DNA of 64,000 nucleotides from Lasiodiplodia sp. COLG20 (Eukaryota > Ascomycota > Dothideomycetes > Botryosphaeriales > Botryosphaeriaceae): NCBI GenBank assembly GCA_009801085.1, contig VNWV01000003.1, positions 434,001 through 498,000 on the forward strand, in the 5' to 3' direction. Under the pieces are notes generated by a model. The model searched no databases. It saw only the letters and a program-made list of their open reading frames with translations, and was not told the origin of the DNA. Made by a program: the position numbers and the translations under genes. Shown piece after piece: positions 1-64,000 of this stretch (the first letter of the stretch is position 1; each line of letters begins with the position of its first letter).

Positions 1-991
1 TCCGAATGCTGCACCACAGCATCTGTCCCTGACGCTGGCCCTCATCACCACCATCATTCACAGATGCTGCACACCAATACCCCTCATCACTTCCTGCCTT
101 CCCACAACAATCCAACTTTCACAATACAACTGCCGCGAAGCCGCGCGCAAAGACAGTTGGAGGGAACTTCGTCACTAAAAAGTTATAGAACAACAAGTAG
201 CCGTTGCTAACCTAGTGTAGAGCCCTCAGTTAGGACAATTTGACCGTGTTTTATAGAAAATTTCCAAGGCTACTCTGGCAATGAGAGCGCGTGCGAGCTT
301 GCACGAGGCAAGTCAGCAATGATCACGCGCAGACCCTGCAGCGGGGTCACTTGATGGCGCACAAGGCTAGAAAGATACTCTGCACTGAAGCCTCGCGATG
401 GCGTTGTACGTTTTGTAAGAGAAGAGTGAGAAGAAGTTGAAGCCTTCATCGCTCCGCCAAAACCCAAGACCCATCTTTCACGCCTCAAACATCTCCCACC
501 AAGCTCTTCTCATCCGAGTTCCACACTTCACACACATCCTCGATCAACCAACCATCCTAAAAGGGAAAAAGTCTTTCTGATTTCCAATATGCTACAAGGA
601 ACTGAACATGAAACCTCCCCCACGTCAAAACCACCTTATCTCCTTCTCCGCTATATACTTTTCCCCACCCCTCAAGGAGAACTACCAAGAAAGGGAGAAG
701 AGAGAGACTCCAAATCTACTCATCTCACCACAGCCTGTCTCTCACTCCCTTCCCTTTTCCTTGACCTCCCCCATCCCCCACCCCCCCTTCGAAGAAAAAA
801 GCTCCAACAGATCGAAGCAAAAACAACCATGGTATCTCCGCTCCTCCAACGAAGAATCAAAAAAGTAAGCAGCCCTTTCACGACGCAATGACCCAGAAAA
901 TGCCCACTACCCAACCACAACAACAACAACACGCAAACAATGCTGCCTAACCCACCAAACCATGCATCGAAACCACCTCCTCTCCTCACCT
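1..991. other. No gene recognised; flank of the WDR48-like gene
   Basis: This stretch lies beyond the stop codon of the minus-strand WDR48-like gene, so its right part is probably that gene's 3' UTR. It contains a C/T-rich tract around 755-795 and two overlapping plus-strand ORFs of 86-100 codons whose composition is low-complexity and which resemble no family I know. An ATG in good context at 829 is followed by a GTAAGC donor-like site at 865, but the only downstream sequence is the antisense of the WDR48-like gene. I annotate no gene here. Confidence 0.5.
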
Positions 992-3900
992 TCACGGAGG
1001 CATAGCCTTGCCCGGATCGTACAAACCAGGCACACCCCTCCCTTCCCCGCTCGTCCTCGGGCTCCTCGCCGGACTACCCGGCGATAGCCCGCTACCGAAA
1101 CCAGCCGGACCCACCAGGCCCGGGGAGCCTGGAGTTAAGGGGATGTTGCTGTTAGGGGGCACGTAAGGAGGGTGCGGGCCTTCAGGTGGGGCGGGCTGCG
1201 CGTGCTTGATCTCCTTGCGGCCGTTGGCCTTGTAGTAGAGGATGACGTCGCCGCCGCCGCGCCAAACGTGCGCGCGGATGGTGGCGAGGGTCATGGTTGG
1301 GGAGATGAGCTGGGTTTGCTGAGTTAGCTAAATGGAGTTCTGACCTTGTTGTGGGGTTTATCTTGAGCTTTAGACGTACCTGGTTATTACAGTAGAGCTC
1401 AAGGTATTCTTCTGGTCTTAGTGCATTGGGATCGGGCTGCTCTGGCGGGGGCTCGATGCGTTCAGCAACGTATGCCATGATCTTGCGGGCACGGAGCATT
1501 CGGTTGGCATTGAGACGGTTGTTTCTGGGATCCGCTGTTAGCAAGTCGGGGCCGGGGCTCAACTTATTTGCCCAATCTTGGACTCACCCATCCGATGCGA
1601 TAGCTGGCAGAATATTCTGGTACGGCTCAAGAATGAACGAGACCTTCACGATCTCCTTGAAGGGAATGGTGTTCTGGAGCAATCATGTTAGCACCGGTCC
1701 TTCAGGTCTGCAAAAAGCGCCATACCTTCAGCAAGACTTCACCCAGCCATTTAGGTGCCACTTTTTCTATGAAATCCGCTTGTTGTCCCAGAGATCCCAC
1801 AGTTCCTTCGAACAAATCCGCCACACCACCAGAATCCGGTCTGTCTTCCTGGATGAGAATGGAAGTTCCAATCGGAGGCTTCAAGACTGGCGTTTCGTTG
1901 GCCAAACTAGGTGTAATAGCAGAAGTTAGGTTTTGCGCTCCCTCTTGGACCTCGTCCTCATAGCGATGGCGGATGGCTTGGATAACTCCGAGAAGATTAT
2001 CCTCAATAACACGATCTTCACTCTTCGAAGTGTGGGAGTCTGATTCCTCGGGAGTCTCCGTGGGCGACTCCATGGAGGGCTTGCTGGTGGTATCTGATGT
2101 GGTTGTTCGGCCCAGCTTCTTCATACCGCCGAAGGACATTTTGAATTTGCGGCCGAACATGGTACCCTCCTTGTTGTTCTCCTTGTCGCCATCTGTTGGC
2201 GACTGAGCCTCACCAGACTTGCGGGGCTGACTGGCGCTACTCGGTGTCGTAGCGGCCTGCGTTCGGGGGCTGGTCGAAAAGTAATCCCCGGAATTCCTCT
2301 CTTTGCTACCGCCGGATGTGGACTGCTCAAGCTGAGTACCCTCCTCGGCGGTTGGCGGCAGGTGATTTGTGGTTTGATGTGTGTGCGCGTGAGGATGGCC
2401 ACCAGGGGTGGCAACGCCAATGGCCAAGCCTGGCGTGGTGACAGGAAGATGAAAGCCGTTGTTAGCCCGCAAGGTGGTGGCAGACGAAGGGGCAGACCCT
2501 TCTTTCCAGCCGTTCATCTGCGCCTCGGGTATCTCGATAGTGCCTGGTGATTTTCTTTGCTGCTTCTTCTCCAATAGGATATTCTGCCGGAAAGACTCAT
2601 CTCTTTTGATCTCTTCGTCAATCAGATTCGCAAAAAGATATCGTAGTATCCACTTTCCGAGGTTGACTATACCAAATTAGTGACTCATACCCACGATTGC
2701 AGAGTTTGAGATCTCAACTCACTTCTCTGGTCTTCTCTGAACTCGATAGCTTCTTCCAACTGTAGCTCATCTGCGTACATCTCGGCATCGAAACAATAAT
2801 TCTCCTCCAAGACGCAGGTCAAACTACCCGTTCTTGTATCAACAGCGCACCAATGTGCAACTGTCTCCGTGGTATTCACCTCCGGAGCCACATCCTCAAG
2901 GTGGCGTTTACCAAACGACTTGATCGGCGCGCATTTCAAAAGGTCCCAAAGCATGACCTCTCCGGCAGTATCCAAAGTAAGAACCCGTCTGCGATCGCTC
3001 AAGAGGAAATGCTTAATTAAACCGTTCTGCCCCTCGATGGAGAAATCAGGCAATGCTCGCATCGGCGTCGGTCCCTTTGCTTCGTCTTCAATCAACTCCG
3101 GCTGCTTCCTTAAGCTTGCAACAGAATGCAGAGTCGCGGATTCCTGGTCACGATCACGGTAAAGGTGGAAAGACGCGGCATTCGACATACGCAAGAGTGC
3201 GTTCCTCGGGATCTTTTCGGCTGGCGGCGCAATAGACATGGACGGCGGGCTTGTCGGAGAAGTCGGAGATGGTATGCGCGTACGGGCCGTGGCGGAGCTA
3301 AGACGGTGGTGCTTATTATCCGGCAGTTGGACATCGGCCTCGGTATTAACGTCTTGCCAGCGATTTATACTGGAGCTGGCAGTTGCAGTCCATACGTAAT
3401 CACCGGCCACGGCAACCTTGCTTACGCCTCCATGCTCCTGGCAGACCGCAACCGACAATCCTTCGTCCATCTCGATGCAGCCTCTTACGTCTGTTTTGGC
3501 GACAAGTCCGGAGCGGTCACTGGAATAAAAGACGGAGAGCTGCGGGTGATCCGAGTACAGCGACCACACACTGTCGTTGTGCATGGTCAAGGTATACATG
3601 CACCTACCTGCAGTCATAGACCACACTTTGACCGTCTGATCGGACGACGCTGTCATGATCGTATCACCTTCTTTGGCAATTAGGATATCCCGGATGTTGT
3701 CCGTGTGGCCCACGAATTTGGTAATGCGCTTGCCGGATCTTGAGTCCCATACCCGGACGATGCTCTCGGGGCCACCGCTCGCGATCAGGGAGTTGGTGGC
3801 GGCAAGGGCATATACTGAGCCCTTCGCGGTGCTCTCATCCTCACCGACAGAAATCTGCAACGTCTTGCCGCCACCATTGAGATCCCACAGGTTTATCTTG

Positions 3901-4494
3901 CGGTCGAGACCACCGGAAGCAACCCAATTGGCGGTGGGGCTGGGCGAAGCGAGGCACTTGACGTAGTCGCTGTGCAGGCCGAGCGTCTGCGGCGGGAGGG
4001 CATCATGGCTGGCGGGGCGCCAGAGCTTGACGGAGATGTCGGAGGAGGCGGACACGAGGGCTTCATTATTCTGCGCAAGGATGATGTCGTTGATCCAGTG
4101 AGTGTGGGCCTGCACTTGCTGCCTGAAGGTTGTCGCCGGCTTCGGGGCGGGCGGCGCATCGTCGAGGCCGGCGAGCGAGCCGTAGCCTTCGCGCTCCTGA
4201 GCCGGGCGCAGGTCGAGGTGCGTGTCCCAAGCGCATATTACGCCGTCTCTGCCGCCAGAGTAGCTGTTCGGCGACGCAAACGGTCAGCGTGCGGGCGCTG
4301 GCGGCGCGGATGGGGATGACGTACAGGATGGAGTTATAAGGATCTACAGCGAGGCCATTGACGCCGAGGCGATGACCAGCTGCGGAGTTGGCGAGAGGCA
4401 AGACTGCGGCGGCGGTCAGTTGATATAACTGGGCTGGGCTGGTAAGCAAGGGTGAATTACCGTATGAGATACGCTTGCGCGCGTTGCGCCCCAT
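992..4494 (-). CDS. bun107: WDR48/UAF1-type WD40 protein (Bun107-like deubiquitinase cofactor)
   Basis: Members of this family (human WDR48/UAF1, fission yeast Bun107, budding yeast Duf1) bind and activate ubiquitin-specific proteases. My model has seven exons with introns at 4404-4460, 4264-4324, 2667-2722, 1674-1725, 1525-1587 and 1310-1379, giving 1047 aa in phase. WD repeats begin near the N-terminus ([13 protein letters not shown], then [12 protein letters not shown]) and continue through the large third exon. The segment [19 protein letters not shown] and the C-terminal [10 protein letters not shown] ... [17 protein letters not shown] correspond to the conserved WDR48 C-terminal region (DUF3337, ubiquitin-like end). 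A Ser/Pro/Thr-rich linker separates these two segments. Intron 2 uses a GTACGT donor that restores the first WD repeat. The start is the ATG at 4494. The last ~60 residues are a proline/glycine-rich tail. Family assignment is firm; the partner protease is unknown. Confidence 0.93.
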
Positions 4495-5420
4495 CCCACT
4501 GCTCGGAACCGCGCGCGGCGGAGGTTAAGCATGTGGGTTCGGCAACACGCAGCGGGGGATGAGCTCGCGGAGCTCACAGGTTCGGCGCGGCAAAGAAGGG
4601 AGAGAGTCGGTGTTGTTGAGGGGGCTGGGGTGCGATGGGTGGTCAACGGTGGAAAGCTGGTGGTGGACTTGTGCCATGGGGCGTGGAGCGGGCTAAGGTG
4701 CAGGGCTGCGGCGCAAGCAAGCCATCGCTAAGCACGCAGCGCGAGTCGAATCAACCGCCGTGACCTGAGCGCTCAGCGCGCGAGGCCAGCACCGCACCTG
4801 AAGGATCGAGTTCCCTGGACTCCTGCCAAGCAGCGAGCCCGACGGACAGGTCCCGCATTTGAGCAGCGCGCCGAAGCCTGGGAGCTTGTCCGTCTCGCTG
4901 TTCGCGCGGCCTTCTGGAAGACGGCTAATGCAGCAACCCCACGTCCGTGATGTCAAGGGAGGGCCGCACGACCAACCAACGCCGATCGCTCCAGCCCGCG
5001 TTGTACCGCGTACATAAAGCCCCCTCCCGCCAATGCCGCGCTCGTGCAAGCTCTCATTTATCCGCCCAGCTGTGCGTACACGCGGCCGCCGCAGCTTGGA
5101 CTTTGTTGCATTTGCATCCAGACGGCACAGAACACCAGCCTGCGAATGGTGCATGGGAGATTACTCGCGTGCCGCTCGGCAACCGCATCTACGGAAATAA
5201 GGGCCGAGAATTGTATCTAAGCAGAAATGCACAAAACCCCAACTTTTGGCACAACCAGGCCACCTGCGCCCCGTGCTATGCAGTCTATTTTCCCCAGTCA
5301 TAACCAAGCTCTAGTAAGCTCGTGTGCCGAACGTCGGTCACACTACCCACATGACACCGATGCAAGCGCCGTGGCGCATTAAAAGACGAAGGATGAGGAA
5401 TTGGGCTGCAGCCTCCGCGC
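4495..5420. other. Intergenic between two minus-strand genes
   Basis: This GC-rich stretch combines the promoter of the WDR48-like gene (right of 4494) and the 3' flank of the bHLH gene. ORFs of 60-150 codons on both strands have no recognisable domain and read as GC-rich shadows. I see no RNA gene or repeat. Confidence 0.5.
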
Positions 5421-6848
5421 TCAACCGCTCAAAAGATCCTTCACACTCATGCCTCGCGACACCGGCGTCGACGCCTTCGAATTTGCCCCACTCCACGACC
5501 TACGATCGTTGTTCAGCATCAGCAGCGCCGCTGTCGCTTCGTGATCCTCTCGAGAATCCGGTTGAGGCCCCAAAGCCGGGCTTGTCAAGGCAAAGCTTTG
5601 ATGCCTCGATCTGCTCTCTGCCTGACCGATCACCGACGGCGAAGGAAGGATGGATGGAGACGTTGTGGTTGAGTGCGCCGAGAACGAGAAGCGGTGCTGC
5701 GGGATGCCGAAGATGTTTGGTGACATGTTCACCGAGCTCAACCGCCTGTGGTCGCCATCTGCGGGGAGTATTGCTGGGGAGGTATGTGCGGAGAAGTGAC
5801 CCCGGTCTGTGGGGTATATTACGGGTGATGTTGTGCTGGAGGGCGGCCCGGGGAAGGGCGGCTGTGCACTTTGTGCGTTCGGTGTGGTTGTAGTAGGGGA
5901 AACGGCATCGGACATGTCTTCGTCCTGATCGTCCTCCTCTTCTTCCTCATCCTCCTCCACGGTAGTCGGCGGCTGCCATTGCGTCATTTCAGTCAACTGC
6001 TGGGGCGGCGACTCGGATGAACGCTTTGCCCGGCTTGCTGCTTTCAACTCGGCAACACAGCGCTCAAGGTAACGCATGTACTCAATGCTGGCCTAAGACA
6101 TTATCAGCAAAGTGTTCTGGCGTGCAGTCGGCTGACTCGTAAGCACGGATATGTCAGGTTCTGACGAACGCGCTCTCGTTTACGACCAACTATTGTTCCT
6201 ACGCGAAATACGATGACGTCTCCGACTTACCTGCAGAATCGCGAGTTTGTGCATTTCCTGGCCAGTACATGCAGGGATCATGTCCTTAAGCACACCGAAT
6301 TCCTCGTTCATTTTCGAACGTCTCCGGCGCTCAATGAGGCTATGCGCCGTCTTCCGCGCAATCTTCCGCCCTGCCGCTGTGGTGCCGTTGTTCTGTTTCT
6401 TGCCACGACCTCCAGAACTCTTGCCCTTCGCTGTGGATCCAGCTGTCGCTGCAGCCTCGGTCGCTTGCGGTTCCTGCTCTTGTGTAACACTCTTCTCCTC
6501 CTTCGGCTTCATTTGAATAATCTTTCGCAGCCGGGTCGGCGGCGGAGGGAGACCGTAGTCATCCTGCGTGGCAACGGCACCATTGGCAGACCGTTTTCTC
6601 GAGTTTGACGAAGAGGAATGGGCGGCAGAAGCGATGGAATGCTTGACGGGCACTGGAGAAGTAGGGTGATAGGAGGAATCGGAAGCATTGCAGGAGGCGA
6701 CACTAGAGGAGCTAACACTGCTTCTACTGCGGTCGCTCATAGCTGCTGGCGGGAGCACCCATGAGGGATCGTGTGCAGCGCCGGTGTCAGGCTTGCCAGG
6801 GATTTCGGTCGAGGCCGCTGGTGTAGGCGGCAAGCTTGGGCGAGGCAT
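5421..6848 (-). CDS. bHLH transcription factor
   Basis: This is a nuclear DNA-binding regulator. Two exons joined over an intron at 6093-6230 (GTAAGT..TTAG) give about 429 aa. The splice sits inside the helix-loop-helix: exon 1 ends HKLAILQ and exon 2 begins ASIEYMRYLERCVAELK. The basic region KTAHSLIERRRRSKMNEEF carries the His-Glu-Arg pattern of factors that bind CACGTG-type E-boxes. The N-terminal half is Ser/Pro/Ala-rich with a lysine-rich stretch before the bHLH. After the domain comes a run of Glu/Asp and then a disordered Ser/Pro tail. The frame stays open upstream to 6893 but with no ATG there, so I chose the ATG at 6848; a further spliced 5' exon cannot be excluded. The target genes are not evident from the sequence. 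Confidence 0.85.
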
Positions 6849-7311
6849 ACTTGGCGGATAAGCAAAGAGTGATAGGAATGTAGAAGGCGTCACGGAGCTA
6901 GGTTGCCTGGGGACAGAGGCGCATAAGAAGGCGGCGGAACCGCGTCGGACGACACTTGCGCGCCCATGATGAACTGGTCGCGTGCTCTAACTGATTGGTT
7001 TAAGGGCAGCGCAAGATGCTGGAGTTCGCCCCGAACAGGGCCCTTGCCCTGAAGCTCGGGATGGGGAACGTGGGTGGATACGCGCGCATTCATTGGCTGG
7101 AGATCCGCAGGGTAAGCTTCCACTACTCACGACCGACCAGCCAGCGCAGGGGCCGTTCCCCTCAGGCAGCCCCTATGAGAAGCTGTCTTACACGCTCGTG
7201 CTTGCGAGATTAACAGAGGACCCTTCTCTTGATAGGTACGAAAAATTATCGGCCGCGAAAAAATTAGTTGCTGATAGATAACTGCACGGGCGACTTGCCC
7301 GCTGTTCCTGT
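6849..7311. other. Intergenic: bHLH promoter and ERB1 3' flank
   Basis: The two flanking genes are both on the minus strand. A 77-codon ORF overlaps the bHLH 5' side but ends in a stop before joining it. I see no further gene, repeat or RNA. Confidence 0.45.
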
Positions 7312-9714
7312 CTAGTTCCAAAGCCTGCAAGTCCCGTCCGCTCCAGCACTCATGCACCACGGCTGTCGTGGATGCCAATCAACGTCCAACACTCCCAATT
7401 GATTCTTGACCTGGTGACCGTGAAGAACCTTGAGCGGCACAATTGTCGCATTCTCCATCAAATCACCCACCACCTTGCCATGGAAGATCTGCAGGCTACC
7501 GTCGTCACTAGCGTCGGCGAACAACGGCAGTCCGCCCTGGTGGAAGCGCACCGAGCGAATTGCCTTCTTGTGGTATCTTAATGTCTTGTACGGCTTGTTG
7601 GAAAGGTCGAGATCGTGCCAGAGCAGACGCTTGTCGTACGATCCGACAATGAGGTTATCGCCACCCGGATGCAAGTCGATAGAAGAGATCCATCGCGCAC
7701 CAGGCTGCAGGATCTTGAGGAGCTCCTGCCTGGCAAGATCGTAGCTACGGATAGTTCGCTGCGTTGCAACAAAGAAGATCGGCTTCGAAGGGTGGAATTG
7801 CGCAGTTTGAGCCAAACCCTTCAGCTTGCGGAACGGAAGTTGCGTCAAGTGCTTCGACAACGTGTGGATTGCCACGGCACTGCTTTGCCCCTGTGGGGAA
7901 ACGGTGGCGAAGTATTCTCCACGCCTGTGCCAGTTGATCACCTTCACGGTCGATCGGACAGTCGCCTGAACCAGCACACCTTGCTCTTCGAGCCTGGAGC
8001 CGGGCCGACTCCATTTGGCAGGAGGTGCTTTCGGGGCGCCATCTGCGGTAGTGTGTTTTGAGGGATTTGATGCAGCGTATCCCCAGCCAGCATCAAGGAT
8101 CTCGCGGCTGGCTTGCTCGACGTCCGGAGTCACGATGGACAAGCCGAAAGGAATAATGAGGAAGACACTTTCCCCAACAGCAGCAGAGAGAATTACCGCA
8201 TCTTGTCCAGGCCGCCATTTGACGACATTGACTGCCTCCTCGTCTGAGATCTTTGCGCTCCACTCCTGTCGACCAGTGAGGATATGCCAAATCTTGACGC
8301 AACCATCATCGCCACCGCTGGCAACAAATCTTCCACTGGGGTCCACGGCTAGACTGCGCACGCGACCATCATGGCCACGGAAAATTGTTGCGCAAGTCGT
8401 AGGGAATGGCCTGAGCTCGTCTGGGCTTGGCAACTTGGGCAGGAGAGATTCGGGATCGATGTTGAGCTTGCTTCTCCTGACACGAGGCGCAAGATAGAGA
8501 TCGAGACACCTCTCAAACTTCTCTCTGACGAACTGGTCGTAGCCGGGGACTTTTCGGAGGGCACCAAAGTCAGTGGGCAGGTATTCACGCTCCCTGTCCT
8601 CCGGATCCTCTGCTTCCCACGCCTCCTTCTCCTTCTTATCCGGCAGGTACTCGGGCGGCGGGTGATAACTTTCCTCGTGGACGGGCGGCGGAAGCTTAGG
8701 CGCGGGGATGTGCGTCAAGTGATCCGGTCGCGGCGCTTCGTCAGCCCACAGGTCGTACCTCTTGATCGTCGGGTCCTCTTCTTCCTGCTCCTCCGGCGGC
8801 CTGTATGGCTGTATTCTGCCTTCCTTGATAGCCTTGACGATCTTCATGACACGCTTGGCCTCGTGCTTCGAGGGGACAAAGCGTCTCTTGGGCTCAGGAG
8901 CAGCGCTCAGAGGCATGATCTCTTCCTTGCCTGTGAAGTATTCAATCATATCTGGGTACGGGTCGTAGCCGTCGGCAGGCACCTCGTTGCGAGTAACCTG
9001 CTTCAAAACTTCCAACTCCTCCCGGCTGAGTTGCAGCGGCTTGCCAGTAGCAGGGTCCGTCAGGCCAGTCCAACCCTTGGGTATCTCTATACTGTCGAGC
9101 AGAGCATCCAACGCTTCGCCCTTCGCCGGGCGCATAACCTTCTTGCCATTGATGTCGTAGCCAATGTGAGGGTACGCGTCGTAGAAAGACAGTGGGATGT
9201 CGCCAATGGTGTTCTTTTGTCCAGCAGGCGCATCCGAGTCGTCGGTATCGTATCCTGCCTCAATTTCCTGATAGACGTAGCGGGGGTTGCCATTCGCGTC
9301 GGTCGTGACTTTGTAGTTCTTCTCGAGCTTTTGAAATCCATATTCGGGCGAAGCCGATCGCATGCGAGTATCTCCTTCGCCGTCGCTAGCATCATCGGTA
9401 TGCGCGGAGCGACCATTGGTGGGCTGTCCTTTGACCTTGAGGTTTCTGATCTGGTTGCGAATGTCTTCTTCGTCTTCAGAGGAGGGAATCTCGTCGCTGT
9501 CGATCTCCTCGTCTTCATCTTCTTCCAGGTCTTCTTCTTCCTCTTCGCTGTCTTCCTCCTCTTCACTCACGCTGTTGTCAGACTCATCTTCGCTTTGCGA
9601 CAGGATTCCCTCAAGCTTTCCGCCTTCAAATTCGTCGCTGGAGGCGGCATCTTCGGGGGGAGAAATGTCACGGGTGGGCGCCTTGCGCTTCCGGGACTGC
9701 GTAATCGACGGCAT
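7312..9714 (-). CDS. ERB1: Ribosome biogenesis protein ERB1 (BOP1 homologue)
   Basis: ERB1 is the scaffold of the Nop7-Erb1-Ytm1 (PeBoW) complex needed for 27S pre-rRNA processing and 60S subunit maturation in the nucleolus. This single-exon gene encodes 800 aa, close to the usual length. Residues ~20-90 are strongly acidic. The BOP1 N-terminal domain follows (~170-430; for example [18 protein letters not shown] and [19 protein letters not shown]). The C-terminal WD40 propeller begins at about residue 440 ([19 protein letters not shown]) and ends [20 protein letters not shown]. The start ATG lies 360 bp from the divergent PRP5 start. A 501-codon antisense ORF inside it is a shadow. Confidence 0.97.
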
Positions 9715-10074
9715 TGTGTTTTTGCGGCCTCAAAGACTCGCGGCGAAGCACGAATAGTACCACACAAGACGCAAAGAAGCGCGTTTGCGAGCTGCAACTT
9801 TTTTGCCGGCGCGAGCTTATCGGCTTATCTGCGGCGCGGCCAAACAATCTGCCGAGGGGCGATCCGCGGCCGCTAGCGCAACCTGAATCGCGGGCTGCGC
9901 TCAGCGAACTTCTTGCTCCGCGTCGCTTGGCCTTCGAACTGCTGCTACCACCTCCTTCAACCCTCCATCCTCGTGTGGCCCACGACACAAACACAACCTC
10001 CGCACTGGCCTGGCCGTTGCTCATAACAATCGCACAGCACCCGTACGGCTCACAGTGCCTCTGGGCTCGTTGCC
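9715..10074. promoter_or_regulatory. Divergent promoter ERB1 / PRP5
   Basis: The 360 bp between the two ATGs must contain both promoters. The left part has short T-runs and GC-rich blocks. I could not identify a clear TATA box or a PAC/RRPE ribosome-biogenesis element. Confidence 0.6.
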
Positions 10075-13000
10075 ATGGCTCGGCCGTCAACTCGCTCACC
10101 AACTCCCGTAGGTTCGCACAAGTACCGCCGCCACGACGATCGGTACTCCAGCAGAGGCGACTCATACCGTGATCGTCGCCGCTCCCGCAGCCCTCCTGTA
10201 AGTTCATCAATGCACTCCGCTTGCCGTTCTCGGCATACTGACTCTAAACCGCAGAGGCGCGACCGTGATCGCGAACGCGACTACTATGACCCCCCGCGCA
10301 GGGACCGCTCCCGTGAACGTCGCTATGGCGGCCGTGATGACCGCAGCTACCGCCCACACCGCGATCGCTCCCGTGACCGAAAGAGGTCGCGCGACCGCTC
10401 GCCGCCTCGCGATCACCGCCGACGTGATGATTCGAGAGACCGTGTGAAGCGACGTCGGGACGACTCTGCCGATTCGAGGCGCAATGGTAGGCGCGACCCT
10501 AGCCCAGCTAGATCCAAGGAGTCTGCTAAGCCTTCCGATGTAAGTTTACACCCCGACAAGTCTTCATTAGATCAGATAACATTGAAAGGCCAGGCTCCGC
10601 CTTCGTCCACGACCGCCGACGCCCAGGCCCCCGAAGCGGAAAGCGCCGAAGCTCGCAAGCAGGCCGAACGCCTTAAGAGGACTCAGCTCTGGAAGGCAAA
10701 GATTGAAGCACAGAAGAAAGAGCAAGAACTCAAGGGTGGGGCCCGCGAGATACTGGAGGCTATGGACAGGAAGAAGGTGGCATCGCCGACAGCCGCAGCT
10801 TCTCCAGGGTCACCCGCACCCGACACCACCGCTTCATCCCCCAAGCAACAGTATGCCGGCAAGTTCGATCCGAAGGCGATCGCAAAGAAAGCGAGCGGCC
10901 CGAGCACCACTGGTGCCAATGCCCTTGGAGGGGACGTGGCTGTTCCTTCCACGAAGCCTCCTGCATCGACTATTCAGAGCCATGTCCCCAAGCCTGGCTC
11001 CCTGCTCAAAGTTAAGGGCAATGTTGGCGGCTTCGGCTTCGGTCCGCGCGCTACGGATGCCGAGAAGCCTGGAGCGAAGAGAGCGCTGGATCTGGAGGAC
11101 GAAGAATCGACGCGCAAGAAGCTCGAAAAGCTCCCCACTCCGGACCTTGAAGATGCTGCTGCCCAAGATGATGGAGCTGAACAGGCCGATGACGCTGATG
11201 ACTCTGGTGATGACGATGCAGGCATGGCTGATGGAGGCACAGAAGAAGAGCAGGCCGCCGCGGCGCGTGCAGCAGCAGAAAAGCGCGAGGAGCGCATGCA
11301 ACTTGCAAAGACGCCCGATTCAGACGCTGTAATGACCGACGCGCCTCAGCCCGTCCAGGGCGACGAAGAGGAAGTAGACCCGCTGGATGCATTCATGTCG
11401 GGATTGAGCACTATGGCTGCCCCCAAAAAGCCTACGAAGACTATGTCGAAGTCCGGTCAGAAGGAGCCTATCGCCTTGTACAGTGATGATGAAGACATCA
11501 AGGAAGCTGCAGTAGACTCGGACCCTGAAGACGTTCTCGCAATGACAGTCAAGAAGAAAGCCAAGGCGACGATTGGCCAAGTCGATCATAAGAAGATGAA
11601 CTATCAGGATGTCAGGTTCAACTTTTACACCGAGCCCTCGGAGTTGGCCGCATTGGATGAGGATGCAGTCTCAAGCCTTCGCTTCGAGCTTGATGGTATT
11701 AAGGTCATGGGTCGCGAAGTCCCCAAGCCTGTGTCAGCCTTCGCGCAGTGCGGACTCGGCCTTAAGACATTGGACGTTCTGAGACAGCTCAAGTTTGACA
11801 AGCCCACTTCTATCCAGAGTCAAGCGATTCCTACCATCATGTCCGGTAGAGATTTGGTTGCCGTTGCTAAGACCGGCTCTGGTAAAACGCTTGCATTTCT
11901 TTTGCCCATGTTCCGCCACATCATGGACCAAGATCCTCTCAAGCCGCTTGATGGTCCCATCGCCGTCATCATGGCTCCCACTCGTGAGCTGGCCGCTCAG
12001 ATCGCCAAGGAAGCTCGTCCGTTCGCCAAAGCATTGAACCTTCGCGCCGTCGTCTGCGGCGGAGGTGCGCCTATCAAGGAGCAAATTGCCGAGCTGAAGA
12101 AGGGAGCTGAGATCATCATCGCCACACCTGGTCGCTTGATTGAGCTTCTTGGAGCCAACAGTGGTCGCGTTACCAACCTTGCCCGCGTTACTTATGTTGT
12201 CCTTGATGAAGCTGACCGTATGTTTGACTTGGGCTTCAAGCCTCAGATCAGCAGAATTTTGTCCAACGTGCGCCCAAAGCGCCAGACGGTGCTTTTCAGC
12301 GCCACCTTCCCGGGTGCGTTGGAGACGATCGCCAAGGAACAACTCAACGACCCCATTTCCGTCATCGTTGGCGAAAGGTCAAGTGTGCCGCCTGAAGTCA
12401 CTCAGCAAATCGAGGTCGTCGAGGAGGATGACAAATTCAACCGCCTGCTTGGTATTCTTGGTGACTTTTACGACACAGAAGATGATGCTAGGTATGTGGA
12501 AACCTCTCCAACGTATACCGATGGACGAAGCTAATATTTCCCCAGAACCCTGATTTTCGTGAAGACCCAACAGACTGCTGAAAAGCTTCTCAACCTGCTT
12601 CTGAAGAAGTACTACAGCTGCGACTCCATCCATGGTGCCAAGGACCAAGTTGATCGTGACTCGGCACTTTCCGACTTCAAGAAAGGCGCCATCCCCATTT
12701 TGATTGCAACCAGTGTCGCAGCTCGTGGACTTGACGTCAAACAACTGAAGCTTGTCATCCAGTATGACGCACCCGACCATTTGGAAGACTACGTCCATCG
12801 TGCGGGTCGGACGGGACGTGCTGGAAACACGGGCACCGCAATCACCTTCATTACACCGCGCCAAGCTGGACGCGCGAGGGAGATTGCTAAGGCATTCACT
12901 TACGCTAAGTTGCCCATCCCCGAGAATCTCCAAGAGATTGCGGATAAGGCAAAGGGTACTAGATCGAATGCAAGCAGGAAGGGTTTCATGGGCAAATCTC

Positions 13001-13686
13001 TTGAGCACTACGATCAGCGCCATGAGGCTGCCAAGAAGGCCATGAAGAGCAAGTACAAGATGGAGGGAGATGATGACGATGAGGAGGAGCAAGAGGACGC
13101 TGTGGCGCCTGTTGTTCAAGCAAGGACTCCAACGACGGCAGAGCCCGCCCAGACGCCCACGGAGGCTAAGCCGGTCGCCAACGCCACGGGTTTCAACTTC
13201 AACCAACCCATCAAGGTCTACAAGACAGAGCAGCCAGAAGCGTCTGCTTCCAAGTCCAAGTCGAACGATCCTCTCGAGCGCGTCCGCGCAGCAGCAAGCA
13301 AGATCGATGGTCGGCTCACGCAACGCAACCAACTGCGTCCCGGACAGCCCATCGACAACAAGGGACCTGATGCTGGCGCCTACCACGCTACGCTGGAGAT
13401 CAACGACTATCCCCAGAAGGCTCGCTGGGCTGTCACGAACCGTACCAATGTTGCGAAGATCCTGGAAGCCACGGGCACGTCGATCACAACGAAGGGCAAT
13501 TTCTACTCCAAGGGCGACACGCCTGGACCGGATCAGCCGCCGAAGCTCTACATTCTGGTGGAAGGCGATACGGAGATTGTCGTTCAGAACGCAATGAGGG
13601 AGCTGATGCGCTTGCTCAAGGAGGGAACCATTGCTGCCCAGGAGACCGAAACGCGTGGCGCTACTGGAAAGTACAACGTGGTTTAG
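10075..13686 (+). CDS. PRP5: DEAD-box ATP-dependent RNA helicase PRP5 (DDX46)
   Basis: Prp5 remodels U2 snRNP and allows stable U2 binding to the intron branch site during pre-spliceosome formation. My model has four exons (introns 10198-10254, 10540-10593, 12492-12545) and 1148 aa. The N-terminus is Arg/Ser/Asp-rich (RS-like). It is followed by the DPLDAFM motif that characterises Prp5. The helicase core shows AKTGSGKT (motif I), PTRELA (Ia), DEAD (II), SAT (III), ARGLD and HRAGRTGRAG (VI). The C-terminal region with ATLEINDYPQKARWAVTNR is the KH-like end of this family. The first two introns are stopless and a multiple of three, so reading through them gives a longer ORF. Splicing them is supported by GTAAGT donors and restores a continuous RRDRDRERD repeat at the first junction. 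Confidence 0.95.
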
Positions 13687-14337
13687 AGGAGGTGTGCACC
13701 CAGTCGAGAAGCCCCCAATTTTTACGAGCTTCCTTTCTACTTCGAGACTGCTGCGCTGACCTAAGCTCCAAAGGATCTAAGTGCGTGAAAGACGGCCATT
13801 AATCTCTCGGATGTCGCTGCCGGACTCTACTTGCGACGGCTTTAGTCAACTCACGTGCCCATTTGCAGCATAGACTCTGCCCATTTCCAGCATTCGAAGC
13901 AAAGGCTTTGACGGAGATCTCGTGTAACGAGCAGGTTTCTTTTCCGGGAAAGTACGAAAATGGGAGATGCAAAAGAACCGGCGAGGTTTGATGAACAGCT
14001 TCCAGATTCAAAGAGGAGATGCCCATTCAGTCCCATTTTCCCAGCCATTGGTAGCTAGTCTGTAGACACCTGCCATAGTCATATAATGGATACAATGTTC
14101 ACAATGTTTACGTTCCCAAGACGATTTGAATGCCTATTATGAAATTTGATATTTGGGTTTAAACAGTATCAAGAGGCTTCTTCCCACAAGCCCCGGTGAT
14201 GAAATAAGGGTATTCTAATTCTGTTGAACGTCATCATGCTTCGTGTAAATGTCGTGCCATCCTTCCACGACTATATGCCACATATTGGTGATTATAGGGT
14301 CCGGCAAAATTGGTCACATCGGTATCTGAAAGCCAGC
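13687..14337. other. 3' flanks of convergent genes
   Basis: This stretch lies between the PRP5 stop and the stop of the small myristoylated-protein gene. It turns AT-rich after ~14050. Short ORFs only; no RNA gene recognised. Confidence 0.5.
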
Positions 14338-14773
14338 TCAATTCCAAGCCCTTGCATTGGCCATGTCGTCTGCGTCGCGATGCCTCCGCTCGGCGTAGCT
14401 GGCTTCCTCCAATGCTGCGCGGTTCGTAAGCTTCTGGTTCCTCGTCGTCTTGGCTTGGTTGTTCGCGGCTCGTGCCTATTCGAGCGTCAAGTCAGCAATC
14501 AGCATCGGTGCCAGCGCAGACCGCCGGGCAGGCTGCAGGGATTAAGGGGCAGGGGGGACGCACTTCAGCAGCTTTTGCGGCGGCGTTGCGAGGGTCGTCT
14601 CCACCGGTTGCCTCGGGGCCGCCTAAGGTCCTGCCGTTGCCTTGCAGTGCGCTCTTCTTCGTGGCAGGTATGGATGCAGTCGCGTTGTTCGAGGGCGCGG
14701 GAGCGGAGCCTAGGGCGCGGCCGGGACCGGCGAAGTTGTCGGACTTTGATTCCTTTCCGCAGAGGTTTCCCAT
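14338..14773 (-). CDS. Small conserved-type fungal protein with N-terminal myristoylation/palmitoylation signal
   Basis: Two exons (14564-14773 and 14338-14475; intron 14476-14563, donor GTGCGT, acceptor AATAG) encode 115 aa. The N-terminus MGNLCGKES has Gly2 and Ser/Thr-compatible context for N-myristoylation plus Cys5 for palmitoylation, which predicts attachment to the cytosolic face of a membrane. The rest is Ala/Lys-rich and lacks a known domain. It ends with a charged helix-prone segment (NRAALEEASYAERRHRD, then DADDMANARAW). The second exon is too short to show as an ORF and was found from the splice signals. Exon phase and the charged coiled-like tail support the model. I recall similar MGNLCGKES-type proteins in filamentous fungi, but I cannot name a function. 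Confidence 0.75.
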
Positions 14774-15446
14774 CGTCGTATGCGACCGAAGGAGCGGGCG
14801 GGGTGTGGGGATTGGAGGTTGTGGGGGAGAAGAGGCTCTGTCAGCAGCAAAGGCCAGGGTAGGGTAGCGGAGAAAGTATTAATATTATCGCGCGCGGAGG
14901 GCAGGCGACACTGCCGGGAGTGCTGCGCCGTCTGGGTTGGCTTGGCTGCAGTGCCGGGTTGCTGGGCAGCGATCGTCGGTGAGCGAAAGAATGACGACGC
15001 TGCCGTGCAGACCCGACGCGCGGGGCACATGGGAAGAGGTCGTGGCCGGCGTGTGATTGCGTGCCTCCGGCGGCGTGAGGTGGGGGCGGGCGCGACTTGC
15101 GGCGGCCTCTGCTGAGTAAAGATTCGCCATGGATTCGCTGGTTCGTACGCCTCGAAAACCACCCTCCCAACCTCTCAGCCTGCCTCAGGCGCCCGTGCTC
15201 GCAGTAACCCCCCGTGGAGCTCGCCCGACGGGCTCGTTCGACGTCTTGCAGCTGTCTCTTAATGCTTTTTGCCTCATTTGGCAGGATCAGGGTGTTGCAC
15301 GCAGGTGGTGAGGTAAGTTTTCGGAATTTCGCATTCTCGACACCTTGATGGCCCATGTCCGCATCACTCTTAACGGAGGCCCCTCCACCAAACGACATCA
15401 TAGTTGGTCCGAAACACGGTATCAGCCTCCTCAAGCTCGTGCTAAC
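14774..15446. promoter_or_regulatory. Divergent promoter region, small acylated protein / zinc-finger factor
   Basis: This GC-rich stretch lies between two divergent starts. A strong GTAAGT donor at 15312 and a GCTAAC branch at 15441 followed by CTGCAG at 15456 suggest an intron crossing the 5' UTR of the zinc-finger gene. Such an intron would remove the ATG at 15447. Confidence 0.5.
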
Positions 15447-17547
15447 ATGGCTGCAGAACAAAGTTTGCTTCCTTTTATAAGGACGCCCGCCTTCGTCATG
15501 CGCTCGCCGTCGCCTCAATTGGCCGGCTCCAAGCGCGACTCCAGCGGCGAGGTCTTGGAAGCCAGCGCCTGGAAACGCCACATGATCGAGAATTTCGGCT
15601 GCGAGATCGAGACCGGAGAGTGCCACCGCCCTATCTGCGTCAATCCACAACACCTACTGGTCAATGGGGACACTCACGACGATTTGCACCGGCACAAAAG
15701 CTGTCTGGTTTCTCCCACGCAACACGACAGTCCCAAATCGAACCGGCATCTCCTCCCACTAACGACCGTTGCTACCGATATATGCACCGAGGCTACTTGC
15801 CATGTCGGACCTCCTCACTCCCCGTCAGATAGCTGCTGCGAAGGCATGTTCTGGGACGCGTGCTCTCCTACCTGTTCGGGAGACGAGGCTTGCCCGGTTC
15901 CAGATGCCTGCGCGGATCCAAACTGCAATCTGCAGGATGTGTGCTGGGACAACCTTTGCACAGGCGTCGACTGCAACGCACAGCCGTGCCCCGACAGCTT
16001 ATGCTTGGTGGATGAGGTGTGCTACAAGGAGCCATGCCCACGAGCAAGCTCCTGCGAGCAAAACCATTATTGCGCACCAAACTTCGGTGATCACATCGAC
16101 CACGACATTTGTCAACAGAACTTTAGCCCCACATGTCACACCACGAGTAATCAGCACTTGTGTCAGGAGCTAGAGAACTGGATGGCGGCTAACGGCGGGT
16201 CTTCGAATACCATTCCTCACTGCTACGGCACTCACTCCCATGGAGCCTATAATTGCAACTTACCTCAGTACCATTCGAATGGACACTGCAGCCACCCACC
16301 TTACTCCCAGATGGACTCGATGAGTCAGCACGGATCGTCAGGCCTCGACGAGCTCAGTCGGTTAGCGCAGCTAAACGAGCACATGTTCGGGAGCACGCTC
16401 CCCCATCATACGATGGGTTCCTGCCAAAGCACTTCAACACGCACGCTAGGCAACTCTTCGATCGATCACGGTAGTCTATCTGGTAGCGTCGTTTCCTCTC
16501 CTGATCCGCATCTTCCTCTTCGTCCCCACCACCGGCAAACCCTGAATGGCTTCTTTCAACCGTCTGAGCTCAGTGAAATGGGCTTTAAGGGAGTCGAGCC
16601 ACTTTATGAACCACCGTGCAAGAAGGCGCGAGAAACGCCACACTTCGAAAATGCTGAGCAGTCTTTGTTCGGCCAGAATGACTTTATTTCCGACATGTCC
16701 ACTGGGTTCGGCGTTGCACAATCCGTCGAGGGAGGAGAACATGTATGTCTCTGGCAAACGAACGTGAAGTCGGAGGATGGCAAACCTGCTCTTTGCAACG
16801 TGAAGTTTAATTCTGCGAAGGATTTGGCAGAGCACATGAAGGATGAACACACTGAGGGCTTGGACGGCAAGTACTGCTGTCAGTGGCGTGGCTGTACTTC
16901 GAGCACCGACTTCAAGCAGTCTGGTAAGCTGGCAAGGCATTTTGCGATCCATTCGAAGTGTAAGTGAATTTTCCCCAAGCCCTTCGAGGAAGGCCTAACG
17001 GGACGCAGACAAGAGGTTCCAGTGCAAGTATTGCGACAAGAGTTTCAACACCGCACAAACGTTGGAAAACCACCACAACACTCACACTGGCGAGCGCCCT
17101 CATGCGTGCCATTACGAAGGTTGTACTTACGCCGCCGCCACGGCAACTCAGCTCAAGGGTCACATCCAAGGCACTCATCTGAAAGAAAAGAGGTTTCAGT
17201 GCAAGCTTTGCGATTTCTGCTGTACCGACTCGTCGAATCTTACAAAGCACGAGAACGGAGTCCACGGGCGTAAGGAGTACAGGTGCCCGCATCCCGGCTG
17301 CACAGCGCTGGTCACGGGCGAGTGGAGTGTCATCCGCAAACATTTCAAAGAGTCCGGACACTGTCCCGAGCTGCTCGAAAGCAACTCGCAAGCGCAGAAG
17401 AAGTTCAAGAAGGCGGCCGTCGTCAAGGACCAGGCTGGCGTCATGGCTAATGGCCGCAGGGCACCCATCTCGCGTAACAGGACCAAGCGCAGCGAGACGG
17501 CTGAGCAGAACGTGAAGAGCGAGTCGGCGGAGCCCATTGCTGCGTAG
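15447..17547 (+). CDS. C2H2 zinc-finger transcription factor with a Cys-rich N-terminal region and Zap1/Gli-like tandem fingers
   Basis: Two exons (intron 16960-17008, GTAAGT..GCAG) give about 683 aa. Residues ~113-239 contain some 21 cysteines in spaced clusters (for example CVNP, CCEGMFWDAC, CADPNC, CWDNLC). A His/Gln/Ser-rich stretch follows. At the C-terminal third, two fingers of CxW type (CLWQTN..., CCQWRGC...) precede the linker-like SKYKRFQCKYCDKSF and three to four more C2H2 fingers. A tandem CWCH2 pair followed by HSKYK is the arrangement of Zap1, Gli and Zic proteins. The tail is Lys/Arg-rich. Start alternatives are the ATG at 15348 (33 more residues) and the ATG at 15498 if the proposed 5' intron is real. 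A metal-responsive role is inference only. Confidence 0.82.
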
Positions 17548-19468
17548 GCAATTGACTCGGGCTTGGCCTTTTTCATCATTTTCCTTTTGTAGAATTTCTT
17601 TTCTTGATCTTAGAGGCTAGCATTGCTCAGAGGAAGCGCTCCGTTGGGCACAGCTTCTACACACTTTGGAGATGCCTCAGCAGGGCGACTCATTTGCTCA
17701 GTCACTACCCCTGCGGTCATTTTCTATTCTTAACGGCTGAGAGAGGGGCACAAAAAAAGGTTAAAGAGAGGACAAAACCTATTCACTTAGTTTCTATACC
17801 CATTGCCGAGGGCAAAATCAATTAGATGCATTTATAACAACTGGAATGCCGCTGGTTGCTTCAAAGTGCTCAGTGTAAATCACCAGCACCACAGTGGCCA
17901 GGACCAGCATCGACCAGCAACCAGGTAGTCATAGATCCTAGTGGATGCCAGCGAACAGTATATCAGTACTACCGGGCAAGAAAAGAACGGGGACTGTGGA
18001 GCGGGCGGGATGGAGAGAGGCCTACCCTGTCTGGATAGATTATGCAACTATTAAATTTGTTGAACAGTGTAAATGAATTGAATTGAACAATGCTGGTTTT
18101 TTGTGATACAGCAGTAAACTACCTGTTTAGATACACTAATGCTTGGAATGATGTCATGAAGTTTAATGAATGAGTGACGCTATTGTGATGAGATAAAACA
18201 AGTTGTAATCCTTGGTGTTGAGAAAAAGCATAAAACACGGCAAATACACGCGGCAATGAACATGAGTAATGATGATGTTTGACAAACTTTGACTAAACTA
18301 ATGGGTGGAATCAAATCTGTACCGATTAAATAACACGGAAAAGAAATAGCGGCTGCTCTCGTCAAGGTAAACACAGGTGTACTATAATGAGTGGCCAAGC
18401 GATTCTACTTTACCGTGTCCCGTGGGTGACGATACCCTCCTACATGACGTATTGAAGAAGATATCCGGATGTCAATGTGGTATTGGAGATTTGGCACGAT
18501 ACCCAAACGGAAGCTTCAACCGCTCACATATGTACAGTGTGAGTCTCCTTGCGAGATGTCTTCAAGAAGGCCAAAGTATTTTGTACTCTTACTGTGGTAC
18601 CAGATAGGCGCAAACTAGAGCGAAGAGGCTGATGACGGAGGTGATGCTGTTAAAGAGGGACGTTGCGTTTAGTAAATGTGTTGCACAACCATAGAATGAA
18701 GGTTGAGTTAATCTTAATGTTGTATCTTTGTTCCGCATAAGAGCGCAAAGTGAAGACTACGTCTCTACCGTTGACATTATGTATGAGGAAACATTTGCTT
18801 CTCGCGACGGCCGCTTTTCAATAAATTGGTATGCAAAATGGCGTCGTGCCATCTCGTTTCCGGTATGATTTCCTTCCAGAAGGGCCATTCTTGCAGTTCG
18901 GCACGGAAAGAAGTAACCGGGTCACTGGGTGGCTGGGGCTCATAGCGGCAGTTGCTCGTAACTCTTAACCACGACTTGTTCCATGTCGGCTAAAGGTGGA
19001 TAGTAGATCAAAATCTCATACGAATCATCGCAAACTGTGGCAGGTGAAACTGATTTGTAGCCGAGTTTCGACTTTGTCTGGGAAGTGTCGGGCGGGAGTG
19101 CGGTGTGACGAAAGTCGTGGCCGCGGGATCCAGACTGGTGGGCACGCACGCACACGTGACCGGGGCCGATGTTCGCTTGGGGCCCGGGCTGCACCACCAA
19201 AGCCGCCGAAGACTGTGGCCCCGCGCCGCTATCACCAACCTTGTATCTGCCACAACACCCGCTCGACATAGCGACCAAGCCGCAGCAACGCAACCGCTAC
19301 GCGCGTCTGCTGACTCCAGCCCACGCGATTGATGGCAGCGGCCCCATGACCCGCGTTCTCCCGCACCAAGCTGAGCCTGCCGTCATCACTCACCGTCAGG
19401 CACCGTGCCTGGCCTCTCTCTAGACACCCAACCACCGACCCCGCGACCGCCACCCGCCCGCTCGCACC
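17548..19468. other. Long intergenic region, no gene recognised
   Basis: This 1.9 kb stretch runs from AT-rich sequence (17,600-18,800) to a GC-rich promoter-like segment before CK2 beta (19,000-19,468). I saw only short ORFs without domain character. Scattered TGATGA boxes (for example near 18,186 and 18,262) lack a matching CTGA box at snoRNA distance. A non-coding transcript cannot be excluded. Confidence 0.5.
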
Positions 19469-20620
19469 ATGTCTTCGTCCTCGCAGGTCGCCGAGTCGTG
19501 GATAACGTCGTTCTGCAACCTGCTCGGCCACGAGTACTTCGCCGAAGTGTCCGAGGACTTCATTGAAGATGACTTCAACCTGACCGGTCTGCAGTCGCAG
19601 GTACCCATGTACAAAGAGGCCCTGGAGATGATTCTCGACGTCGAGCCCGAGGACGATGAGGACGACGAAGACGAGGAGGACGACGACGATGACGACGACG
19701 AGATCCTAGGCGACGAGAAGCCCGTCGGTTACCGCCGCAGCGACCGCCGCCATCTGCGCATGCACTCGGATATCAGCGTGATAGAGAGCAGCGCCGAGCT
19801 GCTGTACGGCTTGATACACCAGCGCTACATCACCTCGCGCCCCGGCATCCAGCAAATGGCCGAGAAGTACGAGCTGCAGCACTTTGGCGTGTGCCCGCGC
19901 GTCCACTGCAACGGCGCCAAGGTGCTGCCTGTCGGCTGCAGCGATACGCCCGGTCAAGAGACGGTCAAGCTCTTCTGTCCCTCGTGCCTGGACGTCTACA
20001 CACCGCCAAACTCGCGCTTCCAGACGGTCGACGGCGCCTTCTTCGGCACCACCTTCGGCTGCCTCTTCTTCATGACCTTCCCCGAACTGGACATTGGCGC
20101 CTCCCGCCTAGACCGCCAGCGCGACGACCACCACCTTATCGCCGACTCGTCCAGCCAGGCTTCCCACAGCAAGTCGCGCACCGCCTCCTCATCCTCCACC
20201 ATCGCCGGCCAGCTGCCTCCGCAGCCCGCCACCATAAATGGCGTTGCGCCGTCCAACCTGGCGCCCGGTCTCGGCGACGGTAGCATCTACGAGCCTCGCA
20301 TTTACGGCTTCCGCGTCAGCGAGCGGTCGCGCAGCGGCCCGCGCATGAAGTGGCTGCGCATGCGGCCCGCCGACGTCAACGAGCTGGACGAGGCACAGAT
20401 CTTCCACGATCGGCGCAGGGAGCTGGTGGAAGACATAGACGAAGAAGACGAGGAGGGCGAGGACAGTACCATGATGGACGCTGCGGCCGAGGGCGTCCCC
20501 GTGGCTACTCCGAGGAAGAAGGCCGTCGCAAGGAGGAGACGGACCGCAAACGGAAGCGTTATCTCCGTTGGAGGTAGAGGGAGCCCTATGGATACCAACG
20601 GTGTAGGAGAGGGTGGCTGA
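19469..20620 (+). CDS. ckb1: Casein kinase II regulatory (beta) subunit
   Basis: CK2 beta dimerises through a zinc finger and docks two catalytic alpha subunits to form the CK2 holoenzyme, a Ser/Thr kinase of nucleus and cytoplasm. This single-exon gene encodes 383 aa. The N-terminal domain (WITSFCNLLGHEYFAEV, then DDFNLTGL) is interrupted by an acidic insert of Asp/Glu at ~residues 50-76, as in other fungal beta subunits. The zinc site is visible as CPRVHC ... CPSC, followed by DVYTPPNSRFQTVDGAFFGT, where the dimer interface lies. The C-terminal extension is Ser-rich, then acidic, then ends in basic Arg/Lys residues. The fungal extension makes it longer than the ~215 aa animal protein. Confidence 0.97.
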   Translation: MSSSSQVAESWITSFCNLLGHEYFAEVSEDFIEDDFNLTGLQSQVPMYKEALEMILDVEPEDDEDDEDEEDDDDDDDEILGDEKPVGYRRSDRRHLRMHSDISVIESSAELLYGLIHQRYITSRPGIQQMAEKYELQHFGVCPRVHCNGAKVLPVGCSDTPGQETVKLFCPSCLDVYTPPNSRFQTVDGAFFGTTFGCLFFMTFPELDIGASRLDRQRDDHHLIADSSSQASHSKSRTASSSSTIAGQLPPQPATINGVAPSNLAPGLGDGSIYEPRIYGFRVSERSRSGPRMKWLRMRPADVNELDEAQIFHDRRRELVEDIDEEDEEGEDSTMMDAAAEGVPVATPRKKAVARRRRTANGSVISVGGRGSPMDTNGVGEGG

Positions 20621-21599
20621 TTGGTCAATTTTCTTATACCTTACAGAAGCAACACGAGAACAACGGACTTGATCGGCCGGGCATGAACGACTTAGTGATA
20701 TGATATATCGGAATGGATGCCGCCATGGCTGGGAGAGTAAAGGGTATAGCGAGGGGGCAAATCACAGAGACGGGCTTGCTGGACGAAGATGATAACTGGA
20801 GGGGAGGGACTTTCGGAGGGTTTTTGGCTTTTCTTCGTTTAGTGACAGGGTACCCATGCTTCCCGTTTCCATCCTCCGCCTTTACTTCTCTTCTCTTATT
20901 CTGACCCGACGCGCCTCACGTGGAAATGGGAAAGGCTTTTTTCTTCGCTCTCCTGGGTAAAACTCATACTGCTGTGTGTTGAAGAAGCGATGGATTTGTT
21001 TATCTCTTTTTCTCACTCTTGAAGTGTATGCATGACGGCTGCATCAAGGCGTTATCATCTTCTTTTCTTTTTTTTTGTCTTTTCTTTTTTTGTTCGTCTT
21101 GGTCTCGAAATCCAACAAACATCCTCAAGCTCAGTGAGCCCCGTCTCCCCCCTCCCTGAAGCCTCTTGAACCCGAACCCCGTCGAGAACTTGGAATACAC
21201 CGAGCTGCCCCGTCCCCGCTTTGCAGACATATGAGAGAAGAGAGAAATCTATATATCGGTTTGAAAACAAAAATTTGGCTGTTGGGGAGACAGAGAATGA
21301 CTTGTGCATTAATCACTCTTGCTCTGACGTTTCGGTGGGAATATTGTTCCGTTATGCTGGGGCCTTACTATTCTTCATGCCAGCCTTCGGCTGCGATAAC
21401 CTCTCTGTATCTGGCGAACCAGCTTTCACGAGCGAGCTCGGTGCATGATTGGTTCAACACACCCATGCCTGTCAGCTGAGCCTGCGATCGCCTTCGTCGC
21501 AAGCTTTCCACAACTTCAGCCTCGTCGTTAACCTGACACCGCGAGCAGCTTGCTGCTGTCATCCCAGCCCAGACACCATGAATATACAATCCTAACAGG
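20621..21599. other. Intergenic: CK2 beta 3' flank and NLR promoter
   Basis: No gene is recognised. A T-rich tract lies at 21058-21092. Several short overlapping ORFs look random. Confidence 0.5.
21058..21092. repeat. T-rich low-complexity tract
   Basis: The plus strand shows long T runs broken by single C and G bases. Such tracts are common in fungal UTRs and promoters. Confidence 0.7.
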
Positions 21600-24500
21600 A
21601 TGGCGAACGAGAGCTACACGAACTTCAGGCTGCAAGGTATACCGAACGATACGCGGACACGCAGAGACGTCCAGGAGCTTGTTCAGAACACTTTGGGCCT
21701 GGAAAGCCAGGCCACGGTCACAATACACTCGCTTGCCTTCAGTCCTATTGACACGACTTCAAGGGTCGCTACCTTGAGCTTCCAACCCATTCCTGACACC
21801 CTACACCCTAAAAATCCACCAGAATGGCGGTTTCTGATTCCCACGCCTCCCAATGTCGACGAGGCTATGATTCTCAGGCCAAGATATCTTGTCTTTGACA
21901 CTCATTTTCACGGCCTCACTCCATTGCACTGTAAAGACGATCAAGATTGTACTGTTGAGTAAGTGTTGCAGAGGGCCCTTCAGGGATGATGGCTAACATG
22001 GTGCGATAGCTTGATAGCTGTATCTGGCCTTGGCGGCCACGCATTCGGATCCTTCAAAGAAAGAGACGGTCCATTCATGTGGCTCCGCGATGCTCTTCCC
22101 TGGGAGGTTCCGAAGTTCAGAATCTTCATCTATGGATATGATACCCAACTGCAAGACAGTAGCTCTTTTCAGAATCTGACGGACCTCGGGAAGGAGCTTC
22201 GGATGAGCATCCACGAGACTAGAGTCACTGGCTCGAACAACCATAATCACATTATCTTTCTCGGGCATAGTCTTGGGGGCCTCTTCATCAAGGAGGTCAG
22301 TTATGAGAGAGCTGGATTCAAATAAATTGATGCTGATGACATACCAGGCCGTTGTGGCGATGAAAGACGCTGATGACGAGCTTGACGCAGACATACTTCA
22401 ATCGACAGCAGCCTTATTCTTCTTTGGTGTGCCCCATCAAGGCATGGCTACAAAGTTTCTCGTGCCACTCGTCAAAGACCAGCCAAACAGAGCTTTACTC
22501 GAAACTCTTAGCGTGAATTCGCCTCTGCTTGGACGGCAGATGCGAGATTTTCCACGGGCTTTCGGTACAAATGAGCCAAGAGTGATATCATTCTATGAAA
22601 CGAAAGAATCTCCAACAGCTGAGCTGGTAAGTGGTTTCGTTCCGGATGGATATTGTCGTTTGCTAATATTCTTTCTCCAGGTGAACAATAAGTGGCGGCT
22701 CTCCGGTCCCCCTGAGAGGCTGGTGGACCCGGCATCGGCCACACATGGTAGTAGAAGCCAACACCCGATTGATCGTACGCATTCAGAGATGGTGAAGTTT
22801 GGAGGAGATTACGACAGAGGTTATCGAACCTCTCTTGTCATTCTCCGGCAGCTTGAGCAGAAGATGGTTGAGACAATGCGGACAGCTGCTCGTACAGCAT
22901 ATTCAAGCGGTCAGTTCCTTACATATCATAACAAAACCATGACTAACTGGTTTAGCCCCGGCTCTTGGATCCAGCCAACGTGGTATGTCGTCACAGACCT
23001 CGGCTGAGCTTTGCTAATCATCGGAAGAATGCCTTCAGTCACTGGCCTTTAGAGAGCAAAATCTGAGAAGAGACGACATCATTCCTGCAGAAGATACGTG
23101 TAACTGGGCACTCGCCGATCCTCGATATACCGATTGGGTTCGCTCTACCGAGGATCTTCTTGGGATAAAAGGCAACCCAGGAGCTGGAAAATCGACAATC
23201 ATGAAACACATTTGGGCAACCATGCAACAAAGTGCCGGTGCAGAACTAGTTGCCTCGTTCTTCATTCATGGCAGAGGTGTGCCATTACAGAAAACGCTCA
23301 TTGGTCTGTACAGAGCGCTCCTGAACAGTCTACTGGGCTACTTTCCAGATCACCTTGATGAACTTACTCGACGCTTTGAAGAGAAGGAAACACAGTTCGG
23401 CTCTTGGGAGAACCAAAAATGGGAGTGGAATCAAGCAGAGCTGCAGCAATTCTTTTCCAAATTCCTCTTAGAGGCTTCCAGATCTCGCCCGATAATCATC
23501 TACATTGACGCTCTTGACGAATGCGGAGCTGAAAATGCGCAGAAGCTTTTGGAGCAACTGAAGCAGCTGAAGATCTCGGCCCAAGCCCAAAATTCCCGCC
23601 TCAGAATCTGTTTTTCGTCCAGACACTACCCAATCCTTGGCCTTGAATCCGTCCCGACAATTTACATCGAAGATCAAAATGACCGCGACATTCGAAAGGT
23701 CATAAGAGATATCCTTCAAGAAATAGACCTAGCCACCAAAAAGCAGCAGATCGAGAACGAGATAGTTTCCAAGGCGCAGGGAGGATTCCAGTGGGCTGTG
23801 TTAGTCGCTACTAAGGCAGCAGAGCTAAACATGAAAGGCGTCAATGCTCAGGCCATACATGAAGAAATCAGAAAGATTCCGGCGGAGTTGAACCAGCTAT
23901 ACTTCGAACTTCTCAACGTCGTGGATGCCAGCGAACGGAAACAAATTAAAAGGCTGTTCCAATGGGTTCTCTATGCCCAACGACCTTTGAAAATCGTGGA
24001 GCTCCGTGAAGCTTTGGCACTTGACACAGATTCTGCACTTTATTCAGTAACTTCCTTGAGAACCAGCAAGGACTATTGCGATTCTCTTGATGATACTGAG
24101 AGGCGAATCAAAGACCTTTCAAAGGGTCTTATTGAGGTCAAGTCCCGGGAAATCCTTGCTATCACAGTGGACGACGAGAGTTCTATACGCGAGGTCCAAT
24201 TCATACATCAGTCTGTACCAGACTTTCTGGTGAAAGGTCAACAGGCTGTTCTGGGCCCTTCTGAACACTCTCAAACTCCAATCGGATCTGGACATTCAGA
24301 AATCTTGCGAGCTTGTGTCATGTACCTCAGCCTGGCTGAAATCCCAGCAGCTGCGGAGTGTTCTTGGTACTATCTCACAAATGAGTTCCCTTTAGCAGAC
24401 TACGCATCTCAGCACCTCAAACAGCACATCCGAGGTGCAGAAGCGGGAGGGATACCGACAAAGAGCCTCTGTCAAATCTTGCAACGATGGCTGAACGACA

Positions 24501-25786
24501 AGGGTACTTTCGATGATATTTTGTTGCTGTGGGCTGTGCTCAAGGAGGGTTCAGTCACATTATGGCCAGTCAGAGGTTCTACTATTTGGCATTTTGCCGC
24601 ATGGTGCGGAGCTTCCAGTGTGCTCGGCTGTCTTTTTCAGCATTTCCCAGCTGACGTTGACAAACCCGATTGTCTTGGAAACACCCCGTTGTTACTTGCA
24701 GTCCAGAACGGTCACTATGAGGTAGCTTCCGAACTATTGAAATGGACAGTCCAGACGCTCGATGCTCGTCGCAATCGAATGCCCGCACTAGAGCCGATAC
24801 CATACGAGCCTCCTGGCCCCGCCAGGGCCTTTGTCAACCCGGATGTCGCCAACCACCAGGGAACCACACCAATGAGCTTGAGCATACAGCGTAATTCCGG
24901 GAATATTGTAAAGCTACTGGTTCGAGCTGGGGCATATATTCCAGAAGTGGAGCAGTCAGACTTTTCAGCCCTCGCCTATGCCATCCGGACCCAGGATGAA
25001 GGTCTTCTCGATGAGATTACCGGACGAATGATGTATCTCGGGAATGCTCCCAGATATCTTCTGGACATGTTAGCACCGTCTGAGGCACAGCTGCGGATGC
25101 TGCGCAAGATGTTAAGCGTTGACAGATCCTGCGCATCGTCAGAATTCATGCACTTTGCTGTGAATTCAGAGCAGAAAGACATGATAGAAGTTCTGCTAGA
25201 ATGCGATATCTCTCCAAATATACCAAATCAGTATTCCTGTCCAGTAGTTGCACCTCTGTGCTACGCCATCCACTCAAGGGACCCGGATCTTATTGCCAGG
25301 CTCCTAGGAAAGAAGGCGGATCTCAAAGGAACATTTTGCTGCTTCAAGAATATGCTTGATTCTATCAATCATAATTATTCTGATAGAGGGGTCCTGCGCC
25401 AAATGCTCGATTTGTACGGATCAACATTCGCGCCCCACGTGCGTACATTCTTGAGTCGCCGACGGGAAGATGTTGTGCAGACCCTCTTGGGCTTCGACGT
25501 GTGGGCATTTGATGATCCTCTGATGGTAGTCCTCGAAAGACGATTCCTGGAGGTTGTCGGAATTCTGGTATCCTGTGATTTGGATATAAACTGCGTCTTG
25601 CAACGTATGTCCAAGTTTGGGCATTGCAAACGTGGCGAAGCACCAGAAGAACGTGAGAGGGTACATGAAGAGGATGAAGATCTTTTTGGACTGCTGTTAT
25701 GTCACGAAAAAGCTGACATCAACCGAATAGTTGATGCCTGCCCTTCGGGGGCTTCTGATGAGATAGACCTGACTGAGGGGCCTTAA
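21600..25786 (+). CDS. NLR-like STAND protein: alpha/beta-hydrolase - NACHT - ankyrin repeats
   Basis: Six exons (introns 21959-22009, 22296-22347, 22627-22680, 22910-22955, 22983-23027) give 1312 aa with all phases consistent. The N-terminal domain is a serine-esterase/lipase-like fold: AVSGLGGHAFGSF, nucleophile elbow GHSLGG and later FFGVPHQG. The segment CLQSLAFREQNLRRDDI is the usual lead-in to a fungal NACHT. It is followed by the P-loop GIKGNPGAGKSTIMKHI and the Walker B IIIYIDALDECG. The C-terminal ~500 residues carry degenerate ankyrin-like repeats (GNTPLLLAVQNGHYEVASEL and others). In fungi this tripartite layout is known from heterokaryon-incompatibility and immune-type receptors: repeats sense, NACHT oligomerises, and the N-terminal enzyme acts. 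The small fifth exon (27 nt) is needed to reach the NACHT lead-in. The ligand and hydrolase substrate are unknown. Confidence 0.92.
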
Positions 25787-26437
25787 ACGGGTGAGTCTAG
25801 CCCACAGCGTCAAGAGCAGTAGCGTGTAGACCCAGACATACGTGTGTACGTCTGCTATTAGTGCGCAATTGAATCATTCTGTCGAAGTGTTATGCCTTAG
25901 CATTAGATCTCTGTCGAGCAACGAGTCGGGGGCATAAGCAGCTGTGGTCATGGGGAAGCGCCTTGCTGAGATTTTTGGCTACCATGAGGGGCAAAATTTG
26001 TTGAGTAAACGGCGCAACCCAAAGGGACGAAATTCAAGATGGTCTAGGTTGGTTGCTGTTTCATCAGTGGCGTATAAGTGGCATTGAAGCTCGTTTGATC
26101 ATTCACGATGCAGTCAGAATCCCTCATCTCCCCATGTCATGTTCATGGTACCATAAGCCCAAAGGAAAGCTTTATTCAGCATCACCGAAGATAGAAGAGC
26201 AATAGAAACAGCTGAAACCTAGGTGTAAAAGAAAGATCATGGAGATGGCAGATAATCCCTTGGAAACAGATCTAATGGTACAACGGCGCCGGGACGCCTG
26301 TAAAGAAAATTCGCAATGAGTTGCCACTCATCATATCACCGATGTTGTGGACGCTGAGGCGGGTTCTTACGTCTGGAAGCTAGAAGCGATCGAGAAGCAA
26401 CACAACGAGTTTGGAGCAACAAACCTCCCCAAGAGTT
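25787..26437. other. Intergenic downstream of the NLR
   Basis: The left part is the NLR 3' flank. From 26239 a short ATG-started reading frame (26 codons) is followed by open stretches in two frames, which may be 5' exons of the next ORF, but no single splice model is convincing. Confidence 0.4.
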
Positions 26438-26614
26438 TGACCACCTGAACATGAAAAAAAAAACCCCGGGATTGCCCTGGTTACGCAATTAAGCAAAGCG
26501 GCGGACCGGCTTTATACCTGTAAGGGTCTTCCGGACAAATGCTACGCGATCGAGCTCTTTACGGAGCTTCTCGATTTGAATCAACACTTCAAGAGGTCAT
26601 TGGGCTGGCAATAC

Positions 26615-27436
26615 ATGGATTCAAGCCTGAGAAATCCTCTCGGATCTACTCATGGTCCACTCAAAACCTTTGGAGAGTGCTCTTCGCCTGAGTTCCGTGC
26701 TCTGATGGAAGCATCCTGGGAGGAACTTACTGGTGCCACTAATGCCTGTCGCATATGCAATGAGCTGGTGCATTCAGCCGACAAGCTCGTGACCCGTATA
26801 TCGGAAATCTGTGCTCATAATCGCTGCTTAAGCGTGAGCGACCTCTACAGACTCATCGAAGCAGGACCGATTCGGCCGAGGGGACTGGACGAGTACCTTG
26901 TAAAATGGATGAACGGAAGGACTTCGCTTATAATAACCCTTGGACGGGCCGTTGGGGTAGCTCTGGTGGCCAAGGAACTGGACAACGGCTGGTCGGTCTT
27001 TGAGAGAAGAGTCGGACGCTCAATCCGTGTAGCTGAGTACATGCGAAGCAGTCACGCAGAAGGCCGCAACGAGCGAGCGACCGAGACTGGGCGGCATTTT
27101 TCAGGAATGCTCGAACATGACTGGAAAACGGCGGCAAAAAAGTGGGCAGATATTCAAGCAGGCGCAGTTTTTGTAAGTGTTCCGAGTATTGAGAAGGTTT
27201 ATTTTGCTGGTGCTGACGCTTTCAATCTCAAGTGCGTACCTAGTTCGCCGCAGCACTGCCAATGGGATTTCCAGATCACCATGATCGCTGATCACAGTCA
27301 AACTTTACTTAAGCAGCTTAATGTAGCGGCTGATCGCTTTCTCAACGTTGATGAGCGCCTCGGCGAAGGGCACAAGATGAAAATGTTCCGCAAGCTCCTT
27401 GAACTGGATCTACGCTTCCAAAGGTCAATCGGTTAG
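26615..27436 (+). CDS. Orphan protein of unknown function; 5' end unresolved
   Basis: The reading frame is open from about 26438 to the stop at 27436. The first in-frame ATG is at 26615 (273 codons), and the ORF that seems to begin at 26576 starts on TTG. Upstream sequence reads protein-like in other frames (for example SYVWKLEAIEKQHNEF at 26366-26413). An intron from 26408 (GTTTGG) to 26492 (TTAAG) would join this to the main frame in phase, but it is not a strong signal. A run of ten A at 26454-26463 lies between. The protein is mixed alpha/charged and has no domain, signal peptide or membrane segment that I recognise. It could be a rapidly evolving accessory gene next to the NLR, or a decayed gene whose 5' part is broken. 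Confidence 0.45.
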   Translation: MDSSLRNPLGSTHGPLKTFGECSSPEFRALMEASWEELTGATNACRICNELVHSADKLVTRISEICAHNRCLSVSDLYRLIEAGPIRPRGLDEYLVKWMNGRTSLIITLGRAVGVALVAKELDNGWSVFERRVGRSIRVAEYMRSSHAEGRNERATETGRHFSGMLEHDWKTAAKKWADIQAGAVFVSVPSIEKVYFAGADAFNLKCVPSSPQHCQWDFQITMIADHSQTLLKQLNVAADRFLNVDERLGEGHKMKMFRKLLELDLRFQRSIG

Positions 27437-27560
27437 GAAGTACTCGATTTGTGAATGGATGGGTTTGGCGGATACGGGCAAGAATCAACAGGTAGTTTCA
27501 AGACATCAAATATCCATATAGACCAAGCTTGATTTCGCAACAGTAAACCAACCTGCGCCT

Positions 27561-30500
27561 CTATCTATACGCTATCGCCGTAAAATTATCAATCAGATTC
27601 CTCTCCACCTCCGCACTCGACCACTCCTCCGCCCCGGAATCCCTCGTCTCGCTCCACTCATCCTCCTCCCCCACACTGGACGACCACCTCTTATGCTTCG
27701 CCTGCCTCCCCGACGGCTGCGGCGTATACCTGGTCCCACCTCCACCACTCCTCGTCGACTCCGACGCCCGCCGACTGTGACTCACGTGCATCTGCGACAT
27801 CCGCCGCTGATGCTGCTCAGCCAACTGCGGCGGCAACGGCGGCAGCGGCGCCTCGCTCCCCCTTGGCATCTTCGGCAGCGGCGGCAAGCCCGACGGCGGA
27901 CGCACTTGGCCGCCCGCAATCGTGTTGGCGCGGACGAGCCGCCGGCGCTCGACACTGACGCTGGCGCTGCGCTGCTTCTCGACCGCGCGGAGGGTGACGG
28001 ACTGCTGGCGGGTTACTGTCTGCTGCTGCGGCGGAGGCGGAGGAGGCAGCTCTCGCTCTCGCTCTCGCTGATGGCTGCTGCTGCTGCTGCTGCTGCCACG
28101 GCTGCTGCCACCGGCGCCGACCTGCCCACCACCAGCAGCACCAGCACCCCGCTCAAACTCATCCCACGCCTCCGCCACGATCTCGAAATGGCGCCGCCGC
28201 AGCGTCGCCGTCGAAAGGGCCGACGACCCCGCCCGACTCCTCCGCTCCTTGTGCTCCCTGATACTCACACTCCCGCTATACAGCGCCTCGTCCTCGGCCA
28301 GCGCGACGGCGTTCTGGAAGGCGTTGTGGATCTGCCTGCCCGTCCACCGACTGGCGTGCGGGTCTCGATACCGCTCGGCGGCGTAGCTGAGGATCTCGTC
28401 GGCCTTGATGCGCGTCGACGGGTACTGTTGTTTTGTCTGCCAGATGCCGACGTCCCACACGTCGAGGGTGGCGCGCTCGTTGAGGGGTGGGTAGGAGAGG
28501 GAGAGGCGGAGGCGGGTGCGGATGGCGGGGTTGAGGGAAGCGGGGGAGGGGGAGGAGGACGATGTGGTGGTGGTGTGCAGGAAGAGGAGGCCGGAGTAGT
28601 TGTCGAGGGCGCGGAGGAAGGCGGTGGTGGTTGAGTCGTTGTTTGAGTGGTGGTGGAGGACGAGGGGTTCGGCGTCTTCGAGGAGCAGGACGGCGTCCCA
28701 CGCGGCGGCCAGGGAGAAGATTTCCTCGATCCGCGCGGTGACGTCGTCGGGGCTACCAGTGAGGAGGGTGCTGCAGGAGAGGGGGAAGAAGGGCTTCGAG
28801 AAGTGGCTGGCGACGCATTCGGCCGTCAGCGTCTTCCCGACGCCGGGCACGCCGTGGAGCAGGATCGTCAGGCCGGGCAGCTTGTTGCTGCCGTAGTGTG
28901 GCGAGTGCTGCTCGGCCTTCGTGCACTGTCGCTGCCGGAAATGGTGGCGCAGGAGCGGTTCCAGCTTCGATCTGTGGCCGGAGGGCAGGACGAGCTGCTT
29001 GAAGCCTTCACCGCCCGGTCTGGTTCGCACTTCGTGGAGGTCGTCGATGTCGAACGCGGCCCACTTCCTGCTACGGAGGACGAAGCCGTAGACGCGGTAG
29101 GGGAGCAGCATCAGCTCGTCTTCGCTGAGCCCTCCCATGTATCCGCCGCCGCCGCTCATTTCTCGCGGCTGCAGGAAGGCGTCCGGCATCCGCTTCTCCC
29201 GGCACAGCTCCCAGACGTCGTTTTCTTCGTCGTCGATGTCTTCGCCCACGCCGATTATGGCGGGAGCCCAGTGCGGATGCCGCGAGATTGCTTGCTGGAA
29301 GTCGACCATGACCTGAGCATCGACTTGCTCGCGGGGACTGATGGCCGTGCCGCGACAGTGCATGTGCCTGCCTGCTGCGACCTCCATGAACTTCTTCCCG
29401 CGAACTACAAGCGTTTCGCGAACACCGGCTGGATCGACGTTCATGCAGTAAGGGTGGACAGGCAACGTCGTCACCCTCCGAGCTCCACTGTACTTCTTGA
29501 TTTTGAACTGCATATGGACCGGGCCGATGAACTGTCCATCGTAGTCCAGGTGGACGCATCTTATTTTAAGCGCTCCGTGGCTCTTCTCGTTCTCTGGAAT
29601 CAAAGACACGTCTATCACTTTGCATGCCTTTTTTTTGTCCGACGTGATGGCCATTTGGCACTCTTCGAAAAGAGAGCAAAGCTCGTCGAACTCGATGTGA
29701 GACTTGTGTGATACCGGCGGTGTGCTAACGCTGCCTTGACGTTTCGGAATAGTAACTGATTGTTGGATAATATGAGCGGCGTGGCGCCCGGAACTGTCTT
29801 TTCGAGCAGGCTTGTCGTTGTGGGTAGGAGTTTCATTGCGAGTACGAGTGTCGTTACGAGTATGACTGTCATTGCCGGTGGGAGTCTCATTCCGCATAAC
29901 ACTGTCATTACGGATATGAGTCTCTTCTCGAACGGGCCTTTTGTCGCTGACGGGAGTGTCGCCCCGAATAGGGGTATCGCTGCGGACGGGAGTGTCGTTC
30001 CGAGTAGGAGTGTCGCTGCGCATAACACTATCGTTACGAACATGACCGTCTTCTCGACCAGGCTTGTGGTTTCCGACAGGGGTATCACTCCGAACAGGAG
30101 AGTCTTTTCGAATAGGAGATGCGTTGGGAATCGGAGAAACGTGACGGACAGGAGACGCAGGCGGAGGAGATGTAGGCGGTGGTGATGCGGGCGGGGGTGA
30201 CTGTACGGCTTGCGTTGCTGGTTCGAGGGGATTCGGTAATGCTTTCTCTCCCTCTGGCGGCGGAGGTAGAATCTTCTCCCCCTCACCTTCTGGTAATGGT
30301 GAGACTGGTATCGACGTAGGTGTCAATTCAGTCAGGAGCTTCTCAATTGCTTTCATGCGGTACTCCATTGCCGATGTTCGTCCTGGATACTGCTTTTTTG
30401 TTGAAGGCGTTCGTTTTATCTTGGGTTCTGGGGTAGGGTTTTCGGGAGCTGGCGCCGGGAAGACTCCTGAGCTCCGCCGCATTTCCCTTTCCGGTGGAGT

Positions 30501-30689
30501 TCTGATTCCGTCTGGAGAGTCACTCGAAAAGGAATCTTCCTGTTCTGAAGGACTTTGGTCCAATTCCTTGGCTGTCGTTTCCTTGGCTTTCGCGCCATCG
30601 CCCCCTGAATAGACTGATGGCAGCAGATAGATTTCGTCGGGATTAGGTGTAGCATTGGTATTCACCAAGCTCTGGCGGTTCATCATCGT
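27561..30689 (-). CDS. Large fungal AAA-type ATPase-like protein (DUF7025-type), degenerate active site
   Basis: The single ORF from the ATG at 30689 encodes 1042 aa; an alternative ATG lies at 30896. The N-terminal third is disordered, with a proline-rich part and a hexapeptide-like Arg/Asp/Thr repeat. A middle domain (FDELCSLFEECQ ... VHLDYDGQFIGP, VYGFVLRSRKWAAFDID) matches the region that precedes the AAA module in many fungal proteins. The Walker A is intact (HGVPGVGKTLTAE). The Walker B reads LLLEDAE instead of the usual LLLDEAD, and the sensor-1 position reads LLFLHTTTT where relatives have LFLTTNR. The segment IRTRLRLSLSYPPL fits the arginine-finger region. The C-terminus is low-complexity (Gly, Ser, Pro, Gln). 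Its biological role is unknown; relatives are abundant in accessory regions of fungal genomes. Confidence 0.82.
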   Translation of the reverse strand, partial: TMMNRQSLVNTNATPNPDEIYLLPSVYSGGDGAKAKETTAKELDQSPSEQEDSFSSDSPDGIRTPPEREMRRSSGVFPAPAPENPTPEPKIKRTPSTKKQYPGRTSAMEYRMKAIEKLLTELTPTSIPVSPLPEGEGEKILPPPPEGEKALPNPLEPATQAVQSPPPASPPPTSPPPASPVRHVSPIPNASPIRKDSPVRSDTPVGNHKPGREDGHVRNDSVMRSDTPTRNDTPVRSDTPIRGDTPVSDKRPVREETHIRNDSVMRNETPTGNDSHTRNDTRTRNETPTHNDKPARKDSSGRHAAHIIQQSVTIPKRQGSVSTPPVSHKSHIEFDELCSLFEECQMAITSDKKKACKVIDVSLIPENEKSHGALKIRCVHLDYDGQFIGPVHMQFKIKKYSGARRVTTLPVHPYCMNVDPAGVRETLVVRGKKFMEVAAGRHMHCRGTAISPREQVDAQVMVDFQQAISRHPHWAPAIIGVGEDIDDEENDVWELCREKRMPDAFLQPREMSGGGGYMGGLSEDELMLLPYRVYGFVLRSRKWAAFDIDDLHEVRTRPGGEGFKQLVLPSGHRSKLEPLLRHHFRQRQCTKAEQHSPHYGSNKLPGLTILLHGVPGVGKTLTAECVASHFSKPFFPLSCSTLLTGSPDDVTARIEEIFSLAAAWDAVLLLEDAEPLVLHHHSNNDSTTTAFLRALDNYSGLLFLHTTTTSSSSPSPASLNPAIRTRLRLSLSYPPLNERATLDVWDVGIWQTKQQYPSTRIKADEILSYAAERYRDPHASRWTGRQIHNAFQNAVALAEDEALYSGSVSIREHKERRSRAGSSALSTATLRRRHFEIVAEAWDEFERGAGAAGGGQVGAGGSSRGSSSSSSSHQRERERELPPPPPPQQQTVTRQQSVTLRAVEKQRSASVSVERRRLVRANTIAGGQVRPPSGLPPLPKMPRGSEAPLPPLPPQLAEQHQRRMSQMHVSHSRRASESTRSGGGGTRYTPQPSGRQAKHKRWSSSVGEEDEWSETRDSGAEEWSSAEVERNLIDNFTAIAYR
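29780..30130. repeat. Imperfect 18-bp tandem repeats coding hexapeptides
   Basis: Within the AAA-like gene this stretch encodes about fifteen to twenty diverged copies of a six-residue unit of the type R-N/S-D-T-P-x (for example RNDTPVRSDTPIRGDTPV on the minus strand). Such repeats usually vary in copy number between strains. Confidence 0.75.
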
Positions 30690-31563
30690 CATGATTGTGT
30701 GCTGAGGTCTGGAATATGTGTGCTCTACGGTAGGAAGTATTCGCAAAAAAATTGAAAAGCCAGAAACAAGTTCGAGTAAGTCTGTAAGTGATGCTGGAAA
30801 ACAACGCGCTAGCTCAAGTGCCAATATATCCGTCTCCTGGAGGCGAGGGGGGATGTGGAACACTCTTGGTGTTGGTGGTGGAGACTCGCGACGCATGATG
30901 ATGGAGATCCCCGGATTAGGAATCCCTGTGCCGCAAAACGGTGGGCTCGCTCCCGTTAGCGTTAAGAGTGCTGTCACTCAAACAGATAGACGTATGGGAA
31001 TGCAAGTCGGTCTGTAGAGATTTTAGCACGCTGTAAAGCCGTGTACGCGAGCGTGTGGCCTGATATGCAACACTACAAGTACCCAAGAGCGACTACCGAT
31101 GTCGCAACTCGGCAAGACGAAGCGTATCGCTAATTTAGCCTTAAGACTATTCGACAGGGTAGAAGCGAATATGAAACGCTGAGATCAATCCCGCATTTAG
31201 CCCTATGTTAAGCGCCTTCTAGAAGATGCATAGTTCGATCTCGGTTGACTGGAGCATGTCGGGTATGGATCTGCGCCCGGGAACCCAATGTCCGTATGCT
31301 CCATTGGCTTCAGGGCGATTGTGTTCCGATGATAATAAGCTGAACCGCAGTTGAAGATGTGATGTTTGTATTTGCTGGAAGTGTGCGTGATTGTTTTCAT
31401 GCATTTGTGCTTAGGGCGACGAAGCTCGTCAAACGGGCGGCCGTGGTATGCAGGCTTCCGACAAAGAAATAGGATTTCTCTGCAAACTCTGTATCTTGCT
31501 AGCAGTGCTCTTAAGCCAGAGTTTCTAGACTAATTGTATCAACATCACAATCAAAACCAAAGT
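30690..31563. other. Intergenic, divergent promoters of the AAA-like gene and an orphan
   Basis: The first 290 bp stay open in the AAA-like frame and may be 5' UTR or extra N-terminal coding sequence. The remainder shows no gene, repeat or RNA that I recognise. Confidence 0.45.
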
Positions 31564-32387
31564 ATGGCTGAAGATACTCACTCCTGGGGCGCGCCGCCTC
31601 CGCCATGGCCTCCAGAGCAAGCGGCGGATGAGCTGAAGGCCCGCTTAGACAACGCGCACAGATCTTTCCACAAATGCGCCAAGGACATTCACGAGTGCAA
31701 GGCCATAATCGATGAGTTTTCAAAGGCTGTCGACTTTCTCGAGCAGCTGACATTGACCGGCGAAGGTGTTGGCGGCGCCGAGCAGTACTGGAACATGGTG
31801 TCTGACAAGATCCCGGCCCTGAGCAAAGAAGCGTTCAAGCTTGAAGCCAGAGTCAAACGAGAAATGGAGACTCAGATGGTCCCAGAGCTTTCCATCATCT
31901 GCCTTCGTCGATGCGCTGCTGTTCTCATTGCCTACGACGCGGGGAAGGCACTGAAGCACGAAACAGAACTGATGGGAAACCATGTCGTTAGACACCCATC
32001 ATCAATCAAAGGGTTACCAGCGTCGCCAGAATCACAAACCCGTTTGCAAGAGCTGGGTAAGAGGAGCACAATGAGACTGGTGAGGAAGCGGGACAAATTG
32101 AGAGACCTGATCGCCAGTCTTGAGGAGGGAAATTTTCAAGTAAGATCCAACAGTGACGGTTTAATAAGCCAATACTAACATGTCATCTAAAGAATATGCC
32201 AAAGGGCACTCTGAAACAACCCCAGCTGGGCGGCGCACTGAGAGCCTCGCGTCGGGAGCTCACGGTGCAGATGAGCCGAAGGGCAGATACAGTCAACGGA
32301 GCCACGGATGAGCCATACAGAACTGATAGATTCCAAGAGCTTTTGGAGATGGACGCGTATAGTCGGGGTAGCTGGATTTCTAAGTAG
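31564..32387 (+). CDS. Hypothetical protein, two exons
   Basis: Exons 31564-32139 and 32193-32387 flank a canonical intron (GTAAGA, branch ACTAAC, acceptor AAAG) and give 256 aa. The N-terminus is Pro/Trp-rich (WGAPPPPWPPEQAADEL). It is followed by helical, charged sequence with a Cys/His-containing stretch (FHKCAKDIHECKAIIDEF) and a second helical block rich in Lys/Arg (RLVRKRDKLRDLIASLEEG). There is no signal peptide or membrane segment. The start ATG lies in good context; the longer ORF begins on a non-ATG codon. I recognise no family. Two strong splice signals and clean phase suggest a real gene. Confidence 0.7.
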
Positions 32388-32709
32388 TCGTTAGGAACGG
32401 GCGACCACTTCTATTCAACACTAACGATGGCGGCATAAAGTATCCGTCAGTACATTCGTGTGTGATATATTTGGAAACAAAAGTGTTCGGAAGAGAGCCG
32501 GCTACCTCATTTCCTTGCACTATCAAGCAGGCAGAGCGCGTAGTCAGTAGATGAACGTACAAGTCAGAGCCTGTTCAGATCTTGAGAAAGCACAAGTTAC
32601 CAATCCACGCAGTGATTTTCAAAAAGAACCCCTTGGATATTCGAGATCTGCGAAGCCCAGGGCCATTGTGCTAAATTGTGGAGAGGCAACGAGAGTCTAT
32701 GGCTGTCGG
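32388..32709. other. 3' flanks of convergent genes
   Basis: Nothing beyond short random ORFs is seen between the orphan gene and the aldolase gene, which converge here. Confidence 0.5.
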
Positions 32710-33729
32710 TTATCTCCCATAAGGACCAGTCACCTTCGACGCGGCCACACCCTCACCCCTCGCTGTGCTCAGGACGCTGTTGAAGTAGTTTGGAATGGCC
32801 ATCATGTCTGCTGAAATGGAAATCATGTGGAAGCCCTTTTGCGCGTACTCATAGCTCTGTTCGCCGGAGGTGCAGTAGATTCCCGTCCGCTTGCCGTTAT
32901 CAACGGCGGCCTTGTGAATACGTTCAATGGCAGCCTGGAGGTCCTCGTGCATGGTGCCATCGAGAATGGGATGGCCAATGTTGTTACCGAGGTCGAAAGG
33001 TCCGATGAGCAGAACATCGACGCCCGGGACGGCAGCAATTTCATTAACCTGAGATGGAGTCAGACACCATTACTGCACTTTTTTTCAATGACCTTTTCGT
33101 ACGTTTGCTAGTGCCTCCTTGGTCTCGATCTGGGCAATGGTGACTAGGGCATCATTCGCCTGCAGCAGGTACTCGGCAGTGGTCTGGTTGGAGAACTTGG
33201 CCATTGGGAAAGGAGAACCGAAACCACGCGTTCCCTGAGGCGGGAACTTGGCAGCCGATACGAGCTTGCGAGCATCCTCTGCGGTGTGCAAAAGGGGGAC
33301 AATGACGCCGTGGGCACCAGCATCGAGGGCACCTGCAAGCTGGATCAGAAATGTTCACTAGGAGATGAGGAGACTGACGCTTGACCATCCAAGCCTCATT
33401 GGCTGGAATGCGGACAAGAGGGCTCACACCGCAGCCTGCAATTGCTGCCACACATTCATGCATCTGGCCATCTGGAGTTGAGTTAGATCAAGTGGCGATG
33501 GGAGAGGGCGATTGGAATTGCCAACCATCGATATTGCCATGCTCCGTGTCGACGCAAATCCAATCTACGTTGGTGCTGGCAATGGTACGGGAGTGATTCG
33601 AGCCCGGCAGCATCTGAGGATGAAGTTAGTATATAGAAGCATAATGGACTAGTAAGCATTCACCTGCCATGCACCAAAGCTGGCGCCGCCCTTCTTGATA
33701 GCCTTCTGAAAGCGGTTCGCGGCTTGCAT
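32710..33729 (-). CDS. HpcH/HpaI-family class II aldolase (2-oxo-acid aldolase)
   Basis: Enzymes of this family cleave 4-hydroxy-2-oxo acids, such as 2,4-dihydroxyhept-2-enedioate, to pyruvate plus an aldehyde with a divalent metal. Five exons (introns 33614-33663, 33472-33525, 33333-33378, 33049-33102) give 271 aa, the usual length. Visible family motifs are FGAWQ, CVDTEHGNID, VRIPANE, GAHGVIVP, GTRGFGSP, then the metal-binding Glu in AQIETKEAL and the Asp in LLIGPFDLG. A predicted secretion or mitochondrial signal is not obvious. The first exon is only 66 nt and begins MQAANRFQKAIKKGG, typical for the family. The exact substrate in this fungus cannot be read from the sequence, and it is not part of an evident catabolic cluster. 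Confidence 0.92.
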
Positions 33730-33943
33730 CTTGGAGGATAATTCTTTTTGGGCTAAAGCTGTTGAACGAAGAGGGAGAATTTATTGGAGAAAAGATGTGG
33801 AGGATAGAGATGGCAAAGCAGCATGTAAGTAGTCACCCCGCACCCGCTCGGCAATGAACCCCACGTTGTTCGCTGTAGCATCCTGCCGACGAGCCGGACG
33901 AAGGATACGGATCAGGTATTTTCAAACGCCGTTCTGCATTGAT

Positions 33944-34336
33944 CTACTGGGTCGGGTCTTTTTCCGCCTCGTCCATAAGTGCCTCGATCTGCTCCTCCTT
34001 GAAGCGATGCATCAATTTCCGCGCTGCTAGTGTCGTCTCCTGGCCGTCTTTCGCCGGCTGCTTTTCCACGTGAATCTGCGTCACCATGAGCCATGCCCTT
34101 GTCCAATTGGGTAACCCGAACGCGTGCCGGCTTACCACAGGCGTGTCAAACTCGTAGACGTCCTTCCACTTCTGCTGGCCGGGAGCCATGACGTCGATCT
34201 CGGTGTACTCGAAGGGGCGCTTGTCCCAGACATTCGACAAGACGCCCTTCGCATTGTCGCAAAGCGCGCAGCCCTGGCGCGTAAAGAGCGTGAGTCGGCA
34301 GACGCGCTGCAGCAGCCGCGCCGTTGGAGCGAACAT
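33944..34336 (-). CDS. Glutaredoxin-like protein (DUF836, YDR286C-type)
   Basis: This is a small thioredoxin-fold protein of 110 aa from two exons (intron 34076-34135). The motif LTLFTRQGCALCDNAKG contains the CxxC pair, followed by EYTEIDV and FDTPV with the cis-Pro expected in the fold. Splicing joins FDTPV to IHVEKQ. The 60-nt intron has no stop and is a multiple of three, so the unspliced message also reads through with 20 extra residues after the cis-Pro. The ATG at 34336 is preferred over the upstream non-ATG opening. The redox partner is unknown. It shares a 307-bp divergent promoter with the CHORD co-chaperone gene. Confidence 0.9.
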   Translation of the reverse strand: MFAPTARLLQRVCRLTLFTRQGCALCDNAKGVLSNVWDKRPFEYTEIDVMAPGQQKWKDVYEFDTPVVSRHAFGLPNWTRAWLMVTQIHVEKQPAKDGQETTLAARKLMHRFKEEQIEALMDEAEKDPTQ

Positions 34337-34643
34337 GATGGTGAGAGGACGGAGATGCAGCGGGGTTAACGCGAGAACCACTCAAGCTTCAAACGCCGAT
34401 TGGAACGCCGGCCGGGCGGTGAGAGCTGGACCACCAGCCCTACCACCATCGCGTTCTCGAACTTTCTCACGTCACTGCCTTGAACCCTTGCTCGCGAGCC
34501 CCCCGGGCTCCGCTGAATTCCCTTCTCTACAACGCTGACCTCCCACAACATCCACCATCTTTGTTTCCCGCCTGTCTCGCCAATCGCCCTAGATCCGCTT
34601 CCTAAACCACCTTCAAGTCGCGACCCGCAATCCTCCGCCAACA
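34337..34643. promoter_or_regulatory. Divergent promoter glutaredoxin-like / CHORD protein
   Basis: These 307 bp separate two ATGs. Nothing matching a well-known element stood out; the right half is pyrimidine-rich, as in many fungal 5' leaders. Confidence 0.5.
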
Positions 34644-35762
34644 ATGGCCAAGAAGTGCGTCCACAAGGGCTGCGGCAAGGTCTACGAGGACGAGGCCGAG
34701 CCCTGCGTCTACCACCCCGGCCCTCCCGTCTTCCACGAGGGGCAGAAAGGTCGGTAATATTTCTCTCTCCCAGTTTCTACTTTCCGCCCACCTCAGCGCC
34801 TGAACTTACCGTCTCATCCCACCCCAGGCTGGAAATGCTGCAAACCCCGCGTCCTCACCTTCGACGAATTCCTCGCCATTCCGCCCTGCACTACGGGCAC
34901 CCACTCCGAGGTCGACGACACCCCCGCCGAAGAACCCAAGCCATCCGCCGCCCACGCTGAGGCCCCCGAACCGACGCCCGCCCACGCCTCCACCGTCGGG
35001 CTCTCAGACCACACGCCGCCGGCCTCGCGCCTGCCCACGCAAGCCGCGCCGACGCCCACGCGCTCGCCCGCACCGCCGCCCGAGGACGAGGAGGACGACC
35101 CGAGCCTGCCGATCCCGGACGGCGCGACCTGCAAGCGCAAGGCCTGCAATGCCACGTACGACGCCGCCAAGGGCCGCGGCGAGGGCGTCGAAGAAAGCTG
35201 CGTGCACCACCCGGGCGCGCCCATCTTCCACGAGGGCAGCAAGGGCTACAGCTGCTGCAAGCGGCGCGTGCTCGAGTTCGACGAGTTCATGAAGATCGAG
35301 GGCTGCGTGACCAAGGACCGACATCTCTTCGTGGGCAAGAAGAAGGAAGAGAACGCCGAGGACATTGTCGAGAGCGTGCGGTAAGCCTTGCTTCCCCTTC
35401 CTCCCCTTCCTCCTCCTTCATGCCCCACAGACTGACCAAGCCCCAGCTCCGACTTCTACCAAACCTCCACCACGGTCATCGCCTCCCTCTTCCTCAAGAA
35501 GATCGACAAGGAAACCAGCACCGTCGCCCTGCGCGCCGACGGCGTCGCCCTCGACCTGCGCACTGCCGACCGCAAGCGCCACGCCGCCGACCTGCGCTTC
35601 TTCGGCCCCATCGACCCCGAAGCGTCCTCGTACAAGATCATGGGCACCAAGCTCGAGCTCGAGCTGCACAAGGCCGACGGCCAGAGCTGGCCTGTTCTGC
35701 GCGTCGACGATCCGCGCACCGGCGAGATTATTCAGACCGGTCGCGCGGGGAGGGTGGCGTAA
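34644..35762 (+). CDS. chpA: CHORD and CS domain protein (CHORDC1/CHP1-type HSP90 co-chaperone)
   Basis: Three exons (introns 34750-34827 and 35381-35446) give 324 aa, close to animal CHORDC1. CHORD 1 starts at residue 4 (CVHKGCGKVY ... [20 protein letters not shown]). CHORD 2 lies at ~150-215 (CKRKACNATY ... CVHHPGAPIFHEGSKGYSCC). Each has the six-Cys, two-His zinc pattern. A Pro/Ala-rich linker with an acidic patch separates them. The C-terminal CS domain (STTVIASLFLKKIDKET ... KIMGTKLELELHKA) resembles p23 and SGT1. Family members bind HSP90 and SGT1 and help maturation of client proteins, including NLR receptors in plants and animals. The presence of two NLR genes in the same window is suggestive but not evidence of linkage. 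Confidence 0.95.
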
Positions 35763-36725
35763 GTGGTGTGGGATGATTGATTGGTCTTCGGGAACGGTTG
35801 CGGGTGAGGCGAAAAAGGAGGGAAGAGGGAGGCGTTTGTAGGAGCGGGAATTGGGTAGGGATTGGGAGAGCGAGGGAGGAATGAGTGGCGAGGGCGGCCG
35901 GAAAAGCGGTGTCTTCGGGCGGTGAAGGCGTTCAGGTTGTGGGGAAAACAAAAGGGCTGCAGCAGCGAGGGACGAGTAACGAGTAGACGAACGAAAAAAA
36001 GATGTAAAAAGTGTAACTGAATGATGCATCCGACGATGGCGTTAGAAAGGGGTGGTGAACACGTTTGGGTTATGAAGGGGAAAAAACAGAAAGCGGAAAA
36101 TCTTTGGATCATTTTTCCTCATGGATAATGTAGGTAGAAGAACGGATCTGTGACGTGTTTATGGTACACTAGTGCCCTGGCCTAAGCCCTACGTGTGATT
36201 CTTATGTGAGTTCCAATAATGTCTGATTTCGCGGGTAGTAAGTTCCCACGTTGCGTCGAGGTAGCTCTCATCTGACGGCATCTTGAACAGTTTTGCATCA
36301 CATTACACAGATTCAGCCAATAGTTTCGGTGTTTAAAAACATTATTAGTATTTTTTACGTCGTTACCCATGAGTAGTCCAACGAGGCCGTCTCTGCATGA
36401 CAATGCATCCCTAAAAGAATGCTAGACATGACAATAAAAATGAGTAAAAAGAGACATAAAGTCATAAGAAGGTGGGAGAACGAATGAGGAAACGAAGAGT
36501 CCTTTAGCTCCGTTCCACCCCTTTTTGGTTCCCTTTGTACATTTGTGGGAAGAATAACACATCTCTTGAGCAGCCGAACATCCAAAGATCAAGCACACCT
36601 GGGTATGGGTAAGCCAAACGCAGCGCAGCAATTGCAATCAATATCTTCTCTTCTTGTCTCTGATCTCTCTCTCCCTCTCTCCCCTCATTACCGGCACTTT
36701 CTTCTTTTTCATTTTATTTCGTTTC
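35763..36725. other. 3' flanks of convergent genes
   Basis: This holds the 3' UTR of the CHORD gene (purine-rich) and of the MFS transporter (C/T-rich around 36,650-36,720). No gene or RNA recognised. Confidence 0.5.
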
Positions 36726-38635
36726 CTAATCCGAACCGAGCGGCTTCGTCGGCGCAAACTGACTCCTCTCGCGGATCTTGGCACCCTTGAGGTAGAAGAG
36801 GATGGGGACGGGGACGAGGACGGCGGCGACGCAGCCGAGCAGGGTGCCGGCCCACTGCACGCCCATGCCCTCGAACATGTACGTCGCGAAGAGCGGGAAG
36901 CCGGCGCCGCAGAGCGAGCGGAGGAAGGTGTTTGCCGCGATGGCAGAAGCAGCGAACTGAAAAAAGATTCCCAGTCAGTATGAAAGATCCCCCCTTTATA
37001 TTCACAGAGAGTATTAAGACTTGTGCAAAGACTTACCATAAGATACGCATCAACGAGGTAATTCAAGCTCTGCAAGAAGATGGCCATCAGACCGAAGCCG
37101 CTGCACAGGCCGGACAGCGTGGGCACGATCCAGTGGATGTCCTTGGTGTAGCCGGTCCACGCGAACCAGAACAGGCCGATAGAGAAAGCAACGCCGCCGA
37201 TGATGACCTCGGGCAGGCGCCACTCGGGCACCGGCACGTCGTTGTTGGCCGCTAGCTTGCGCTGGTAGCCTGGCTGCCGGAGGACGATAAAGGTGCCGGC
37301 CAACAGCTGGCCCATGATCATGCCGAAGTAGGGCAAGCCGCCGACGCCCAGGTTCATGCCGTGGATCTGCTGGAAGACGATGGGGTAGGCCGTGAGGAAG
37401 AGGTAGAGGATGCCGTAGACGAAGGCCTGAGGAAAGAGTTAGCAGTGTCGCGCAGATGTCTGCGGTGTTGGGAGGCTTACCATGTAGATGGAGAGGAGCA
37501 GCACAATAGGCTCGGTGACCAGCATGCGAAGAGGACGGGAGAAGTTCTTCTCGAGCAGCTCGCGGAAGTCGATTTCGATTTCCTCCTGCTTGGCGTGGAT
37601 GCCCCAGTTCTTGGTCCTGCGGCGCAGCTCCGCCGCCTTGTTCACGAGGATGACCGGCGGGTACGTCTCCTGCAGGAAACAAATGTTGATAGCGAATGCG
37701 AAGAAGCCCATGAACGAGACGATGTACTGCGTCCAGCGCCAGCCGAGGTAGGACATAGTAATGAATCCACCAATGAAAGGGGCGAGCAGCGGGCCGGTGA
37801 AAACGGTCATGGAAAATACGGTGATAGCAATACCACGAGTCCTGTTATCGAACATGTCCGAGAAGACGGCGGCAACGGTAGTCAGGGGGCAGGCACCGAA
37901 GAATCCACTCCAGAAGCGGCACAGAAGAACGGTTTGGAGGTCCTTGGCCGTGGCGCAGGCGATGAAGAAGATGGAGAAACCGAAAGACGAGATGATCAAG
38001 GGCTTCCGCCGGCCGTACAGCTCAGATCCAGGCGCCCAGAGGATGGGACCAGTTGCGAAACCCAGGACGTACAGGGACACTCCCAGGATACCAACCTCAG
38101 TGCTGACCTCGAATTTTTGAGCCACAACGCGGGTAGCGGAGGAGAAAATGGAACTACCAAAAGCAGCCACGAGCGTAGTGTATCCCAGCATCACCGCCGT
38201 CGCAAGCTTCTTCTTCAATGGCCAGTTCTGTGCGTGCATTGGGTCGTCCGGACCATCAAACTCCACGACATACTCCTCCCGATCCGGCAGCGGCGGCGGG
38301 TACGGCTTGCCGGCGCCAAAGTTGGGCAATGGCTTGTTCGACTTTCTGCTCTTGATGCTCGCACCAACAGTTCCGCTATGCTGGCTGCGTGCGGTCTGGA
38401 TCCTGCTCATGGCTGTCTGATTGCGCTCCAAGTCTGCCATGTTATCCCTGGCAGTCGGCACTCTTGACATTCCAATCTCGCGGCGTTCTATCGAGGCGGT
38501 AGAGCCTTCTGATGAGCTGCTGGAGGATGTCGAGGAGGTATGGGTGCGCTCCAGGGCCTCGTGCTGCTCAGCAGGCGACTTGCCATTGTTGGCATCCTGC
38601 TCGCACTTCTCGATAAAATGGTCGGCGTTGTCCAT
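36726..38635 (-). CDS. MFS transporter, DHA1 drug:H+ antiporter / polyamine-transporter type
   Basis: Three exons (introns 37427-37480 and 36957-37036) give 591 aa. The first ~150 residues are a Ser/Thr-rich cytosolic extension. Then come about twelve membrane segments, starting near [20 protein letters not shown]. Family marks include [13 protein letters not shown] after TM2, [14 protein letters not shown] in TM4, GWRWTQYI near TM6 and the C-terminal [14 protein letters not shown]. These fit plasma-membrane DHA1 carriers such as the Tpo1 polyamine and multidrug exporters. The actual substrate is not readable. The ORF is open further upstream without ATG, and the start was set at 38635. No biosynthetic gene cluster surrounds it. 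Confidence 0.93.
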
Positions 38636-40223
38636 TGTTGATCCGGGCCGGTCCAGGGGCGGATGGTTGACGGGTCGGTTTATTAATTGGCGAGCACGCG
38701 AATTCCTGGGCAATTCGCGAGCAATGGCAAGAAGGATGGGAAAAAGGAAGGCACAAGGCACGAAAGACGGAAAAGGGCACAAAATGAGGCCTCCGGGCTC
38801 GTATTAAAAGGATTGCTCAGCTTGCGGTTCCGCGGCTTGCAGCGGCAATCTAAGACAGCTTCCTCGGCACTTGAGGATGGCAAGCGGTAGGGCGCACTGG
38901 AATGTCTCCCGGATTCCGTTAGGCAGAAGGCGGCCGTGCTCGGTGGGTCCTGGTCCGTGGCGGCCCAAGAAAAAACGTCGTGGCGGATGCTGATCAGATG
39001 TCGGGAAAGAGCGGTGTTATCAGGAGGTTCTTCTGTTGCGTTTGCCACTTGCTCTGTCTCGTGAGCTGGCGCTCGAAAAATCTCGAATGATGACGACAGC
39101 GGCCAAGGCGGCTGGAACTTTTCCGCACTCAATGCCGGACTGCCGGCGAAGTCCCGAGAAAGCCAGGGGAGCAGAGCGGCTGTGGCTGAGGAGAGGCGTT
39201 TTCTGGCGTCGGGTTTATCGGTTTATCGGCAGAAAATCTGGAAGCTCAACACACAGTCCACTGGTAGATCTGGTCGGCGCACATCCCATGTTCGCGTCTG
39301 CCATGAGCAGCAGTCATGTCGCCTTTATATCGACCTCCATCTGCTTAGCTGCCCAGAGCCGGCTCATGCAGTACCCCTCACGGCTGGGAAGCTCCCTGAC
39401 GCCTCAATGGTGCTGATTGGTGTGGCACCTTGATGACGCTTAATAGGGGCGCCACCAGCCACCTTGGTCAGCACGATAGCGGCACCCTCCTAAATCGGTT
39501 CAGGAAACCGGATGTTGCCCAAGGTTACGGTGTGAGGTGGGAAAGCTAACAGCAGCTGCTGCTCTGCGCGCTATGCCGTGATCCGTCCTGTCCGTCCTTT
39601 GATCCGTGTCTCACGGGCCGAGCACGGTTACTCCGAGCCGTCTCGTGCGAGAGAAACACCTCTCCGTCCGAACGGTTTGGTATCAGTCACCGCTCGCGCT
39701 TTCCTTTGCCCCGGACTCCGCAGCGGCTGTGACCGGATGCGGGACTCCCACAAAATGCAACCCCGTGATGATGAGCCATGTGTCGATCCGAGTCCGCCTG
39801 TCTTCAAGGTTGAACCTTACGGCCCGGCCCGGGATCGATCGGAAAGGCAGTTGGAGCCGCAACCGGGACTATCTTGCCTTTAACCGTACTTATAGACCGG
39901 GGTTGGCTGCTCCCCTCCGCGATTGTCGTGTCTCCACATGGCCCCTGGTGGAGCATTCTAGCTGCCACCGCTTGCAGAATGCTGAAGCATTGCCCAGAAA
40001 GCTAAGCATTCGATTCTGCATTCGGGTGAATCCTGCGCTTCCGACGACAGCCTTGGTGGGCTTCCAGCTGAGTCAACAGTAAAATTGATTTAGGTTACAT
40101 CCCCCAGATGGTTCAAGCGAGCTATTCTTAGCAAAAAGGTAGTTCTATAGTCGACAACATCGCGAGCTCAGCTCCAAGCCACACGCCTAACGTCAGCCAG
40201 GTAACACGCAGGTACGCTATTCT
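38636..40223. other. Intergenic, promoter of the MFS gene and 3' flank of MSH5
   Basis: This 1.6 kb stretch is GC-rich and holds only ORFs of random character (the longest 158 codons). I saw no RNA gene, repeat array or transposon. Confidence 0.5.
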
Positions 40224-43200
40224 TTACGACGTCGTTTCCGACGTGCTCATCGTATCCATATCCGCTGTCGTCGTATCGTACGTAGTAGAAGCTGTCGCTG
40301 CAAGCACCTCGTCCAGCAGTTTCCGTGGATCACCGTCTGCGTCAGCCCCAATATCAGCAGCCAAAAATGCTCTCGCAATGCACTCAGCCTCCTCTAGTTC
40401 CTCTCTCTCGTGAGCTGGCATCACCGCGCATGCCGAGACAAGATCCTCCCCCTTAACAGACATGAGAATCAGTTGCTCCGCCCGTGCCACAACCTCTTTG
40501 CTGATGCCGTTCATTGCTGCACAGATGCTCCCAAAGCTCGATACACTACGGCCGAGTCGGAAATTGTACAGATAGGTGATCTGCTCGTCAATGCTTTCCC
40601 TGTCCTGGTCAACACGGACCTCCATGTGGCCGAATTGCAGAGCTGGTTGGTTGACGAGGTATCCTTCTTCGAAAATTTCATGGAAATGAGTGGCCCCGAG
40701 TACTTTCGGGCACTTATTTCCTAGGTTGAGAAGGTATTCGAACACACCGCAAACAAGGCCTGCCCCATCATTCGTGCTTGTGCCCTTGCCAAATTCATCG
40801 AATACGAGTAAGCTGCGGGGTGTAGCAAGGTTTAGCGCCAACGAAACCTGTTGAAGATCGATCATGAATGCACTCTGGATCCTGGAGACCGATTCGCGGG
40901 TCGCAATGCGCGTGAGTATCTTGTCCGTCAAGCCGATTCGGGCGCTTTCTGCTGGCACAAAACTGCCGACATGAGCCATGTAGACGATAATAGCCACCTG
41001 TTTCATGTAGATGCTTTTGCCAGAAAAGTTTGGGCCGGTGAGGATGAGCATGTTCGGGCCGTCCATTGCGGCTGAGCTTGTTGGGGCGTTGGAGCGCTCA
41101 GATGTTGGAACACCTGATGAGCCGTGGCCGACCTCAAGGTCAGGTTCAGAAGGACCAACAATCAGAGTGTCATTTGCGACAAAAGACGGAACCGTGAGCT
41201 CTTGTAGAATATGGCGTCCAGCTTTGATCTGGATGATATTATCCTCGACAACTTTTGGTTTCATTAATTTGTGCATCCTCGCACCTTGGGCAAGCGCGAT
41301 GAGTGCGTCCAGTTCCGCGCAGATGTCGGAAGCTTTGATGAAGACGTCTTCGAATTCCAGAACATACTGTGCTAGGTTATGGGTAATTTCGATCTCCTTG
41401 TCGCAGATCAAACCATGCATATCTCCGAAATGGTCATCCATTTCCCGCATGTTGTCATTCTTGTAGTAGACGTGCTCTTCGCTCGTAAACATGCGCTCCC
41501 AGACGTCCTGTTGTGAGCCTTCGTACATTCCATGGCCAGTGTCGGGGTCCATTGGGACAGTGATGAGGAATCCGATTTGGGGGAAGAAGATGACATTGAT
41601 GCTGGTTCCGAGCACAGCAGGAACCCTTTCAGCTATGTGATTGGCAACTTGTGAAAGTACGAGCTCAATCCCATCGTACGTCCGCTTCATGTTGTCAAGT
41701 TCTTCGTCGATTCCCATATGGACAACGGTGCGATGTTGATACTCCGACTGCTCAAAGTCAATTATGTCCGTAATCTTTCGTCCGACCTGTGCCAGGTTTC
41801 GGAATTCCACTGTTTCAAGGATGAAGTTCCTGGTGTGAAGATTTTCGACTGCATTCATCTCTTGAAATGCATCCTTGATCTTCAGCATATGATAAGCGAA
41901 GAGTCGAGTTCTTGCCCAAAGACCGCTGGTGATGCCTTGCTTTTTCCCCGGACCGGCATTCACGCCCTTTCGAAGATTGACCATTGCGACTCGCATGTTT
42001 TTGATTTTCTTCAGGCTCTGCACGATCTGATTCACGGGGGCAGAGTTATCCGGTCGAAGAAAGATAGAGATGGCGTCCAGGCGCTTGTTGATGACGCTAA
42101 GGTCGAGGCTTGGTCGAAGGAAATACTGGCGTAAGAGTACTCGACCTTGAGGGGTCTTGGCAAGGTAGTGAAACAAGCCGTACACCGAAAGGCCTTCCTT
42201 TGACCCCGAGTTGGCTTTCGTGGGCCCTTGGTTATGTAAATGAGGGTGTGATTCTGACTGCAGGATTTGGAGCGACAGTAGAGTATCCATGTTCACGAGC
42301 CTAGATATGTTAGTAGATGACGGTGATATACAGGCTTGTAACTCACATAGTGCTTCTGAGAGTAAACAGTTCGATAGTCGCGATGCGAAACAGATCAGCA
42401 GCAGCTCGATCACCAGGGAGAAAGGAAACTGATCTGCGCCGTTGTACGTAAGCCAGAACAGCACCAGCGCAACCCACAGATATCTTGCTGTCCAAGTTGA
42501 TCCACCCGTGTAGCCTCAGAATGTGCTCCAGGCGTCCTGTGTCTTCATCGTCGCCATACGCTCCACTGGTCTGAACATCGCCAGGAATGGTGAATGTGAC
42601 ATTCGGCCCACCGTCGGTCCCAATCTTCAGGTTCGCAAGCTTGCTCTTGCCCGAATCATAGTTGAATTCTGGTGTCGGGCGGACTTCGAGAATGTATGGG
42701 AGTGCGAATTGATCATCTACAGTCCCAACGTAAGTCAAAATTCTTGAATCCCGTTCGAGGAGAGCGTACGAGAATCGCTGGTAGAGCTTAGGCTCCTTCG
42801 TTCTGGATCCAGCTTGTCCAAGACCGAATCATCGGCTCTTGTGGCGACAAGCACAACGGTCGGATTAATGTGGAGTTTAACTGTAGAGAAAAGTCAGCGA
42901 GTCTAATAGCTCGGAGAACAAGTGTGGCTTACGGGTGTCGATGATCTCCACGTCTCCGAGCTTCATATCCTCCATGAGGTAAAGTTTCTCTTCACGGGCG
43001 ACGTAGTAAGAGCATCCCACCGTTTTACGCTCTCTGATGTCTACAGCCATGATAATTTCGTCAAGCGCGTCAATATCGGCATCCGTTGCATCAACCAAGC
43101 GATCGAGCAGCGCAGACTGAGCCTCCGGGGGTGCGTTTGACGTCGGTACTTGCGGCGAACGCCATTGCACGACTCTTGGTGCGACGCCTTGTGGAGTCGG

Positions 43201-43332
43201 GGTAGAAGGAGGCTGCGACGGCCGCAAGGCAGACGCGCGTGTGGTGGATGGGCTGTTCTGCACGGTGCGGCTAGACGCACTATGCGGCACTGACTCCGAT
43301 CTTTGACGCTTGCGAGACGCTCTGAAAGCCAT
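40224..43332 (-). CDS. MSH5: Meiotic MutS homologue MSH5
   Basis: Msh5 pairs with Msh4 to form a clamp that stabilises recombination intermediates and promotes crossovers in meiosis. Four exons (introns 42881-42932, 42717-42769, 42301-42346) give 985 aa. Exon 1 has a disordered Ser/Pro-rich N-terminus, then LDEIIMAVDIRERKTVGCSY. Exon 3 ends RSTM and exon 4 continues LVNMDTLLSLQIL. Visible MutS parts are the lever/clamp region (FFPQIGFLITVP), Walker A GPNFSGKSIYMKQ, HVGSFVPAESA, and Walker B LLVFDEFGKGTSTNDG. The DEFGKGT form distinguishes MSH5 from MSH4 (DELGRGT). The ATPase ends GATHFHEIF. The gene looks intact, which fits a lineage that still undergoes meiosis. Confidence 0.95.
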
Positions 43333-43690
43333 GGTTCACGCGTTAAAAGATTGGACGCGGGTTGTCATGTGTTGTATTAGAGGTGAGTTGTGAGGTGTAG
43401 TAAGAGATGCGACATTGAGAAAGCGCGACTAATGGGGAATACGGTTTAGGCAGGCGTTCGACGACAGAGCCCCGACAAGAAAGCTGCTACACCAGCATCT
43501 GAACACATGGGACAGCAACACCAAGGAACACAAAAATTGAATTCTGGACACGAGAGGAAAGGTTTGACTCGCCTTTGCACCTTAAGTGCTGATCGCATTA
43601 TACCTGATTTATCTTTAATTCATTAAGCTGTACGGCTAGACCCTTTGCAGGGCAAACCATGCGTCGTAGCACAGATCCAGTGCATGCCAG
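43333..43690. other. Intergenic: MSH5 promoter and 3' flank of the reductase gene
   Basis: Both neighbours are on the minus strand. Nothing further recognised. Confidence 0.5.
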
Positions 43691-44886
43691 TTACTGAGAA
43701 GAAGCAGTTTTGTCATGACTGGGTGCACCATGCTGCTTACCATACTTCCATACCTTGTTCTCCAGGTCGGGCTGGACGAACAGCCACGCAACGTTCGTCA
43801 CCCAGCTGAGCACTGTGTCTACGAACCAGTTGTTTCTTGGGCTTCCAGTCAAAGTACCCGCCCTCATCACCTTGGCCAGATAATTCGTAGCGATAAGATA
43901 GTAACCCTTCTCAAGCTCCTTGACCGCAGCAGATGCCACCTCGTCCTCAGTCTGCGCTGGGTCGCCTTCTTCAAGAATCATGGTGACCGGATGCTTTACG
44001 GATTGCTCATACTCGTGACCAGGACTGGTGATGGTTCCCGGACAGACGCAGTGAACCTTTATCTCCGGGTCAGGAGAGCCAGAGCTGTGGAAGCGGCCGC
44101 CGTTGTAGATTTGGACTTCCTGGCGTAACGAGTCGGCGAAATTGCGGAGAGCAGCTTTAGCAGGGCTGTAGGTGCCATAACCTGCGACTCCGACGAATGC
44201 GGCACTCGAAGAAGTCATGATGAAGTGACGAGGAAGCGGGGCCTGTTTAGTCGAAGCTTCAGCAGGAGCAGTATGCTTTATCCACGCTCTCAGGACCGAT
44301 TGAGCCAAATACACAGTGGCGAAGTAGTTGATGTCCATCTGCTGGCGCAGCACTTCCACAGGTGCATCCAGAATCAGCCTTGGTATCGACATGCCCGCGT
44401 TTGCCCACACGATATCCGGGGGTTGTCCGTTATTCCATGCCGTCACTTCCGCGAGAAGACGGTCGTTTTCTTCGGGCTTCGTTACATCGGCGCTGATATA
44501 GTGGAAACGCTGGGAAGGTTTGACTTTGGTGGCCTGACATTGTCAGCAGAGAGCATACAGTAAGCACATCGCCGCGCAATTGGTAGCTGTACCGAAATGT
44601 ACTCGAGAGCCTCTTCTAACTTCTTCGCATTACGTGCAACGATGACCACATTGGCGCCTTTCTGAGCAAGCAATTTGCCAAGGCCTCGGCCCATGCCTTG
44701 GGAGCCACCGGTAATCACGACAGTCTGGCATCTTGTCAGCATTCGCGTCGTTTACTAGAAGAGGTGTATTACCCTGCCATCGACCTGAAAGTGGTTCTTC
44801 CTACTGAAAAGTCCCATGATATCCGCGGCGAGAACGAGAAAAAATACGACAAGGAGTGAAGATGCGGTTTGCAACCCGAGAGCCAT
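43691..44886 (-). CDS. TSC10: 3-ketodihydrosphingosine reductase (KDSR/Tsc10)
   Basis: The enzyme reduces 3-ketodihydrosphingosine to dihydrosphingosine with NADPH, the second step of sphingolipid synthesis, at the ER. Three exons (introns 44725-44772 and 44534-44592) give 362 aa. An N-terminal hydrophobic segment (SSLLVVFFLVLAADIMGLF) precedes the Rossmann motif TGGSQGMGRG, then VWANAG, and the catalytic Ser (MTSSSAAF) with YSPAK giving Tyr and Lys. A second hydrophobic stretch occurs near the C-terminus (VLSWVTNVAWLFV), as in yeast Tsc10. Family identity among short-chain dehydrogenases is supported by this N- and C-terminal membrane layout. It starts 214 bp from the divergent UTP3 gene. 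Confidence 0.92.
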
Positions 44887-45100
44887 TACGGGAGATTGAA
44901 GCGCTGTCAGACAGCGAAGGGGAAACTTGGGGGCCGCCAGTAGCTCGACGCGCTCCGGAGTAGTGGGAAGCTCGGGCGCGGCGGATGTTGGCGCTGGCTC
45001 ACCGCCCGCGGCAAAAAAGTTGCGCGCAAATACAATCTCGGCGCGCGGAGGCGAACTCACGCTGCACATCCGCCCTTGAGTCTGCCGTCCAACAACCGCC
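44887..45100. promoter_or_regulatory. Divergent promoter TSC10 / UTP3
   Basis: Only 214 bp separate the two ATGs, so the promoters must overlap. The middle is GC-rich (GGCGCGCG-type sequence) with one A-run near 45015. No TATA box is evident. Confidence 0.6.
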
Positions 45101-47131
45101 ATGGCAAAGAAGAGAAAGGCCTCCGGCCAGCCCAAGCCGAACAAGGCAAATGCGCAGAGTTCGAAACTGGCCATTAGCACCTATCAAGATGTCGCCGATT
45201 CCGAGGACGAATTTCACATCAACCGCGATAAGATATTGTTAGACGAAGGCCCCGATGCCAAAAGGCGTCGGAAATGGAAGGAGCAAGGTATGCGCACTGC
45301 GCAATGTTTTGGCTCGATTTTTTGCACAGTTTCTAACCGTCCATTAGACGAGCTCCTCGAAGCATCCGATGAAGAGGTCCTCAACTACGACGAGCAATCA
45401 GACGACGACCAGGACGAAGATGATTACGATGAGCCCGCTGGCGAAAGAGACGCGGCATCTGACTTTTCTGGCTCCGAGGCTCCTGCCGGTGAAGAAGACG
45501 AAGACAATGAGGCCTGGGGTGCATCGAAGGAGGATTACTACGGCGCCGACGCCATAGAAACGGAGGAGAATGCGCTTGAGGAGGAGAAAGAGGCCATTCA
45601 AACCCAGAAAAAGCAGCTGGAGCGCATGACTGAGGCTGATTTTGGCTTTGACGAGTCGGAATGGCTGGATGCAGATCAAGAGGAGGACGGCGAGGCAGAC
45701 GGCGAGGTCGTTACGGAGGTTCTGCCAGAAGTACAAATCACGGACGATATGGGCCCCGCGGAGCGACTCAAACTACTCAAGACAAGATACCCTGAGTTCG
45801 AGCCGCTGTCGAAAGAATTTCTCGACCTGCAGCCTCTGCACAATGAGCTTGCACTCGCCGCCGCTGCCGCTCGGAAGATGCAACAACAACGAGCTGCCAG
45901 GGCTACCGGGCAGAACAAGAACCTCAAGACACCAGCCGCAGTCATCAAGTACAGAGCTCTGGCTGCTTATCTCGCGGCATTGACTATGTACTTCGCTCTG
46001 CTCACCTCAACATCCACAGCTGCAGATGGAAAGGTCACGGCTTTGTCACCTGCCGAGCTGCGGGATCATCCGGTCATGGAGGGCTTGGTGCAATGCCGCG
46101 AGCTGTGGAGCAAGGTGAAGAACCTCTCGATCGCGAACAAGATCGCCGATAGCGATACGAGCAACGAGCTGGAGGCTATTGAGGAGGAGCCGAACGCCGA
46201 TGTCTCGCCCATGGACATCGAACCCCGCACTTCGGAAGGTGCCATGGCGCCACCAAAGACCAAGAAGAAAACTAAGGCACAACGTGCCGCAGAAGCCGCC
46301 CAAGCTGCAGCCGAAGCTAAGCGAGCCGAACGCCTTCGTAAGACAGAGGAGGAGCTTGCCGCCCTGTCATCCCTTACCGATAAGGATGCCCTCCGCAAGG
46401 CGTCGAAGACGACCAAGTCCAAGAAGCCGTCGGCAGTCACTTTCGCAAACGACGATGATTCGGACTTTGGCGACGAGACGGAGCTCAACAAGCACGAACT
46501 GGATGAGAAACTCCGGAAGAAGAAGAGCTTGCGCTTCTACACCTCGCAGATCGCACAGAAACAGAACAAGCGCGGCGCAGCAGGCAAGGATGTGGGCGGA
46601 GACGCTGACATTCCATATCGGGAACGTCTCAAGGATCGTCAAATCAGGCTCAATGCTGAAGCCGAGAAGCGTGGAAAGAAGGCACTGGCTCCTGAGGAAG
46701 AGCTGGGTGGTGACAGTGACGACGAGGACAGACGGCAAGCGCAACAGATCAGAGACGAAGCCGCCAGCGAGGACGAAGAGTACTACGACATGGTCACTGC
46801 GCGCTCGAAGCAGAAGAAGGCCGACAAGGCGGCGGCAGCGGCGGCTTACGCAAAAGCCGCGCGGGAGAATGCGCAGGTTATCGAGACGGAGGAGATCGGG
46901 GCGGATGGAAAGCGCAAGATCACCTATGCCATCGCCAAGAACAAGGGTCTCACGCCGCACCGCAAGAAGGATGTGCGCAACCCCCGTGTCAAGAAGAAGA
47001 AGAAGTACGAGGAAAAGAAGAAGAAGCTGGGCAGCATCAGGCAGGTGTACAAGGGCGGCGAGGGCCGCGGTGGCTACAAGGGAGAGTTGACGGGTATCAA
47101 GAAGGGTTTGGTCAAGAGTGTGAAGCTATAG
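45101..47131 (+). CDS. UTP3: SSU processome protein UTP3/SAS10
   Basis: Utp3/Sas10 is a nucleolar component of the small-subunit processome needed for 18S rRNA maturation. Two exons (intron 45288-45347) give 656 aa. The N-terminus is basic, then strongly acidic (runs of Asp/Glu at ~70-140). The Sas10/Utp3/C1D domain spans about residues 205-310 (for example LRDHPVMEGLVQCRELWSKV). The C-terminal Sas10 domain is highly basic: ITYAIAKNKGLTPHRKKDVR ends the block, followed by VRNPRVKKKKK and the tail RQVYKGGEGRGGYKGELTG. The 60-nt intron has no stop and is a multiple of three, so an unspliced form would stay in frame; the GTATGC donor and ATTAG acceptor support removal. Confidence 0.95.
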   Translation: MAKKRKASGQPKPNKANAQSSKLAISTYQDVADSEDEFHINRDKILLDEGPDAKRRRKWKEQGMRTAQCFGSIFCTVSNRPLDELLEASDEEVLNYDEQSDDDQDEDDYDEPAGERDAASDFSGSEAPAGEEDEDNEAWGASKEDYYGADAIETEENALEEEKEAIQTQKKQLERMTEADFGFDESEWLDADQEEDGEADGEVVTEVLPEVQITDDMGPAERLKLLKTRYPEFEPLSKEFLDLQPLHNELALAAAAARKMQQQRAARATGQNKNLKTPAAVIKYRALAAYLAALTMYFALLTSTSTAADGKVTALSPAELRDHPVMEGLVQCRELWSKVKNLSIANKIADSDTSNELEAIEEEPNADVSPMDIEPRTSEGAMAPPKTKKKTKAQRAAEAAQAAAEAKRAERLRKTEEELAALSSLTDKDALRKASKTTKSKKPSAVTFANDDDSDFGDETELNKHELDEKLRKKKSLRFYTSQIAQKQNKRGAAGKDVGGDADIPYRERLKDRQIRLNAEAEKRGKKALAPEEELGGDSDDEDRRQAQQIRDEAASEDEEYYDMVTARSKQKKADKAAAAAAYAKAARENAQVIETEEIGADGKRKITYAIAKNKGLTPHRKKDVRNPRVKKKKKYEEKKKKLGSIRQVYKGGEGRGGYKGELTGIKKGLVKSVKL

Positions 47132-48361
47132 AGCGCTATGATCTCTTGCCGTTTGTTCTATCTACCGCCAGAGGGCATTGGCTTGGCGCCAAGGAGTTTA
47201 CTGCGTTTGTACAGATAATCCAGGCCATTTTGTCAGACCACCAGAGCATATGAGGTGTTGATAAACTCCTCGTGTATGTCGTCCGTCCCGATTGCCGCGG
47301 TTGGGCAAATTGTGTTTGAGGCAATTATAATCCCCAACGCCCGATCCCAGTCGCCCTCGATCCGCGGCGGCGGGAGGTTGACCGACTCGAAAGCTGGTCG
47401 CATGCGCTGTTGATCAACCTGCCTCCACCGAAGCCGATCACAGGACATCGGGTGTTCCTGCATTCTTGCGCGTCCCCGTTCGTCACTGGTTGCTCCAAAT
47501 CCGCCGCAGTGATCCCTCTTTGTCCGAGGCAGAGCCACCGAGATGTTGTGCATTTGCCCGCCCGCTCATCATAACCACGTCACATCACGCCGAACTTTCC
47601 CCTCAAGCAACCTGGACCCAACACCCATGCCACCGGTTATGCTTTACGGCTTGCAGCGGGCTTTGCATGCTTCCCCCCTCTCGCACACTCGCCTGGGCTC
47701 GCCAAAATACCGTCTCTCCTTGACATCTTGCGTAGCTCACCCCTTCCAATCAACACTTGCACACTAAACCTCTTACCCTCAGGACCCTGAACCGCATCTG
47801 TCAAAGTCCATTGAAGGCTACTGTTTTCTCGAAATTCCCTCCCAAACGGTCACCGCTACAAGATAGCGAACGCTTCGACGACTCAGTCGTGACCGTGCAG
47901 AGCTCAAGGCAACGGGCCACCGATGACGGAGCCAATCAGGCGGCCACACGATTAGCGGGAGACGCAGGAAGCACAGCTTGCAGCGCACAGAAGTGGCTGC
48001 GTACCGGCCAAAATTTAAAGGGCGAGCTTTGAATGGGGGTGGCCAGGGCAGTGTTAGAGCAGCAGAGTCCGCGACAGCAGCTCATTGACACGACGTCGTC
48101 CCGTCTGTCCGTCTGCCGCTGACCGGACAGCCTGCCTCGTTACACAGGCACAAGAAAATCCCGCGCGTCTCCTCCCTCTATCCCGATTCGAAATCGGCGC
48201 TCGAATAACACTGTTGTTGGCTGCCTTGCAATCCCTCTCGTTCAACCACAAAAGCCTTCCCGAGTCCCGTCAAGGACTACCAGAGGACCCCGTCACCTTC
48301 CAGCGCTCTTCCTACTCATCCCAAATCACTCCTCCCACAGAAAATCATATACACACCAACA
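47132..48361. other. Intergenic, no gene recognised
   Basis: This stretch runs from the UTP3 3' flank to a C/T-rich leader before 48362. It contains only short overlapping ORFs. A perfect inverted repeat around 48182-48196 (CCGATTCGAAATCGG-type) is too short to assign. Confidence 0.5.
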
Positions 48362-49288
48362 ATGTCTTTCCACGACACCCTCCTCCCACCCATCCACCTC
48401 CAAACCTCAACCCCCTTCGCGGGGCCGCTCTCCCTCATGCTCGCCATGATTCTCCTTCCACCCGCCATCTACTTCGTCTACCGCGACTACTGTGCCTTCC
48501 TTTCTCTCGGCGCGGGCGGCACACCACAAACCTTCCTAGGCGGCTACCTCCGCATCAAGCTGCTCTCGCTCTTCGCTCTGCCGTCCCCGCGCTCCCCAGC
48601 CCCGATCCCCGCCGACCTGCGTCAGAACGGCTACCTCACGCAGCTGCCTCTGCGGCAAGGCGCGCGCCCCGACGTCGTGGGCATCGCGCCGCACCGGCAG
48701 ACGACGCAGAAGTCGCCGGCGCACACGGCGGCGTACGCCTCTCTCGCTGCGCGCCTGCGCGGCCTGGCGCGAGACCCGGCCAACGCGCTGGTCGAGGGCA
48801 CGTCGTGCTTCGAGAAGCACGGCACGGGGCTGTTCAGCCGGACGCCGCTGACGCGGACCTGCCGCGGAGAGGTCTGCCACGTGCACGGCAGCGACGGCAG
48901 CCTGCACATGACCCTCTACCCGGCCGACGCGAAGCTGGTCATCGAGCGCGGCTGGGGTGAGCGCCATCCCATCGCCCGCGGCGGCTTCTTCTCGCGCTTC
49001 GTGCCCCGCCACTTCGTCATGGTGTATGCGCCGCGCGACGAGGCCGAGGTCGAAATTGTCGTGCGCATCGTCGGCGCCGCCGTCTGGTGGGTCAGCGGCG
49101 TGTGCGTGGGCAAAGAGGAGAGCGGTGTGCGGGACGATCGGTCGAGGTCGGAGAGCGATGCCATGGTCGTCGAGAACATCAGAGAGGCAGGCGGGGAGAC
49201 CGATTGGAAGAGCGGTAAGCCTGCGCCGGAAACTTTCTGCTTGGGCTGTCGGCAAAAGCAATATGTGGGAGTACAGGCGTGCTCGTAA
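48362..49288 (+). CDS. Fungal luciferase-like-domain protein (DUF5519), membrane-anchored
   Basis: A single exon encodes 308 aa. A hydrophobic segment near the N-terminus (residues ~20-42, PLSLMLAMILLPPAIYFVYR) suggests one membrane anchor. The C-terminal half carries the pattern GSDGSLHMTLYPADAKLVIE, then RGWGERHPIARG and VPRHFVMVYAPRD, which I associate with the luciferase-domain (DUF5519) family found widely in ascomycetes. Family members have no established enzyme activity that I can name; the name comes from a weak sequence resemblance and does not imply light emission. The tail after VWWVSGVCVGKEE is charged and Cys-containing. The start ATG at 48362 directly follows an AC-rich leader. 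Confidence 0.78.
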   Translation: MSFHDTLLPPIHLQTSTPFAGPLSLMLAMILLPPAIYFVYRDYCAFLSLGAGGTPQTFLGGYLRIKLLSLFALPSPRSPAPIPADLRQNGYLTQLPLRQGARPDVVGIAPHRQTTQKSPAHTAAYASLAARLRGLARDPANALVEGTSCFEKHGTGLFSRTPLTRTCRGEVCHVHGSDGSLHMTLYPADAKLVIERGWGERHPIARGGFFSRFVPRHFVMVYAPRDEAEVEIVVRIVGAAVWWVSGVCVGKEESGVRDDRSRSESDAMVVENIREAGGETDWKSGKPAPETFCLGCRQKQYVGVQACS

Positions 49289-49657
49289 AGGCGCACGCTA
49301 GTGCTATGGGACGTATCGTTTCGAATGCGTAATTGGTTTGAAAACTAGACTGTGAAGCATGTGCAAGGCGTTATGCTTCGGTCGAAATCCAGCGGAAATA
49401 TCTAGATTGCTAGCGGTCAGGTAGGGATGGGATCTTAGTTTGTCAAAAATTTGGGATTTGGCGGCGTTGGTTTGGTTGTTGGTTTTCAATCGATACAATT
49501 GGTTAACTTTTCCATGTCGCTTGGATGCATATAGTCGTTCTCTATGTCCATTGGCAAACGCCTTCGTCAACCCTAGTTAATTATTAGCACTCACAAGCAC
49601 TCCAATACAATGCCTCAAGTACACGTACCTATAGCCTTTATGAACCAATGCAGTGAT
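49289..49657. other. 3' flanks of convergent genes
   Basis: AT-rich sequence between the stop codons of the luciferase-like gene and EMC5; nothing recognised. Confidence 0.5.
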
Positions 49658-50281
49658 CTAGCTCCTTCCACCTTCCCGGACCCAGTCCGCAAAGTCCTTT
49701 CTCTTACCCTGCACACCATCTTTGATTAGCACATCATATTCCCGGCAGATCAAGTATCCATCATAGACGAGACAGGAGTAATAACTCACCCTGCCATCCC
49801 AGAACCCAATTCTATCCTCGGTGAGCCACGCGAACGGGTTGCCACCGGGCACCTCGCCCTGGGCGATGTCGACCTTGCGGCCCTTGCCGATGCGGCGGCG
49901 CGCCTCCTCGCGCTCCGCCTCGCCCGCCCACTGGCTCCACTGGATGGGCTTGAGCGGCGCCGACGACAGCACGATGCCCGTCACCACGATCAGCACCGAC
50001 AGCAACGTCTCAGCGACGATGTCGGCGGGCAGCGAGGGGACGGACGGGGCCGAGACATGCGATACGGTCGAGTGCAGAGCCGAGTGCTCGTGCGCGGAGT
50101 AGACGCTGTGCGTGTTTCGCGAACATGTTAGTCAAACGACGGCGGTGGTGGTGATGGGGAGGTAGCAGGTCGATGGCACAGTCGGACCAGCTGGCCAATG
50201 CTGGGAGAAGGGAACGGAGACGTACGCGTGTGAGAGGAAGACCACGCCGATGGCCACGAGCAGATTGGAGAAAACGGCCAT
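49658..50281 (-). CDS. EMC5: ER membrane protein complex subunit 5 (EMC5/MMgT)
   Basis: EMC5 is a core subunit of the ER membrane complex that inserts tail-anchored and multi-pass proteins. Three exons (introns 50107-50225 and 49709-49799) give 137 aa. The first exon encodes transmembrane helix 1 (NLLVAIGVVFLSHA). The next begins VYSAHEHSALHS, matching the HAAFSAAQHRSY-type element of the family. The segment LPADIVAETLLSVLIVVTGIVL is helix 2 plus its lead-in (split here: LPADIVAETLL, then SVLIVVTGIVL). The fungal C-terminus follows: FAWLTEDRIGFWDGR, then the 16-residue last exon GKRKDFADWVREGGRS. The last intron was placed at the CAG after a CTAAT branch site because this alone keeps the conserved GKRKDFADW in frame. 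Confidence 0.88.
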
Positions 50282-50750
50282 GGCGAACTCTGTGGGTTGC
50301 GAGTTGGTGGAGGATAGACGGTAATGGGAGGGTTGAAAGCTGACGGGATGGATTTCCACGGATAGCCGATGCCAAGACGGCGTGGTGACGCGCAGACAAT
50401 TTGATGCCGCGGGGTCAAACACGCCCCAGATGCCAATTCTTGTGCGGCTCCCGGCCCGTTCGCCGGATCAGACCTGCAACTGACAGGTGCGTCCGCTCAG
50501 ACGATTCTGGTTTATTATAATTGGAAGCACACATGGTTTGAAAGTCATCAATACATGCGTCAAGAGGTGTGCCATCTTCTTAATTTTTTTGTTGGCTTAT
50601 CTATACGCAAACGCTCGTAAGACATCATAACCATAACCCTCCAGTATCCTATCGTGAGCCGAACATGTGGCTGATGCCAGCGCATGCGCAAAAGAAATGC
50701 TCAAGGTCATAGAGGCCTAGAAAATTTTTGAAAGAGAAGGAAAAAGCGCT
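50282..50750. other. Intergenic: EMC5 promoter and eEF1B 3' UTR
   Basis: Both neighbours are on the minus strand. The right part is AT-rich and probably untranslated. Nothing else recognised. Confidence 0.5.
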
Positions 50751-51770
50751 CTACAACTTCTGCATGGCAACGACATCGGTAGACTGGACGTGGTCCTCGT
50801 CCTCCTCGATCTGCGCCTGGAGGTCATCAAGAGAGACCTTCTCGTCCTCAACGACCAGGTTGATCTGGAGCTTCTTGATACCGAAACCGACGGGAACGAA
50901 CTTGGAGGCACCCCAGACAAGGCCGTCAATCTCGATGGCCTTGACGTTCGCAGCCATCTCCTCGATGTTGGTCTCGTCATCTGCAACTTGTTAGCATTAC
51001 ATCAAGGCACTGCGTGCTGATTATGACTCACCCCAGGGCTTGACGTCGAGGGTGACGATGGACTTGGCGGCAGGCTTGGTCTTGCCCTCCTTCTTCTTCT
51101 TGTACTCAGCCAGACGCTCCTCCCTGACCCTCACGGCCTCAGGGTCCTCCTCCTCGTCGTCAGAGCCGAAGAGGTCGACATCGTCATCCTCCTCCTCAGC
51201 AGCCTTGGCGGGGTTGACGGCGAGCTCAGCGGCCTCAGGGCCGTACTCGGTGACGGGCTTGGAGGCGTCACCGGGCAGAGTAGCGAACTCAGCCTCGAAA
51301 GTGGCGATGTGCTTGTACCAGCGGGCAGCGTGGGGGAACTTGGCAGCATCGGGGGCGGCGCTCACGCCCTTGAAGACGGCGGCATCAGCCTGGGAAGGAG
51401 CGTAGCTGTGTTTCGGTCAGCGTGCTGTCCATTTGAGGCGCAGAAGCGCATATGAATGCAAGATTGTGGATAGCGAAGCTGGATCAGAGGTGCGCGAAGC
51501 GCTTGTTGCCGACTCATTTGCGGGGTCTTAAGCCGCTCATAAACACGGACCAATTTTTCTCATCATGAAGCTGGTGCTGGGGAAAGCGGGCGTGAAGCAG
51601 AGCTGGAGGGCTGGAAGTACTCACCCAACAATGTAGCTGCGAGTGGAAACCCAGTTGTTAAGGACTGGTGGCGGTTGCGTTAGTCAAAGTTCGACGCCCC
51701 AACTCCTCCGCAGCGGTCAGGCAGACATACGGGTAAGGCCAGCGTCGGAGACGAAGTCGGTGAAGCCCAT
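50751..51770 (-). CDS. TEF5: Translation elongation factor 1-beta (eEF1B alpha, GDP/GTP exchange)
   Basis: This protein recycles eEF1A-GDP to eEF1A-GTP during translation elongation. Four exons (introns 51665-51730, 51406-51624, 50981-51031) give 227 aa. The GST-like N-terminal part shows [18 protein letters not shown] and [15 protein letters not shown]. An acidic stretch ([18 protein letters not shown]) leads into the catalytic exchange domain, with [37 protein letters not shown] and the C-terminal [10 protein letters not shown]. The first two exons are 40 nt each. Intron 2 is unusually long for this window (219 nt) and carries a box C/D snoRNA (see 51478-51572). The gene shares a 398-bp divergent promoter with HSP78. 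Confidence 0.97.
51478..51572 (-). ncRNA. snR18: Intronic box C/D snoRNA, U18/snR18 type
   Basis: On the minus strand within eEF1B intron 2, a box C (ATGATGA, 51560-51566) and a box D (CTGA, 51484-51487) lie about 83 nt apart. Between them, TTGGTCCGTGTTT (51541-51553) is followed by a D'-like ATGA. This 13-mer is complementary to AAACACGGACCAA, a universally conserved stretch of large-subunit rRNA. It is the guide of U18/snR18, which directs 2'-O-methylation at yeast 25S A649/C650. The fifth nucleotide before the D' box pairs with an A, as the box rule demands. In budding yeast snR18 also sits in the intron of the eEF1B gene EFB1. The ends are approximate, and the terminal stem is weak (AGCT pairing with AGCT). 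Confidence 0.85.
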
Positions 51771-52034
51771 TTTGAAGGTATGTGAGGAGGAAGAGAGGTG
51801 GTTGTGGGTATCAAAAAGAGTTGGAGGGGAAGACGTGGATGTTTTGTGGTTGGGCAGAAGTGAGGGAAAAAGCTCGTCCGAACCCCACTGGGTTTTGTCG
51901 CTTCTCTTGCCGCCCACCTTCTTCGGAGAGCGTCGGCCCGCCTGTGGCTTGTGCCTTGGTGCCTGAGGCGCAGTGGGAAAATCTCGGGCGAGATCGCAGA
52001 TGGTCAAGCATGTGGCAGCAGAGATCGTCATCGC

Positions 52035-52049
52035 CGAAGCTCCTCGAAG
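52035..52049. promoter_or_regulatory. Heat-shock-element-like site
   Basis: The sequence CGAAGCTCCTCGAAG fits nGAAnnTTCnnGAAn with one mismatch (TCC for TTC). It lies about 120 bp upstream of the HSP78 start, a plausible Hsf1 site. Confidence 0.45.
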
Positions 52050-52103
52050 CATCGACCCGCTGCAGTGCGTTTCTACCCTGGCGCGTGGTCCACAGCCAGC
52101 ATG

Positions 52104-52110
52104 CTATATT
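52104..52110 (+). promoter_or_regulatory. TATA-like box of HSP78
   Basis: The site CTATATT lies about 60 bp upstream of the HSP78 ATG and 55 bp downstream of the heat-shock-like element. Confidence 0.4.
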
Positions 52111-52168
52111 ATGCTGCGCTCTGACCCGTATAGTCAATTGCTTCCATTTCGCACACATTGCCACCGAA

Positions 52169-54556
52169 ATGCTACCAACACGCGCCAAGCTCGCCGCAAG
52201 GCGACTCTCTGCATCCGTCCATGATGTTTCGATAACAAGACCACTGGCTGCACGGCCACTTGCCGTGCTCTCCCGGCCATTGAACAGTCAACCACGGCTT
52301 ACCGCGAATGCTATCCGGCCTATTACTGCCATCAGACATTATGCCAATGGGCGACCACATCCTCCAGGCGGCACCCACCGCATGAATATGGGTGGCGGCG
52401 AGGAGGAGAAGCCTGCACTCGAACAATATGGCGTCGACCTTACCGCGAAGGCCAAGGACGGCAAGCTAGACCCTGTCATCGGCAGAGACTCCGAGATCCA
52501 TCGTACAATCCAAATTCTATCGCGAAGAACGAAGAACAATCCGGTTCTTATCGGTTCTGCGGGTACCGGAAAGACGGCGATCTTGGAGGGACTAGCCCAA
52601 CGAATCGTTAGAGGGGACGTTCCAGAGTCAATCAAGAACAAGCGCGTCATTGCACTTGACCTTGGCTCGCTCATTGCTGGAGCGAAATTCAGAGGAGATT
52701 TCGAAGAGCGGTTGAAGAAGGTGCTGAAGGAGGTCGAGGAAGCACAGGGTCGCGTAATCCTGTTCATTGATGAGCTGCACACACTGTTAGGTCTCGGCAA
52801 GGCAGAAGGCAGCATCGACGCGAGCAATTTGCTCAAGCCTGCTTTGTCACGAGGAGAGCTGCAGTGCTGTGGCGCCACCACCCTTAACGAGTACCGCCAG
52901 ATCGAGAAAGACGTCGCCCTTGCCCGACGTTTCCAGCCGATTCTTGTTGGAGAGCCGACCGTTCCCGACACCATCTCGATTCTGCGCGGTATCAAGGAGA
53001 AATACGAAGTTCACCACGGTGTTCGAATTACCGATGGAGCTCTTGTGGCAGCTGCTACCTACAGTAATCGCTACATTACCGATCGTTTCCTCCCCGACAA
53101 GGCCATCGATCTCGTAGACGAAGCAGCTAGCGCTTTGCGGCTTCAGCAGGAGAGCAAGCCTGACGCTATACAAGAGTTGGACAGGCAAATTATGACCATC
53201 CAGATCGAGCTGGAGTCATTGCGGAAAGAGGACGATATCGCAAGCAAAGAAAGACGAGAGAAATTGGAGGAACAGCTCAAGAGCAAACAAGAAGAGCAGT
53301 CGAAACTGAACGAGAAGTGGGAGGCCGAACGTCGCGAGATTGAGGAGATCAAGACCGTCAAGGAGAACCTCGAGAAGGCGAGGGTGGAGCTCGAACAGAG
53401 TCAACGAGAGGGAAATTTCGCGAAGGCCAGTGAACTTCGCTATGCAACCATTCCGGCGCTCGAGCAGAAACTTCCCAAGGACGGCATGGAGAAAGGCAAG
53501 TCTCCGGACAGCCTTCTGCATGACTCCGTCACTGCAGACGATATCGCCAACGTTGTCAGCCGAACTACCGGAATCCCGGTCACCAAGCTGATGTCTGGCG
53601 AGATGGAGAAGCTCATCCACATGGAGGACATTCTCCGCCAGTCCGTGAAGGGACAAGATGAGGCTCTGACGGCGGTTGCCAATGCTGTGCGCCTGCAACG
53701 TGCTGGTCTCAGTGGTGAGAACCGCCCGCTGGCCAGCTTCATGTTCCTTGGGCCTACTGGTGTGGGTAAGACAGAATTGTGCAAGAAGATGGCCGGATTC
53801 CTCTTCTCCACCGAAACCGCTGTCCTTCGCTTCGACATGAGCGAATTCCAGGAGAAACACACCGTGAGCAGACTCATCGGTAGTCCTGCTGGTTACGTTG
53901 GATACGAGGATGCCGGCCAGCTCACTGAGGCAGTGAGGCGGAAGCCGTACGCGGTACTACTCTTCGATGAGTTCGAAAAGGCACACCGCGACATCTCCGC
54001 CCTTCTCTTGCAGGTTCTTGACGAGGGCTTCCTGACCGACGCACAAGGCCACAAGATCGATTTCCGCAACACAATCATTGTCCTCACGTCGAACCTCGGC
54101 GCCGAAGCAATCGTCGGTGACGACATGCTGCACAAGCACCAGGTCGACACAGAGACGGGAGAGATCTCACCGGCCGTGAAGAAGTCGGTGATGGACACGG
54201 TAGCTGCAAACTACCCGCCTGAGTTCCTCAACCGGATTGACGAGTTCATCATCTTCAGGCGGCTGTCGAAGGACGCGCTGAAGGACATTGTCGACATCCG
54301 GCTGAAGGAGCTCCAGCAGCGACTGGAGGACAGGAGAATCACGCTGAAAGTTCCGGAAGAGGTCAAGCAATGGCTCTGCGATAGGGGCTACGACCCCAAG
54401 TTTGGCGCCAGACCATTGAACCGACTCATCTCCAGAGAAATCGGCAACAGACTGGCGGACAAGATCATCCGTGGCGAGCTCAGGAACAACACGGTGGCGG
54501 CTGTGGCCATCAACGAGGGCGAGACCGGTCTCGAGGTGTCAGCCGAGACATCGTGA
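52169..54556 (+). CDS. HSP78: Mitochondrial ClpB-type disaggregase HSP78
   Basis: Hsp78 is a hexameric AAA+ chaperone of the mitochondrial matrix that resolubilises aggregated proteins with mtHsp70. A single exon encodes 795 aa. The first ~60 residues are Arg/Ala/Ser-rich without acidic residues until about residue 77, a good matrix-targeting presequence. The Clp N-domain is absent, as in other Hsp78s. NBD1 has GSAGTGKTA (Walker A, ~129-137) and FIDELH. A coiled-coil middle domain follows (Glu/Lys/Arg-rich, ~340-430). NBD2 has [19 protein letters not shown] and the sensor segment GARPLNRLI. The ORF is open further upstream but this ATG begins the presequence. Confidence 0.96.
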
Positions 54557-55469
54557 AGTCCAAATCGGGCGTTGCATGGATCGTAATTAGGTTGGTGGAT
54601 GGGTCATGTGGGTTGACGGGGTTTGGCGCACGTTCTCGTTACTGACAGGCGAGTGGAAAAGATGCCTAGTTACGGCGAGATGGGCGAGCAGGTACACGGC
54701 ATAAGGGTTGCATTTACAGGCGTTTTGGGCGGATCTCTGCTTCATGTACGACTACGTGTTAATGTAAGTATCGGGTAGGTAATGCATCTCACTCTGGACG
54801 CCGAATGTGCAAGTCTGGGCGAATCGCCGTGTGGGGTCGGTAACTGGAGGGCTGGGCCGCGCCAAGCGGCACCGCGCGCTGCACTGCGGTAATCCGGCAT
54901 CCAGAGCATCCTATTCGCTGCCAACGTCGAGAGCCGCTTGAGGAAATGTCTGCCCGCGCAGGTCTGGGGCGCGGGGCAGCGACAGGCGAGTATTGCGGTC
55001 TCGAGACACACCGTCACCGTCCCACCGTCCCACGTTTCCTCCTGCGCATCCCCCCTGGCACTGACTGGTGCGTGCCGCTGCACCATGCCCCGAGGGGCGT
55101 GCGAAATCGGGCCGTGACCCACGATGGCTGGGATTGGAGGCGCATGTCGGCTTTTGAAGGCAAAGGCTCTGCGGCGTCGCCACACGAACGCGGGGAGCTG
55201 TCTGGGGCGCCGTCAGCACAAACAGGTTGCCGCTAATTTGGGCTTGGGGCTCCGCTTCTTTTCTCTGGTCGGCCAGCAATCCGCGCTGCGTCGCCCGCAT
55301 CTCTCCTCCGTTGTGCGCTCGCTGCTCATGGATCGCTCGTCGCCCGGCTAATCACCGTCCTGCTCTGCCTCACGCCGTCGCTTATTGCGCTGCAGCGAAC
55401 AGCCGCTGCCTCGGCTCCGACAATCCCCGTCTACAGCGACTCCGATCTCGACCTCCCGCGGCGCTCAGC
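54557..55469. other. Intergenic: HSP78 3' flank and promoter of the Zn2Cys6 factor
   Basis: GC-rich sequence with random ORFs on both strands up to 147 codons; no gene recognised. Confidence 0.5.
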
Positions 55470-58249
55470 ATGCCCGCCGCTCAACCCGCCAACAAGTCGC
55501 AGCAGCGGAAAGCGCCTCGCAGACACGTCACCACCGCGTGTCTCGCATGCCGTGAATCCAAGATCAAGGCTTGCCTCACAGAGCCTTGCGCCCCAGACAA
55601 TCGCTAACCGCTCCCAGTGCGACGGCGGCCAGCCAAGCTGTGAAAAATGCAAGGCCAAAGGGCGCGAGTGCAAGTACTCCCAGGATGAGGACAAGAGGAG
55701 GTACGTCTCCTGACCAGTCGTGGCCCCGCGCGTGTTGACCGAGCGCTGCCAGAGTTTCGCTGCGCAATGCCATCGAGATCCTTTCCGCACGAGTGGACCA
55801 GTTAAGCCAACACATCCTCAACAATGGCCTCCAGCTCCCACCAATGGAGCCTGAGGCTGCCACAAGCCTCAGCCGCATCCTCGACGTCTTGCGCCTGCCC
55901 GCTGCCAATTCCACAGCCATAAAAGCTGCTACCTTCGTTGCTCCCAATCCGCCTGCCGACCATGGTCCCACTGGACTGGACTTTGCGCCCGCTGGCTTTG
56001 ACTGGAACTTCCTCGATGGCCAGTCATGGGGCGCTCATTTCAATGCCGCTGCCAACGTCAACCAAGGTTTCAACACTGGCGTAGATCCGTCTTCGGTTCC
56101 AAGGCCGCCTGTTACAGATTCCGCTCATCCGACGAGCCAAGCGTTTACCACTCCCTCTGCGAGTCAGCCGTTTGCGTCGCCGCCTACTCAAGCGTACACT
56201 TCGCCGCCCACCGCGCAACCACTTACTTCCCCTCCGACGACTCAGGCGTACACTTCGCCCTCGCAAACCCAGCCTGTCCCCACGATTGAGCAACATCCAG
56301 GCTTGACCGACAGCTCTGCGGATGATGCTGACGATGACAGCGACGATGAGCTGATCAAGCAGATTTCTACTCGCATGGGATCCTTGCAACTTGCTCCAGA
56401 CGGCCACTTGCGTTACTATGGAGCAACTTCAAACATTCTCTGCGATTTCCCGGACACTGATCACCACCAGACCAGGAGATCTGTTCGCAAAGAGGGTCGG
56501 GATGTTCTGGAAGCCAACAACCTGGACAAAGCCGTGGATCCCGCTATTGAGGAGCACCTGATCAACCTCTACTTTGCATGGCAGGATCCATTCTTCCATG
56601 TCGTTGATGAGAAGATGTACCGGGTCGGCAGGGAAGAATGGCGCGTACAAAAGCGAGACGTGGGTTACTACTCGGAGGTGCTCACCAACGCCATGTGCGC
56701 TGCTGGTGCCGCCTTTGACGCCCGGTATCACCCTAACTTTGTTACATGGCCAAAATCTCTTGCGGACTACTTTGCTGACAGAGCCAAGGCTCTGCTGGAA
56801 CTCGAAATGGACAGCCCTTGTCTGGCCACTGTGCAAGCCCTCGTCATTTTGGGAGGCCACGAAATGGCTTGCAAGAGAGATGCGCGTGGCTGGCTGTACA
56901 GTGGTATGGCCATGCGGCTTGCGTTTGACCTTGGTCTTCACTTGGACATGACGGACTATGTCAGAAAGGGGAAGATTTCTGCAGTTGAAGCCGACATCCG
57001 TCGGACCACGTTCTGGGGCACCTACATTGTGGATCACCTTTCCGGATTCTACTATGGTAGACCTGTCAGGATCAACAACGGTGACATTGCCGTGACAAAA
57101 CCCACTGCAGAGCAAGCTAATGCTATCATGAGCGCCTGGGTACCTTATGGCTCTCATTCTCCCATGGCATCGGACCCTACCCTGTGCTACCAGGTCCCAC
57201 TGGAGTTAGTCAGCAAAGCAACTGTAGAGCTCTGCGAGACCATGGAGCCTCTAGGCCACGTTCTTTACGGGGTTTCAAATATCTCTAGGCAGGAGCTCCA
57301 CCTCCTTTCCTACCGGGTGACAGGCGAAATGCTTGACTGGAAGGCGAACTTGCCCCCTCTCCTGCAGGTCAACTACCATGATACCCAAACCGCCTACCTG
57401 CCTCATGTCTTGATGCTCCACATGCTCTATCACCAGATGATGATTTATATTCACCGGCCATACGTCTCGAAAACTTACATCCAACCAATGCCGCCACAAG
57501 GTCCCGGCCATATGCACGCTCAGCAGATGTGCATCGAGTCCTCAACTGCCATTGTTGATCTTCTTCGTCTGTATGAGCAGCGCTATACTTTCCGCCGCAT
57601 GAACATTCATGCCGTCTCTGTCATTTTCACTACTTCGCTCATTTTAATCTTCATCATCTGCTCCAAGCAGAGAGGAAGCACGCCTCCACTACCTGTCACA
57701 GGCTCAAGCGAGTCAAAGGCCCGCGCCAAGAGCCTTGCCAACACACCGGCAGAGAACGCCATCGCCCAGCTCAGCGTCTGCTTCCGCGCCCTGGAGGATC
57801 TCACTCAGTCGTACGACTCGGCTCGCCGTACTCGCGAATTCCTCGTCGCCCTGCAGCAGCGCTGGCAGCAACAGGCGCAGCGCTGGAACCGCAGCAACAG
57901 CGCTGGCGGCTCCAAGCGTCAGATGAAGGACCGACCGCAGCCAGCAACCCAGCACGAGACGAAGCGCCCCCGCGGAAGCACGTACGGCTCCAGCTCCCTA
58001 ACCGGCACAGCAGGGCCTGGTGGTGACGCGGGTGCCAACCAGCAGTCTTCGAATGCCGGACAGCAGCAGCACAACCACCCAGGCGGCATGGGTCCTGGCG
58101 CCGTCGGCGCCGGAAGCAACGATTTCGACATCGACTGGAGCGGGTTTGGCGCCGCCGCCCGCGATGGACACAACAGCCCGGACAGCCTGGGCGAGGACAT
58201 CCTCGCGCAGCTCTGCTCGATCGGTCCCGCTGGCGTCGCGTTCCCTTGA
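55470..58249 (+). CDS. Zn2Cys6 transcription factor, NirA/NIT4-like group
   Basis: Three exons (introns 55569-55617 and 55701-55752) give 892 aa. The zinc cluster is split by intron 1: TTACLACRESKIK in exon 1, then CDGGQPSCEKCKAKGREC in exon 2, completing CX2CX6CX6CX2CX6C. Exon 3 begins with a coiled-coil linker (VSLRNAIEILSARVDQLSQH). It then has a Ser/Thr/Pro/Gln repeat stretch, an acidic patch and the fungal-specific factor domain (~260-560; ALVILGGHEMACKRDARGW, RRTTFWGTYIVDHLSGFYYG). The C-terminus is Gln/Gly/Asn-rich. The domain order and middle-domain sequence resemble the nitrate regulator NirA/NIT4, but I would not claim that function. Intron 1 has no GT donor and starts with GC. Confidence 0.9.
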
Positions 58250-59501
58250 ACGGGAGCGTAGCGCAACAAGGCCCGGTCGATCCTGCCGCGCAAGCAAGCT
58301 ACGTACAAGACGTCGTCGCCGATTTGGTTAAGATTCTTTTCCTTCTTGAACGACGGATCACACTGTCTCTACCCACATCCTTCCTATATCCCTTCGCAAC
58401 GGCCGAACCTGACCTTTCTTGAGCGTGCAAACTTCTGTTCGTGTGTTTGGTCCTGGTCTTGCTCTTATGTTGGATGTTAAGTGTTTCAGTGCGTTGCGTT
58501 TTGCTTTGCGCGTGTGGGTCTGGGGCCCATCGTTCTCCATCGTATCTACTGCACCACCACCCCCTCTTGCGAGGGATAGTTTTCCTATTCCTCGCAAGTC
58601 TCACTGAGGGCTGTAAGACGCCCTCGTCCGTTTTATGTTCTCCAAAGCTTGCTTTGGCACGGCAAAAGGATCTCTCTTTTGCCGGGACTCGTGTCGATTT
58701 TGGTTTTTACCTTTTCTATGGGTTTGCTCCCTTCTTCTTGGATGTGGGTTGTATATGATCTAGTATCAGCTCTGCCAAGTAGGAAGGGAAGCCCAGGTCA
58801 ATGTCTCATCGGCCGAAAGCCATACAAGCGAGGAGCAACCGGAGAGGTGGGGAAAAGAAAAAGTTGTCTGAGAAAAGCATATACGAAATCGTTGGTCGGA
58901 TATGGAGTTGTGGGAGGATAGGAGAAGGAGAGAGCTTTGTTTCTACTTCTCCTTTCTTACCCTTTGCGGAGATGGCGAGGAGTTGGAGGATCCAATTTGA
59001 CCAGCCTCGTACTGAGGTTTCTACCGGGTGGATGTTTCAGGCTGTTCCCTTGTTTAATTTGTTTTTCTGTTATGGTGTTGTTGCTTGTGGAGGGCGTATA
59101 CCCTCTGCCGTTTTATTCCACTCTTGTGTTTTTGGTCTTGCGTATTAGCGTTGATAGAATTGGATGGTTCTTTCTTTCTTGTCCCTTTTATTTCTTGCTC
59201 TCCCCATGGCTGCCAATGTGACGAGATGTGCGTGAGAACTATTAACTCTACTCGTGTAAAACATTCTCACGCTTTTAATCGTGGAGCTTCTGACGGATAC
59301 CTTGGCGCCGAAATCGGCGGTAGGAAAAAACACAAAGTGACATCATAAGGTGCATCAATTGCAACGAACAAAGGAATCGTTCTCGATTCGACATACGCTC
59401 AATATGTACTGCTCATCTGTTCTATCACATCTAACATCGCTCATTTTTTCTTTCTACACTGACACACTCTCGTTCTTTCTTTTCTTTCAACCAACCAGCA
59501 T
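58250..59501. other. 3' flanks of convergent genes
   Basis: T-rich sequence of 1.25 kb, including probable 3' UTRs of the Zn2Cys6 factor and of APS kinase. Plus-strand ORFs up to 115 codons are T-rich and hydrophobic by composition, not convincing genes. Confidence 0.5.
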
Positions 59502-60594
59502 CTAAGCCTTGCTCAACAGACCCTTCTCGGTAAGGTAGTCGACGATCTGCTGGACGGCAGCCTCGACGGGGGTCTCAGCCGACTTGATGAAGATCTCGGG
59601 GTTCTCGGGCTCCTCGTAGGGGGCCGAGATGCCGGTGAACTCGGGGATGATGCCGGCGCGGGCCTTTTTGTACAGGCCCTTGGGGTCGCGCTTCTCGGCG
59701 TCCTCGACGCTGATCTGCACGTAGACCTCGATAAAGGGGAGCGGCTCGTCGGCGCTGCCCTCGGGGACGGCGGCGTGCAGGGCGCGCGCCGAGGCGCGGT
59801 CGGCCTTGTAGGGCGAGATGAAGGAGGTGATGGCGATGCTGCTGCTGTCGGCGAAGAGCTTGGCGACCTGGTTGGAGGGGGGAAAGTGGGTTAGTTTTGG
59901 TTGATAGGCGTGGAGGAGGGAGGGGAGGGGTGTGAGAAAGGAAGAGAAGCGTGGTTGGGGTTGGCGCTTGCGTGATGCTGGGCGGGCGTGCTTGGCTGGG
60001 CTGGGCTGGGCTGGGCTGGGGGCGGTGTTGGTGTTGGTGGTGGTTGCACATGGCTGATGATGCCATTTGCACTAAAACCGCAGAAATCCGTGTCCTCTTG
60101 TGCTGACAGCGGTGCCGCAAGCCTGGTGTGTATGCGCTGGAAGAGAGCGGTGTTTCTTCATACCTCGCCTATCCTGCGGATGTTCTCGTTGCGGTCCTTC
60201 TCGGAGAAGCCGAGGTCCTTGTTCAGACCGAAGCGGACGTTGTCGCCGTCCAGGCGGTAGGCAGCGTAGCCGAGGTGGAGCAGGTGCTGCTCAAGAGCGG
60301 TGGCGATGGTCGACTTGCCCGAGGCCGACAGACCGGTGAACCAGAGAGTGAAGCCCTTCTGCTTGCGGTACTCGCTGCGCTCCTTGCGAGTGAGACCGGG
60401 GTGCCAGGTGATGTTGCTGTGAAGCAGACCGCAATGTTAGCTTGTTTGTGCTATTCTCGGCTGCGCGCTGTCGTCTGAGATCTGATGCGGTGATGTTGGG
60501 TGAAGTGTAAATACTGCGCGGCGAAGGTTCCGATAGCGGGGCAGACTGTGCAACGAAAATTCGTGGTGAAGCGGAGGAAAACTTACGTAGCCAT
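59502..60594 (-). CDS. MET14: Adenylylsulfate (APS) kinase
   Basis: APS kinase phosphorylates APS to PAPS in sulfate assimilation. Three exons (introns 60417-60586 and 59868-60163) give 208 aa, the usual length. The first exon is only 8 nt (ATG GCT AC), and splicing yields [16 protein letters not shown]. Visible motifs are the P-loop [40 protein letters not shown], then [19 protein letters not shown] and [16 protein letters not shown]. The C-terminus is [18 protein letters not shown]. The two introns (170 and 296 nt) are long for this genome; the larger one contains a CTGGG pentamer array. I looked for box C/D snoRNAs in both and saw none. Confidence 0.96.
59996..60020. repeat. (CTGGG)5 microsatellite in an APS kinase intron
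   Basis: Five perfect CTGGG copies on the plus strand, with degenerate GGTGTTGGT-type sequence to the right. Confidence 0.9.
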
Positions 60595-61778
60595 TGTGAA
60601 GTGTGGGGAGTGTTCAATGGGTATCTGAAAGGTGGGAGAAGTGCAAGCTGGGGTTCAGGAGAGAGGAAGACGTGGAGGGATGGAGAAGAGGGTCTTGGGG
60701 GAGTTTTTGATTAGCGCTTGACGTTGCCCCTCCTGCTCAAACGCGCGGCCAAGCGGCGCGTTGCCCGTAGGGCTGCCACACGCGCCTTCTCCGTCCGGCT
60801 TATTACCCTTCAACATCCGCTTTCCCGCAACCTGCCCCAAACGGACGGAGATACCTGCTTTCGGCATGCGCGACCTCAGCAGCGATGACTCGATTCACGC
60901 CCGCAATGCCCCTCGTGTCATGAGTGCTGCGATGACGCCGCGTATCGATAAGGCCTAAAGTGCGGGAAGATCGCAATTCCGCACGTCGTCATCCGCGTCT
61001 GAGCGGAGGGCGCCTCGTCTCATCTTGATGTGGCCAATTATAGCCACCCCGTGCTCACCCCCAAACTAACATGTTAGTGGCTCTACATTCTCCATCAGAG
61101 AGCAATGTCTAGTATCCACGACGAAATAAATCCACCTACGGCATTCAGAGTTTTCTCTTCAATCATTCGAATTAATTAAACCCTTAGACATCCGCCAACC
61201 TTTAATTGGGCATCTCGATGTGATGGTGGGATGGGTTGTTTAACCGAACGGTCACACGGCATGAGACGAGACACATTGATAAATCCCCGCCTTATCACAT
61301 ACAGAGGGTTATTGTAGCCGAAGGCTAGCGCGAAGAACAGCAAGATCGTCGAATCTAGGGTAACTATTCCTCGGCCTTTTTTATTCTAAAAAAAAAAAAA
61401 AGATACGGGTAGTTGAAGCTAAGCTCTGGACGAGAATGTCAAGTTACAAACTCTGCATGCATGTCGTGACAACAGCTTCAACCGTCTATGACATGAGCGA
61501 AAAACAAATTAACGCTAGCCTTCGGATGAAACCTTGCTGGTTTAAGTTTTATATTTTCGTCTCTTAGCATCATTCGAGTTCACTTTTTCTTAGTACGACT
61601 GCGAAGTTCAATTGTTTCCACATTTGTCATCTACGAACGAGCTAAAGTTTGGAAAGATCACCCATTGACATTTTCTCTACACACTCTCGGCTTCACTGCT
61701 TCCACATAAACATGCTGGAAGAAATCTGAACCAGACTGTCTGCCCCTAGTCTTGAGTCGCTGGGCTCCCATGATGTTG
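60595..61778. other. Intergenic between APS kinase and the HeLo gene
   Basis: GC content falls from left to right. Right of ~61,050 the sequence is AT-rich, with an A run of thirteen near 61,388-61,401, and has no long ORF. It marks the transition from core to accessory sequence. No RNA gene or transposon end recognised. Confidence 0.5.
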
Positions 61779-62537
61779 TCAACCAAAAGTAAACCCACTG
61801 ATCGACCCTGAGTTGTGCCCGAGTTGGAACCCCCTATTTCCAGCACCAGAGAAAATGACATTTGGCAACCGTTCTTCTCTCTCATCTAAGACCTTTTTCA
61901 CAGCCTCGCGCAAGCCCGGATCTTGGTCTGCAGCCACCCTTTCCAATAGCGGAAGATCAACGTTTACGCCCATTCTCGAGACCTCCTCGTTACAGAGGTT
62001 CTGCTGGGCATCACGCCTTACCGGCAATATCTTCTCGAGGTCATCAAGAAGTGCCCTGATACTTTCAAGTAGCGCCATAAAGTGTCCCCTCTCATAAAGC
62101 GCCCACTTTGTCTTCCTTGTCAAGCCAACTTTCTTCTGCCGCGCTTGCGCCAGGCTGCGCATATGCTCGTGGAGAACCAGCATCTGTCTCTCCATGTCGC
62201 TGTTTGGATCGCACGCTGCTAGTTCTGTCGCCGGGCCAGCCCTTTTCTTGAACTTTTCCGAGACTCCCTCTGCTTGAGCAAAGAGGACCAGAATTTGGCC
62301 GATCGTTTTCTTGGCTTGCTCGAGTTCACCTGGCGGGAGGCTATCCTCATTCTCCTTGATATGGACGGCTTCGCCCCACCGTGTAAGGCGGAGGCGAGCA
62401 TTATCCAGTTGCAGCTGGCTGGTACCAAATTCCGTGCCGAAATCGCGGCCGAGCTGGACGAATTCGAAGCAGTCGACGGCGTTGTTGAAGAGGCCGGCGA
62501 GGCCAAAGGCCCCGATGCCTAGGCTGACGGGCTCCAT
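61779..62537 (-). CDS. HeLo-domain protein with a C-terminal PP/RHIM-like amyloid motif (putative cell-death executor)
   Basis: A single exon encodes 252 aa. Residues 1-225 are a full HeLo (prion-inhibition-and-propagation) domain. It starts MEPVSLGIGAFGLAGLFN with the hydrophobic Gly-rich N-terminal helix, and continues with FEFVQLGRDFGTEFGTSQLQ, RLRLTRWGEAV and KTKWALYERGHFMALLESI. Known HeLo proteins (HET-S) insert the N-terminal helix into membranes when a C-terminal amyloid fold triggers them. Here the last 27 residues are short on charge and rich in Gly/Asn/Ser. They contain NRGFQLGHNSG (234-244), an exact fit to NxGxQxGxNxG, flanked by FSG before and SISGFTFG after. The divergent NLR carries the same type of motif. 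There is only one copy, unlike the doubled HET-s repeats. The domain call is firm; the amyloid function is inference from the motif and context. Confidence 0.9.
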   Translation of the reverse strand: MEPVSLGIGAFGLAGLFNNAVDCFEFVQLGRDFGTEFGTSQLQLDNARLRLTRWGEAVHIKENEDSLPPGELEQAKKTIGQILVLFAQAEGVSEKFKKRAGPATELAACDPNSDMERQMLVLHEHMRSLAQARQKKVGLTRKTKWALYERGHFMALLESIRALLDDLEKILPVRRDAQQNLCNEEVSRMGVNVDLPLLERVAADQDPGLREAVKKVLDEREERLPNVIFSGAGNRGFQLGHNSGSISGFTFG

Positions 62538-63187
62538 GTTTGAGTGAGCTGATTTCCGTGTGCTTCTATCGCACTTTCATCTCTTGAAGATGTGTGGCAG
62601 GTATATATGAGTTGAATGATCTCTTGAAGACGGGTTTACCGAGTAGTAGGTATATAAACAACGCCGGCGGCTGTCGTAACTGTCTACTCTATCAGAGCGG
62701 CAATGGCCAGACAGTCGATAGGCCCTACTCTCGCTTTACCTGCCATATGAGCCATTTCTATACGAGATGAAGGCTGAGTTTGCTGTTGTGTAACAGTAAT
62801 CATTTCTTGGCTCAAGGCTGTACTACCAATCACGCCTTAAATTTGAGCTCCTCCCCCACTTTCTGACATAAACATGTCTGCGCCGTAGGCAAGTCATCGC
62901 TCAAAAATGTAATTCTTGCAGGATTGCTGAAACGTGTGTGTGGATATTTCGTCAAGTAGCTGGCAAGGCTGGGTATGAAAGGGCCGTTTGTCCATTCCTA
63001 CTTTCCCTGACCTACGCCATCAAAGACTGCTCTTTCCGGGAGTCGCTGCAGGCATAAGGCTGTACAGTTTTCTGAGCTCCACCAGTGTCCATCAAGAGTT
63101 TGTGCTGAAATCCTTTTCCGTCGTTACTATTGGCGAGTCCACGGTCTCAGAGCTACCCAAAAGGCTGCTTGAGCCTGACGGCGAATC
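62538..63187. promoter_or_regulatory. Divergent promoter of the HeLo executor and the NLR
   Basis: The 650 bp between the two ATGs holds TATA-like sites at 62602-62609 and 62651-62658 on the HeLo side. A 12-bp direct repeat ATCTCTTGAAGA occurs at 62579-62590 and 62619-62630, each followed by a TATATA stretch. The apparent ORF from 62988 into the NLR frame begins on a non-ATG codon and is not used. Confidence 0.55.
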
Positions 63188-64000
63188 ATGTCTCACGCTG
63201 TTGGTTTCTCGGGGGAGCAAAACTGCGGAGTCCAGATTGCACATAACTCAGGGTTTGTCGGATTTGGTCGCACTTCCGGTAATGTCACAATCCAGTAGGA
63301 AAGGCGCAAGACTGATAATTCTTGCAGATGCACTCCGGCCTCCGTACCCAGAACCCTTTTCGAATGTACCGTTTCGCCGGAACCCTGACTTTGTTGACCA
63401 CGGAAACATATTACCGTCGATTGAAAATGCGCTGGCTCTGTCCGACGCCGCACGTTTTGCGCTTACAGGTCTCGGCGGCATCGGGTGAGATATGCTTCTT
63501 CCTGTGAATCAGAAAATTATGATTTACGGTGATTCAGGAAGTCTCAGTTGGCTATCGAATATGCATACCGGCGTCGCAAACGCCTTTCCGACATCGGATC
63601 ACCCGAATTTTGCTTTTGGGTGGATGCCGGTAGCCAGTCTCGATTCGAAAGTTCCTTCATGGACATTGCTGTCCGGCTTAAATTGGCGCAACGTGTAGAA
63701 GGTACTGGGAGACAACAAGATATTCTGCAGACTATGAAGGACTGGCTTGTTGATGAGAGAAACGGAGATTGGATATTGATTGTCGACAACGCGGATGACC
63801 TCTCCGTTCTGTTTGCGCCAGACACCGAAACTGATAGCACTGGACATACGAAGAGGAATCTCGCGGACTTTCTACCCCAGTCTCCGAACGGCAAAGTTCT
63901 GATTACTTCGAGGTCTAAGACTCTGGCACTCAGACTTGTCGGATACCGACCCGCAGATCTTCTGGAAGTACAACCGATGCCAGACGCACAAGCCCTTGAA
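63188..64000 (+). CDS. NB-ARC NLR receptor with an N-terminal PP/RHIM-like motif; cut by the window end
   Basis: Exon 1 (63188-63278) is a 91-nt exon that encodes 30 residues, starting MSHAVGFSGEQ and containing NCGVQIAHNSG (residues 12-22). Introns at 63279-63327 and 63485-63537 then join it in phase to NVPFRRNPDFVD, the usual lead-in of fungal NB-ARC receptors. The P-loop GLGGIGKSQLAIEYAYR spans the second splice. Later come the Walker B ILIVDNADD and KVLITSRSKTLALRL. The C-terminal repeats (TPR or other) lie beyond 64000. The N-terminal motif differs from the executor's by Ala for Gly at the seventh position but shares FSG, the Gln core and HNSG. This predicts a receptor that nucleates amyloid folding of the neighbouring HeLo protein on ligand-driven oligomerisation. 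Exon 1 lies in a frame different from the main ORF. Confidence 0.88.

What the first reader, a model, noticed from the sequence alone, without database searches (positions are those of the whole stretch)
61779..64000. Two-gene amyloid signalosome: HeLo executor and NLR receptor with matching motifs
A HeLo protein and an NB-ARC NLR are divergent neighbours. The C-terminus of the first (FSG..NRGFQLGHNSG) and the N-terminus of the second (FSG..NCGVQIAHNSG) carry the same short motif. In known fungal systems (HET-S/NWD2, HELLP/PNT1) exactly this arrangement transmits a death signal through an amyloid fold from receptor to pore-former. To me this pair looks like a new instance and possibly a new motif subfamily.
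Basis: partly seen in the sequence, partly recalled or inferred. Interest (0 to 1): 0.92.

Follow-up and report, generated by a model that had tools for sequence, protein, structure and literature searches.

The report
Fungal PP-motif amyloid death-signal gene pair
Two neighbouring fungal genes, a membrane-punching killer protein and an immune-type receptor, carry the same short amyloid motif; this is a further example of an arrangement described in 2012, and here the receptor gene looks broken.

Summary
A 252-aa HeLo protein (minus, 61779-62537) ends in FSGAGNRGFQLGHNSGSI plus a short tail. A divergent NLR gene starts 650 bp away, and its first exon (63188-63278) carries FSGEQNCGVQIAHNSGFV. 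The likeness is not chance: 0 of 20,000 shuffles reach it, and the only two matches found for the PP profile PF17046 in the 43.5-Mb genome are these neighbours (the NLR one alone is weak, E 0.25). "New instance" holds; "new motif subfamily" does not. This is the PP motif (PF17046 is "PP (misnamed SesB)" in PMC12261475). HeLo-PP beside PP-NB-ARC-TPR was reported in Arthroderma in 2012 (PMC3321046). Beyond the window the NLR continues through NB-ARC and TPR, but its frame ends at a TAA late in the NB-ARC region and homology resumes in another frame, where three relatives read through. So the receptor is a young pseudogene or carries an assembly error; the executor ORF is intact. Pair-specific covariation was not seen. 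In passing: the same genome holds a second HeLo/NLR pair sharing a different motif that no Pfam model recognises.

The parts
61779..62537 (-). HeLo-domain executor gene, 252 aa, single exon
   Evidence: PF14479 E 2e-45; matches the solved HeLo chains 2wvo, 2wvn and 2wvq at E 1.8e-36, 1.5e-35 and 3.6e-32; intact ORF
61800..61853 (-). C-terminal PP amyloid-signalling motif FSGAGNRGFQLGHNSGSI
   Evidence: PF17046 29 bits, cut-off 23.2; coordinates; PF17046 and a PP-type tail in 48 of 120 listed HeLo homologues
62538..63187 (.). 650-bp divergent intergenic region between the two start codons
63188..63278 (+). NLR exon 1, 30 codons + 1 nt, carrying the PP motif
   Evidence: open frame, GT donor at 63279
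63206..63259 (+). N-terminal PP motif FSGEQNCGVQIAHNSGFV
   Evidence: PF17046 19.1 bits, below cut-off; 0 of 20,000 shuffles reach its score with the HeLo motif
63279..63327 (+). intron 1, 49 bp, GTAATG..TTGCAG
   Evidence: Podospora PNT1 has a 54-bp intron at ORF nt 95-148 (PMC7885112)
63328..63484 (+). NLR exon 2: linker and start of the NB-ARC domain
   Evidence: frame open after joining; P0242 and P0165 align here
63485..63537 (+). intron 2, 53 bp, GTGAGA..ATTCAG, inside the P-loop coding region
63538..64000 (+). NLR exon 3, NB-ARC, cut by the window end; continues on contig C23 to a frame break (TAA at L001:3283-3285), then TPR to L001:4705

Best explanation
A two-gene PP-motif amyloid signalosome of a fungus that is probably one of the Botryosphaeriaceae (nearest named HeLo relative Lasiodiplodia hormozganensis). 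The NLR would sense a cue through its TPR repeats and oligomerise through NB-ARC. Its 30-residue first-exon peptide would then take a RHIM/PP-type amyloid fold and template the same fold on the C-terminal PP motif of the HeLo protein, freeing the HeLo domain to insert in the cell's own membrane and kill the cell. Shown here: domains, motifs, gene order, splice frame, conservation of the HeLo-PP executor. Inferred from studied relatives: sensing, amyloid templating, killing. In this assembly the NLR reading frame is interrupted late in the NB-ARC region, so the receptor may no longer work as a full-length protein.
For: HeLo and PP profile hits. PF17046 is the PP motif (PMC12261475, one passage read). 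With the core spacing NxGxQxGxN given in PMC9815663 (passage), both motifs fit the PP pattern, the HeLo copy at 11 of 11 fixed or hydrophobic positions and the NLR copy at 10 of 11, with A for one G (my count). The only two PF17046 matches found in the genome are 1.35 kb apart; two random sites would lie that close with probability about 7e-5. PP exon followed by a short intron, as in Podospora PNT1. TPR region; NB-ARC by homology. PP at the N-terminus of NLR proteins: 14 of 205 fetched NLR homologues by a strict pattern (11 of 120; 3 of 85), 4 of them with PF17046 annotated (P0126, P0145; P0245, P0247). HeLo and NLR have consecutive locus tags in Neofusicoccum ribis (SLS56_002133/002134) and lie on contigs of the same length, 12101, in an unnamed source (P0003/P0243). 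The known systems work this way (PMC7885112, PMC5485727, passages read).
Against: The NLR motif is below the Pfam cut-off and has A in place of a core G. The 2012 consensus as printed, FxGx(x)NxGLQLxGxNxGxL, has one more position between Q and N than either motif here; its stated length of 17/18 and the later core suggest a slip in print, but that is my reading. No pair-specific similarity. The NLR frame is broken. NB-ARC and NACHT profiles hit the NLR only below their curated cut-offs. No expression or amyloid data could be obtained.
Confidence: 0.85

Rival explanations
1. The receptor is a pseudogene and the locus no longer signals through it; the HeLo executor persists, switched on by another NLR, by spontaneous prion formation, or doing something else. 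(An add-on to the best explanation rather than its opposite.)
For: The frame ends at TAA (L001:3283-3285) and NB-ARC homology resumes in another frame. P0122, P0243 and P0165 read on across the site, and no intron that would bridge it was found by eye. In N. ribis the adjacent NLR model is only 273 aa, and P0243 ends at 261 aa before the TPR part. L. hormozganensis, L. theobromae, Diplodia seriata and N. parvum give HeLo-PP hits of 229-252 aa, but none is named among the NLR hits listed (120 of 208; 93 of 93).
Against: A single lesion, with 474 codons of open, conserved frame after it, fits a very young lesion or an assembly error equally well. One executor relative is itself altered: P0003 has W in place of a core G. 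No second PP-bearing NLR was found that could take over: and a PP pattern scan of loci L001-L029, which include the 10 other places matching the NB-ARC part, hit only this locus.
Confidence: 0.5
2. A new motif subfamily distinct from PP.
For: The HeLo-linked motifs share extra features (FSG start, often HNSG and an ISGFTFG tail). The NLR exon scores 44-77 with 49 HeLo motifs but 25-50 with 14 other NLR N-termini.
Against: The Pfam PP profile already covers it, and the Arthroderma HeLo/NLR pairs were among the sequences that defined PP. An alignment of the two motifs with 26 others keeps the core N.G.Q.....G, but those 26 were picked from 69 sequences that had already matched a PP pattern, so this is weak.
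Confidence: 0.05
3. Chance similarity of two glycine- and asparagine-rich stretches; exon 1 is not part of the NLR.
For: The motif is short; exon 1 alone is below the Pfam cut-off and only E 0.254 in the genome search; neither motif finds the other as a single genome-wide query.
Against: 0 of 20,000 shuffles; the two sole genome matches are neighbours; splice sites and frame fit; single-protein homologues carry PP directly before NB-ARC.
Confidence: 0.02

Closest known systems
HeLo-PP / PP-NB-ARC-TPR gene pairs of Arthroderma otae and A. gypseum (Daskalov et al. 2012, PMC3321046, section read)
   Same: HeLo domain with a C-terminal PP motif, next to an NB-ARC-TPR STAND gene with an N-terminal PP motif
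   Different: A different, probably Botryosphaeriaceae, fungus; here the NLR frame is broken in the assembly. Gene orientation there was in a figure I could not see.
HELLP/PNT1 of Podospora anserina and HELLP/SBP/PNT1 of Chaetomium globosum (PMC7885112, passages read)
   Same: PP motif on both partners, NB-ARC-TPR receptor in Podospora, active PP peptide PNT1(1-31), short intron soon after it
   Different: The executor there has a HeLo-like (HELL) domain, here HeLo proper; no SBP-type third PP partner was found, since PF17046 matched only twice in this genome
HET-S/NWD2 of Podospora anserina (passages; abstract)
   Same: HeLo executor next to an NLR, shared motif
   Different: HET-s beta-solenoid repeats, NACHT-WD receptor; the HET-s motif profile is not hit here
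sigma system (sesA/sesB/het-eN) of Nectria haematococca (section read)
   Same: Motif shared by effector and NLR
   Different: Different motif and effectors; NACHT_sigma is not hit

Membership tests
PP-motif NLR signalosome | Effector with HeLo or HeLo-like domain and a C-terminal PP motif | tested here: met
   PF14479 E 2e-45; PF17046 29 bits over cut-off 23.2
PP-motif NLR signalosome | Adjacent NLR with an N-terminal PP motif | tested here: met
   Motif in exon 1 and open spliced frame; profile score below cut-off, 19.1 of 23.2 bits, but pairwise test 0 of 20,000
PP-motif NLR signalosome | NB-ARC plus TPR receptor architecture | tested here: met
   TPR_12 E 1.1e-28; NB-ARC by homology to P0165 and P0242, both annotated PF00931; Pfam NB-ARC itself only E 0.023
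PP-motif NLR signalosome | Receptor frame intact | tested here: not met
   TAA at L001:3283-3285 with homology resuming in another frame; assembly error not excluded. This bears on whether the receptor works, not on the class of the locus.
PP-motif NLR signalosome | Motifs co-evolve within the locus | tested here: inconclusive
   31 of 48 other HeLo motifs score higher than the own partner, 4 equal, 13 lower; no relative with both motifs visible in one locus
PP-motif NLR signalosome | Motifs form amyloid/prion and cross-seed; executor kills | not testable with these tools
   Needs bench work
HET-S/NWD2 (HRAM) | Two HET-s-type repeats in the effector, one in the NLR | tested here: not met
   No PF11558 in the Pfam scan of the proteins nor in the genome (that search rang in none of 14 controls, so it does not show absence)
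sigma system | sigma motif in both partners | tested here: not met
   No PF17106 in the Pfam scan nor in the genome (that search rang in none of 14 controls, so it does not show absence)

The most novel reading that the evidence does not exclude
This genome runs several parallel HeLo death pathways, each with its own motif code: PP in the window, and at least one more (C34:1577252-1579363, HeLo next to a STAND NTPase-ankyrin NLR) whose shared motif G.NYG.Q.TIHNG...IN matches no Pfam model and may be an undescribed or strongly diverged amyloid-signalling class. At the PP locus the executor has outlived its receptor.
Probability: 0.25. Interest if true: 0.5.

Novelty: new member of a known kind. 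Interest (0 to 1): 0.27.

Why it matters
PP motifs are thought to be related to the RHIM of animal necroptosis (PMC7885112, passages), so each PP locus with a true HeLo executor shows how widely this death wiring is used. The motif placement, the intron after the PP exon and the executor/receptor pairing repeat what is known. The points worth following are receptor decay beside a conserved executor, and the second, unannotated motif pair elsewhere in the genome.

Tried and rejected
A sigma or HET-s assignment was rejected (genome searches were empty, but rang in no control). A new PP subfamily was rejected. An intron bridging the NLR frame break was looked for by eye: candidate splice sites would remove conserved NB-ARC sequence, and three relatives read through. 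Pair-specific covariation was not found. Rfam gave no match at gathering thresholds in the window. Paper searches for Botryosphaeriaceae or Lasiodiplodia amyloid NLR loci showed no dedicated paper in the listings seen (15 of 214, none of which uses the name Lasiodiplodia; 12 of 24, none of which uses the name Botryosphaeriaceae; the search found 0 papers); the library lacks most subscription journals. No structure prediction was run: the HeLo match to solved chains by sequence was decisive, and an amyloid cannot be judged from a single-chain model. The first HELLP paper (2016, recalled) was not seen.

Full report
WHAT IS THERE. On the minus strand, 61779-62537, lies a single-exon ORF of 252 aa. 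It is a HeLo protein: PF14479 E 2e-45, and phmmer against solved structures returns three chains named small s protein (2wvo, 2wvn, 2wvq) at E 1.8e-36 to 3.6e-32, covering residues 2-218 in the best case; the other 5 of 8 hits at E up to 1 are FKBP51 chains at E 0.29-0.37. Its tail carries FSGAGNRGFQLGHNSGSI. On the plus strand, 650 bp from the HeLo start codon, exon 1 of an NLR gene (63188-63278) encodes MSHAVGFSGEQNCGVQIAHNSGFVGFGRTS. Two introns of 49 and 53 bp with GT..AG ends join it in frame to an NB-ARC coding region.

BEYOND CHANCE. The local alignment score of the two motifs, 54, is reached by 0 of 20,000 shuffles of exon 1; in 8526 thirty-residue six-frame pieces of the window, 3 reach it, two being overlapping pieces of the HeLo tail itself and the third exon 1. 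The Pfam PP profile PF17046 matches the genome (43.5 Mb) twice, both times here, out of 3 candidates scored: E 8.2e-6 and E 0.254. The same search rings, below cut-off, in 1 of 14 control genomes. BLASTP of the two peptides gives 10 of 16 identities. Against: single-sequence genome searches with either motif return only the query itself, and the NLR copy is below the Pfam cut-off.

WHICH MOTIF. Daskalov et al. 2012 (PMC3321046; abstract and sections 8, 9, 11 and 16 read) define the PP motif from HeLo, Goodbye-HeLo, sesB and STAND proteins, and describe in Arthroderma otae and A. gypseum HeLo proteins with a C-terminal extension next to STAND genes of NB-ARC-TPR type with a homologous N-terminal extension. 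That is the domain layout of this locus. Their consensus as printed has one position more between Q and N than the motifs here; the core given later, NxGxQxGxN (PMC9815663, passage), fits the HeLo copy fully and the NLR copy except for A in place of the second G. PMC12261475 calls PF17046 "PP (misnamed SesB)" (passage). In Podospora PNT1 a 54-bp intron lies at ORF nt 95-148, and prions formed by PNT1(1-31) activate HELLP (PMC7885112, passages); here the intron follows nt 91.

RELATIVES. The HeLo search gives 187 hits, 120 listed; 48 of the 120 carry PF17046, and the same 48 match a PP pattern. The nearest named one is from Lasiodiplodia hormozganensis (84% identity), so the genome is probably one of the Botryosphaeriaceae (inference). 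NLR searches: 208 hits, 120 listed (only the 7995 candidates sharing most words were scored), and 93 hits, listed in full. By a strict pattern, 11 of 120 and 3 of 85 newly fetched proteins have an N-terminal PP motif; a looser pattern finds 21 of the 205. The rest are fragments, have other N-termini, or do not match.

RECEPTOR STATE. Outside the window the NLR frame ends at TAA (L001:3283-3285), and homology (RNTAVRLLSLMAFF and on to TPR) resumes in another frame. P0122, P0243 and P0165 read across the site. The part after the break is open for 474 codons and is 56% identical to P0122. So either a recent frameshift or an assembly error. Intact relatives exist. In N. ribis the neighbour model is 273 aa and lacks the motif exon; P0243 is 261 aa and also lacks it. 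Together this hints at receptor decay beside a conserved executor, but annotation gaps could give the same picture; and in P0003 the executor motif itself has lost a core G.

COVARIATION. Of 48 other HeLo motifs, 31 score higher with exon 1 than its own partner (54), 4 the same and 13 lower; the range over all 49 is 44-77. With 14 other NLR N-termini exon 1 scores 25-50. So the motif leans to the HeLo-linked PP type, with overlap; pair-specific coevolution is not seen.

MECHANISM. By analogy with HET-S/NWD2 and HELLP/PNT1 (passages of PMC5485727 and PMC7885112): NLR oligomerisation, amyloid folding of exon 1, templating of the HeLo tail, membrane insertion, cell death. None of these steps is shown here.

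OTHER PAIRS IN THE GENOME. Twelve HeLo matches were found, 11 over the cut-off; the search also rings, below cut-off, in 1 of 14 controls. Besides the window locus I fetched the surroundings of four (C21, two on C34, C32) and scanned three of these (C21 and the two on C34) for a partner motif. At C34:1577252 the HeLo tail (GVKFVNKGTNYGQQSTIHNGSVEIN) has as its only other genome match the first exon of the next gene (C34:1579277-1579363, E 0.013, 2 candidates scored). That gene has a STAND-type NTPase (NPHP3_N PF24883, E 2.5e-9, over cut-off) and ankyrin repeats. 0 of 20,000 shuffles reach the motif score, and no Pfam model matches either stretch. At C34:619516-619677 a HeLo tail (NTGTINGQQIGQVN) resembles the start of a convergent ankyrin gene (NAGIIIGQQIGSIN; 22 of 20,000 shuffles), but the genome search with that tail finds only itself and no NTPase domain was recognised in the ORF tested. 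At C21 a HeLo gene has an in-frame TAG and a tail that I recall as HET-s-like, though Pfam gives no hit. At C32 no motif was recognised by eye in the tail; its neighbourhood was not searched for one.

Noticed in passing
Own genome C34:1577252-1578088 (HeLo) and C34:1579241 onward (NLR: NPHP3_N NTPase and ankyrin); loci L032, L033: A second HeLo/NLR pair, in tandem, sharing a 25-residue motif (G.NYG.Q.TIHNG...IN) that no Pfam model recognises. The NLR exon is the tail's only other match in the genome (E 0.013); 0 of 20,000 shuffles reach the score. Possibly a diverged PP relative or an undescribed amyloid-signalling motif.
   Followed up: partly
Own genome C34:614740-620379; loci L034, L008: A weaker candidate pair, convergent: HeLo tail NTGTINGQQIGQVN and first exon of an ankyrin gene NAGIIIGQQIGSIN. 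22 of 20,000 shuffles reach the score, the genome search with the tail finds only itself, and no NTPase domain was recognised.
   Followed up: partly
Own genome C21:149596-150174; loci L006, L030: A HeLo gene with a tail that looks HET-s-like to me (from memory; no Pfam hit), an in-frame TAG early in the six-frame reading, and no convincing partner motif within the flanks scanned, 7.6 kb and 9.8 kb.
   Followed up: partly
L001:3283-3285 (contig C23, just outside the window): Frame break in the NLR partner gene; three relatives read through.
   Followed up: yes
window 60161-60436, minus: Adenylylsulfate (APS) kinase gene fragment (PF01583 E 4.3e-28), downstream of the HeLo gene; not part of the signalosome.
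   Followed up: partly
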